From an uncultured Pelagibacteraceae bacterium (GTDB taxonomy: Bacteria > Pseudomonadota > Alphaproteobacteria > Pelagibacterales > Pelagibacteraceae): a stretch of 39,174 nt of DNA. Every line of letters starts with the position of its first letter. Positions within the stretch are counted from its first letter, which is position 1. Location: the NCBI GenBank assembly GCA_902515185.1, contig CABXTN010000010.1, positions 1 through 39,174 of the forward strand, read 5' to 3'. A model generated the notes under the pieces. That model did not search any database and was not told the origin of the DNA. It saw only the letters and a program-made list of their open reading frames with translations. Of the stretch, positions 1 to 39,174 are shown piece after piece. Both the position numbers and the translations under genes were made by a program.

Positions 1-647
1 TTTGGCATTATATCTTTCATTGCTTGCATTGCTAAAGTGGTAGCAGGCGCACCCCATGGAATTCCAAGGCACATTTGAAACATTGGAGGATCACTTAACA
101 ATCCTTCTTTATATAATTGCGCACCAAACCACATATTGCCTAAATCAAAAGCTTCAATTTCTGGTTTGACTTTAATTTCCATTAGTTTTTTTGCAGCTTT
201 TCTCAAATCATTAGGAGTATTAACTGTAATAACTGAACTATCTCCAAAGTTTAAAGTTCCTGCATCTAAAGTACAAATCTCAGGAAGAAATTGTTCAACG
301 CTTGATATTCTTTCCATCACATTTGCCATATCTGTCATTGGTCCAAATTCTAGAGGATTGTTACCTTGACCAATATCAAGATCTCCACCCATGCCAGTTG
401 TTAAATTTAAAATTACATCAGTCCCACTAGATCTAATTCTATCGACTACCTCTTTATATAATTCTGGTCTTCTACTTGGAGTTCCATCTTTCTCTCTTAC
501 ATGAATGTGCGCAATTGCAGCGCCAGCTTTTGCAGCCTCGATAGAGGCTTTTGCTATTTGTTCTGGAGTTTTAGGTAAATCTGGATGTTTACTAGCTGTA
601 TCACCAGAACCAGTCACTGCACAAGTTACAAAAACTTTATTGTTCAT
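1..647 (-). CDS. BKACE family (DUF849) beta-keto acid cleavage enzyme, 3' end cut off by window
   Basis: The minus strand reads open from an ATG at 645-647 to the window edge, giving 215 residues of an enzyme normally near 270-310. It begins [16 protein letters not shown] and has the [10 protein letters not shown] segment (about residues 46-55), whose two His bind the catalytic zinc in the 3-keto-5-aminohexanoate cleavage (BKACE) family. The PWGAP segment near the cut end is also typical. Family members condense a beta-keto acid with acetyl-CoA to give acetoacetate and a new CoA ester; the substrate here is unknown. The start lies 35 bp from the divergent aldolase-like gene, so the two probably share a control region and may serve one pathway. 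The family call is firm, the substrate is not. Confidence 0.88.
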
Positions 648-652
648 ATTAT

Positions 653-668
653 TATAATCTAATATAAT
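653..668. promoter_or_regulatory. Candidate -10 elements in the divergent spacer
   Basis: The 35-bp spacer between the BKACE start (647) and the aldolase-like start (683) holds two exact TATAAT hexamers on the plus strand, at 653-658 and 663-668. The second would place a transcript start about 8 nt before the ATG at 683. The spacer is so AT-rich that chance matches are likely, and no clear -35 was found. Confidence 0.3.
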
Positions 669-682
669 TCATTATTATTTAA

Positions 683-1411
683 ATGAAAATAACTGAATTA
701 CAAAAAGATTTAGCAGCTACATTTAGGTGGACTGCAAGATTAAATATGAATGAAGGGGTTGCAAACCATTTTAGTGCGTGTGTGCCTGGTTCTTCTGGTG
801 GATTTTATGTCAACAAGGCTGGTATTCATTTTAGTCAAATTAAAGCTAGCGATTTAATTTTAGTAACAAATGATAATATTGAAGATCTAAAAACTAAACC
901 AGATGTTGTGGATGCTACAGCAATAAGTATTCATGGCACAATTCATCAAAAAGTACCTCATGCAAAATGTATATTTCACGTACACTCAAAATATGCAACA
1001 GCCCTATCAACTCTAAAAGATCCTACTCTTCCTCCAATAGATCAAAATACAATGAGATTTTATAATAGGGTCTCTTTATACGATGAGTATGGTGGTATGG
1101 GTTTTGAAGAAGAGTCATTGAAGATGGCAGCAGCGTTAGGGAATAAACAAAATTTATTAATGGCAAACCACGGAATTTTAACTACTGGTGAAACTATTTC
1201 AGATGGATTTGATGCCTTATATTATTTTGAAAGATCTGCTGAGACTTATTTAACAGCTTTAGCAACTGGTAAAGAATTAAATATAGCGTCCCACGAGGTA
1301 GCAGAAAAAACTGCTCAAGAATGGTCTGATTATCCATCAGATAATGGAAGAGCTCATTTAGATCAAATAAGATTGATTTTAGATAAAGAAGAACCCGATT
1401 ATAAAAATTGA
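683..1411 (+). CDS. Class II aldolase/adducin family protein
   Basis: A 242-residue soluble protein of the zinc-dependent class II aldolase/adducin fold. The metal-site histidines are visible as HVHSKYATAL (His99, His101) and ANHGIL (His163). At the place where fuculose-phosphate aldolase has its catalytic Glu (PSSEWRFH), this protein reads AISIHGTIHQ, so it need not be a true aldolase and may be a decarboxylase, epimerase or dehydratase-like member. It is separated by one base from the dioxygenase downstream and is probably co-transcribed with it and the GMC enzyme. The ATG at 683 follows the AT-rich divergent spacer. Family firm, reaction unknown. Confidence 0.85.
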   Translation: MKITELQKDLAATFRWTARLNMNEGVANHFSACVPGSSGGFYVNKAGIHFSQIKASDLILVTNDNIEDLKTKPDVVDATAISIHGTIHQKVPHAKCIFHVHSKYATALSTLKDPTLPPIDQNTMRFYNRVSLYDEYGGMGFEEESLKMAAALGNKQNLLMANHGILTTGETISDGFDALYYFERSAETYLTALATGKELNIASHEVAEKTAQEWSDYPSDNGRAHLDQIRLILDKEEPDYKN

Positions 1412-1412
1412 A

Positions 1413-2243
1413 ATGATTAAAACTAATTTACTATCAGGCGCATTAGGTGCAGAAATCACAGGTGTAGACCTAAAAGATTCAACGACCGAAAATTGGAATA
1501 AAATTAATAATTTATTATTAGAACATAAAGCACTTTTTTTTAGGAACCAAGATATATCATCCAAGGAACAAATTAACTTGGCTAAACATTTTGGACCTTT
1601 GGAAAAACATATTTATGTAAAGGGAAGAGAAGAATATCCAGAAATTTTGAGAATAATTAAAGAACCAGATGAAAAGCATCAGTGGGGTGAAACTTGGCAC
1701 ACTGATGTTAGTTATAATCCAAAACCAACAAAGGTGATTATTTTAAGATCTTTAAAAATACCACCCGTAGGAGGAGACACAATGTTTTCCAATATGGAAA
1801 TAGCTTATGAAACATTAGAAGACAAAATAAAAGATAAAATAAAAGATAAAAAAGCAGTTCATAGCTCTTTAGGTGCCGCTGCTTTTGTTGATGCCTACAA
1901 TGCTATGGAGGGTAATGGTAACCTAAATGAATATTCAAATATACATCCTGTAGTTCGAACTCATCCTGAAACTGGAAAAAAAATATTATATGTAAATTCA
2001 ATGTATACAAAAAGAATTTTAGATATGGAAGAGAATGAAAGTGATGAAATTTTGGATAAAATTTTTAGACACCAAGAGAGATTGGATTTTACATGTAGAT
2101 TTAAATGGACTGAAAATGCTGTAGCAATTTGGGATAACAGAAGTACATTACATCAAGGACTAACGGACTTTTTTCCAGGTAGAGGCTTAGGACACGAAAG
2201 AGTGATGGACAGAATTGCTATAGAGGGTGATCACCCACAATAA
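1413..2243 (+). CDS. TauD/TfdA family Fe(II)/2-oxoglutarate dioxygenase
   Basis: A 276-residue protein, close to the usual 280-300 for the family. The iron ligands are seen as WHTDVSY (His96, Asp98) and TLHQG (His247), and Arg263 (GHERVMDR) is placed to bind the 2-oxoglutarate carboxylate, as in TauD. Such enzymes hydroxylate a small acid, sulfonate or trimethylated amine using 2-oxoglutarate and O2. The substrate cannot be read from sequence. The ATG lies one base after the stop of the upstream gene. An in-frame 12-nt tandem repeat around 1820-1850 encodes a charged KDKIKDK stretch. Confidence 0.9.
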   Translation: MIKTNLLSGALGAEITGVDLKDSTTENWNKINNLLLEHKALFFRNQDISSKEQINLAKHFGPLEKHIYVKGREEYPEILRIIKEPDEKHQWGETWHTDVSYNPKPTKVIILRSLKIPPVGGDTMFSNMEIAYETLEDKIKDKIKDKKAVHSSLGAAAFVDAYNAMEGNGNLNEYSNIHPVVRTHPETGKKILYVNSMYTKRILDMEENESDEILDKIFRHQERLDFTCRFKWTENAVAIWDNRSTLHQGLTDFFPGRGLGHERVMDRIAIEGDHPQ

Positions 2244-2253
2244 GAGTATTACT

Positions 2254-3837
2254 TTGAAATTTGATTATTTAATTATTGGAGCAGGAACAGCTGGATGTGT
2301 TTTGGCTAACAGATTGTCAGAAAAAATTCAAAATAATGTTGCTATTTTTGAAGCTGGTAAAAAAAGTGATATTTGGAAAGTAAACATGCCACTTGCTATT
2401 CTTTATGCAATGCATGATCCAAAATATAATTATAAGTATTATTCTGAACCTGAGCCATATTTAAATAATAGAAGATTATTTTGCCCAAGAGGTAAGATGA
2501 TTGGGGGATGTTCTGCTCACAATGGTATGGTTTATGTAAGAGGTAATAAAAATGATTATGACAGGTGGGCATCATTTGGTCTTAAAGACTGGAGTTATGA
2601 AAAAGTTTTACCTTTTTTTAAAAAAATAGAAACATGGTCTGGTGGGGAAAATAAATATAGAGGTGGAGATGGCATACTTCCAATTAATCAATCAAAAAAT
2701 AAAAATCCATTATTTAAGGCATTCCTGAATTCTGCAAAAGAAGCAGGATATAAAATTAACAGCGATATGAATGGCGAAAACCAAGAGGGATTTGGTATGT
2801 ATGATGTTACCATTCATGAGGGTGAAAGAGCTAGTGCATCAAAATATTATTTAAATTCAGTAAAAAATAGAAAAAATTTAAATATATTTACTGAGTCTTT
2901 TGTTGAAAAAATAATTTTTGATGGAAGGAAAGCAATTGGAATTGAAGTTAAGATAAAAAATAAAGTTAAAAAAATTTACGCTAATAAAGAAGTTATTCTT
3001 AGTGGAGGATCGATAAATTCACCTCAATTGTTAATGGTATCAGGTGTAGGTCCTGGTGCACATTTAAAAGATAAAGGAATTGAAACTATTCATAATATGG
3101 ATGGGGTTGGTAAAAATCTTCAAGATCATCTTGAAACATACATACAACAAGAATGCAAAACTCCGGATACTTTATACACTTATGTGAATAAATTTAATAT
3201 GATTAAAGCAGGTATACAATGGTTTATAAATAAAAGTGGTCCCTGCTCGACTTCATTCTTAGAGGCTGGTGGTTTTTGCAAATCTTCTTCTGATAAAGAA
3301 TATCCAAATATACAATTTCATTTTTTTCCTGCATTTGTAATAGATCATGGAAAAGTTGATCCAGATAGACATGGATATCAGTTGCATGCAAGTTTGAATC
3401 AACCAAAAAGTAGAGGTCATATAACTTTAAACAGCTCTAACCCATATGATTATCCTAAAATACAATTTAATTATTTGGAGAATGAGTACGATCTTAATGA
3501 AACAGTAAAATGTATTCATGTTGCTAGAAAAATATTAAGTCAAAGTTCAATGAAACCTTACGCAGGAAAAGAAATCGGACCTGGGGAAAATGCTAATGAT
3601 AAAAAACAAATAGAGAGTTATATAAGATCAAAGGCAGAAACAGCTTACCATCCATCATGTACACTAAAAATGGGTACTGATAACTCAGCGGTTGTTGACG
3701 AAAAATTAAAAATTCATGGTTTAGAAAATATTAGAGTCGCTGATGCTTCCGTTATGCCAGAGATTACAAGCGGTAACTTAAATGCTCCAACATTAATGAT
3801 AGCAGAGCGTGCTGCAGATTTTATTTTAAATTCTTAA
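2254..3837 (+). CDS. GMC family FAD-dependent oxidoreductase (choline/alcohol dehydrogenase-like)
   Basis: A GMC flavoprotein of about 527 residues. It opens with the FAD dinucleotide motif DYLIIGAGTAGCVLANRL, has the GMC signatures MIGGCSAHNGMVYVRG and SGGSINSPQLLMVSG, and ends with AYHPSCTLKMG (catalytic His) and RVADASVMPEITSGN. Relatives oxidise choline or other primary alcohols to aldehydes. I chose TTG at 2254 because it gives the typical MKFDYLIIGAG start and is preceded at good spacing by AAGAG just after the dioxygenase stop. An in-frame GTG at 2227 would overlap that gene by 17 nt and add nine unlikely residues. The substrate may be a product of the neighbouring dioxygenase or aldolase-like enzyme, by inference. 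Confidence 0.88.
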   Translation: MKFDYLIIGAGTAGCVLANRLSEKIQNNVAIFEAGKKSDIWKVNMPLAILYAMHDPKYNYKYYSEPEPYLNNRRLFCPRGKMIGGCSAHNGMVYVRGNKNDYDRWASFGLKDWSYEKVLPFFKKIETWSGGENKYRGGDGILPINQSKNKNPLFKAFLNSAKEAGYKINSDMNGENQEGFGMYDVTIHEGERASASKYYLNSVKNRKNLNIFTESFVEKIIFDGRKAIGIEVKIKNKVKKIYANKEVILSGGSINSPQLLMVSGVGPGAHLKDKGIETIHNMDGVGKNLQDHLETYIQQECKTPDTLYTYVNKFNMIKAGIQWFINKSGPCSTSFLEAGGFCKSSSDKEYPNIQFHFFPAFVIDHGKVDPDRHGYQLHASLNQPKSRGHITLNSSNPYDYPKIQFNYLENEYDLNETVKCIHVARKILSQSSMKPYAGKEIGPGENANDKKQIESYIRSKAETAYHPSCTLKMGTDNSAVVDEKLKIHGLENIRVADASVMPEITSGNLNAPTLMIAERAADFILNS

Positions 3838-3851
3838 ATAAATATAGATTA

Positions 3852-4388
3852 TTACTGAGAATTATTTTCTGTTTCTTCAGGTGCTTGATCTTGAGATTTC
3901 TCTTCTGCTTCAGTGACCTGATCTAAAGATACGTCTTCGTTCTCAACAGAGTCATTTTGGTCTGTTTCTACGTTCACTTCTGGTTGAGCTACTCCAGATA
4001 TCTCGGCTAAATCATCTTTTGAAACTTGAATTTTTTCTGGAATTTTTCTTGCTCTCTTTGAAGGTAATATTGGTGCTCCACTTTTTGAAATTTCACCTTT
4101 ATATAAATTTTCAAAATCATCGCCAACTTCTTCATCTTCTAAAGTCGTATCGTCAACTTGTTCCACATGTTTTCTAAGTTTGTAAACTGCACTTTCCTTT
4201 AGATCTGGTACTTTTACATTATCGTTAGCAATTTCTCTTAATGATATTACAGTATTCTTGTCATTATCAATACTAACCGTTGGCTCCACACCTGAATTAA
4301 GTTGTGTAGTTCTCTCTTTTGCAACTAAAACTAATTCGTACGGACTCTCTACTTTTTCAATACAATCTTCAACGGTCACTCTAGCCAT
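3852..4388 (-). CDS. rpoZ: DNA-directed RNA polymerase subunit omega, with long acidic tail
   Basis: The N-terminus MARVTVEDCIEKVESPYELV is the omega-subunit signature, followed by the VAKERTTQL helix. The folded part ends near residue 75. At 178 residues the protein is about twice the length of E. coli omega and longer than most alphaproteobacterial forms. A KSGAPILPSKRARKIP linker (around 102-117) leads into an Asp/Glu/Gln-rich tail (about 124-178) that looks disordered. Omega helps assemble and stabilise RNA polymerase. The gene is not next to spoT/relA, a common neighbour elsewhere; it stands between the GMC gene (convergent, 14-bp gap) and an MFS gene upstream on the same strand. Confidence 0.93.
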   Translation of the reverse strand: MARVTVEDCIEKVESPYELVLVAKERTTQLNSGVEPTVSIDNDKNTVISLREIANDNVKVPDLKESAVYKLRKHVEQVDDTTLEDEEVGDDFENLYKGEISKSGAPILPSKRARKIPEKIQVSKDDLAEISGVAQPEVNVETDQNDSVENEDVSLDQVTEAEEKSQDQAPEETENNSQ

Positions 4389-4429
4389 GCGTGGTGTTTA
4401 TACACATGAATTAAATAAATCAAGCTATT

Positions 4430-5641
4430 TTATTTTTTTATTTTAACTGGATTTAACTTAGATCTTATTAAAAAAAGCATTATCAATGCTGTAAATATGT
4501 AAACACCAGATATCATTGCAATTTGTTCTATTGAAAAACCTTTATCTATCAAAATACCAAACAATGCTGTTCCAAAAGCTGTTGCAAAAACCATAAGAGC
4601 TGTAGTTAATGCTTTAATAGACCCTATATGTTTTACCCCATAAATTTCTGCCCAAGTAGAGGAGCCCAATACGTTAGCTAAACCGTTTGATACACCAATT
4701 AGACCTAAAAATAAAAAAGATGTTAGTGGATGATTAAAGTAAATAATTACAAATACTGAAAATAATAATGGAATATTCATATATATTAAAATTTTTCTAC
4801 TAGTAAATTTATCAATTAAAAAACCTGCTATAAAAAGAGTTAATACAGAGAGAACCGAGTAAACCATAAAAGATTGAGCTATCACATATGGCCCCCATCC
4901 TTTTGAGGTTAAAATAAATGATTGATAAACAAAAGTTCCTGTTGCAATCCAAGGCATTGCCAACATATTTGCACATAATATATAAAATCTATAATCTTTT
5001 AAAACTTCTATTCTTTTCCAGTTTTTAATAATTAATTTTTTTGAGTTCTCATTATCTTTTTCTCTAGACTCAAAATTCAAACTCTTTAATAAAATGAATG
5101 ACGCAATAGGTAATAATAAAATAATTAGTATAGAAATAAATATCCAAATATTTCTCCAATCATAAACTGTTAAAAGGTAAATTATAAAAACTGGTAAAAT
5201 AAATTCAGCAGTAGATAATCCAAACCAGCTTGTACTAAGAGCCTTACCTCTTGATTTTGTGAAATATCTTGAAATTGTAGTGGTTGCCGTATGAGACATC
5301 ATTCCCTGACCTGAAAATCTCATCAGAAAAATAGCAATAAATAAAATTGTTATAGATGATATTTTAGAAAAGAAAAAGCATGAGAATGATAATAAAATAA
5401 TTACAAAAAAAGCAAATTTAAAAATATTTATGTCATCTATTTTCTTTCCAACCCAAATTAAAACAAAGCTGCTAAGGAGTGTTGCCGATGCATAAATTGA
5501 GCCAAATTGTCCATGTGAGATAGAAAGTGCTTCACGTATACTCGAGTTAAATAACCCAAGAAAATAACTCTGTCCAAAACTAGAAAAAAATGTAAAAATA
5601 AAACCAAATAAAATTACTTTTAAACTTAAGCTTTTAAACAT
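4430..5641 (-). CDS. MFS transporter
   Basis: A 403-residue hydrophobic protein with about 12 membrane segments and a short charged central loop (near residues 195-215, ESREKDNENSKK), as in major facilitator carriers. The segment following helix 2 carries a WVGKKIDD loop and the second half a GFLIDKF loop, equivalent to the MFS A-motif. Substrate unknown; the closest style is the oxalate/monocarboxylate-like MFS group, a weak guess. The start ATG is only 11 bp from the divergent dehydrogenase start at 5653. Confidence 0.85.
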   Translation of the reverse strand: MFKSLSLKVILFGFIFTFFSSFGQSYFLGLFNSSIREALSISHGQFGSIYASATLLSSFVLIWVGKKIDDINIFKFAFFVIILLSFSCFFFSKISSITILFIAIFLMRFSGQGMMSHTATTTISRYFTKSRGKALSTSWFGLSTAEFILPVFIIYLLTVYDWRNIWIFISILIILLLPIASFILLKSLNFESREKDNENSKKLIIKNWKRIEVLKDYRFYILCANMLAMPWIATGTFVYQSFILTSKGWGPYVIAQSFMVYSVLSVLTLFIAGFLIDKFTSRKILIYMNIPLLFSVFVIIYFNHPLTSFLFLGLIGVSNGLANVLGSSTWAEIYGVKHIGSIKALTTALMVFATAFGTALFGILIDKGFSIEQIAMISGVYIFTALIMLFLIRSKLNPVKIKK

Positions 5642-5655
5642 ATAAAAAAATTATG
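5641..5655. promoter_or_regulatory. Very short bidirectional promoter region
   Basis: Only 11 bp separate the divergent start codons (5641 and 5653). TATAAA at 5641-5646 lies six bases before the plus-strand ATG. On the minus strand CATAAT (complement of 5650-5655) lies eight bases before the minus ATG. Both are placed for transcripts that begin at or next to the start codon (leaderless). The -10 assignments are inferred from spacing and consensus only. Confidence 0.35.
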
Positions 5656-6522
5656 AGTTGTAATGTTGCTTTCATAGGTCTTGGTGTAATGGGTTATCCA
5701 ATGGCAGGATATATATCAAAAGGTGGTCACAATGTAACTGTTTTTAATAGAACAAAATCAAAAGCAGAAAAGTGGATTAGTGAATATAAAGGTAAAATAG
5801 CGGAAACACCTGCAGAAGCTGCTAAAGATGCAGAATATATTTTTACCTGTGTTGGTAATGATAATGATTTAAGAGAAGTAACTTTTGGTGAGTCTGGGGC
5901 CTTCAAAACTATCAAAAAAGGATCTGTTTATATTGATAACACTACAGCTTCTGCAACAATTGCAAGAGAGATATATACATACGCTAAAAAAAATGGTTTT
6001 GGCGCGTTAGATGCACCTGTTTCAGGTGGTCAAGCAGGTGCAGAAAGTGGTGCACTTACAGTTATGATTGGTGGTGATCAATCAGATTTTGATAAAGCAA
6101 AAGATAAAATTGACTGTTACAGTAAAAAAATGAAATTGCTTGGTGAGGCTGGAAATGGACAGCTTGCAAAAATGGTTAATCAAATTTGTATTGCAGGTTT
6201 AGTTCAGGGTTTATCCGAAGCAATAAACTTTGGCATGAAAGCAGGTCTTGACATGGAAGATGTAATCGAAGTTATTTCTAAAGGTGCTGCACAATCTTGG
6301 CAAATGGAAAATAGATATAAAACAATGATTGATGATAAATTTGATTTTGGTTTTGCTGTTGATTGGATGAGAAAAGATCTTAAAATTGCAATGGATGAAG
6401 CAAAAAACAACGGCTCTTTATTACCTGTTACAGAACTAGTTGATAGATATTATGGTGAAGTTCAGGAAATGGGTGGAAACCGATGGGACACATCCAGTTT
6501 AGTTAAAAGGTTTAGAAAGTAA
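5653..6522 (+). CDS. NAD(P)-dependent beta-hydroxyacid dehydrogenase (3-hydroxyisobutyrate dehydrogenase family)
   Basis: A 289-residue enzyme of the 3-hydroxyisobutyrate / tartronate-semialdehyde reductase family. The Rossmann start VAFIGLGVMGYPMA binds NAD(P), DAPVSGGQAGAESGAL (120-135) is the substrate-binding signature, and Lys173 in GNGQLAKMVNQ is the catalytic lysine. Length is typical. It would interconvert a beta-hydroxy acid and its semialdehyde, possibly in valine, glycolate or DMSP-like carbon use; which one cannot be settled here. A PNPOx-like gene follows six bases downstream. Confidence 0.9.
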   Translation: MSCNVAFIGLGVMGYPMAGYISKGGHNVTVFNRTKSKAEKWISEYKGKIAETPAEAAKDAEYIFTCVGNDNDLREVTFGESGAFKTIKKGSVYIDNTTASATIAREIYTYAKKNGFGALDAPVSGGQAGAESGALTVMIGGDQSDFDKAKDKIDCYSKKMKLLGEAGNGQLAKMVNQICIAGLVQGLSEAINFGMKAGLDMEDVIEVISKGAAQSWQMENRYKTMIDDKFDFGFAVDWMRKDLKIAMDEAKNNGSLLPVTELVDRYYGEVQEMGGNRWDTSSLVKRFRK

Positions 6523-6528
6523 TAGAGT

Positions 6529-7128
6529 ATGCAGCCAGCATACTATGAAAATTTAGAAGAAATTCAAAATAAGTTTTGGTCTATGCTAGATGATGCTGTG
6601 ACTAATAGGAGTTCACCTTTTAGAATTCCTGTTTTTATTTGCGCTCATCAAAATGAAGTTGATGGTAGAATAGTTGTTTTGCGTAAGTCAGATAGATCAA
6701 GTAATCTATTACAGTTTCACACTGATTTAAGGTCTCCAAAAGTAGATATTCTTAAAAAAAATAAAAATGCATCTTTAGTATTCTATGACAAAGAAGAAAA
6801 GATACAATTAAGAGTAAAAGTAGGGTGTGAAGTAAATAATCAAAATTCTACAACAGATGAATCTTGGAAAAAAACTCAACATATAAGTAGAAGATGCTAT
6901 TTAACTGATAGCCCTCCAGGAACTAAATCTGAAAATCCAACCTCGGGAATGATATCTAAATTAGAAGATTTTGATTATACAATGAAACAAAGTGAGGAAG
7001 GTTATAAAAACTTTACAGTTATAAAATGTAAAATTAAATCGATAGAGTGGTTATATCTTGCAGCAAAAGGACATCGCAGAGCAAAATTTAATTTTGAAAC
7101 CAATGAGAATAGTTGGTTGGTTCCATAA
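6529..7128 (+). CDS. Pyridoxamine 5'-phosphate oxidase-like FMN split-barrel protein
   Basis: A 199-residue protein with the FMN-binding split-barrel pattern: GRIVVLRKSDRSSNLLQFHT, then SPKVDILKKNKNASLVFY and an IQLRVKV strand. It resembles the Alr4036-type branch (pyridoxamine phosphate oxidase-related) more than classical PdxH, whose conserved C-terminal PLP-binding segment I do not see. The likely cofactor is FMN or a related flavin; the substrate is unknown. It is probably co-transcribed with the dehydrogenase upstream (gap six bases). The plus-strand run ends here, facing a minus-strand methyltransferase 27 bp away. Confidence 0.75.
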   Translation: MQPAYYENLEEIQNKFWSMLDDAVTNRSSPFRIPVFICAHQNEVDGRIVVLRKSDRSSNLLQFHTDLRSPKVDILKKNKNASLVFYDKEEKIQLRVKVGCEVNNQNSTTDESWKKTQHISRRCYLTDSPPGTKSENPTSGMISKLEDFDYTMKQSEEGYKNFTVIKCKIKSIEWLYLAAKGHRRAKFNFETNENSWLVP

Positions 7129-7155
7129 TATAATTTAAGTTTTTTATATCAGGAC

Positions 7156-7785
7156 CTAAGTAACTATCTTGACTAGCCTTTCATTGAGGTTAATTATATT
7201 TGTAACTTTCTCTTTGTACTCATCTACAGCTTTTTTGACACCATAATTAACCTGGTCATAATCATCACATATAATTATTTTATTTTTTTTTAATTTAGAA
7301 ATTATTAGTTTTAAATCTTTTTTGACTGTTTCATATGAATGACCGCCATCTAAAAATACAAAATCTATTTTTTCTAAACTTATATTTGGAAGTTGATCTT
7401 CGCTAAGACCTTTTAGAAGTTTAATATTTAATTTAAACTTAGTAAGTAAATCTTGAACTGAGTCCATAGAATTTAAATCCTTTTTAAGTATTAAGTTGAA
7501 TATTATATGTTTTAATGGATTGGATAATCTATTATGTTTTGATGTCATTTCTTTATTATCTAAACTTTTATTTGTATTCTCAAAAATATCTATTCCTGTA
7601 AAATGAAATTTATTACTGTGTATTTCTTGTAATTTTTCACATACGTTTCTAGATGTTACTCCCTGATAAACCCCAACTTCTAAAAAGTTTACGGGTCTAT
7701 GTTTTTCTATTTCAGATAATAAAATATATGCTGATTTTAAATCTTTTTTAAAACTTGATTTTCTAAAGTAAAATTTAAATTTCAT
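7156..7785 (-). CDS. Class I SAM-dependent methyltransferase (Methyltransf_24-like)
   Basis: A 209-residue protein with the SAM-binding motif I as NFLEVGVYQGVTSRNV (about residues 34-49), an acidic GIDIF strand after it, and IDFVFLDGGHSYETVKKDL then IIICDDYDQVNYGV further on. This DGGH-SYE-DL arrangement is typical of small methyltransferases linked to glycan or antibiotic genes. The N-terminus is basic and short, with no signal peptide. Methyl acceptor unknown. It follows the tautomerase gene by 11 bp on the same strand. Confidence 0.8.
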   Translation of the reverse strand: MKFKFYFRKSSFKKDLKSAYILLSEIEKHRPVNFLEVGVYQGVTSRNVCEKLQEIHSNKFHFTGIDIFENTNKSLDNKEMTSKHNRLSNPLKHIIFNLILKKDLNSMDSVQDLLTKFKLNIKLLKGLSEDQLPNISLEKIDFVFLDGGHSYETVKKDLKLIISKLKKNKIIICDDYDQVNYGVKKAVDEYKEKVTNIINLNERLVKIVT

Positions 7786-7796
7786 TTATTGTTTCT

Positions 7797-8237
7797 TTAT
7801 TTCTCAATTTTAGATAATTTTTTTTTTAATTTATTGGGTAAATTTAAAAACCAGTCTTTTTCTTCTCCAGATTGAGGTAGAACGGATCCATATTCAATCA
7901 TCTGAGAAGGTGGTAAATCAACAATATAGATCCAAACTTGAGTCTCGTCCAATTTTGAATCTTTAATTATAATATTTTTTAGCTCAGATATTAATTTGTC
8001 TTTTATTTCTTTAGATCTTCCTGCTCTAATTTGACCATGTAAAAAAAGAGTTGGTTCTTTGACTTTTTTTCCACCCATGTAGTGATTATTTTTTTTTGTT
8101 TTGTTGAAAATAACTTGTGCAAAATAAGTATTTGCACCTGTTATAATATTATGAACTTTTGTAATACCTTTGGCAATTTTATTTTGTTGATTGGAAGTTA
8201 AATCAAAATTTGAATTAGTAACTGTATATGTTGGCAT
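7797..8237 (-). CDS. Tautomerase (4-oxalocrotonate tautomerase superfamily)
   Basis: With the ATG at 8235-8237 the product starts MPTYTVTN, so Pro1 would be exposed after Met removal as the catalytic base of the tautomerase superfamily. This start lies two bases after the stop of the carbonic anhydrase-like gene; an in-frame ATG 33 nt further upstream would bury the proline inside an MEKIFK extension and overlap that gene. At about 146 residues it is longer than 4-OT (62) and fits two-repeat members of the cis-CaaD/MSAD size class, with a second strand region near LFLHGQIRAGRSKEIKDKL. Substrate unknown. Confidence 0.72.
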   Translation of the reverse strand: MPTYTVTNSNFDLTSNQQNKIAKGITKVHNIITGANTYFAQVIFNKTKKNNHYMGGKKVKEPTLFLHGQIRAGRSKEIKDKLISELKNIIIKDSKLDETQVWIYIVDLPPSQMIEYGSVLPQSGEEKDWFLNLPNKLKKKLSKIEK

Positions 8238-8239
8238 AA

Positions 8240-8752
8240 TTAAAATATTGATTTTGAATATTTTTTCCAATTATCTTGGTAATGTTTTGTATTTTCAAAT
8301 ATAGCTTTCTTTTCTTCTTCAGTAATTTCTCTTACAATTTTACCAGGCGAACCAATAACCAGTGAATTATCTGGTATGACCTTGTTTTCAGTGATCAAAG
8401 CCTTAGCACCTATTATGCAATTATTTCCAACTTTAGCATTGTTAAGTATAACAGCTCCTATTCCTATAAGACTATTATCTCCAATTGTGCATCCATGTAA
8501 CATAACCATATGTCCAATTGTAACATCTTTACCAATTTTTAATGGGTAGCCAGGATCAGTGTGTAAAACGCTTCCATCCTGAACATTGGATCCCTCTCCT
8601 ATATGAATATTTTCAATATCTCCTCTAAGAACTGCATTAAACCAAATACTTGAATTTTTTTCTAAAGTAACATTGCCAATAATAATTGCGCTAGGCGCTA
8701 CCCAATTTTCGCCAGAGTTTTTTGGTTTTTTATCTTTTAAATCATAAAACAT
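8240..8752 (-). CDS. Gamma-class carbonic anhydrase-like left-handed beta-helix protein
   Basis: A 170-residue hexapeptide-repeat protein: repeated [IV]-G-x-x-x motifs run from about residue 22 to 135. It has the metal-site pattern of the gamma-CA family, including [24 protein letters not shown] and GHMVMLHGC, which supply the three His ligands. The family (PaaY/CaiE/YrdA) contains both real carbonic anhydrases and thioesterase- or scaffold-like members, so activity is not certain. Its start is 20 bp from the divergent redoxin gene, and it is followed after two bases by the tautomerase gene. Confidence 0.88.
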
Positions 8753-8754
8753 AA

Positions 8755-8765
8755 ATTATATAATA
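8755..8765. promoter_or_regulatory. Overlapping divergent -10 elements
   Basis: The 20-bp spacer between divergent starts 8752 and 8773 contains an exact TATAAT on the plus strand at 8759-8764, eight bases before the ATG. On the minus strand a TATTAT (complement of 8760-8765) lies seven bases before the other ATG. The two elements occupy the same bases and predict near-leaderless transcripts. Inferred by consensus and spacing only. Confidence 0.35.
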
Positions 8766-8772
8766 ACCTATC

Positions 8773-9327
8773 ATGGCTCTTACAAAAACACCAATATGTG
8801 CTTTCGGAAAAAAAGCTGAAGAATTCAAATTAAGATCTACAGAAGGTAAAATACTTTCTTTAAAAGATATTCAAGGTAAAAAGGGAACTTTAATAATGTT
8901 TATTTGTAATCATTGTCCTTATGTCAAAGCTATAATTGATGATCTAGTTAATGATTGTAAAGAAATAAAAGATTTTGGAATAAATTCAGTTGCTATATGT
9001 TCAAACGATGTAAAAAATTATCCAGAAGATTCTTTTGAAAAAATGATAGATTTTGCTAAAGAAAATAATTTTAGTTTTCCTTATCTTCACGATATAACAC
9101 AGGAAGTTGCTAAAAAATATCAAGCAGTATGTACGCCAGACTTCTTTGCTTATAATAGTAATCTAGAACTTCAGTACAGGGGAAGAATTAGAGAATTAAA
9201 AAACTTAAAACCTATCAGTTCAGGTGAAAGTGATTTATCAATTGCTTTGAAACAAATCTCAATAACGGGAAAAGGGCCTCAAAATCAAATTCCAAGTATG
9301 GGATGTAATATAAAATGGATCAAGTAA
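8773..9327 (+). CDS. Thioredoxin-fold redoxin (AhpC/TSA-like)
   Basis: A 184-residue thioredoxin-like protein. The redox motif appears as FICNHCPYVKAI (about residues 43-54), and the cis-proline region is CTPDFFAYN. This NHCPYV class is a common cytosolic peroxiredoxin/thioredoxin-family protein with no signal peptide. It is probably an antioxidant or thiol-exchange protein; the exact partner is unknown. A GT4 gene starts four bases after its stop. Confidence 0.85.
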   Translation: MALTKTPICAFGKKAEEFKLRSTEGKILSLKDIQGKKGTLIMFICNHCPYVKAIIDDLVNDCKEIKDFGINSVAICSNDVKNYPEDSFEKMIDFAKENNFSFPYLHDITQEVAKKYQAVCTPDFFAYNSNLELQYRGRIRELKNLKPISSGESDLSIALKQISITGKGPQNQIPSMGCNIKWIK

Positions 9328-9331
9328 TATA

Positions 9332-10414
9332 ATGTATTTAATAATAACTAGAAATTTTCCCCCAGAAGTTGGGGGTATGCAGAATCTAATGTGGGGTTTA
9401 ACTAATTCTTTAGCTAAATTAAATTTAGTTAAAGTTTTTGCAGATTATCACAAAGATCATCGAGGCATTGATGAAGAAGTATCTTTTTCAATTGAAAGAA
9501 TCAAAGGTCCAAAGATTATAAGAAAGTACAGAAAGTCGTTTCTAATTAATAGTCTATTAAAAAAAGATAATCAAGTTAGCTGTATAATTGCAGATCATTG
9601 GAAAAGCTTGGAGAACATAAATACGAATAAAAAAAAAATTTGCCTTATCCATTCAAAAGAAATTAATCATAGAAAAGGTTCTTGGTTAAATAAGAGAGTA
9701 TTAAATGTTTTGAATAATGTTGAGTATGTTGTTGCCAACTCGGAATTTACAAAAAATTTAGCAATTGAATTAGGTGTATTAAATGAAAAGCTAATTGTTA
9801 TTAATCCAGGAATTGACCCAGTTAAAAAAATTTCTCAAAATGATTTGGATAAAGCTGAAGAGATATTTGGTGAAAAAAAAAGTAGGTTAATTACTGTTTC
9901 TCGTTTTGATAAAAGAAAAAATCATGAGAAAGTTATTATGGCATTAAGAAACTTAAAAGAAGTTTATCCAGATATAATTTATATTTGTGTTGGATATGGA
10001 GATGAAGAAGAAAATATAAAAAAACTTGTTGAGCAATTAAATCTTAGTAACCAGGTTTATTTTTTAAAAAATATTTCCAATAATTTAAAAAATGCATTAA
10101 TCGCATCATCAAATATTTTTATAATGCCTTCAGTCATTGATAAGAAATCAGTTGAGGGTTTTGGTATAGCCTATGTTGAGGCTGCACAATTTGGAATTCC
10201 CTCTTTAGGAGGAAAAGATGGTGGTGCTTCTGATGCGATAATTCATGAAAAAACAGGTTTAATTTGTGATGGTACTAGCTTGGAAGAGATTTATCAGTCA
10301 ATTGATAAACTTTTAAAAGATCGTAGATATAAAGACTATGGAAAATCTGCAAAAGAAAATTCAAAAAAATTTCATTGGAATAAGATTATTGAAAATTATA
10401 AACGAATCTTGTAA
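9332..10414 (+). CDS. Glycosyltransferase family 4
   Basis: A 360-residue GT-B enzyme. The N-terminal domain opens YLIITRNFPPEVGGMQNL, a typical GT4 acceptor-side loop. The C-terminal half has LITVSRFDKRKNHEKVI, and GFGIAYVEAAQFGIPSLGG supplies the EX7E nucleotide-sugar motif. It probably acts at the cytosolic face of the inner membrane on a lipid-linked or lipopolysaccharide acceptor. Sugar donor unknown. It lies at the start of a small envelope group that also contains a GT9 gene. Confidence 0.88.
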   Translation: MYLIITRNFPPEVGGMQNLMWGLTNSLAKLNLVKVFADYHKDHRGIDEEVSFSIERIKGPKIIRKYRKSFLINSLLKKDNQVSCIIADHWKSLENINTNKKKICLIHSKEINHRKGSWLNKRVLNVLNNVEYVVANSEFTKNLAIELGVLNEKLIVINPGIDPVKKISQNDLDKAEEIFGEKKSRLITVSRFDKRKNHEKVIMALRNLKEVYPDIIYICVGYGDEEENIKKLVEQLNLSNQVYFLKNISNNLKNALIASSNIFIMPSVIDKKSVEGFGIAYVEAAQFGIPSLGGKDGGASDAIIHEKTGLICDGTSLEEIYQSIDKLLKDRRYKDYGKSAKENSKKFHWNKIIENYKRIL

Positions 10415-10424
10415 ATGATAATTA

Positions 10425-10844
10425 ATGATCGATAAGTTTAATGGAATAATTTATTTAATAATATATGTAGCTCATTTTACTATATTAGCTTTCTATGCTA
10501 CTCAACTATTAGTTGGAACAAAAAAATTCATGGATAAATTTGCTATCGATCATACAGCTGCTTTCATGATTAGGTTTTTAGGGGCATTTTTCTTAGCTTG
10601 GATACTAATGGCAATTTATATTATGTTTGTAAGACCAAATGGTGTGGAGGGTACTTGGTCATTTTTTAATCTAATTTTTATTACCCACTTTGTTGTTACT
10701 ATAACTAACTACTATTCTAAAAATATAAGTAAGCTTGGTGTAACAGATAAGTTTACAGGCGAAGGTATTATTGTACCATTTGTTTTGTTAGTGATGAGTG
10801 GAATACTTTGTTACGGCTTAGCAGATAAAATTTATCTTTATTAA
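10425..10844 (+). CDS. Hypothetical four-helix membrane protein
   Basis: A 139-residue protein I do not recognise. It has about four membrane segments (around residues 7-28, 45-67, 79-97 and 114-136). Polar pieces include TKKFMDKFAIDHTAAF between helices 1 and 2 and VRPNGVEGTW between 2 and 3. It begins 10 bp after the GT4 stop and its stop codon overlaps that of the convergent GT9 gene by four bases. No catalytic motif is evident. Confidence 0.7.
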   Translation: MIDKFNGIIYLIIYVAHFTILAFYATQLLVGTKKFMDKFAIDHTAAFMIRFLGAFFLAWILMAIYIMFVRPNGVEGTWSFFNLIFITHFVVTITNYYSKNISKLGVTDKFTGEGIIVPFVLLVMSGILCYGLADKIYLY

Positions 10845-10850
10845 GATAAA
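10831..10850. terminator. AT-only hairpin spanning two convergent stop codons
   Basis: TTTATCTT at 10831-10838 pairs with AAGATAAA at 10843-10850 across a four-base loop. The hairpin covers both stop codons of the genes that converge here and would form in either transcript. The stem has only two G-C pairs and no long U-tract follows, so a terminator role is tentative. Confidence 0.4.
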
Positions 10851-11776
10851 GATATAACCATTTTTTCAAAAACTTTTTCTGATGTTAGTCTGTGAAGATC
10901 ATTAACTTGAATTGCCTTAAATTTTTCTCTTTCTATACTCATTTTATATGCTGTCGTGTGAGATCCATACAAAGTAATTCCTTTAACATTTAGATGAGCT
11001 GCCATATGTGCTGGCCCAGTATCATTAGCTACAACAAAAGAACTACCTCTTATTAAAGAAGCTAACTGAGAAATGTTAAGTGACTTTTCATTATCTAATA
11101 TACATTCCGCATTAATTTCTTTAGCATCAGTAATTTCATTAGGTCCAGGAGCAACAACGATTTTATACTGATCTTGATATTTACCCTTAATCAATTTGAT
11201 TAGTTGATTATAATAAGGCCACTTTTTTTGGGCAAGGTGTGGTGAACAAAAAGGAAATAATAAAATATATTTTTTAAGATCGAAATCAGACATTAGCTTA
11301 GATATATCTGTACACCCCCAAGAAAAATCAGGCCTTAACGTATGAATTACCCTTAATCCAGATGTTTTCAATTGGTGCTCAAATCTATTAAGGACAGGAT
11401 TTTTATCAAACTCATCCTTGGATTTATCTTTTGGTAGTGTTGTTTCTGATGATGACCAATTATTTGAATTAGGAAAAAGTATTTTTTTGTAAAATGAGGT
11501 CCTTGAGGAATTCTGTAAATCGTAAACTTTAAAAATGTTCAATTTTTTTAATTTTCTCATCAAAGAAAAAAGGTAAATTAGATTAAATCTTGAAAGTCTT
11601 TTATCCAAAATAACGTCTGTTAAATAAGGATTCTTTTTGAATAAATCAAAATAAGGTTTTGCTGTTAACAAATATATCTGGTCTTCTTTATGATTCTCAA
11701 AAATATCTTGAATTGCACCACTAGCTTGGGCTATATCTCCTAGTGAGCCATGTTTAATGATAAGAATATTGGACAT
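10841..11776 (-). CDS. Glycosyltransferase family 9 (heptosyltransferase-like)
   Basis: A 311-residue GT-B enzyme. NILIIKHGSLGDIAQASGAI at the start and VVANDTGPAHMAAHLNV then GITLYG near the C-terminus are the GT9 acceptor and donor signatures (as in WaaC/WaaF/RfaF). It likely adds a heptose or other sugar to lipid A core from ADP- or nucleotide-sugar. The central KKWPYYNQLIKLI matches the family linker. It is divergent from a 129-residue DUF6165-like gene 32 bp away, a common companion of lipopolysaccharide genes. Confidence 0.87.
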   Translation of the reverse strand: MSNILIIKHGSLGDIAQASGAIQDIFENHKEDQIYLLTAKPYFDLFKKNPYLTDVILDKRLSRFNLIYLFSLMRKLKKLNIFKVYDLQNSSRTSFYKKILFPNSNNWSSSETTLPKDKSKDEFDKNPVLNRFEHQLKTSGLRVIHTLRPDFSWGCTDISKLMSDFDLKKYILLFPFCSPHLAQKKWPYYNQLIKLIKGKYQDQYKIVVAPGPNEITDAKEINAECILDNEKSLNISQLASLIRGSSFVVANDTGPAHMAAHLNVKGITLYGSHTTAYKMSIEREKFKAIQVNDLHRLTSEKVFEKMVISLS

Positions 11777-11808
11777 ATTTTTAACAACTTAGCATACTAT
11801 TAAATTTT

Positions 11809-12198
11809 ATGAATAAAATTCTTGTAGAGGTATCTGTCGGAGAACTATTAGATAAGTTATCTATTTTGGAAATTAAAAAAGAAAAAATTAAAGATAATGA
11901 CAAGCTCAAATATATAAATGAAGAATATGTCATTTTAAAGAATCAATTTGAAGAAAATGTTAAAATTGATGAAAAACTAAATAAACTTTTCAAGTCACTA
12001 AAAGACATAAATAATAAACTCTGGGATATCGAAAATGAAAAAAGACTATGTGAAAAAAATTTAGATTTTGGAGAAATTTTTATAAAAATGTCAAGAGATG
12101 TTCATTTTTTTAATGATAAAAGAGGAAAGATAAAGTTAGAAATAAATAATTATACAGGTTCAAAAATTAAAGAGATTAAAGAATATACGGGATATTAA
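11809..12198 (+). CDS. DUF6165-like protein of unknown function
   Basis: A 129-residue, highly charged, mostly helical soluble protein. The N-terminus ILVEVSVGELLDKLSILEIK followed by heptad-like Lys/Glu helices matches what I recall of DUF6165, a family often found among lipopolysaccharide glycosyltransferase genes. A coiled-coil is likely over residues 20-75. No enzymatic motif is visible. It is divergent from the GT9 gene and shares a TTAA stop overlap with the ABC permease that faces it. Confidence 0.65.
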   Translation: MNKILVEVSVGELLDKLSILEIKKEKIKDNDKLKYINEEYVILKNQFEENVKIDEKLNKLFKSLKDINNKLWDIENEKRLCEKNLDFGEIFIKMSRDVHFFNDKRGKIKLEINNYTGSKIKEIKEYTGY

Positions 12199-12866
12199 TA
12201 ACTATATTTTTTTTCTAGGAACTTAATTAAATTGTGAATCAAAAAGGTCATAAATAAGTATATTCCACCTGCAACAATGAATACTTCAACTGGTTTAAAC
12301 GTGGTTGATATTATGTATTTTGCTACTCCAGTTAAATCCATAAGCGTTACAGTGCTTGCTAAAGAAGTGCCCTTTAGCATTAATATAATTTCATTACCAT
12401 AAGCTGGGAGAGATTGTCTAATAGCTATAGGAACTTGAATTTTATAAAAAATTATTTTTGATTGTATTCCAAGACTTTTACCTGCCTCTATAAAACCAGG
12501 TTTGATTGTTTGAAAAGCTGATCTTAAAATTTCAGAAGTATAAGCTCCTGTATTAAGCGCAAATGCTATAATCGCACACCAGTATGGTTCTTTTAGTACT
12601 ACCCATAAAAAAGATGATCTTAAATACTCTATCTGACCAAGTCCAAAATAAATTATAAATATTTGGACCAATAATGGTGTTCCTCTAAATATATATGAAT
12701 ACCCATAAGCAAATTTATTGATAAAGGGATTTTTATTTAATCTCAATATAGCAAAAAATAATCCTAAAAATAGTCCAAGCACCAAAGATACAGAAAGTAA
12801 TTTTAATGTAATCAAAGTGGCATTTAGTAACTTTGGAAAGCTAGTTATCATTAAATCTAAATCCAT
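12195..12866 (-). CDS. Polar amino-acid ABC transporter permease (HisM/ArtM type)
   Basis: A 223-residue inner-membrane protein with about five helices. The EAA loop that docks the ATPase is visible as EAGKSLGIQSKIIFYKIQVP (about residues 127-146), preceded by YTSEILRSAFQTIKPG. It forms the heterodimeric channel with the permease upstream, whose stop overlaps this start by one base. Imports a polar or basic amino acid delivered by the binding protein at 13603-14430. No ATP-binding subunit lies in this cluster. Confidence 0.92.
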   Translation of the reverse strand: MDLDLMITSFPKLLNATLITLKLLSVSLVLGLFLGLFFAILRLNKNPFINKFAYGYSYIFRGTPLLVQIFIIYFGLGQIEYLRSSFLWVVLKEPYWCAIIAFALNTGAYTSEILRSAFQTIKPGFIEAGKSLGIQSKIIFYKIQVPIAIRQSLPAYGNEIILMLKGTSLASTVTLMDLTGVAKYIISTTFKPVEVFIVAGGIYLFMTFLIHNLIKFLEKKYSY

Positions 12867-13558
12867 TAGTATCCCTTGCTATATTTAATTTCTAATTGAT
12901 TAATTAATTTCATACTTAAAAAAGTTAATAACAAGTATAATATTGCTGCAAAGGAGTAGAAGAAAAGTGGATCTCTTGTTGAGCCAGCGGCGATGTATGA
13001 TTGTCTCATTATTTCTACTAAACCTGTCACTGATATTAATGAAGTATCTTTTAATGTAATTTGCCAAACGTTACTTAAGTTTGGAATTGCAAGTCTTAAC
13101 ATTTGGGGCATAATAACTTTAACAAAATGAATTGGTTTTTTTAAACCCAAAACTTTTGAAGCTTCAAACTGTCCTTTATCTATTGACTGAATAGCGCCCC
13201 TAAAAACTTCAGTTGAATATGCTCCTGAAATAATTCCAATAGCAAAAGATCCGGTTATAAAAGCATTTATTTCAATATAATCATTATATCCAAATATGGA
13301 GGCTACAAACATTACTGCCCCACTACCACCAAAGAAAAATAAATAAATTACCAATAATTCTGGAACACCTCTAATTACTGTTGTGTAACAATTTGCAATT
13401 AGATTTAGAAATTTATTTTTTGATAATTTTAATGGAGTAAAAATTAAAGCAAAAATGAAACCTATCAACAAAGCTGTTATTGAAACAGCAATTGTCATTA
13501 ATGTGGCAATGAATAACTCATCTCCCCATCCTGTTTTTCCAAATGCTAGAAGTTCCAT
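12866..13558 (-). CDS. Polar amino-acid ABC transporter permease (HisQ/ArtQ type)
   Basis: A 230-residue five-helix permease. YSTEVFRGAIQSIDKGQFEA leads into the EAA loop EASKVLGLKKPIHFVKVIMP, and the WQITLKDTSLISVTGL segment is typical of HisQ-like subunits. It partners the permease immediately downstream (one-base overlap). It lies 44 bp after the binding-protein gene, with a GC-rich hairpin in between that may lower permease expression relative to the binding protein. Confidence 0.92.
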   Translation of the reverse strand: MELLAFGKTGWGDELFIATLMTIAVSITALLIGFIFALIFTPLKLSKNKFLNLIANCYTTVIRGVPELLVIYLFFFGGSGAVMFVASIFGYNDYIEINAFITGSFAIGIISGAYSTEVFRGAIQSIDKGQFEASKVLGLKKPIHFVKVIMPQMLRLAIPNLSNVWQITLKDTSLISVTGLVEIMRQSYIAAGSTRDPLFFYSFAAILYLLLTFLSMKLINQLEIKYSKGY

Positions 13559-13565
13559 ATAGACT

Positions 13566-13588
13566 GGCGACTATATATCATAGTCGCC
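13566..13588 (-). terminator. Strong hairpin between binding-protein and permease genes
   Basis: GGCGACTA (13566-13573) and TAGTCGCC (13581-13588) form a perfect 8-bp stem with a 7-base loop. In this AT-rich window such a stem stands out. It sits between the binding-protein stop and the first permease start on the same strand. No U-tract follows on the minus strand. It is therefore more likely an attenuator or a 3'-protecting stem that lets the binding-protein message accumulate than a full terminator. Function inferred from position. Confidence 0.5.
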
Positions 13589-13602
13589 AAATCTAAAATC
13601 AT

Positions 13603-14430
13603 TTACATAGAAGCGTCGAAGCCAAACCATTTAGTAGCAATTCTACTAATGTCACCATTTTTTCTTGCTTTATCAATGGCTCTATTAAAGGCATTTAAAA
13701 GTTCTGTATCATCTTTTCTAATACCAACCCCAACACCATTACCAAATGCACCACCAGAAAATGTTGGTCCAACTAAAACTACAGATTTTCCCGATTTCTC
13801 TGCGTAGTCCGTAAATGCAACAGCTGCTGCTAACGCAACATCACATCTACCTGAAGTTAAATCTAAATTAACTTCATCTTGAGTTTTGTAAGTTCGAACA
13901 TTTATTTTTCCTACATCACCAGACTCTAAAAAATTTTGGTGAATTGTAGCTGTTTGTGTACATACAGTCTTACCAGCTAAAGCAGATGTTAAAGTTTTAA
14001 GATCTTTCTTAACTGCACCTGTCTTTTTTGTAAGATTAATCCCTTCAGAAGTATCAATACCCTCAAGGTCTGAACCTTTCATAACAGCTAACGATGCAAC
14101 TTCGTCAGCATAACCTTGTGAAAAACTAATTGCTTTTTGTCTTTCTGCAGTAATAGACATACCTGCCATTATAGCATCAAATTTTCTCATGATTAGTGCT
14201 GGAATCATGCCATCCCAATCTTGTTCAACAATTTCACACTGCTGTCCTATATATCTACAAAGTGTCCAAGCCAACTCAACTTCAAATCCAATTAATTTAC
14301 CTGAAGCATCTTTGGAATTCCATGGTGGATATGCACCCTCTGTGCCTATTCTTATTTTATCAGCGTTAGCAGATATTGTTAAAAATAAACTTAACAACAA
14401 TCCTAAGCTGAATTTTTTAATTATATTCAT
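13603..14430 (-). CDS. Polar amino-acid ABC transporter periplasmic binding protein (HisJ/ArtJ-like)
   Basis: A 275-residue solute-binding protein. MNIIKKFSLGLLLSLFLTISANA is a signal peptide, with a probable cut after ANA. The mature start KIRIGTEGAYPPWNSKD, GFEVELAWTLC, QDWDGMIPALIMRKFDAIMAGMSITAERQK and the closing ISRIATKWFG are family-3 (lysine/arginine/ornithine/histidine) signatures, so a basic or polar amino acid is the likely ligand. It lies 57 bp downstream of speD/speE on the same strand. A strong GGAGGAG ribosome site precedes the start, fitting high expression of a binding protein. Confidence 0.92.
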   Translation of the reverse strand: MNIIKKFSLGLLLSLFLTISANADKIRIGTEGAYPPWNSKDASGKLIGFEVELAWTLCRYIGQQCEIVEQDWDGMIPALIMRKFDAIMAGMSITAERQKAISFSQGYADEVASLAVMKGSDLEGIDTSEGINLTKKTGAVKKDLKTLTSALAGKTVCTQTATIHQNFLESGDVGKINVRTYKTQDEVNLDLTSGRCDVALAAAVAFTDYAEKSGKSVVLVGPTFSGGAFGNGVGVGIRKDDTELLNAFNRAIDKARKNGDISRIATKWFGFDASM

Positions 14431-14431
14431 T

Positions 14432-14451
14432 TCTCCTCCAAATTTATTTGG
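14432..14451 (-). promoter_or_regulatory. Unusually strong Shine-Dalgarno with adjoining hairpin
   Basis: The complement of 14432-14439 reads AGGAGGAG-like (GGAGGAGA) and stands one base before the ATG-proximal position of the binding-protein gene. Most starts in this window have weak or no such site. A five-to-six-base stem (CCAAA...TTTGG, 14438-14451) overlaps the 5' edge of the site and could partly mask it. Regulatory role is inferred. Confidence 0.45.
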
Positions 14452-14487
14452 GGAATTATTTCACAAAAATTAATATTAAAAAAGAAA

Positions 14488-15528
14488 TTATTTATTTAAG
14501 GACGATGCAAAGTTCCAAGAACAATCAAAGCTTGGAATATAAATTCTATCTAAAGATGTATTACCAAAGCTTTTTTCAAATAAATTTAGCCATTTATCTA
14601 CTTGTTTTGGTTTTTTGTCTTGGCTTCCTACTTGAGCTGTAATTGTTCCATTTGATTTTAAAATTCTTTTTAAAGAATTTATATTTTTTGCTGCAAGATC
14701 TATACAATATTGATCATCATTCAAATCAACAAATATTTTGTCATATTTATTTTCTTCTACTTTTTTAATACTTTCAAATGCATCGCCCCAAACACACTTT
14801 ACAGAATTTTTTGTAGTAGCTTTTTCACCTATTTTGGATAAATGTTTGTCACAAACATGAACAACTTCAGGATCTAATTCGTACCAATCAATTAAATTAA
14901 ATCCTTTAGAAATAAGTTCTCTTGCTACACCACCATCTCCACCACCAATTATCGCTGATTTATCTTTGTTAGGATTTAGTTTTAAACCTGAATTTACAAA
15001 TGTTGAACTATATAGGTGTTCGTCACTTTCAGCTACTTGTAGTTCATTATCAATGAATAAAGACTTACCAAATTGTTCCAAATCTAAAATTTCAATATGT
15101 TGGCCCACTTTCGAAGTAAAATCTTCCAATATATTTCTAACCATGTAGTATTTTTTTAGTCCAGGTGAACTATAAATATCATCGTAATAACTTACAGTGT
15201 CTCTATTAAATTCTTTTTTAACTATACGTTTATGTTTAATTTCTTTTTTTAGAACTTCTAGAGCAACAATTGGATTTACTTTGCCACAAGTAAAAAAATC
15301 AAAGCTTATTACCCCTTTTTCTGGAAATGTATGAAAACTTATATGGCTCTCAGCTAATAAAGCAACTAGAGTGAACCCTTGAGGTTCAAATTTATATTTT
15401 GAAATCTCTAAAACAGTAACCTTTGCTTTTTTTGCAATTTTATAAACTAATTTTTCAAAGAATTTAGGTTCATATTCTTTGCTCGCTCCAATAATATCAA
15501 GAGTAATATGCTCCCCTACTTTGATCAT
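14488..15528 (-). CDS. Fused S-adenosylmethionine decarboxylase - spermidine synthase
   Basis: A 346-residue fusion. Residues 1-115 are a prokaryotic AdoMet decarboxylase: AESHISFHTFPEKG gives Ser61 (pyruvoyl precursor, after Glu60) and His66, and Cys81 lies in FFTCGKVNP. These have the same spacing as Ser63/His68/Cys83 of Thermotoga SpeH. From about 115 to 346 it is an aminopropyltransferase, with YYMVRNILED at its start, FIDNELQVAESDEHLYSSTF, the SAM-site IIGGGDGGVARE (193-204), WYELDPEVV and VDLNDDQY. One chain would thus make decarboxylated AdoMet and transfer its aminopropyl group to putrescine, giving spermidine and methylthioadenosine. It is the last gene of an operon whose other members degrade methylthioadenosine. 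Autocleavage at Glu60-Ser61 would split off a short N-terminal beta chain. Confidence 0.93.
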   Translation of the reverse strand: MIKVGEHITLDIIGASKEYEPKFFEKLVYKIAKKAKVTVLEISKYKFEPQGFTLVALLAESHISFHTFPEKGVISFDFFTCGKVNPIVALEVLKKEIKHKRIVKKEFNRDTVSYYDDIYSSPGLKKYYMVRNILEDFTSKVGQHIEILDLEQFGKSLFIDNELQVAESDEHLYSSTFVNSGLKLNPNKDKSAIIGGGDGGVARELISKGFNLIDWYELDPEVVHVCDKHLSKIGEKATTKNSVKCVWGDAFESIKKVEENKYDKIFVDLNDDQYCIDLAAKNINSLKRILKSNGTITAQVGSQDKKPKQVDKWLNLFEKSFGNTSLDRIYIPSFDCSWNFASSLNK

Positions 15529-15540
15529 AAAAAGTTACTC

Positions 15541-16200
15541 CTAGTTTTTTTTATAACTTTTAGTTTTTTCTAAAATTTTATTCATTTCTTCAAATGAAAG
15601 AATCTTAGGCTCTCCTAATTTTATTGCATTTATATATTGATGACAAATATTTTCTACCTCTTGTGCAAGTTCAAATGCTTCCTCCAAATTTTTGCCCAAT
15701 GCAACCTGTCCGTGGTTTGACATCAGGCATGCCTTTCTCTTTTCAAGAGCTATAAGCATATTTTCAGATAATTCTTTAGTTCCAAAAGTTGCATATTCTG
15801 CACATTTAATATCGTCACCGCCAGCCAAAGCGACCATATAATGGAACGCTGGTATATTTTTTCTGTGAGCAGAAACTGCTGTAGCATGTGGGGAATGGGC
15901 ATGTACTATTGCTAATGCATCACTCTTGTTAATGTAAATATCTTGATGAAATCTCCATTCAGATGATGGATTTAAACTATCTTTAATTATTTTATCATTA
16001 TTTAAAGTTTCATCTAGCTCTAAGAAAACAATACTTTCTTCTTCGAGTTGATCATATTTTATTCCTGAGGGTGTTATGAAAAATCCCTTTTTTCCATTTT
16101 GCTCTGTTCTGATAGATATGTTTCCTGATCTTAAAGGCGATAATTTAGAACTATTAAGTTGTTTTGCATATTTAATAACTGCTAATCTTAAATTATCCAT
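15541..16200 (-). CDS. FucA-type class II aldolase, probable 5-methylthioribulose-1-phosphate aldolase
   Basis: A 219-residue zinc aldolase. Compared with E. coli FucA all key residues are present at a constant +8 offset: Glu81 (PSSEWRFH), His100 and His102 (VHAHSPHATA), Tyr121 (FHYMVA) and His163 (SNHGQV). The IKCAEYATFGTKELSENM segment is almost FucA-like. No fucose genes are near; instead it sits between mtnA and the spermidine synthase. The likely substrate is therefore 5-methylthioribulose-1-phosphate, cleaved to DHAP and methylthioacetaldehyde as by Ald2 of the DHAP shunt. The alternative, a MtnB dehydratase, is less likely because that enzyme lacks the FucA acid/base Tyr and no other late methionine-salvage gene is seen. 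Confidence 0.85.
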   Translation of the reverse strand: MDNLRLAVIKYAKQLNSSKLSPLRSGNISIRTEQNGKKGFFITPSGIKYDQLEEESIVFLELDETLNNDKIIKDSLNPSSEWRFHQDIYINKSDALAIVHAHSPHATAVSAHRKNIPAFHYMVALAGGDDIKCAEYATFGTKELSENMLIALEKRKACLMSNHGQVALGKNLEEAFELAQEVENICHQYINAIKLGEPKILSFEEMNKILEKTKSYKKN

Positions 16201-16403
16201 TACTTATTTAAGCTTTTACTTATTTCAGTTTCACAAAAAGATTTAATATCTTCAATATTTCTGTCTTTATAGATTTTTTTTTGAGCAATTATACAAGCTT
16301 TCATAGATTTGCTTAGACTAAAAGACCCATATTCTATTCTAGAAACATAAAGCATTATAAATGCTATTATTAAAAATAATATGTAGTACAAATTTTTTTT
16401 CAT
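16200..16403 (-). CDS. Small single-pass membrane protein inside the MTA operon
   Basis: A 67-residue protein I do not recognise. MKKNLYYILFLIIAFIMLYV is a signal anchor, followed by a basic/polar outer part with two Cys (CIIAQKK and FCETEIS), possibly disulfide-bonded in the periplasm. It looks real because its start overlaps the mtnA stop by four bases (ATGA) and its stop overlaps the aldolase start by one base, so it is translationally coupled on both sides. Function unknown. Confidence 0.68.
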   Translation of the reverse strand: MKKNLYYILFLIIAFIMLYVSRIEYGSFSLSKSMKACIIAQKKIYKDRNIEDIKSFCETEISKSLNK

Positions 16404-17470
16404 TTAAACAATTTTTTTAAACCATTTTCAGATGCTTCACAAATTCCTTTTTCAGTAATTAGCTTAGTAACATATTTTGCTGGCGTAATATCAAAAGCTA
16501 AATTGACGGATTTACTTTTCTTGGGATATATCTGAACCTTAATGATATTTCCATTTTCGTCTAGACCTTCTATTTTCGATAGTTCATCAGAGTTTCTTTT
16601 TTCAATTGGTATATCTTTTGAGCTTTTAGTTTCCCAATCAATTGTTGAACTTGGTAAAGCAACATAAAATGGTATATTATTATCTTTTGCGGCCAGAGCC
16701 TTTAAGTAAGTTCCTACTTTATTACAAACATCACCGTTAGCTAATGTTCTATCTGTACCAACTATACACATATCAACTTCACCTCTATTCATTAATATAC
16801 CGCCTGTATTATCTGCTATGATTGTATTTTTGATTTCCTCCTCATTAAGCTCGTAAGAAGTTAAATTTGCTCCTTGATTCCTAGGTCTTGTTTCATCTAC
16901 CCATACATGGATTGGAATTCCTTTTTTATGAGCATGATAAATTGGTGAAGTTGCAGTACCCCAATTTATTGTTGCTAACCATCCTGCATTGCAATGAGTT
17001 AAAATATTTACTGGTTTCTTTTTTTTATTATAAATTTCTTCAATAATTTTCAATCCATGCAAGCCGATATTTTTACAAAAGTTAATGTCTTCCTCACATA
17101 TTTTTTTTGCCTCACTCAATGCTATTTCTAAAATTTTATCACTGTTAATTCCTGATAATTTCTTCATCATTCTATCAATTGCCCACTTTAAATTAATTGC
17201 TGTTGGTCTAGAATTTATTAGCCCCTCTGCAGATTTTTTTAAAAAAGTTTGATCATTACTTTCTAAAATAGCTAATACAATACCATATGCAGCAGTGGCC
17301 CCAATTAAAGGAGCGCCCCTAACTTCCATTAATTTGATTGAATTAATTGCATCTTTAACTGTTTTTAGATCTTTAATAATAAATTTATGAGGTAATTTAG
17401 TCTGATCAATTATTTTCACACAATCGTTTTCAAACCAAATTGTTTTATAATCTTTACCTTCTATTTTCAT
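16400..17470 (-). CDS. mtnA: S-methyl-5-thioribose-1-phosphate isomerase
   Basis: A 356-residue enzyme of the MtnA/eIF2B-alpha family that turns methylthioribose-1-phosphate into methylthioribulose-1-phosphate. RGAPLIGATAAYG (51-63), LTHCNAGWLATINWGTATSP with Cys160, and IVGTDRTLANGDVCNKVGTY with Asp240 are present. Cys160 and Asp240 match the catalytic pair of the Bacillus enzyme in both identity and number, setting it apart from eIF2B-like paralogues. It overlaps the GFA-like gene upstream by one base and the small membrane gene downstream by four. Confidence 0.96.
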   Translation of the reverse strand: MKIEGKDYKTIWFENDCVKIIDQTKLPHKFIIKDLKTVKDAINSIKLMEVRGAPLIGATAAYGIVLAILESNDQTFLKKSAEGLINSRPTAINLKWAIDRMMKKLSGINSDKILEIALSEAKKICEEDINFCKNIGLHGLKIIEEIYNKKKKPVNILTHCNAGWLATINWGTATSPIYHAHKKGIPIHVWVDETRPRNQGANLTSYELNEEEIKNTIIADNTGGILMNRGEVDMCIVGTDRTLANGDVCNKVGTYLKALAAKDNNIPFYVALPSSTIDWETKSSKDIPIEKRNSDELSKIEGLDENGNIIKVQIYPKKSKSVNLAFDITPAKYVTKLITEKGICEASENGLKKLFK

Positions 17471-17910
17471 TATTTAATTCTATTTAAACTTTCAGTTGGC
17501 CAAATTTTTTCTCTATCATACATTTTGTCATAGCAAATTGATTTATCAGATATTTCAATCCAAGGATCTTTATCTTTTACAAAAATATGAGCTTGTGGTT
17601 GTATAGGATTATTTAGCGTTTGTGATCTCACAGCAACTCTACCGGTTGATATATTGTATCTACAAAAAACGTATACGCCGCAAATTATACAAAAATATGC
17701 ATTTACACCCTTTCCACTCCCAGTCGGGAGTTCAATTGACGCAATATCTCCCTCGACCTCCAAATCTTTCTCAAGAACCATTGTGTGTATTACGAAAGAA
17801 GAGCCTGTAGATTTTTTACAATCCTTACAATGACAAGCTTGAGTAAATAATGGATTGTTTTTTATTGTATACTTAACATTATTACACCCACAACTTCCTT
17901 TTAAATTCAT
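17470..17910 (-). CDS. GFA family (Mss4-like) zinc protein
   Basis: A 146-residue protein of the glutathione-dependent formaldehyde-activating (GFA) family. Zinc ligands appear as GSCGCNNVKY (start), QACHCKDCKKSTGSSF (about 25-40) and AYFCIICGVYVF (about 71-82). Many members have no proven formaldehyde activity. Its start overlaps the mtnP stop by four bases and its stop overlaps the mtnA start by one, so it belongs to the methylthioadenosine operon. A role in handling an aldehyde-thiol adduct from that pathway is only a guess. Confidence 0.82.
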   Translation of the reverse strand: MNLKGSCGCNNVKYTIKNNPLFTQACHCKDCKKSTGSSFVIHTMVLEKDLEVEGDIASIELPTGSGKGVNAYFCIICGVYVFCRYNISTGRVAVRSQTLNNPIQPQAHIFVKDKDPWIEISDKSICYDKMYDREKIWPTESLNRIK

Positions 17911-18776
17911 TTATTTAAAACTCTCCCAGCTACTGTTTTGAGCTTATCTTTGGTTTTTTTTGTTCTTTTCTCCGGAGCTGTAATGATTGCTACATCTAAA
18001 CAATTATTTGTTGGATCCTTTGGATCTATATGACTTTCAAAATTATCAATTAAATTTTTAATCATGCTTTTAGCTTTCGAAGCATTGCCTAAAAGAACTT
18101 TAATAACTTGTTGAACATCAACATTTTCATGATCTGGATGCCAACAATCATAATCAGTTACCATAGAAACAGATGCATATCTAATTTCAGCTTCTCGAGC
18201 TAATTTTGCCTCTGGCATATTGGTCATACCAATTACATCGGCTTTCCAAGACCTATATAAATTGGATTCTGCTAAAGTTGAAAACTGAGGACCTTCCATG
18301 ACAACATATGTTCCACCTTTTTGATAACTAATTTTTTCTTTTTTAATTGCCTCTTCACAAGCATTCATTAATCCATTAGATGTAGGATGAGCCATTGACA
18401 CGTGGGCAACTATTTCATCATCAAAAAAAGTTTTATTTCTAGAAAAAGTTCTATCAATAAATTGATCCACAATTACAAACTTTCCAGGTGGTAAATTCTC
18501 TTTTAATGAACCAACTGCAGAAATAGATATTATATCTGTAACACCACACTGCTTTAATGCATCAATATTTGCCCTAAAATTTATTTTAGATGGTGAAATA
18601 AAGTGTCCTTTACCATGTCTTGGTAAAAAAAGAACTTCTTTTCCATTAAAATTAGTTTTTAATATTTTATCGGATGGTGAACCCCATGGAGTTTTTATGT
18701 TTAAAAATTCACGATCTTTAAACTCCTCAACGTCATAAAGACCACTGCCTCCGATAATTGCTAATTTATTTGTCAT
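17907..18776 (-). CDS. mtnP: S-methyl-5'-thioadenosine phosphorylase
   Basis: A 289-residue enzyme of the PNP/MTAP family 2. LAIIGGSGLYDVE (phosphate loop), PRHGKGHFISPSKINFRANI, ISAVGSLKENLPPG, VVMEGPQFSTLAESN, and GMTNMPEAKLAREAEIRYA are the MTAP signatures, and Asp in MVTDYDCW favours 6-aminopurines. It cleaves methylthioadenosine with phosphate to adenine and methylthioribose-1-phosphate. It is the first gene of the operon running down to speD/speE, and it is divergent from apt, which uses the adenine it releases (40-bp spacer). Confidence 0.95.
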   Translation of the reverse strand: MTNKLAIIGGSGLYDVEEFKDREFLNIKTPWGSPSDKILKTNFNGKEVLFLPRHGKGHFISPSKINFRANIDALKQCGVTDIISISAVGSLKENLPPGKFVIVDQFIDRTFSRNKTFFDDEIVAHVSMAHPTSNGLMNACEEAIKKEKISYQKGGTYVVMEGPQFSTLAESNLYRSWKADVIGMTNMPEAKLAREAEIRYASVSMVTDYDCWHPDHENVDVQQVIKVLLGNASKAKSMIKNLIDNFESHIDPKDPTNNCLDVAIITAPEKRTKKTKDKLKTVAGRVLNK

Positions 18777-18798
18777 ATCTTTTAAAATGATTTATTTA

Positions 18799-18806
18799 TT
18801 TATAAC
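18799..18806. promoter_or_regulatory. Overlapping -10 elements for mtnP operon and apt
   Basis: In the 40-bp spacer a plus-strand TATAAC (18801-18806) lies ten bases before the apt ATG. A minus-strand TATAAA (complement of 18799-18804) lies 22 bases before the mtnP ATG, which is preceded by an AAAAGA ribosome-site-like run. The two elements overlap, so polymerase could serve only one direction at a time. Inferred from consensus only. Confidence 0.32.
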
Positions 18807-18816
18807 TTAAAATTTT

Positions 18817-19344
18817 ATGAATTTAAAAGATTATATTAGATCAGTCCCAGATTATCCAAAAAAAGGAATATTGTTTAGAGATATTACAACACTTATTAAA
18901 GATGAAAATGCTTTTATAAAAACAATAGATGAAATAATTGCAAAATCAAAAAAATTCAAAGTTGATAAAATAGCAGCTGTAGAGTCCAGAGGTTTTGTTT
19001 TTGCTGCTGCTGTTTCATATATGTTGAAAAAACCTTTTATAATGCTTAGAAAAAAAAATAAGCTTCCTGCGGAAACTTATTCGACTAACTTTGATTTGGA
19101 ATATGGCTCTGCTACAATTGAAGTACATAAAGATTCTATTGAAAAAGGTGATTCTGTATTAATCATAGATGATTTGATTGCAACTGGTGGGACCGCTAAG
19201 GCAGCTGCAAAACTAGTAGAAATTTCTGGTGGAATTGTGTCTGGTTATATATTTGTTATCAATCTTTTTGACTTAGGGGGGTGCGATAATTTAATTAAAG
19301 CAGGATATAAAGTAGAAAATCTAATAGAGTTTCAAGGTCATTAA
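18817..19344 (+). CDS. apt: Adenine phosphoribosyltransferase
   Basis: A 175-residue type I phosphoribosyltransferase. It begins MNLKDYIRSVPDYPKKGILF with the APT-typical FRDITTL, has AVESRGFVFAAAVSY and RKKNKLPAETY, and the PRPP loop VLIIDDLIATGGTAKAAAKL (about 115-134). It makes AMP from adenine and PRPP. Placed divergently from mtnP, it recycles the adenine set free from methylthioadenosine during spermidine synthesis. Confidence 0.96.
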   Translation: MNLKDYIRSVPDYPKKGILFRDITTLIKDENAFIKTIDEIIAKSKKFKVDKIAAVESRGFVFAAAVSYMLKKPFIMLRKKNKLPAETYSTNFDLEYGSATIEVHKDSIEKGDSVLIIDDLIATGGTAKAAAKLVEISGGIVSGYIFVINLFDLGGCDNLIKAGYKVENLIEFQGH

Positions 19345-19362
19345 AAATACCGAAATAGTGTT

Positions 19363-20637
19363 ATGAAAGTTCTTTACATAGTTCATGCAAATTCGTGGGA
19401 TGAATATTCCGGTACTCCAATTATTGTTGATCAATACGCAAAGGCAAGTTTAGAAAAAGGTTGTGAAGTTTGTATTGTTACGCCAACATTTGAAAGGATT
19501 GATTTTAAAAATCAAAAGAAAAATAGTTCTAATGATATTTTTTTTTTAAAATGGCCTGCATTAGAGCAATGGAGTTTAGAAGCATTTTCAGATAAAAAAT
19601 ATATTAACAATGAGGAAAATATAATTTCATTTAAACCTGATATAATTCATATTATTGATTGGGTTAATTTTAATCCAACAATTTTAAATGAATTAAAAAA
19701 ATTTAAAGTACCTATTATTAAACATATTTATAACTTTGAAGATTTTTGTTACTTTATTAGTCCTATTTATAAAAATAAAGACCACAGCTACTGCAATGCA
19801 CCTTTGTCTGATATTGAATGCGCGAAGTGCGTACAATCAAACTTTTTTAATAAATTAAATTTTTTTAAAAAAATAAAATATATTCTTTCCAACATGAAAA
19901 AAAAAGATTACATTTTTTTAAAAAGTAAATTTAGGCATAGGAGAAAAACAATAATTAATCATACACATAACTATTATGATCATTTAATTTTTCCATCACA
20001 ATCATTTGCTGATTTTTATTTCTCCCATTTAAGAGAAAATAAACCATATTCGGTTATATCACATGGTATAGATATATCTTCGAATTTTAAAAAAAAGAAC
20101 TATGAACAAAAAATAAAATTTATTTTTACTGGTGGTACAGATTTAAGAAAAGGATGGCCTGTTATTGAGGAAGTGTTTGATCAACTTTTAAAAATATATG
20201 AGGATAAAATTGAATTAAGAATATATGGAAATAAAAAAAAAACTGAAAAATCAAAATTGAAAAAGTTTTCATCCGTTGAGTTTTTTGATGCTTTTAATCC
20301 TAACCAAATTGATAAAATTTTATCATGGGCAGATATAGGTGTGGCACCAACATATTTTGAAACTTATTCTAGAATTGTTCGTGAATATATTAATTTTGGG
20401 ATTGTTCCTATATCTACAAATGCATTTGGTGTTTCTGAATTAATTACATCCAACAAAAATGGTATTTTAATAGACAGACCTTTTTCTAAAAATCTTTTTG
20501 ATATAGTTGAAAAGATTATTTTGGACACAAATTTTTTAAAAAAACTACAAGATGGTATAAAAAATTCAAAAATAGTATCTAAAGAAGATGAATTTACTAA
20601 AATTTTTCAGTTATATAATGACTTGATAAAGAGCTAG
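19363..20637 (+). CDS. Glycosyltransferase family 4
   Basis: A 424-residue GT-B enzyme. The N-terminal half begins VLYIVHANSWDEYSGTPIIV; the C-terminal half has IFTGGTDLRKGWPVIEEV and FETYSRIVREYINFGIVPIS, standing in for the donor-site EX7E region. A cysteine pair in DIECAKCVQ (near residue 150) is seen in a subset of GT4 enzymes. Donor and acceptor unknown. It is the first gene of the polysaccharide island, 18 bp after apt, and its TAG stop is shared (CTAG) with the convergent GT2 gene. Confidence 0.82.
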   Translation: MKVLYIVHANSWDEYSGTPIIVDQYAKASLEKGCEVCIVTPTFERIDFKNQKKNSSNDIFFLKWPALEQWSLEAFSDKKYINNEENIISFKPDIIHIIDWVNFNPTILNELKKFKVPIIKHIYNFEDFCYFISPIYKNKDHSYCNAPLSDIECAKCVQSNFFNKLNFFKKIKYILSNMKKKDYIFLKSKFRHRRKTIINHTHNYYDHLIFPSQSFADFYFSHLRENKPYSVISHGIDISSNFKKKNYEQKIKFIFTGGTDLRKGWPVIEEVFDQLLKIYEDKIELRIYGNKKKTEKSKLKKFSSVEFFDAFNPNQIDKILSWADIGVAPTYFETYSRIVREYINFGIVPISTNAFGVSELITSNKNGILIDRPFSKNLFDIVEKIILDTNFLKKLQDGIKNSKIVSKEDEFTKIFQLYNDLIKS

Positions 20638-21482
20638 TTTTTTTTTACCCTATACCAAGATTTTTTACCTAAAATTGAATTAAATATGCCTTTAATTCTC
20701 ATAAGATTATTCAATTTTTTTTCTTTATTAAATGTCAGTGTATAAAAAATAAATTTTGTAGTAGAGGAAATAAAGTTCCAAGATATTCTATATAACGCAA
20801 TTACAAACCCATAATGCTTCTTGTTATAGTAAAATTTTGACCACATCCAATGCCAATTTCTTAAGTTTTCATGAGCATTGTCTATTGAGATGCCACCTAT
20901 ATGATTAATTTTAGATTTTTTAATAACATATATAGACTCCTTTTTATTTTTTACCCTCAAACATAAATCATCGTTTTCAAGGTATAAGAAAAAATTTTCA
21001 TCAAAGAAATCTTCATTATTAAATTTTTTTAGATTAAATAGCATTGAGAATCCATCAATACTATCTACATCTAATACTCTTTCTTCTAAATTAATTTTTT
21101 TTTTCATTTTAAAATTGGGTAATTTTATATTGTCGTTGATTGGAGTAACTAGTGTGAAATCTGAAAGTTTATTGACCTCTTTTATAAGGTTATTAATTTC
21201 ATTTTTTTCAAACTTTGTATCTGGATTTAGTACATACGCATATTCAGTTTTACAAGCCTTAAGACCAATATTATTACCTGCACCCATCCCATTATTTTCT
21301 GACAAAATGACCTCAATATTGTCATATTTAAACTCTAAATCATTCTTGATTTTAATGTTATTTGAATTTTCAATTACGATTTTTTTACATTCTTTTGGAA
21401 GAGTGTCTAAACAATTTTGGACAATTGTTTCACTTTTATATGTCACTATTATAAAGGTTATGTCTTTTAAATTTAGATTCAT
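20634..21482 (-). CDS. Glycosyltransferase family 2 (rhamnosyltransferase-like)
   Basis: A 282-residue GT-A enzyme. ITFIIVTYKSETIVQNCLD opens the nucleotide-binding domain, GMGAGNNIGLKACKTEYAYV and the LNPDTKF (DxD-equivalent) loop follow, and DENFFLYLENDDLCLRVK is the catalytic/acceptor region typical of WbbL/rhamnosyltransferase-type GT2. It probably adds a deoxyhexose to the surface glycan. Stands divergent from rfbB (50-bp spacer). Confidence 0.85.
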   Translation of the reverse strand: MNLNLKDITFIIVTYKSETIVQNCLDTLPKECKKIVIENSNNIKIKNDLEFKYDNIEVILSENNGMGAGNNIGLKACKTEYAYVLNPDTKFEKNEINNLIKEVNKLSDFTLVTPINDNIKLPNFKMKKKINLEERVLDVDSIDGFSMLFNLKKFNNEDFFDENFFLYLENDDLCLRVKNKKESIYVIKKSKINHIGGISIDNAHENLRNWHWMWSKFYYNKKHYGFVIALYRISWNFISSTTKFIFYTLTFNKEKKLNNLMRIKGIFNSILGKKSWYRVKKN

Positions 21483-21494
21483 TAATAATTAAAA

Positions 21495-21521
21495 AAGTAT
21501 ACTTAAATTAACAATTATTGT
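21495..21521. promoter_or_regulatory. Paired palindromes in the GT2-rfbB divergent spacer
   Basis: AAGTATACTT (21495-21504) is a perfect 10-bp palindrome, and ACAATTATTGT (21511-21521) is an 11-bp one with a single central base. They lie in the 50-bp spacer between divergent glycan genes and could be operator half-sites or part of the promoters. In AT-rich DNA such short palindromes may be chance. Confidence 0.22.
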
Positions 21522-21532
21522 AAAAAAAAACT

Positions 21533-22555
21533 ATGAAAAAAGCTTTGGTAACTGGTGGATTGGGTTTTATTGGAAGTAATTTAGTTAAAATTCTTATATC
21601 TAAAAATTTTTATGTTATTAACGTTGATAAATTTAGTTATTCTTCAAATTTATATAATGTAAAAAATTTTTCTAATTCTAAGTTTTATAAATTTATAAAA
21701 TTAGACATAAACAATAAAAAAAAAATTTCTGAAATTTTAAAGAAATATAGACCTGATGTAGTCTTTAATTTAGCGGCAGAAACCCATGTCGATAGATCGA
21801 TAGATGGTCCTTATAATTTTATTAAAAGTAATATTCTAGGAGTTTTTAATTTACTTGAATCATTTAAAAATTATATAAAAATAAATAAAAAATCTAAACT
21901 TATTCATATATCTACTGATGAAGTCTATGGAGATGTTATTCAAGGTAGGTCCAAAGAAACAGATGCATATAAACCCAGTTCTCCATACGCTGCTTCTAAA
22001 GCCTCATCTGATCATTTAGTATACTCATATATTAGAACCTATAAAATTCCAGCTATTATAACAAATTGTTCAAATAACTATGGGCCAAGACAACATCCAG
22101 AGAAGCTAATTCCGAAATTAATATATAATATATTAAATAATAAAAGCCTACCAATTTACGGAAAAGGTTTAAACTCTAGAGAATGGATTTTTGTAGATGA
22201 TCATTGTGAAGCTTTAATTAAAATTTATTTAAAAGGAAAAAATGGGCATTTCTATAATATTGGATCTAATATAAATGTAAATAATATTAAAATTACAAAG
22301 TTACTAATTAGTATTGCTAAAAATAAAATTAAAGTTGGGAAAAAAGTTAAAATATCTTTTGTGACTGATAGACCTGGACATGACTTAAGATATGCCCTAA
22401 ATAGCAAAAAAATTATTAAAAGTATTAAATGGAAACCAAAGACATCTTTAATTAAAGGGCTTAATACTACTTTTGATTGGTATTTAAAAAATCCAGGATA
22501 TTTTTCAAATCTTAAAAAAAAAGATATAATTAAAAGATTGGGTAGTAAAAAATGA
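21533..22555 (+). CDS. rfbB: dTDP-glucose 4,6-dehydratase
   Basis: A 340-residue extended short-chain dehydrogenase. ALVTGGLGFIGSNLVKIL binds NAD, ISTDEVYGDV holds the Thr-Asp-Glu of the dehydratase, PYAASKASSDH has the Tyr-x3-Lys pair, and NNYGPRQHPEKLIP and REWIFVDDH are RmlB-specific. It converts dTDP-glucose to dTDP-4-keto-6-deoxyglucose. Its stop overlaps the rfbA start by four bases. No rfbC or rfbD is seen, so the product may go to a sugar other than rhamnose or those genes lie elsewhere. Confidence 0.94.
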   Translation: MKKALVTGGLGFIGSNLVKILISKNFYVINVDKFSYSSNLYNVKNFSNSKFYKFIKLDINNKKKISEILKKYRPDVVFNLAAETHVDRSIDGPYNFIKSNILGVFNLLESFKNYIKINKKSKLIHISTDEVYGDVIQGRSKETDAYKPSSPYAASKASSDHLVYSYIRTYKIPAIITNCSNNYGPRQHPEKLIPKLIYNILNNKSLPIYGKGLNSREWIFVDDHCEALIKIYLKGKNGHFYNIGSNINVNNIKITKLLISIAKNKIKVGKKVKISFVTDRPGHDLRYALNSKKIIKSIKWKPKTSLIKGLNTTFDWYLKNPGYFSNLKKKDIIKRLGSKK

Positions 22556-23418
22556 TTAAAAAAGGAATTATATTATCAGGCGGGATGGGAACTAGAATGA
22601 GTCCCTTAACTAAAGCTGTTAACAAGCAGTTATTACCAATATATGATAAACCTTTAATTTTTTATCCATTATCTATTTTAATGTTATCTAACATTAAAGA
22701 TATCTTAATAATTGTAAATAAAGGTCAATTAAACCAGTATAAAAAAATACTTCCAAATGGAAAAAATTTTGGAATTAAAATTACATACCTAGAACAATCA
22801 TCTCCACGAGGACTTCCAGATGCATTTATTATTGGAGAAAAATTTATTAATGGAGAAAACGTAGCTCTAATCCTAGGAGATAATTTTTTTTATGGACAAA
22901 ATTTGACTAGTCAACTTCAAAAAAATACAAAGTTAAATAAAGGTGCAAAAATAATATTACATAGAGTAAGAAAACCTGAAAACTATGGTGTTGCAAAATT
23001 AAATAATAAAAAAAAAGTTATAGCAATCAAAGAAAAGCCAAAAAAATTTGTCTCTGATCTAGCTGTAACAGGTTTATATTTTTTTGATAAGAATGTTGTG
23101 AACTATGCAAAAAAATTAAAACCTTCAAAAAGAGGTGAGTTGGAAATTGTTGATTTAATTAATCTATATAAAAAAAAAGGTCATTTATCTGCAGATTTAA
23201 TAGGAAGAGGTGGAGCTTGGCTTGACACTGGATCTATTGAAGATTTTTATAAAACAAGTGCATTTGTATCAGCAATTGAGAATAGACAAGGTTTTAAAAT
23301 TGCTTGTTTAGAAGAAATAGCACTTAACAGTAAATGGATTAAAAAAAATAACATTTTAGACGCTATAAAATTTTATGGTAATTGTGAATACTCAAATTAC
23401 CTTAAAAAATTATTATGA
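22552..23418 (+). CDS. rfbA: Glucose-1-phosphate thymidylyltransferase
   Basis: A 288-residue nucleotidyltransferase. GIILSGGMGTRMSPLTKAVN and KQLLPIYDKPLIFYPLS form the dTTP site, YLEQSSPRGLPDAFIIGE and LILGDNFFYG are RmlA signatures, and RGGAWLDTGSIEDFYKTS lies near the end. It makes dTDP-glucose, the substrate of RfbB, and is coupled to it by an ATGA overlap. Length matches RmlA. Confidence 0.95.
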   Translation: MIKKGIILSGGMGTRMSPLTKAVNKQLLPIYDKPLIFYPLSILMLSNIKDILIIVNKGQLNQYKKILPNGKNFGIKITYLEQSSPRGLPDAFIIGEKFINGENVALILGDNFFYGQNLTSQLQKNTKLNKGAKIILHRVRKPENYGVAKLNNKKKVIAIKEKPKKFVSDLAVTGLYFFDKNVVNYAKKLKPSKRGELEIVDLINLYKKKGHLSADLIGRGGAWLDTGSIEDFYKTSAFVSAIENRQGFKIACLEEIALNSKWIKKNNILDAIKFYGNCEYSNYLKKLL

Positions 23419-24890
23419 TAAATCCACTTTCGGATAGCAAAAATAAAAAAATATTTTTAGTTTTAGTAACTTTAGCCTTTGGCTTTTTATTTAGAGGTTA
23501 TAATATTAATTTTGAAGATTTCACAACTGATGAAATTTTTGCATTCTGGACATCTGAATCGAATATATCATTTAAAGAAACTTTAATTAGAACTTTAAGT
23601 TCAAACTTTAATTGTTTATTTGATTTTTTTTTAAAATGGTTTCACACTATATTTGGGTATGATGTACACATATCTATATATTATCCTTTAATATTAAGTT
23701 TTACCTCTCTAGTTTTTTTTTATTTTTTCTTAAAAAAAAATACTTCATATGGTTCTTCTGTATTTGGCCTTTTTTTACTAAGTATCAATATTTTTCATAT
23801 TAAGTATTCTATCGAATTAAGATCTTATATTTTAACCTTTTTGTTAACTACAATTTTTTTTTTACTTAATTTCAATAATAAGAAACTAATAAATCCTAAT
23901 TGGATACGACTTGTAGGCATTATATTAATTTCTATTTTAATGGTATTAAGCCACTCTTTTACGTTACTAATTTTTTTATCATTTATAATCTATAAATCGA
24001 TTGTTTGTTTAGCAAACAAGAAAGTAAATTTTAGAGATGTAATTTTAATATCTAGTTTAATAATTATAAGTTTATCTTATCTTTTTATTTATCTTCCAAT
24101 AAATATTTCCTTTATAGGATCAGATTTTTTTATGAATAAAAGTATTTCACCCCACTGGTTTCAACAAGTGAAGCTAAGTTTTTATACTAATTATTTTTTT
24201 TCACACTTTTTTGGATCTCGCATTTTGGGATTAATCTATTTATTAATATTTTTATATTTAATTATAAAATTTAGGAAAGAAATTATTTTCAATCATGATT
24301 TGTATTTATTTTTCATAATCATGTTATTTATTTCTTATTCTATACCAGTAATTTATGGATATTTATTAACGCCTGTATTGCAAAGCAGATATATTTTTTT
24401 TGTCTTGGTACCTATAATTGCTTTAATCTCAAATTTTATATTTGAACATAAAAATAATAATATTAAAAATTTTTTAATAATACTGATAATTATTCCAACT
24501 TTGACTAATCATATTATTTATGAAAATTCATTTAAACAACTATACACTGAAATTGATCCTGCTAAACCTCAAATAAGAGAGAGTATAAAAATCATAAATA
24601 AATCGGATGAAAAGTTCTTTACGATTAAAAATAATAATGCATTAGAACCAAATACTTATAAAGCATACGTAAATTATATAAAAAAATATGCTGAAAAGTT
24701 AAATTTTGAGATTCAATACTTTGATTATCAAAATATTAAAATAAAACCTGAAAGTTTTTGGATAATTCAAATTAAAGATAACTATAAACTAAAATTTGTA
24801 ATAGACGATGATTTTCAAAACTATGAAATCATTGATGAGATTTACCTTAACAGTGTAGAAATAAGACTATTAAAATCAAGTTCTAGTTAA
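23415..24890 (+). CDS. GT39/GT83-like membrane glycosyltransferase
   Basis: A 491-residue protein with about 10-12 hydrophobic helices. After the first helix, FEDFTTDEIFAFWTSESN carries the acidic pair placed like the catalytic Asp/Glu of ArnT, protein mannosyltransferases and related GT-C enzymes. HIKYSIELRSYIL matches the second loop of that fold. The C-terminal 90 residues are soluble. It likely moves a sugar from a polyprenyl-phosphate donor on the periplasmic side; a dolichyl-phosphate-mannose-synthase-like GT2, which could make such a donor, faces it across an 8-base stop overlap. Confidence 0.75.
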   Translation: MINPLSDSKNKKIFLVLVTLAFGFLFRGYNINFEDFTTDEIFAFWTSESNISFKETLIRTLSSNFNCLFDFFLKWFHTIFGYDVHISIYYPLILSFTSLVFFYFFLKKNTSYGSSVFGLFLLSINIFHIKYSIELRSYILTFLLTTIFFLLNFNNKKLINPNWIRLVGIILISILMVLSHSFTLLIFLSFIIYKSIVCLANKKVNFRDVILISSLIIISLSYLFIYLPINISFIGSDFFMNKSISPHWFQQVKLSFYTNYFFSHFFGSRILGLIYLLIFLYLIIKFRKEIIFNHDLYLFFIIMLFISYSIPVIYGYLLTPVLQSRYIFFVLVPIIALISNFIFEHKNNNIKNFLIILIIIPTLTNHIIYENSFKQLYTEIDPAKPQIRESIKIINKSDEKFFTIKNNNALEPNTYKAYVNYIKKYAEKLNFEIQYFDYQNIKIKPESFWIIQIKDNYKLKFVIDDDFQNYEIIDEIYLNSVEIRLLKSSSS

Positions 24891-25650
24891 ATTTCCTTAT
24901 AAATATTAATCTTAAATTTAAATATATTGTTTTGATAATTTTCATTTTAGACTTACCCTCTTTTAAATCATATCTTAAATCTATTGGTATTTCACTAAAA
25001 GCTAATTGATCTTTATATTTATAAAGTTTTAACAAAATATCAGCAGAAGCCGAGAAACCCGTCTCTGAAAAAAAATTTTCATATTTAGAAATTATATTTC
25101 TTATTTTTTTAACTCTGTAAGCTCTAAAACCACATGTGTAATCTCTTACATTTTCAATGCTAAAGAATATTTTAAACATTTTTGCAGCAAGATAACTTAA
25201 GAATATCCTTATATTTTTAAGGCCTCGTATTTTTGAATTTTCTACATACCTCGAAGCAATTGTTATGTCTGCATTTTCATTAACTATTTTACAATAGAGC
25301 TGATAGCTCTGTTCTATAGTATGGGAGTTATCAGTATCCATAGTAATCAGGACATCATTATCACTTGCTTTTGAAAAACAATAATTGAAACCTGATTTTA
25401 AAGCTTCACCTAGACCTAAATTTTTTTTATGTCTTACAATTTTTAAGCTTATATTATTGGATAATTGATTTTTTAAAATAATTAATTTTTCGGCAGTATC
25501 ATCTGTTGAGCCATCATCTACATAAATGATAAATATCTTTATACCCTTGTCAAAATAAAAACTATTTAAATTTTTAAATAATTTTTCTATATTTTGACTC
25601 TCGTTTAGTGCAGGTAAAATATAGTAAATATTATTATTTATATTTTGCAT
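24883..25650 (-). CDS. Glycosyltransferase family 2 (polyprenyl-phosphate sugar synthase-like)
   Basis: A 255-residue GT-A enzyme. YYILPALNESQNIEKLF, IYVDDGSTDDTAEKL, RHKKNLGLGEALKSGF and LITMDTDNSHTIEQ (DxD) are the signatures of dolichyl-phosphate mannose synthase and similar enzymes. It ends without the membrane helices found in longer relatives. Likely makes a lipid-phosphate sugar for the adjacent GT-C enzyme. It overlaps the upstream wecB gene by 17 bases. Confidence 0.86.
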   Translation of the reverse strand: MQNINNNIYYILPALNESQNIEKLFKNLNSFYFDKGIKIFIIYVDDGSTDDTAEKLIILKNQLSNNISLKIVRHKKNLGLGEALKSGFNYCFSKASDNDVLITMDTDNSHTIEQSYQLYCKIVNENADITIASRYVENSKIRGLKNIRIFLSYLAAKMFKIFFSIENVRDYTCGFRAYRVKKIRNIISKYENFFSETGFSASADILLKLYKYKDQLAFSEIPIDLRYDLKEGKSKMKIIKTIYLNLRLIFIRKFN

Positions 25651-26701
25651 CTTTTAAAATGATAGATAAAATTTTTTTTGACACATTTTGACCATAGGGA
25701 TGCTTCCATATTGGTCTTTGTCTTATCATTTTAAAAATTCCTTGTCTAATTTTCTTTTTATTATATCCAGTTAAAAAATTAGAACTAATTTTAAGAGTTT
25801 CAGGTCTTTCAGTATTTTTTCTTATTGTAACACATGGAGTTTTCAATATACAGGCCTCCTCTTGTAAACCTCCTGAGTCGGTTATAACAAGTTTGGAATT
25901 ATTTATATAAGTCAAAGATTTTTTATAACTACATGGTTTTATTATTTTAATTATTTTAAGATTATTTATTTTAAGACTGCTAATAATTTTTTTTGTTCTT
26001 GGATGAGCTGGAAAAATAATTTTTATTTTAAGTTCAGACGATATATCTATTAAGGTTCTTAGTGTTTCAATCAATCTTTTTTTTATTTTTATCGTCTCTA
26101 CTCTATGTAAAGTTAAATAAAAATAGTTGATTTTTTTTTTTTTATTTTTAAAAAACATTTTAATTGAATCAGATATTGAATTACCAACTACAAAAATTTT
26201 TTTTGAACTAATTTTCTCTTTTAACAAGTTTTTCTTAGCGATCATTGTGGGAGCAAATAAATAATCGCTATATTTATCTGCGAAAATCCGATTATTTTCT
26301 TCAGGCATTTTTTTGTCAAATGATCTTATTCCTGCTTCTATATGTACCAACTTCGAATTTATTTTTTTTTTTACCTTATTAAAAGCAATCACAGAAGATT
26401 TTACTGAATCTGTATCTCCTTGGTTAATTATAAAATCTGGTTTTAGTTCAAGAAATGTCTTGGTCAATCTATTTGCAAGTTTATGTATAAAAATTTTTCT
26501 ACTATGCATTTTAGTATTCAAATTTAAAAAAATACTTGGTTTTATGCCAAGATCTTTAAAAAATTGACCTTGCATACTGTAATCATAATGTTGTCCTGTG
26601 TGTATAATATGCAGTTTGAACTTATTATTAAAAACTTTAATAATTGGATAAAGTTTAATTGTTTCTGGTCTTGTACCTAGAATAAAACAAACTGTTTTCA
26701 T
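25634..26701 (-). CDS. wecB: UDP-N-acetylglucosamine 2-epimerase (non-hydrolysing)
   Basis: A 355-residue GT-B-fold epimerase. FILGTRPETIKLYPII, HTGQHYDYSMQGQFF, NQGDTDSVKSSV, HIEAGIRSFDKKMPEENNR and DSGGLQEEACILKTPCVTIR are WecB signatures; the enzyme interconverts UDP-GlcNAc and UDP-ManNAc. It is slightly shorter than E. coli WecB (376). The coding strand contains A-runs of 13 (26131-26143) and 11 (26362-26372) bases, giving lysine clusters. Co-directional with the formyltransferase and deacetylase genes upstream. Confidence 0.92.
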   Translation of the reverse strand: MKTVCFILGTRPETIKLYPIIKVFNNKFKLHIIHTGQHYDYSMQGQFFKDLGIKPSIFLNLNTKMHSRKIFIHKLANRLTKTFLELKPDFIINQGDTDSVKSSVIAFNKVKKKINSKLVHIEAGIRSFDKKMPEENNRIFADKYSDYLFAPTMIAKKNLLKEKISSKKIFVVGNSISDSIKMFFKNKKKKINYFYLTLHRVETIKIKKRLIETLRTLIDISSELKIKIIFPAHPRTKKIISSLKINNLKIIKIIKPCSYKKSLTYINNSKLVITDSGGLQEEACILKTPCVTIRKNTERPETLKISSNFLTGYNKKKIRQGIFKMIRQRPIWKHPYGQNVSKKILSIILKDAKYK

Positions 26702-26716
26702 TTTTCAAATAAATTT

Positions 26717-27520
26717 TTATTTATAGTAGTAAGATAATCTTTTAATTTTAAGCAAATCACATATTGATATTACACAGCCTTTATTTTCAACAAATTTTTT
26801 ATAATCTTTATTATTTGGTAATGAATAATAAGAGCTTGTATATTTACTCTTTTCAAATCTTCTATATTTAAGTTTTTTCAGCGATATGAATAAGTATTTT
26901 GGATAGTAGTTAAAAATATATAAATAAAAACTTATCATTGAATTAAATTTTTTATTTATTTTTTTTTGAAAAATAATTTTTCCATTATCAATTTTTTTAT
27001 CAATTAAGTGATAAGTTATCCCATTTTCCTTATTATAAATTTTAGTCCAGAAGTAGGGAAATAATCCTTTGAATGATGGCAGTAATGAAGAATGTTTATT
27101 TATTATATAATGACTTTTAACATTAATAATTTTTTTACTAAATATATGATTTGTTATCGCAAATGTAACAATCTTTCTTTTTTTCTTTAAATAATTAAGT
27201 AAGTTTTTATCATTAACTGTTTTTATATATTTTACCTCAATGTTGTATTTTTTTCTAAAACTTTCAAAACTATTAATGCCAGAGATAAAATTTTTTCCTA
27301 AAGATAGTGAATAAAAAACTCCAAGTTTAAGAAAAGTATAAAAGCCAAAAGTCTTAAGATACCACATTGAGGTACTTGAATTATTTTTATGTGATAATTT
27401 ACTAGGTAACACCCAAATTTTATCAATTATCAAATTTTTACTATTAAAATAATCAATTGTATTTTTTACTATATTAAGACCCCAGCACTTATCATCATCA
27501 ACTATAATATTAAATATCAT
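26717..27520 (-). CDS. Formyltransferase-fold protein, probable sugar N-formyltransferase
   Basis: A 267-residue protein with the 10-formyl-THF transferase core: NKHSSLLPSFKGLFPYFWTK contains Asn141 and His143, and HLIDKKIDNGKII contains Asp178. The spacing is close to the Asn106/His108/Asp144 triad of Fmt. It lacks the Fmt C-terminal tRNA domain sequence and sits among sugar genes, so an amino-sugar acceptor (for example a dTDP-4-amino-4,6-dideoxyhexose) is more likely than Met-tRNA. The N-terminal 110 residues are poorly conserved to my eye. Its start overlaps the deacetylase stop by four bases. Confidence 0.78.
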   Translation of the reverse strand: MIFNIIVDDDKCWGLNIVKNTIDYFNSKNLIIDKIWVLPSKLSHKNNSSTSMWYLKTFGFYTFLKLGVFYSLSLGKNFISGINSFESFRKKYNIEVKYIKTVNDKNLLNYLKKKRKIVTFAITNHIFSKKIINVKSHYIINKHSSLLPSFKGLFPYFWTKIYNKENGITYHLIDKKIDNGKIIFQKKINKKFNSMISFYLYIFNYYPKYLFISLKKLKYRRFEKSKYTSSYYSLPNNKDYKKFVENKGCVISICDLLKIKRLSYYYK

Positions 27521-28458
27521 TTACTTTTTTCATCTTTTGCCAAATCAATTAATTTTTTTCCTTTGTAACCATACGAAATGATTAATTTAAAAATATCTTC
27601 AAGTTTGTTCAATTTGCTTTGAAAATTTTCCGAATTCATTCTTTCTAAGGATACTAAATAATTAGGATTAGTATCATCTTTATCTAAAAAATCAGCTGGA
27701 TGTATTAAAAAATAAAAAGGTTTTTCACGATTTAATATTATTTTAAGTTTTTTCTTTAAATACTCAAAACCAAAAAAAAAACCTACTGTATTCCAAATTG
27801 GTGTCTGAAAATTGCTGATTACAGGTACTGGAATCTCCAGGATACTATTTTTATTATCTTTATTAACCATTTGCATATCTGAATTAAGAAAAAATGGTTC
27901 ATTTTTATATTTAAAAGGAAAAAAATAATCTCTTCTATTAATTATTTTAAAAGCTCTAGAATACTTTTTAGCAGCTAATTGACTCAGAAATATTTTTGCA
28001 ACCATAGGATATAAAAATATAGATCTAAAAAAACTTGTATCATAAGTATAGTTCAAATCAATTAAGCTCTTAATTACATTTCTAGAAATGGCCCAAGCTG
28101 GAGACACGAATCCTTTGCATTCTTTTCCAGTGCAGTCATGTATAATTTTATGAGATTTGTATATTTCATCGTACGTTTCTCGTTCATTCAATGCTCCAAA
28201 ATTATGAAAATGATTATAGCTATGATTTGCAATTTCTACGTTGTCTCTCTCTGAAATTTTTTTTAAAATATTGAAGTTTTTTTTATTCTCTAGATCTCTA
28301 CCAACAACAAAAATAGTTAAAGGTATACCATATTTTTCACACAAATTAATAATTCTATCTAAACCCTTAGTGTATGCACTATCCTCATTAAATTCTGATG
28401 GCCATCCATACGACTCTGCTAATGAATCAAAGTTTAAATTGATAGCGAAGTTTTTCAT
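27517..28458 (-). CDS. Polysaccharide deacetylase family (NodB-like) protein
   Basis: A 313-residue protein with a NodB-type barrel. FAINLNFDS at the N-terminus supplies the first Asp, EIANHSYNH (about 95-103) the two metal His, and GFVSPAWAIS the next motif. FLIHPADF near residue 250 supplies the last His. There is no signal peptide, so it probably acts in the cytosol on a sugar intermediate, as in other O-antigen clusters. It starts 16 bp after the 3' end of the tRNA-Met gene on the same strand and overlaps the formyltransferase downstream. Confidence 0.8.
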   Translation of the reverse strand: MKNFAINLNFDSLAESYGWPSEFNEDSAYTKGLDRIINLCEKYGIPLTIFVVGRDLENKKNFNILKKISERDNVEIANHSYNHFHNFGALNERETYDEIYKSHKIIHDCTGKECKGFVSPAWAISRNVIKSLIDLNYTYDTSFFRSIFLYPMVAKIFLSQLAAKKYSRAFKIINRRDYFFPFKYKNEPFFLNSDMQMVNKDNKNSILEIPVPVISNFQTPIWNTVGFFFGFEYLKKKLKIILNREKPFYFLIHPADFLDKDDTNPNYLVSLERMNSENFQSKLNKLEDIFKLIISYGYKGKKLIDLAKDEKSK

Positions 28459-28474
28459 ATTATTTTTATTTATT

Positions 28475-28551
28475 TGGTAGCGGGAAGTGGGATCGAACCA
28501 CTGACCTCGGGCTTATGAGTCCCGCGCTCTAACCAACTGAGCTACCCCGCC
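28475..28551 (-). tRNA. tRNA-Met (CAT), elongator type
   Basis: A 77-base cloverleaf with encoded CCA. On the minus strand it starts GGCGGGGTAGCTCAGTTGG; the D-stem GCTC/GAGC, the T-arm AGTGG-TTCGATC-CCACT and the acceptor stem (7 bp with G-U pairs at both ends) all form. The anticodon CAT is at 28515-28517 in loop CTCATAA. The 5' half is very like the Rickettsia elongator tRNA-Met and lacks the C1-A72 mismatch of initiators. Base pair 31-39 is an A-G mismatch. An Ile2 tRNA (lysidine at C34) cannot be fully ruled out. It lies inside the polysaccharide island. Confidence 0.93.
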
Positions 28552-28594
28552 TTTAAATTGTAATGATTTATAATAGTTTTATTTTCTGATACAA

Positions 28595-29425
28595 TCAATT
28601 TTTTTCATTTTTAGGAATACAAACAATCCACTCCATTTTTCTTGGTCTTCCCTCTTGTGCCATAAGCCATTTTTCATAATCATGAAAAACGTCCAATATT
28701 TTTATTTTAGATAGATCTCTACTTTCAGTCGTTAGGATTTGCGTTATGAATTTATCTTTCAAATCTTTAATTAAAATTTCTGGAGATTCTACAAAATCGT
28801 GAATTTCAATAATTAAAATAGAATTTTCTAATCTTTTTATGTTATTTTTGTTTAAAATTTTAAATTCATCTCCCTCAATATCAATAAGAAATAAACAATC
28901 ACTTAAATTTTTTTGTTTAAATATGTCATTTTCAAGAAAGTTAGTTTCAGCCTTATGAAATAATTTATAGTGATTAATATTATTATCTCTCATGTTTTCG
29001 ATTAAAAGTTTTTTTGCAGAATTATCGATTTCATAGCCGATGCCGTATTCAAATAATTTTTTTTTTAATGCGCCAACTAAATGAAAGCCCTCACCTGCTC
29101 CTATATTAACAAAAAAATTTTTTTTGTTTTTTGAATTCTGAATATTGAAAATTTGGTCTTGAATCTCTTTTTCATATAAACCTAAAAGTTTTGAGGATGT
29201 ATCGTGCATACTCCACTGTTTATTAATTTTAACTATAGTATCTTTATAAATACCTGATTGAATTATATTATTTGACAATTTTTCTATATGTTTTGCTAAC
29301 TCGAATATCACTTTATCGATTGGAGTAGTTAATCTATTTCTAAAACCAATTTTACCCAAAAGAATATTTATAAATCCAATTAATCCATGCCTAGAGTAAG
29401 CGTAACTAAATTTTTTAATATTCAT
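28595..29425 (-). CDS. FkbM-like SAM-dependent methyltransferase
   Basis: A 276-residue protein. NFFVNIGAGEGFHLVGALKK (about residues 102-121) is a SAM-binding motif I, GIGYEIDNSAKKLL the acidic ribose-binding strand, and LFLIDIEGDEFKIL the FkbM-type motif. It would methylate a hydroxyl of the surface glycan, or a related small acceptor. A basic N-terminus without signal peptide indicates a cytosolic enzyme. It lies four bases after a GT17 gene; the tRNA gene follows 43 bp downstream. Confidence 0.72.
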   Translation of the reverse strand: MNIKKFSYAYSRHGLIGFINILLGKIGFRNRLTTPIDKVIFELAKHIEKLSNNIIQSGIYKDTIVKINKQWSMHDTSSKLLGLYEKEIQDQIFNIQNSKNKKNFFVNIGAGEGFHLVGALKKKLFEYGIGYEIDNSAKKLLIENMRDNNINHYKLFHKAETNFLENDIFKQKNLSDCLFLIDIEGDEFKILNKNNIKRLENSILIIEIHDFVESPEILIKDLKDKFITQILTTESRDLSKIKILDVFHDYEKWLMAQEGRPRKMEWIVCIPKNEKN

Positions 29426-29429
29426 AATT

Positions 29430-30227
29430 TTAAACTATCCAATCTGAAAAATTTTTTTTGTTTTTATATATATATTCAGGGAAATTTTCATCAATTTCTA
29501 CAGTATTTAATTTAATATTTGGGTTTATAAAAAATTTTTTTGATAAAATGCTATCATTAATATCTTTAATATTAATTTTATTATTAAGTTCGCCATGGCC
29601 GTAAGACTTCATCTTTTTTACTATTTCCTCTGGTGTTTTTAAAAATGAAAAATGCCAACCTCCATTATAAATTATTTGTGTCTTAAAAAATAATTTTCTT
29701 AAGAAGCCTCTTCTCATGAATCTTTTATTCCTTAACCACTGAGGTGATTTCAAAAATTTTTTATAACAAATCCCTGTGCCAAGCCATTTATCATCACTTT
29801 GTAAGTTTAGTTTATAATAATAATTTTTTTGACTGAATAGTGCAAAACTTTTAACTTTATATTTTTCTAAAGATTCAAAATTTGGAATTTCATCTGCATC
29901 AGAAATTAAAATCAGATCATTTGGATCACACATTTCAATTGCTTTAGATATTGAGTTTCGATGATAATTTTCTCTAAAAAAATTTTTACTCCATCCCTTT
30001 TTATAATCATCAACAACTTTAGGTATATCTTCGACTACATGGTATATGATTTTATCTTTAAATTTCTGAAAGTCATTTATGTTAAAATTTAATTTTTTTT
30101 CATTTCCTGCATGATCTCTTGTTGCTTCAACAACTACAAACTTATCTACATATTTATTTAAAATATTAAATCTTAAATCCAAGATTAGATCCTCGTTAAA
30201 GTACATCGAACAATCGTAAACAGCCAT
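29430..30227 (-). CDS. Glycosyltransferase family 17-like protein (copy A)
   Basis: A 265-residue protein of the GT17 type (family of the eukaryotic bisecting N-acetylglucosaminyltransferase). VYDCSMYFNEDLILDLRFNI, YVDKFVVVEATRDHAG and the LILISDADEIPNF motif (Asp110-x-Asp112) are typical, as is GGWHFSFLKTPEEI with its conserved WHFS. No signal peptide or membrane helix. Probably adds a hexosamine to the surface glycan. It is a tandem paralogue of the next gene upstream: 38 of the first 70 residues are identical by my count. Confidence 0.78.
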   Translation of the reverse strand: MAVYDCSMYFNEDLILDLRFNILNKYVDKFVVVEATRDHAGNEKKLNFNINDFQKFKDKIIYHVVEDIPKVVDDYKKGWSKNFFRENYHRNSISKAIEMCDPNDLILISDADEIPNFESLEKYKVKSFALFSQKNYYYKLNLQSDDKWLGTGICYKKFLKSPQWLRNKRFMRRGFLRKLFFKTQIIYNGGWHFSFLKTPEEIVKKMKSYGHGELNNKINIKDINDSILSKKFFINPNIKLNTVEIDENFPEYIYKNKKNFSDWIV

Positions 30228-30231
30228 TATT

Positions 30232-31107
30232 TCAACTAAACCAATCTTTATATTTTATTTTATTTTCAGCTAAGTAATTAGGCAACATGTTATCACTAAC
30301 TTTTTTTAATTTATAATTATAATTCCATTTATTCGGATTTTTTTGATCTACAGAATGATTATAGAATACTATGCCATCATTAATATATTTTTCTATTTTT
30401 TCTAAATTTATGCCACTTTCCGCAAATTCATCATGATGACCAAAATTATTAAATTTATCTAATAGATCTTTGGGCTTTTTTAAATTCGTGAAATGCCATC
30501 CTCCATCATTTATGATTTCCAAATTAGTTAATTTATAATCAGAAAAAAAAGTATCGACCCTCCAAAAAGGATATTTTTTAGGTTTTAAATTTCTAAGCCA
30601 TGAAAACGATTTTAGATTTTTTTTTTTACAAGCTTTAGATCCATACCATGGCATCAAGTCATAAAATAAATTAAATTTATAGTAAAAAAAAAGTTGTTTA
30701 AATATAATGACACTTTTTTTAGTATTTTGTAAATTTTTTGAATTAAGATTGGGTATTTCATCATTATCACTTAAAATAATTAAATCTTCTTCATTTACAT
30801 TTCCAATAGCTTTATCCATGTGGTTATATGATAATTCTATTCTTTTAATACTATTTAATCTTTTTTCATAACTAGTACTTTCTTTTTCAATTAAATCTTT
30901 GGGCTCTTCGTCTATAACTAAATAGATAATTTTATCCTTATATTTTGGGTACTCATTAATATTAAAATTCAAAGATTTTTTTTTGCCACTATGAGAGAAA
31001 GTGGACTCTGTGACTATAAATTTTTCAACATACTTATCTAGGATGCTAAACCTTACATCCATCATTAGATGTTCAGAATAAAAAGTAGTGCAATCGTAAA
31101 TTTTCAT
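30232..31107 (-). CDS. Glycosyltransferase family 17-like protein (copy B)
   Basis: A 291-residue paralogue of the gene just downstream (gap four bases). It has the same architecture: IYDCTTFYSEHLMMDVRFSI, YVEKFIVTESTFSHSG, LIILSDNDEIPNL (Asp114-x-Asp116) and GGWHFTNLKKPKDL. The two differ in the stretch between residues 70 and 105 and at the C-terminus, so they probably use different acceptors or donors. The coding strand has an 11-A run at 30617-30627. It is the first gene of the minus-strand series; the divergent DUF4422 gene begins 56 bp away. Confidence 0.78.
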   Translation of the reverse strand: MKIYDCTTFYSEHLMMDVRFSILDKYVEKFIVTESTFSHSGKKKSLNFNINEYPKYKDKIIYLVIDEEPKDLIEKESTSYEKRLNSIKRIELSYNHMDKAIGNVNEEDLIILSDNDEIPNLNSKNLQNTKKSVIIFKQLFFYYKFNLFYDLMPWYGSKACKKKNLKSFSWLRNLKPKKYPFWRVDTFFSDYKLTNLEIINDGGWHFTNLKKPKDLLDKFNNFGHHDEFAESGINLEKIEKYINDGIVFYNHSVDQKNPNKWNYNYKLKKVSDNMLPNYLAENKIKYKDWFS

Positions 31108-31163
31108 TTAGTTTTTAAAATAATGAATTAATATCAACTTAAATTAAACTAATATATTAATAA

Positions 31164-31955
31164 ATGGCCAAATTAAGAATTTATTGCATTACCAATAAAC
31201 AGTCAGATAAATTAGAGAAATTAAGTGTTAATTTAGTTGGCGTAGGAAGAAATAGTTTTAATTCTAATTATCTGAAATGCGAAGGTGGCAAAAATATAAA
31301 TTCTAAAGAAAAAAATTATTCAGAACTTACTTTTCACTATTGGTTTTGGAAAAATAAATTAAATGAATTTACAAATGATGATTGGATTGGATTCTGTCAA
31401 AGAAGACGTTTTTGGCTAAATTCTAAGAGCGAAAATTTAAATAATCCTCTGCAAGATATAATTTTAAAAAAAATACCTGCTGAATGGGCTGACTCTAATG
31501 CTGTGATATGTGAACCAATTCAACTTGGAACCAAATTTATGAAGTTATTTAAAAGAGGTTGGCGAAATTTAATAAGGAGTCCAAAAATTTTATTTAGTTT
31601 AAACAAGTCAAGTATTAAACTTCACTTTGACATGCATCATGGATATGGTGTTCTTGATAAATCAATTGATATTATGAGGATTGAAGATCGAGAGGAATTT
31701 AGAGATTATGTTAATTCAAGATCCTTTTACAACCCTCATATAATGTTTATCTCAAAAAAAACTATAATGGAAAAATATTTTAATGATGTTTTTCCATGGT
31801 TGTTCGAATGTGAAAAAATTTTTGGTTTTGAAAATCTAAAGGGCTATGACCAGACAAGGTTATATGCTTATTTATCTGAAAGATATTTGTCGTTTTGGTT
31901 TAAAAAATATTCAAACTATATTGAATGGCCTTGGATTTTTCAGGATATAAATTAA
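31164..31955 (+). CDS. DUF4422-like capsular polysaccharide protein
   Basis: A 263-residue protein. YSELTFHYWFWKNKLNEF then DDWIGFCQRRRFWLN corresponds to the 'seltaiYWiWKN ... yiGlcHYRR' core of DUF4422 proteins, which occur in capsule and exopolysaccharide clusters and are thought to be glycosyltransferases. NPHIMFISKKTIMEKY and FPWLFECEK follow. No membrane segment. Its TTAA stop is shared with the convergent BASS-family carrier. It is the last gene of the island. Confidence 0.72.
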   Translation: MAKLRIYCITNKQSDKLEKLSVNLVGVGRNSFNSNYLKCEGGKNINSKEKNYSELTFHYWFWKNKLNEFTNDDWIGFCQRRRFWLNSKSENLNNPLQDIILKKIPAEWADSNAVICEPIQLGTKFMKLFKRGWRNLIRSPKILFSLNKSSIKLHFDMHHGYGVLDKSIDIMRIEDREEFRDYVNSRSFYNPHIMFISKKTIMEKYFNDVFPWLFECEKIFGFENLKGYDQTRLYAYLSERYLSFWFKKYSNYIEWPWIFQDIN

Positions 31956-32794
31956 TTTTTTAATTTAATATTTCCAATATAAAACATTAAAACACAATAT
32001 TGGAGCAAAGCATAAATTGCTATAGGTATTAAATAAATTACTTCACTATAAATTATAGATCCAATAACAAAGCCCATCGCACCATTTTGGAGAAGTCCCT
32101 CAATTAAAATAGTTCTCCTTGAGCTTAAATCTTTTATTAAAACTTTTACTATAATAGAAATTATTAATACTACTAAACTGATAAGCAAAATTATCACCGG
32201 TCCGATATCCTCAAAATAACTAACTAAATTAAACCTCTCCATAAAGATTGCTATAAGTACAATTGATAAAAATACAAGAAACGCAATTCTATCTAATAAA
32301 AATAAACGTTTCACAAAAAAACTTGGAAATTTCTGTCTTAAAAAAATACCTAAAAAAACTGGTATAGTTATAAATAAAAAAGTTTTTAAAGAAAAAATAA
32401 ATATATTTAACTGGAGAACATCTAAATAAATAAATTTACTAAATAATTTAAGATACAGTGGGACCGTTACAAATGATAGCAGCGCACATGTTGATGTCAA
32501 AGTAATAGATAAAGCAACATTTCCGTTAACTAATTTTGTTGCATAGTTTGACATAGCAGCAGATGGCATTATCATTAGTAAAAATATTCCAAATTGGAAT
32601 TCAGGCTTTAAATCAATTAAGCTAATAATAATTAAGCTTATTAATGGAAGAGCTATTATCTGACAAAAAAGACCAACTAGTAAAGTTTGATAATTATTGA
32701 GTACAGTTTTAAAATTTTTTATACTTAGGTTAAGACCTAAAGCAAACATTATGAAAAATACCCCAGCTGGTCCAACTAACTTTACAAAATCCAT
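31952..32794 (-). CDS. Bile acid:sodium symporter (BASS) family transporter
   Basis: A 280-residue protein with eight to ten membrane helices. FIMFALGLNLSIKNFKTVL and FGIFLLMIMPSAAMSNYATK, then NGNVALSITLTSTCALLSFV, are the conserved BASS segments carrying Na+-site polar residues. Relatives import bile acids, pyruvate, pantoate or glucosinolates with sodium, so the substrate here is open. Its start lies 95 bp from a divergent regulator that may control it. Confidence 0.86.
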   Translation of the reverse strand: MDFVKLVGPAGVFFIMFALGLNLSIKNFKTVLNNYQTLLVGLFCQIIALPLISLIIISLIDLKPEFQFGIFLLMIMPSAAMSNYATKLVNGNVALSITLTSTCALLSFVTVPLYLKLFSKFIYLDVLQLNIFIFSLKTFLFITIPVFLGIFLRQKFPSFFVKRLFLLDRIAFLVFLSIVLIAIFMERFNLVSYFEDIGPVIILLISLVVLIISIIVKVLIKDLSSRRTILIEGLLQNGAMGFVIGSIIYSEVIYLIPIAIYALLQYCVLMFYIGNIKLKN

Positions 32795-32889
32795 AGTTTT
32801 ACTGATTAAATTACATTAATAATTTATATTTTTCTTGATGAATTAACAAATTTATTATTATTTCTCAAATAAAAAAGTATTAAAGATTT

Positions 32890-33900
32890 ATGAAAGAAAC
32901 ATTGAAGATATTCTCAACTGAGATTCAAGAGAACCAAGTTTCTAATATTTATTCTAAAAATTATCATTCTTTACATACTGAATACCTTGAAATGCAAAGA
33001 GATTGGCTTTTTAGAGCGTACAATCAATTTAAAGATCTTGATAAATATTTTATCCTTATAAGCTTAGTAAAAAAAACAATGGCAGCTTATAATGAATACC
33101 TTCTAAAATATTCGTGGGATGATTTCTTTTCTACAAAGGAACTAGAATTAAAAAAATTTAGCATTGTAGACATATCCCAAGAATTAAATATGTCAAAAGA
33201 AACAGCTAGAAGAAAAATTTTAGAGCTAGAAAAAGAAGGTGTCATATCAAAGGATAAAAAAAGTGTAAGAATTAAACGTGATGGTTTTGAATTTCAAAAA
33301 CCTATAAATACTGTTAAAAATATGAGCAGATTATTATCTGTATTTTCAAAAAAGCTTAATGAAAATAAAATAATTAAACAACATATAACCTCAGATGAAT
33401 TCTCTGACTTGATTAAAAAAAATTATACTCAATGTTGGACATATTTCCTAAACTTTCAAATTGAAATGATGACAGAATTTAAAAGAGAATGTTTTAAAGA
33501 TTATGAAACTTTTTCTATATGGGTTGTAATAGTTTATAACCAAAATTTACATTTCAATAATAAAATAAAAGGAGATAAAAACTATATTCAATTTTTAGAT
33601 AGTATGAGTGATGAAAGTCAGAGATTTTCTAAAGAACTTCTTGGTCTTACTGGCAGTTTTGGTTTAAATGCTATGACCATATCTGATTTAACTGGCATAC
33701 CTAGACCAACCGTTATAAGAAAACTTAGATTTTTAACTAAAGAACAATATGTAAAAAAAAATGAATCAAGTCTTTATAGTATAGATGTTAGTACAAAAGT
33801 TACTGTTAATGTTGAAAAGATAAGAATGAAAAACCTGCATCGTATCTGTGTGATGATTTGTAAATTATTAAATACTGCTAGACTAAATTTGAAAAATTAA
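32890..33900 (+). CDS. Double winged-helix DNA-binding protein
   Basis: A 336-residue protein I cannot place in a named family. Two winged-helix segments are visible: residues about 88-131 (IVDISQELNMSKETARRKIL, then EKEGVIS and a KSVRIKRD wing) and about 258-300 (MTISDLTGIPRPTVIRKLRF, then a KNESSLYSI wing). The long linker is helical. It is probably a transcription regulator; candidate targets are the divergent BASS gene (95-bp spacer) or the DMGDH group. Its stop overlaps the convergent small gene by four bases. Confidence 0.72.
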   Translation: MKETLKIFSTEIQENQVSNIYSKNYHSLHTEYLEMQRDWLFRAYNQFKDLDKYFILISLVKKTMAAYNEYLLKYSWDDFFSTKELELKKFSIVDISQELNMSKETARRKILELEKEGVISKDKKSVRIKRDGFEFQKPINTVKNMSRLLSVFSKKLNENKIIKQHITSDEFSDLIKKNYTQCWTYFLNFQIEMMTEFKRECFKDYETFSIWVVIVYNQNLHFNNKIKGDKNYIQFLDSMSDESQRFSKELLGLTGSFGLNAMTISDLTGIPRPTVIRKLRFLTKEQYVKKNESSLYSIDVSTKVTVNVEKIRMKNLHRICVMICKLLNTARLNLKN

Positions 33901-34097
33901 AAAGAAGCAATAAATGCTGTTATAATAATCACGGATAAAATAAGACCTAAAAATATTAAATTTTCCTTCTTTTCCTTTTTTTTTTCAGCCCTAACTTTTT
34001 CCATTAAAATATTTATGTCTACTTTATTTGTTGTAACTATGGGTTGAGAAGAATATGCTTCACCTGATGTGTTATTAGTTAGTTGTTCTGTGGACAT
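33897..34097 (-). CDS. Small tail-anchored membrane protein
   Basis: A 66-residue protein of unknown function. The first 45 residues are polar (SGEAYSSQPIVTTNKVDI, then a charged RAEKKKEKKEN stretch); LIFLGLILSVIIITAFIASF is a C-terminal membrane helix. This gives a cytosolic domain with a tail anchor. It follows the DMGDH gene by 97 bp on the same strand, and its stop is shared (TTAA) with the convergent regulator gene, which supports it being real. Confidence 0.6.
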   Translation of the reverse strand: MSTEQLTNNTSGEAYSSQPIVTTNKVDINILMEKVRAEKKKEKKENLIFLGLILSVIIITAFIASF

Positions 34098-34177
34098 TAG
34101 GACTTAAATCATAGGTTGCGAATCGATTCAATAGAATAATAGTTCAATTTGAGGTTAAGCAATGATTCGGATTGTCC

Positions 34178-34195
34178 AAGATGAGTATTCATCTT
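34178..34195 (-). terminator. Hairpin just after the DMGDH gene
   Basis: AAGATGA (34178-34184) and TCATCTT (34189-34195) form a perfect 7-bp stem with loop GTAT that begins at the DMGDH stop codon. No U-tract follows on the minus strand; a smaller GGA/TCC stem adjoins it at 34169-34177. It could be a weak terminator or an RNA-processing stem ahead of the 66-residue gene. Confidence 0.38.
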
Positions 34196-36639
34196 CAGAT
34201 TGTTTTATAATTATTCTGATTTAAGGCCTTCGGTAAATACTCCGCCTCATACTTAGACTTTCCAACTTCAATGTAAATTTTATGCTTACTTGTATCAAGA
34301 TTATTTAAGTCTCTATTTACATACCCAAATGTTAAATTTTTATTAAAATTAAATGAATAGTTCCCGGAGGTAGTTCTTCCTATAATTCTATCATCTAAAT
34401 AAATTGGCTCGTCATGTAATAAGAGAGGCTCTCCCGGCTTTTTATCCTTTAATGTTAGCATAATCATTTTTTTTTGATTTTTCTTATCTTTAATTTTTAA
34501 TAGAGCTTCTTTACCTAAAAAATTTACATTTTTTTTATAACTAATAGCAAAATCTAATCCTGCTTGATATTGGTTTTCTTCAGGCGATATATCATGACCC
34601 CAATGTAAAAATCCATTCTCCATACGCATAGTATCCATTGCGTGCATGCCACAATGTGTAAGATTATGATTAATCCCCTCTTTAGTTACTGCTTTATAAA
34701 GCTGTTTAGCATGAGCGGTTTCTATATATAATTCAAAACCTATTTCCCCTACATAAGATAGTCTTTGAGCCCATAACTTCATGTCATTAATTTTTACGAA
34801 CTTTCCTGTGCCAAATTTAAAATTTTCGTTTGAAAAATTATCTTGGCTTATTTCAGATAATAAATCACGAGATTTTGGTCCGAACACTCCTAAACAACAA
34901 TATTTATCAGTAACATCCTCAAAAATAATATCCTTTGATATATTGTTTAAAATGAAAAACTTATCTCTTTCTCTTGTTGCTGCTGAGCTTATTATTCTAA
35001 AATAATTTTTTTCTAGACAAACTACAGTACAATCGATTTCAATTCCTCCATCTTTATTCAGTATTTGAGTGTAAGTCGTTTTTCCATTTATAGATTTTAT
35101 ATTAGCTGTACATATTCTTTGTAATTCATCAAAACTTCCTTCTCCTTTTAAATCGAATTTTGAAAATGGTGTTAAATCAAATAAACCTACATTTTTTTTT
35201 GTATTTTTTGTTTCTTTTTCTACTGATGGATACCAATTTTGATATCCATAACTATATTTATATTCTGGGGGAGACCCATTTAAATTAAACCACATTGGTC
35301 TTTCGAAACCACCAGAGACACCAAAGCAAGCACCTGCTGCTTTCAACTCTTCATGATATGGAGTTATTTTTTGGTTTCTAGATGTTTTATGTTGTTTGTA
35401 AGGCCAATGCATTCCATAAAGATCACCAAGTGTTTCAGTAATACGCTCTTTAATAAAATTTATATTTGAATGGAAATTTTGAAATCTTTTAATGTCATAT
35501 ATAAATAAATCCTCGTTTATATGACCATTCATCATCCACTCAGCGGTAACTTTTCCAACACCACCACCACTTCCAATTCCAATACTATTTAAACCACAGC
35601 ATGCAAAAAGGTTTTTAAAACCAGGCACCTCTCCTAATAAACTGTTTGTATCTGGTGTAAACGACTCTGGTCCTGAAAAAAATTTTCGTATTCCAGCAGT
35701 TTCTAGAATAGGAAATCTTTTTATTGCAGCTTTTAAATATGGTTCGAAGTGATCAAAATTTTCAGGTAACTCACCAAAAGAAAAATCTTCAGGAACTAAA
35801 TTAGTTTTTTCAAATGCAGGTATTGATTTTCCCTCAAAAATACCAACCAATATTTTTCCTGCATCTTCCTTTATGTATGTTCGATTATCAAAATCTCTTA
35901 TTACTGGTAAAGTTTTTGAAAGGTTATCTATCGCCTCTGTAATAATATAAAAATGTTCAGCTGGATACAAAGGTATGCTCGCTCCTATTTTTTCCCCTAT
36001 TTGTCTTGACCACATTCCAGATGCTAATACAACATATTCACAATCTATATCTGTTCCATTAACTCTCACGCCTGCAATTCTTTTATTTTTAATTAAAATT
36101 TTTTCAACAGGTGACTTTTCAAATATTTTTGCACCTTCTAATTTAGCAGCTTTTGCCAACATATGTGTAACACCTGAAGGGTCTGCTGCACCATCTCCTG
36201 GCATAAAAATTCCACCAATAACATTCTCTGTATTTACTATTGGAAATTTTTTTTTAATATTTTCTTTATCAAAAATTTTTACATCAACATTATAAAGCTG
36301 TGCTGTGGTGGCTTGTCTTTTTAGCTCTTCCCATCGCCCTTCATTTTCAGCTATCGAAAGTGCACCATTCAATCTAAGCCCTGCAGAATGATCGACTTTT
36401 TTTTCTAATTCTTTATATAAGTCTAAAGTATATTTTCTTATTTTTGTTATTCCCGCAGATGGTCCTAGTTGACTTACAAGACCTGCAGCATGCCAAGTTG
36501 TGCCTGATGTGAGCTGGTCTCTCTCAAGTAGAATAGTATCTTTCCAACCAAATTTTGCTAAGTGATAAGCAACAGAACAACCTATTACCCCTCCTCCAAT
36601 TACAACCACCTTGCAACTTTTGGGTAATTTTTTGTTCAT
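34195..36639 (-). CDS. Dimethylglycine/sarcosine dehydrogenase-type FAD oxidoreductase with GcvT domain
   Basis: An 814-residue two-part enzyme. Residues 1-400 are a DAO-type flavoprotein: VVVIGGGVIGCSVAYHLA binds FAD and SGTTWHAAGLVSQLG has His50, the residue that carries covalent FAD in mammalian dimethylglycine dehydrogenase. Residues about 425-810 are a tetrahydrofolate-binding aminomethyltransferase domain (GACFGVSGGFERPMWF, GLFDLTPFSKFDL, YVGEIGFELYI, CGMHAMDTMRMENGF). It would demethylate dimethylglycine or sarcosine and pass the one-carbon unit to folate. Its start overlaps the SET-domain gene stop by one base. Confidence 0.9.
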   Translation of the reverse strand: MNKKLPKSCKVVVIGGGVIGCSVAYHLAKFGWKDTILLERDQLTSGTTWHAAGLVSQLGPSAGITKIRKYTLDLYKELEKKVDHSAGLRLNGALSIAENEGRWEELKRQATTAQLYNVDVKIFDKENIKKKFPIVNTENVIGGIFMPGDGAADPSGVTHMLAKAAKLEGAKIFEKSPVEKILIKNKRIAGVRVNGTDIDCEYVVLASGMWSRQIGEKIGASIPLYPAEHFYIITEAIDNLSKTLPVIRDFDNRTYIKEDAGKILVGIFEGKSIPAFEKTNLVPEDFSFGELPENFDHFEPYLKAAIKRFPILETAGIRKFFSGPESFTPDTNSLLGEVPGFKNLFACCGLNSIGIGSGGGVGKVTAEWMMNGHINEDLFIYDIKRFQNFHSNINFIKERITETLGDLYGMHWPYKQHKTSRNQKITPYHEELKAAGACFGVSGGFERPMWFNLNGSPPEYKYSYGYQNWYPSVEKETKNTKKNVGLFDLTPFSKFDLKGEGSFDELQRICTANIKSINGKTTYTQILNKDGGIEIDCTVVCLEKNYFRIISSAATRERDKFFILNNISKDIIFEDVTDKYCCLGVFGPKSRDLLSEISQDNFSNENFKFGTGKFVKINDMKLWAQRLSYVGEIGFELYIETAHAKQLYKAVTKEGINHNLTHCGMHAMDTMRMENGFLHWGHDISPEENQYQAGLDFAISYKKNVNFLGKEALLKIKDKKNQKKMIMLTLKDKKPGEPLLLHDEPIYLDDRIIGRTTSGNYSFNFNKNLTFGYVNRDLNNLDTSKHKIYIEVGKSKYEAEYLPKALNQNNYKTI

Positions 36640-37070
36640 TAAATCATTTGAATTCCTACGCCTGTCTTTGGATAGGTATATAAATTATAATTTGCTGCTA
36701 ATTCTTCACCAGATTTAATATCTCTTATTGTAACCATATACATAAATCTTGCATAAGTGGTTGGGTACATATCTTCTTTTGATCCTTCTATGTTTACGAC
36801 TTCACTTTGGTCATCTGGCATTGGTGCTAAATCGCCAAATTTTAAACTAGGAAGTTTATTTGTAATCATTCTTCGAACGTTAGGTGTGTCTGAATGATTG
36901 TAAAAACCACCTAAAGGTGTTCTCAAATAGTTGTTTTCAAATCTTTCGTCTAATATATGGGTAAGACCAATGAAAGTATTAGCTGGAATATCCTGTGTTG
37001 CGTAAAGTCCTAATCCTTCAATTGGTGATCTTTTAATTGTTACCCCGTCAGGTAAAGGTCTGTAACTCAT
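36639..37070 (-). CDS. SET-domain protein
   Basis: A 143-residue stand-alone SET domain. GLGLYATQDIPANTFIG (20-35), GGFYNHSDTPNV with the Asn-His pair (58-59), and IKSGEELAANYN with Tyr128 are the pieces that bind SAM and form the lysine channel. Bacterial members are small protein-lysine methyltransferases of mostly unknown target. Translational coupling to the DMGDH gene (one-base overlap) suggests a connected role, unproven. It follows alanine dehydrogenase by 18 bp. Confidence 0.8.
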   Translation of the reverse strand: MSYRPLPDGVTIKRSPIEGLGLYATQDIPANTFIGLTHILDERFENNYLRTPLGGFYNHSDTPNVRRMITNKLPSLKFGDLAPMPDDQSEVVNIEGSKEDMYPTTYARFMYMVTIRDIKSGEELAANYNLYTYPKTGVGIQMI

Positions 37071-37088
37071 AAATAAAACTACCCCGTT

Positions 37089-38204
37089 TTAATTAATTAT
37101 TTCTTCGGGAGAAACATAGCTGTGACCAAAAACATTTGCAACTGCTTTATATGTGACATTTCCCTTGTGAACATTTAATCCAGCAAGGAAGTGTGGATCA
37201 TCTCTTAATGCTTTTATATAGCCATCTTTTGCAAGTTTTGAAAGAAAAGGGAGTGTAGCTTTATTTAGCGCGAGAGTTGATGTTCTTGGAACTCCACCTG
37301 GCATATTTGCTACGCAGTAGTGTACAATATCATCAACAATATATGTTGGGTCTGCATGTGTAGTGGGTTTACTTGTTTCAACACATCCACCTTGATCTAT
37401 TGCAACATCAACAATTACAGATCCTCTTTTCATTTTTTTTAACATATTTTTAGTAACTAACTTTGGAGCTTCTGCACCTGGAATTAAAACTCCACCAACT
37501 AATAAATCACAATCAGAAATTAATTTTTCTAAATCTATTTTATCACTATGTTGAGGTATTATTTTATCACCAAACATATCAACTAACTGTTTTAGTCTAG
37601 CTTCAGATTTATCTACAATGTGAACTTTTGCTTTCATACCAGTTGCTATTATTGCAGCATTTTCTCCAACAACCCCTCCTCCTAAAATTACAACATTTCC
37701 CGGATCAACACCTGGTGCACCACCTAATAATAGACCTCTGCCTTTTTGATTTTTTTCTAAACAATGAGCGCCTGCTTGAACAGACATTCTACCTGCTACT
37801 GCACTCATTGGTGCTAATAATGGAAGACGACCATTATTATCTGTAACAGTTTCATAAGCTATACAGACTCCTTTAGAATTTATTAATCCTTGAGTTAATT
37901 CTTTTGCAGCAGCTAGGTGCAAATAAGTAAAAACTATTTGATTTTCTTTAATCATCTTTACCTCATTTGAAAGAGGTTCTTTTACTTTAACAATTAATTC
38001 TGCTTCATTAAAAATATCTTCAGCTTTATTTACAATTTTAGCCCCTGCTTTTTTATATTGTTCGTTATCAAAGCCAGCTTCAAAGCCCCCATTATTTTCT
38101 ACTAAAACTTCATTACCATTAGAGGTTAAAACTTTTACACTATCTGGAGTTAGTCCAATTCTATTTTCTTGTGGTTTGATTTCTTTTGGTACACCGATTT
38201 TCAC
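37089..38204 (-). CDS. ald: Alanine dehydrogenase
   Basis: A 371-residue NAD-dependent enzyme. MKIGVPKEIKPQENRIGLTP is the AlaDH/PNT signature; FTYLHLAAAKELT carries the catalytic His region, VVILGGGVVGENAAIIA binds NAD, and VDVAIDQGGCVETSKPTTH and GGVPRTSTLALNKATLPF are typical of alanine dehydrogenase. Its length is typical and it lacks the transmembrane parts of PntA. It interconverts alanine and pyruvate plus ammonia. The aminotransferase gene upstream, 32 bp away, may use pyruvate as amino acceptor and give alanine, which this enzyme would recycle. Confidence 0.95.
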   Translation of the reverse strand: MKIGVPKEIKPQENRIGLTPDSVKVLTSNGNEVLVENNGGFEAGFDNEQYKKAGAKIVNKAEDIFNEAELIVKVKEPLSNEVKMIKENQIVFTYLHLAAAKELTQGLINSKGVCIAYETVTDNNGRLPLLAPMSAVAGRMSVQAGAHCLEKNQKGRGLLLGGAPGVDPGNVVILGGGVVGENAAIIATGMKAKVHIVDKSEARLKQLVDMFGDKIIPQHSDKIDLEKLISDCDLLVGGVLIPGAEAPKLVTKNMLKKMKRGSVIVDVAIDQGGCVETSKPTTHADPTYIVDDIVHYCVANMPGGVPRTSTLALNKATLPFLSKLAKDGYIKALRDDPHFLAGLNVHKGNVTYKAVANVFGHSYVSPEEIIN

Positions 38205-38236
38205 AGCTTCTCCCTTTGATCTAGTAAAATAAAAAA

Positions 38237-39174
38237 CTAATTTTTTTTACTTTTCGAATAGTTAGTTATGCCGGTTCTTAGTTTTTCTATTATCTCATCT
38301 ATATGTTTTTTTTCTGAAATAAACATCGGTGCTATAATTAGACAGTCTCCAGTTGCTTTAAAGTTAATACCTGCTTCATAGCAATGTTTGAAACAAGTAA
38401 ATCCAGCTACGCCTGGTTTTTTATCCATCCTAAGATCTATACCACCCATCATTCCATATCCTCTTATATTGTCTACAATATCGATATCTTTAAGTGAGAA
38501 TAAACCTTTTTGGAAATATGGTGCCATATCTCTAGCCCTATTAAATATATCATCTTTCTCAAAAATATCTTGAACTGCTAATGCTGCTGCAACTGAAATT
38601 GGAATTCCTGAATAAGTGTAACCATGAAATAGTTCTATTGTGCCTTTTGGTGCACTATCCATTATTGTATCATAGATTTCATCTTTACATGCAACAACTC
38701 CCATTGGGCTTATTCCATTAGTTGTCGCTTTAGCCATCGTCATCATGTCAGGTGTAACACCAAATTCTTGGGCACCAAAAGCTGAACCCATTCTTCCCCA
38801 TCCTGTAATTACTTCATCAAAAATTAAAAGAATTCCATGCTTGTCACAAATTTCTCTTAATCTTTGCAAATATCCTTTTGGTGGAACTAATGTTCCTGTC
38901 GAACCAGCTACTGGCTCAACAATACATGCAGCAATATTTTCTGCACCAAAGTTTGTACAAATTCTTTCAAGATCATCTGCTAATTCAGCACCAGTTTCGG
39001 GTTGACCACTTATAAATTTATGCTCTGGAAGATGTGTGTGTCTCATGTGAAGAACTCCTGGCATTAAAACACTTGCAAAAGTTTTGACATTGTTAATCAT
39101 ACCTCCAACAGAAGTAGCACCAATATTCATCCCATGATAAGCTCTTTCTCTTCCAACAAATCTATATCTATGTC
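38237..39174 (-). CDS. Class III aminotransferase (omega-amino acid:pyruvate type), 5' end cut off by window
   Basis: The frame stays open to the window edge past the internal ATG at 39130: the extra residues read HRYRFVGRERAYHG, which are part of the family, so the true start lies outside. About 312 residues are present of the usual 430-450. LLIFDEVITGWGRMGSAFG binds PLP (Asp) and MTMAKATTNGISPMG holds the Schiff-base Lys. GYTYSGIPISVAAALA and the closing part are intact. Related enzymes move the amino group of beta-alanine, taurine or other omega-amines to pyruvate. The substrate is unknown. Confidence 0.9.
   Translation of the reverse strand, partial: HRYRFVGRERAYHGMNIGATSVGGMINNVKTFASVLMPGVLHMRHTHLPEHKFISGQPETGAELADDLERICTNFGAENIAACIVEPVAGSTGTLVPPKGYLQRLREICDKHGILLIFDEVITGWGRMGSAFGAQEFGVTPDMMTMAKATTNGISPMGVVACKDEIYDTIMDSAPKGTIELFHGYTYSGIPISVAAALAVQDIFEKDDIFNRARDMAPYFQKGLFSLKDIDIVDNIRGYGMMGGIDLRMDKKPGVAGFTCFKHCYEAGINFKATGDCLIIAPMFISEKKHIDEIIEKLRTGITNYSKSKKN

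Follow-up and report, generated by a model that had tools for sequence, protein, structure and literature searches.

In SAR11 bacteria, the methylthioadenosine (MTA) released by a fused AdoMet decarboxylase–aminopropyltransferase may be cleared by an operon-linked DHAP shunt, in which a plain class II aldolase and an aldolase-dehydrogenase have repeatedly taken each other's place at the locus. The aldolase-dehydrogenase, which also stands beside mtnA elsewhere in the Alphaproteobacteria, would give the shunt a novel version: with NAD+, methylthioribulose-1-phosphate would be turned into DHAP and methylthioacetate, and no reactive aldehyde would be left. Taken whole, this is a proposal that we hold to be evenly balanced between right and wrong. 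SAR11 is among the most abundant bacterial groups in the ocean, and the surroundings of the fusion, with their MTA-disposal genes and aldolase exchange, matter more than the fusion itself. A literature search found nothing joining SAR11 with the DHAP shunt, or mtnA with an aldolase-dehydrogenase. It also found no account of the fate of the MTA methylthio group in SAR11; mtnA, mtnP and methylthioribose were not found in the main text of PMC8437039, which may nonetheless mention them.

The gene run ending in speDE

The window, which is the whole 39,174-nucleotide stretch analysed, comes from an uncultured Pelagibacteraceae genome of 1,036,643 bases in 45 contigs (86.6% complete). On its minus strand lies a run of six genes, in which successive genes overlap by 4, 1, 4 and 1 bases and the final gap, between the aldolase gene and speDE, is 12 bases. 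This tight spacing suggests that all six are transcribed together. The first gene, mtnP (17907–18776), encodes MTA phosphorylase (NF006492, 448.6 bits against a cut-off of 437; TIGR01694, 316.5 against 274.85). It is followed by the gene for a GFA-domain protein (17470–17910; PF04828, 90.5 bits), which is inconstant in relatives, and by mtnA (16400–17470), which encodes methylthioribose-1-phosphate isomerase (TIGR00512, 417.6 bits; cut-off 279). A 67-residue ORF (16200–16403) overlaps both neighbours and has no Pfam match over cut-off; tblastn recovered it from some relatives and not from others. Next is the gene for a FucA-like class II aldolase (15541–16200; Aldolase_II, 168.5 bits), the proposed methylthioribulose-1-phosphate aldolase, and speDE (14488–15528) closes the run. 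What lies between mtnA and the aldolase gene varies, and a different ORF, of 107 residues, stands there at L042:5034–5357. At another locus, a 266-residue ORF with no NCBIfam match lies between mtnP and mtnA (L084:1804–2604, plus strand).

Divergent from mtnP, on the plus strand, is apt (18817–19344), which encodes adenine phosphoribosyltransferase (TIGR01090, 195.9 bits; cut-off 185.85). Downstream of speDE are genes for an amino-acid ABC transporter, comprising a binding protein (13603–14430, minus strand; SBP_bac_3) and permeases (12866–13558 and 12195–12866; BPD_transp_1). This transporter adjoins speDE in many, not all, relatives. At L042–L045, for example, the counterpart of window positions 12195–14430 is missing from this place, and the next matched gene encodes a glycosyltransferase.

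At gathering scores, the only Rfam match in the window is one tRNA (28478–28551, minus strand), with no riboswitch over the run. Between positions 13400 and 19000, promoter-like sites are fewer than the mean for shuffled sequence (24 against 30.7) and terminator-like sites more numerous (5 against 1.6); none of the latter is positioned to decide where the run ends. Elsewhere in the window, another class II aldolase (NF005689, 313.9 bits; cut-off 260), a TauD-type dioxygenase and a GMC oxidoreductase are encoded consecutively at 683–3837 on the plus strand. An 814-residue DAO/GCV_T protein, which from its domains we take to be of the dimethylglycine or sarcosine dehydrogenase type, is encoded at 34195–36639 on the minus strand.

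The speDE fusion protein

The speDE frame begins with an ATG at 15528 and continues for 346 residues without a stop; the plus strand over 14488–15528 has stops throughout. The first-pass annotation had described this uninterrupted frame at the correct coordinates, and had left out that it is on the minus strand. The AdoMet decarboxylase part spans approximately residues 1–110 and the aminopropyltransferase part approximately residues 115–346. Pfam matches are to AdoMet_dc (residues 7–109, 95.9 bits; cut-off 25), Spermine_synt_N (residues 119–167, 25.5 bits; cut-off 22.1) and Spermine_synth (residues 170–338, 74.2 bits; cut-off 22.9). The protein also clears the NCBIfam equivalog for AdoMet decarboxylase, TIGR03330, with 97.9 bits against a cut-off of 75.65. 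It falls below two NCBIfam equivalogs for spermidine synthase/aminopropyltransferase, TIGR00417 (92.7 bits; cut-off 249.55) and NF002010 (116.7 bits; cut-off 260).

Conservation was counted over 140 distinct speDE proteins drawn from the fetched relative loci. Residues Glu60 (codon at 15349–15351, minus strand), Ser61, His66 and Cys81 are identical in all 140. Ser61, the predicted pyruvoyl residue, is encoded at 15346–15348 on the minus strand, as positioned from the ATG at 15528. In the class 1b AdoMet decarboxylase of T. maritima, self-processing and catalysis are assigned to residues S63, H68 and C83 (PMC10407285), and S61, H66 and C81 of the window protein are their equivalents. Residues Pro69 and Pro86 are likewise invariant (140/140), and either may be the proline that separates AdoMetDC from SpeD-derived ADC.

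The motif GGGDGGVARE occupies residues 195–204; the aminopropyltransferase signature GGG(D/E)G(G/A) and both transferase domains are present. Within this motif G195–G197, D198 and G200 are invariant; D198, G200, E217, D268, L269, N270 and D271 show zero variation among the 140 proteins, D272 varies in one of them and G82 in eight. The spermine synthase pattern described in PMC11107197, an Asp in motif 2, a Gly two residues on and a Glu in motif 3, is found as D198, G200 and E217 in 140/140, with E217 the presumed motif 3 Glu. The catalytic residues lie where the first-pass annotation had placed them, and the transferase motif that it named is present. Its reading of the frame as a class 1b AdoMet decarboxylase joined to an aminopropyltransferase is upheld by the Pfam domains, by TIGR03330 and by the invariant catalytic residues.

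An AlphaFold2 model of the protein, built from 26 aligned rows, has a mean pLDDT of 85.6 and a pTM of 0.66; confidence is lowest at residues 1–4 and at the domain joint, residues 109–111. Of 50 PDB structure matches listed for the model, the six best are chains of human spermine synthase (TM 0.60–0.64). These chains align over 355–366 columns and are, among the matches listed, the only ones to reach at least 355; the remaining 44 align over 229–252. Their rmsd of 8.3–9.0 indicates that the relative placement of the domains in the model is different or unsure. Animal spermine synthase is reported to derive from a bacterial fusion of the AdoMetDC–aminopropyltransferase type and, unlike the window fusion, to have lost the decarboxylase (PMC12803844).

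The fusions of Ca. Pelagibacter ubique HTCC1062 (WP_011282223) and Ca. Pelagibacter sp. HTCC7211 (WP_008544956) have an identical domain order and come from the same bacterial order. Both restored spermidine in an Escherichia coli speD deletion; in a speE deletion, spermine and thermospermine were made, and norspermidine was made from diaminopropane (PMC11107197). In PMC8437039, Green et al. 2011 is cited for the fusion, and the SAR11 enzyme is proposed to work in the reverse direction as well. Given this published activity and earlier citation, the fusion itself is already known. It is ordinary for SAR11, and the window adds one more orthologue of a characterised family. The window protein belongs to another species and the activities shown in E. 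coli belong to its relatives; that it is the SAR11 orthologue of the known AdoMetDC–aminopropyltransferase fusion is nonetheless highly probable. The tested orthologues also make spermine, thermospermine and norspermidine, and the two transferase equivalogs are below cut-off, so the label 'spermidine synthase' given in the first-pass annotation is right as to an aminopropyltransferase and too narrow as a name.

By the conserved residues, the proenzyme would cut itself between Glu60 and Ser61 into a 60-residue β chain and a 286-residue α chain, the latter with the pyruvoyl group at its start and carrying the transferase, as the first-pass annotation had predicted. The fusion may channel decarboxylated AdoMet, a further suggestion of that annotation. 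By analogy with the two relatives expressed in E. coli, the fusion would decarboxylate AdoMet and move the aminopropyl group to putrescine and then to spermidine, giving spermidine with some spermine or thermospermine; each aminopropyl transfer would release MTA. Putrescine could be supplied by either of two proteins of the PF02784 ornithine/arginine decarboxylase family, which match over cut-off in the source genome (G000:C16:3675–4403 and C5:53060–53761) and are candidates for putrescine or lysine synthesis. A tested Pelagibacter homologue is an arginine decarboxylase (PMC9992855).

Distribution of the fusion

The fusion was matched in 128 of 197 genomes of the SAR11 order, and all 128 belong to one family, f1 (144 genomes; 49 further genomes without a match were taken as outside f1 from the order of the list). 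The remaining 16 f1 genomes have no match. The first-pass annotation had called such fusions known but uncommon. They are known, two SAR11 orthologues having been assayed, and in this family they are the rule. It had also raised a stop codon hidden by sequencing error and absence from close relatives as grounds for doubt, and had proposed a survey of Pelagibacterales. Across the 197 genomes, no match contains a stop and 123 of the 128 are full length, and neither ground for doubt is borne out. The five partial matches are in G110, G118, G132, G145 and G171, and those in G118 and G171 reach a contig end. Among 80 of 581 confirmed places, the nearest named relatives of the source genome, itself a SAR11 genome, are uncultured Pelagibacteraceae and Ca. 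Pelagibacter ubique SCGC AAA795-M22, the latter at 89%. The window fusion is 77% identical to those of G011 and G013.

A search of the class matched 159 of 385 genomes, f1 included, and among the matches listed many class genomes carry the two parts as separate adjacent frames. Three single-frame cases were examined among these, and further candidates include G203, G318 and G421. One of the three, a separate AdoMetDC–transferase fusion of 445 residues with an intact motif, occurs in another alphaproteobacterium (L143:919–2256, minus strand). The other two alphaproteobacterial fusions (L141:1189–2586, plus strand; L142:1198–2463, minus strand) join a transferase to a decarboxylase-like domain with an altered ESH..H motif, and in both cases a separate decarboxylase match lies approximately 1–3 kb off on the same contig. 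Close kinship of the L142 fusion with animal spermine synthase was considered and rejected, since the L142 transferase is closest to E. coli SpdSyn (3o4f, 225.8 bits; 3c6k, 57.4). One scan of viral contigs, with a reach limited to close relatives, gave nine pattern matches to speDE and no relative.

A probable DHAP shunt for methylthioadenosine

Aminopropyl transfer releases MTA directly, and the run therefore reads as polyamine synthesis followed by phosphorolysis, isomerisation and splitting of this by-product. The first-pass annotation says nothing of these adjacent genes. The DHAP shunt enzymes MTA phosphorylase and methylthioribose-1-phosphate isomerase are both represented by equivalogs over cut-off. 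MtnP would convert MTA into adenine and methylthioribose-1-phosphate and MtnA would then isomerise the latter, after which the class II aldolase probably cleaves methylthioribulose-1-phosphate into DHAP and methylthioacetaldehyde. On this predicted enzymology, the run is probably an MTA-to-DHAP shunt serving polyamine synthesis.

The aldolase (15541–16200) scores 192–194 bits with the best FucA models and 57.3 bits with MtnB (cut-off 137.05), every model being below its cut-off. Among PDB entries, it matches FucA (1fua) with 166 bits and 6btd, which we take to be the 5-deoxyribulose-1-phosphate aldolase of B. thuringiensis, with 129 bits. As no aldolase model reaches its curated cut-off, the substrate is not proven, and 5-deoxyribulose-1-phosphate derived from 5′-deoxyadenosine is possible.

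The DHAP shunt of Rhodopseudomonas, Rhodospirillum and some E. coli comprises MtnP, or a nucleosidase with MtnK, followed by MtnA and Ald2 (PMC5893883, PMC10986504), and MtnP, MtnA and a class II aldolase are grouped likewise in the window. In R. palustris, MtnP–MtnA–Ald2 is a proven route that is used aerobically (PMC5893883). In E. coli, the shunt supports growth on supplied nucleosides and has no significant role in clearing the cell's own MTA (PMC10986504). The SAR11 genes differ from these in sharing a run with an MTA-producing polyamine fusion and in the repeated replacement of the aldolase by an aldolase-dehydrogenase.

Exchange of the aldolase in SAR11

Loci such as L079, L083, L084 and L086 have no class II aldolase gene; there, mtnA and speDE are separated by a gene on the other strand, whose 677-residue product combines class II aldolase and SDR domains in one chain. 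This protein (L079:3881–5914, minus strand), which is also found at L106, L116 and L144–L161, clears NF006192 with 888.9 bits against a cut-off of 639 and falls below the rhamnose-enzyme model TIGR02632 (427.7 bits; cut-off 567.75). NCBIfam names the NF006192 subfamily by its domains only. The gene lies always opposite to speDE and 73–112 bases upstream of it at 38 loci, several of which are second copies of one place. At the same loci, mtnA is mostly 3–5 kb upstream, 12 kb in three, and elsewhere beyond the stretch covered.

Co-occurrence was tabulated for the 144 f1 genomes, counting matches with an E-value no higher than 1e-20 (1e-3 for speDE). The combination of speDE, mtnA and the class II aldolase is present in 95 genomes, and that of speDE, mtnA and the 677-residue protein in 19; both aldolases together, or speDE and mtnA with neither, occur in 0/144. 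All 114 f1 genomes with speDE and mtnA therefore carry exactly one of the two aldolases, which is a strong and testable hint at the function of the aldolase-dehydrogenase subfamily. An aldolase without mtnA was found in three genomes: in G036 and G167, it lies at a contig end, and in G194, only residues 154–218 are matched. Fourteen genomes have none of these genes. Another 11 have speDE but neither mtnA nor either aldolase; the shunt is thus not required for the fusion (11/128 speDE genomes), and MTA in these genomes must go elsewhere. At loci of this kind, such as L125 (G011), L120, L113, L114 and L130, mtnP was not found between apt and speDE.

On a rapidly built tree of the fusion (139 proteins), the distribution of the two aldolase states needs 16 changes, and the well-supported branches alone force 8 changes for the group with the 677-residue protein. 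The tree covers a single gene, speDE, and leaves 65 of its 136 inner branches unsettled; any recombination here would make the number of changes too high. From these sequences, the two aldolases appear to have been exchanged repeatedly, a lead worth testing. In the minority of relatives that have it, the 677-residue protein would take over the aldolase step and probably oxidise the aldehyde.

The aldolase-dehydrogenase outside family f1

In two f2 genomes, apt, mtnP, mtnA and the aldolase/SDR gene are co-directional, with no speDE in the stretch (L162:4731–9216 and L163:4092–8556). The aldolase/SDR gene of the first is at L162:7192–9216 on the plus strand. Across 289 genomes of the class, 59 homologues of the aldolase-dehydrogenase were found in 57 genomes. 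Among the 49 with at least 38% identity, 45 come from mtnA-bearing genomes; 26 are encoded no more than 3 kb from mtnA, all of them downstream on the same strand, and 23 do not adjoin it. None of the 10 homologues below 35% identity adjoins mtnA, and three are in genomes that have it.

A similar architecture of class II aldolase and SDR in one chain is found in RhaEW, the rhamnulose-1-phosphate aldolase/lactaldehyde dehydrogenase. RhaEW needs NAD+ and yields DHAP and L-lactate, and its orthologues are reported to lie always in rha loci (PMC3870299). The 677-residue protein differs in that it fails TIGR02632, passes NF006192 and adjoins speDE or mtnA, not rha loci. By analogy with RhaEW, it should make DHAP and methylthioacetate.

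Alternative readings

Two alternatives concern the fusion. That a frameshift or assembly error has fused two genes has a negligible probability: the two parts are often separate adjacent frames elsewhere in the class, among the matches listed, but an identical open frame recurs in the 123 full-length f1 matches and in the 80 loci kept from separately assembled named records, which rule out a hidden stop or an assembly artefact. A decarboxylase domain switched to arginine or ornithine would produce agmatine or a diamine instead of decarboxylated AdoMet. Substrate switches are widespread among SpeD homologues (PMC10407285; PMC9992855), and a pelagiphage homologue is an arginine decarboxylase (PMC9992855). 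Against such a switch here, TIGR03330 is passed, speDE is the sole PF02675 match in the source genome at its 86.6% completeness, and the SAR11 orthologues rescue the speD deletion (PMC11107197); we judge it very improbable.

The identity of the shunt itself is open to two other readings. The class II aldolase could be MtnB, the dehydratase of oxygen-dependent methionine salvage, with which it has a superfamily in common and whose place beside mtnA and mtnP would fit. This is unlikely, since MtnB scores far below FucA models that are themselves below cut-off, and since acireductone dioxygenase (MtnD) is over cut-off in none of the 197 order genomes, with one weak match in G007 and a control passing in 2/14 genomes. 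The two MtnB matches in the source genome are both below cut-off, and replacement by an aldolase-dehydrogenase in 19 genomes also argues for an aldolase. Somewhat less unlikely, though still doubtful, is that MtnP, MtnA and the aldolase mainly clear 5′-deoxyadenosine from radical AdoMet enzymes, with speDE adjacent through shared regulation or chance. Like enzymes handle 5′-deoxyadenosine in other bacteria (PMC10986504). The speDE genomes lacking mtnA and both aldolases are in keeping with this, as are the two f1 genomes with mtnA and no speDE (G144 and G168, the latter with stops in mtnA) and the two f2 genomes that carry the cassette without speDE. The 677-residue gene, for its part, is not co-directional with speDE, which counts against a shunt serving polyamine synthesis. 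That shunt is favoured by the tight gene overlaps, by the direct release of MTA in aminopropyl transfer and by the joint distribution of speDE and mtnA, which are present together in 114 of the 144 f1 genomes and absent together in 14.
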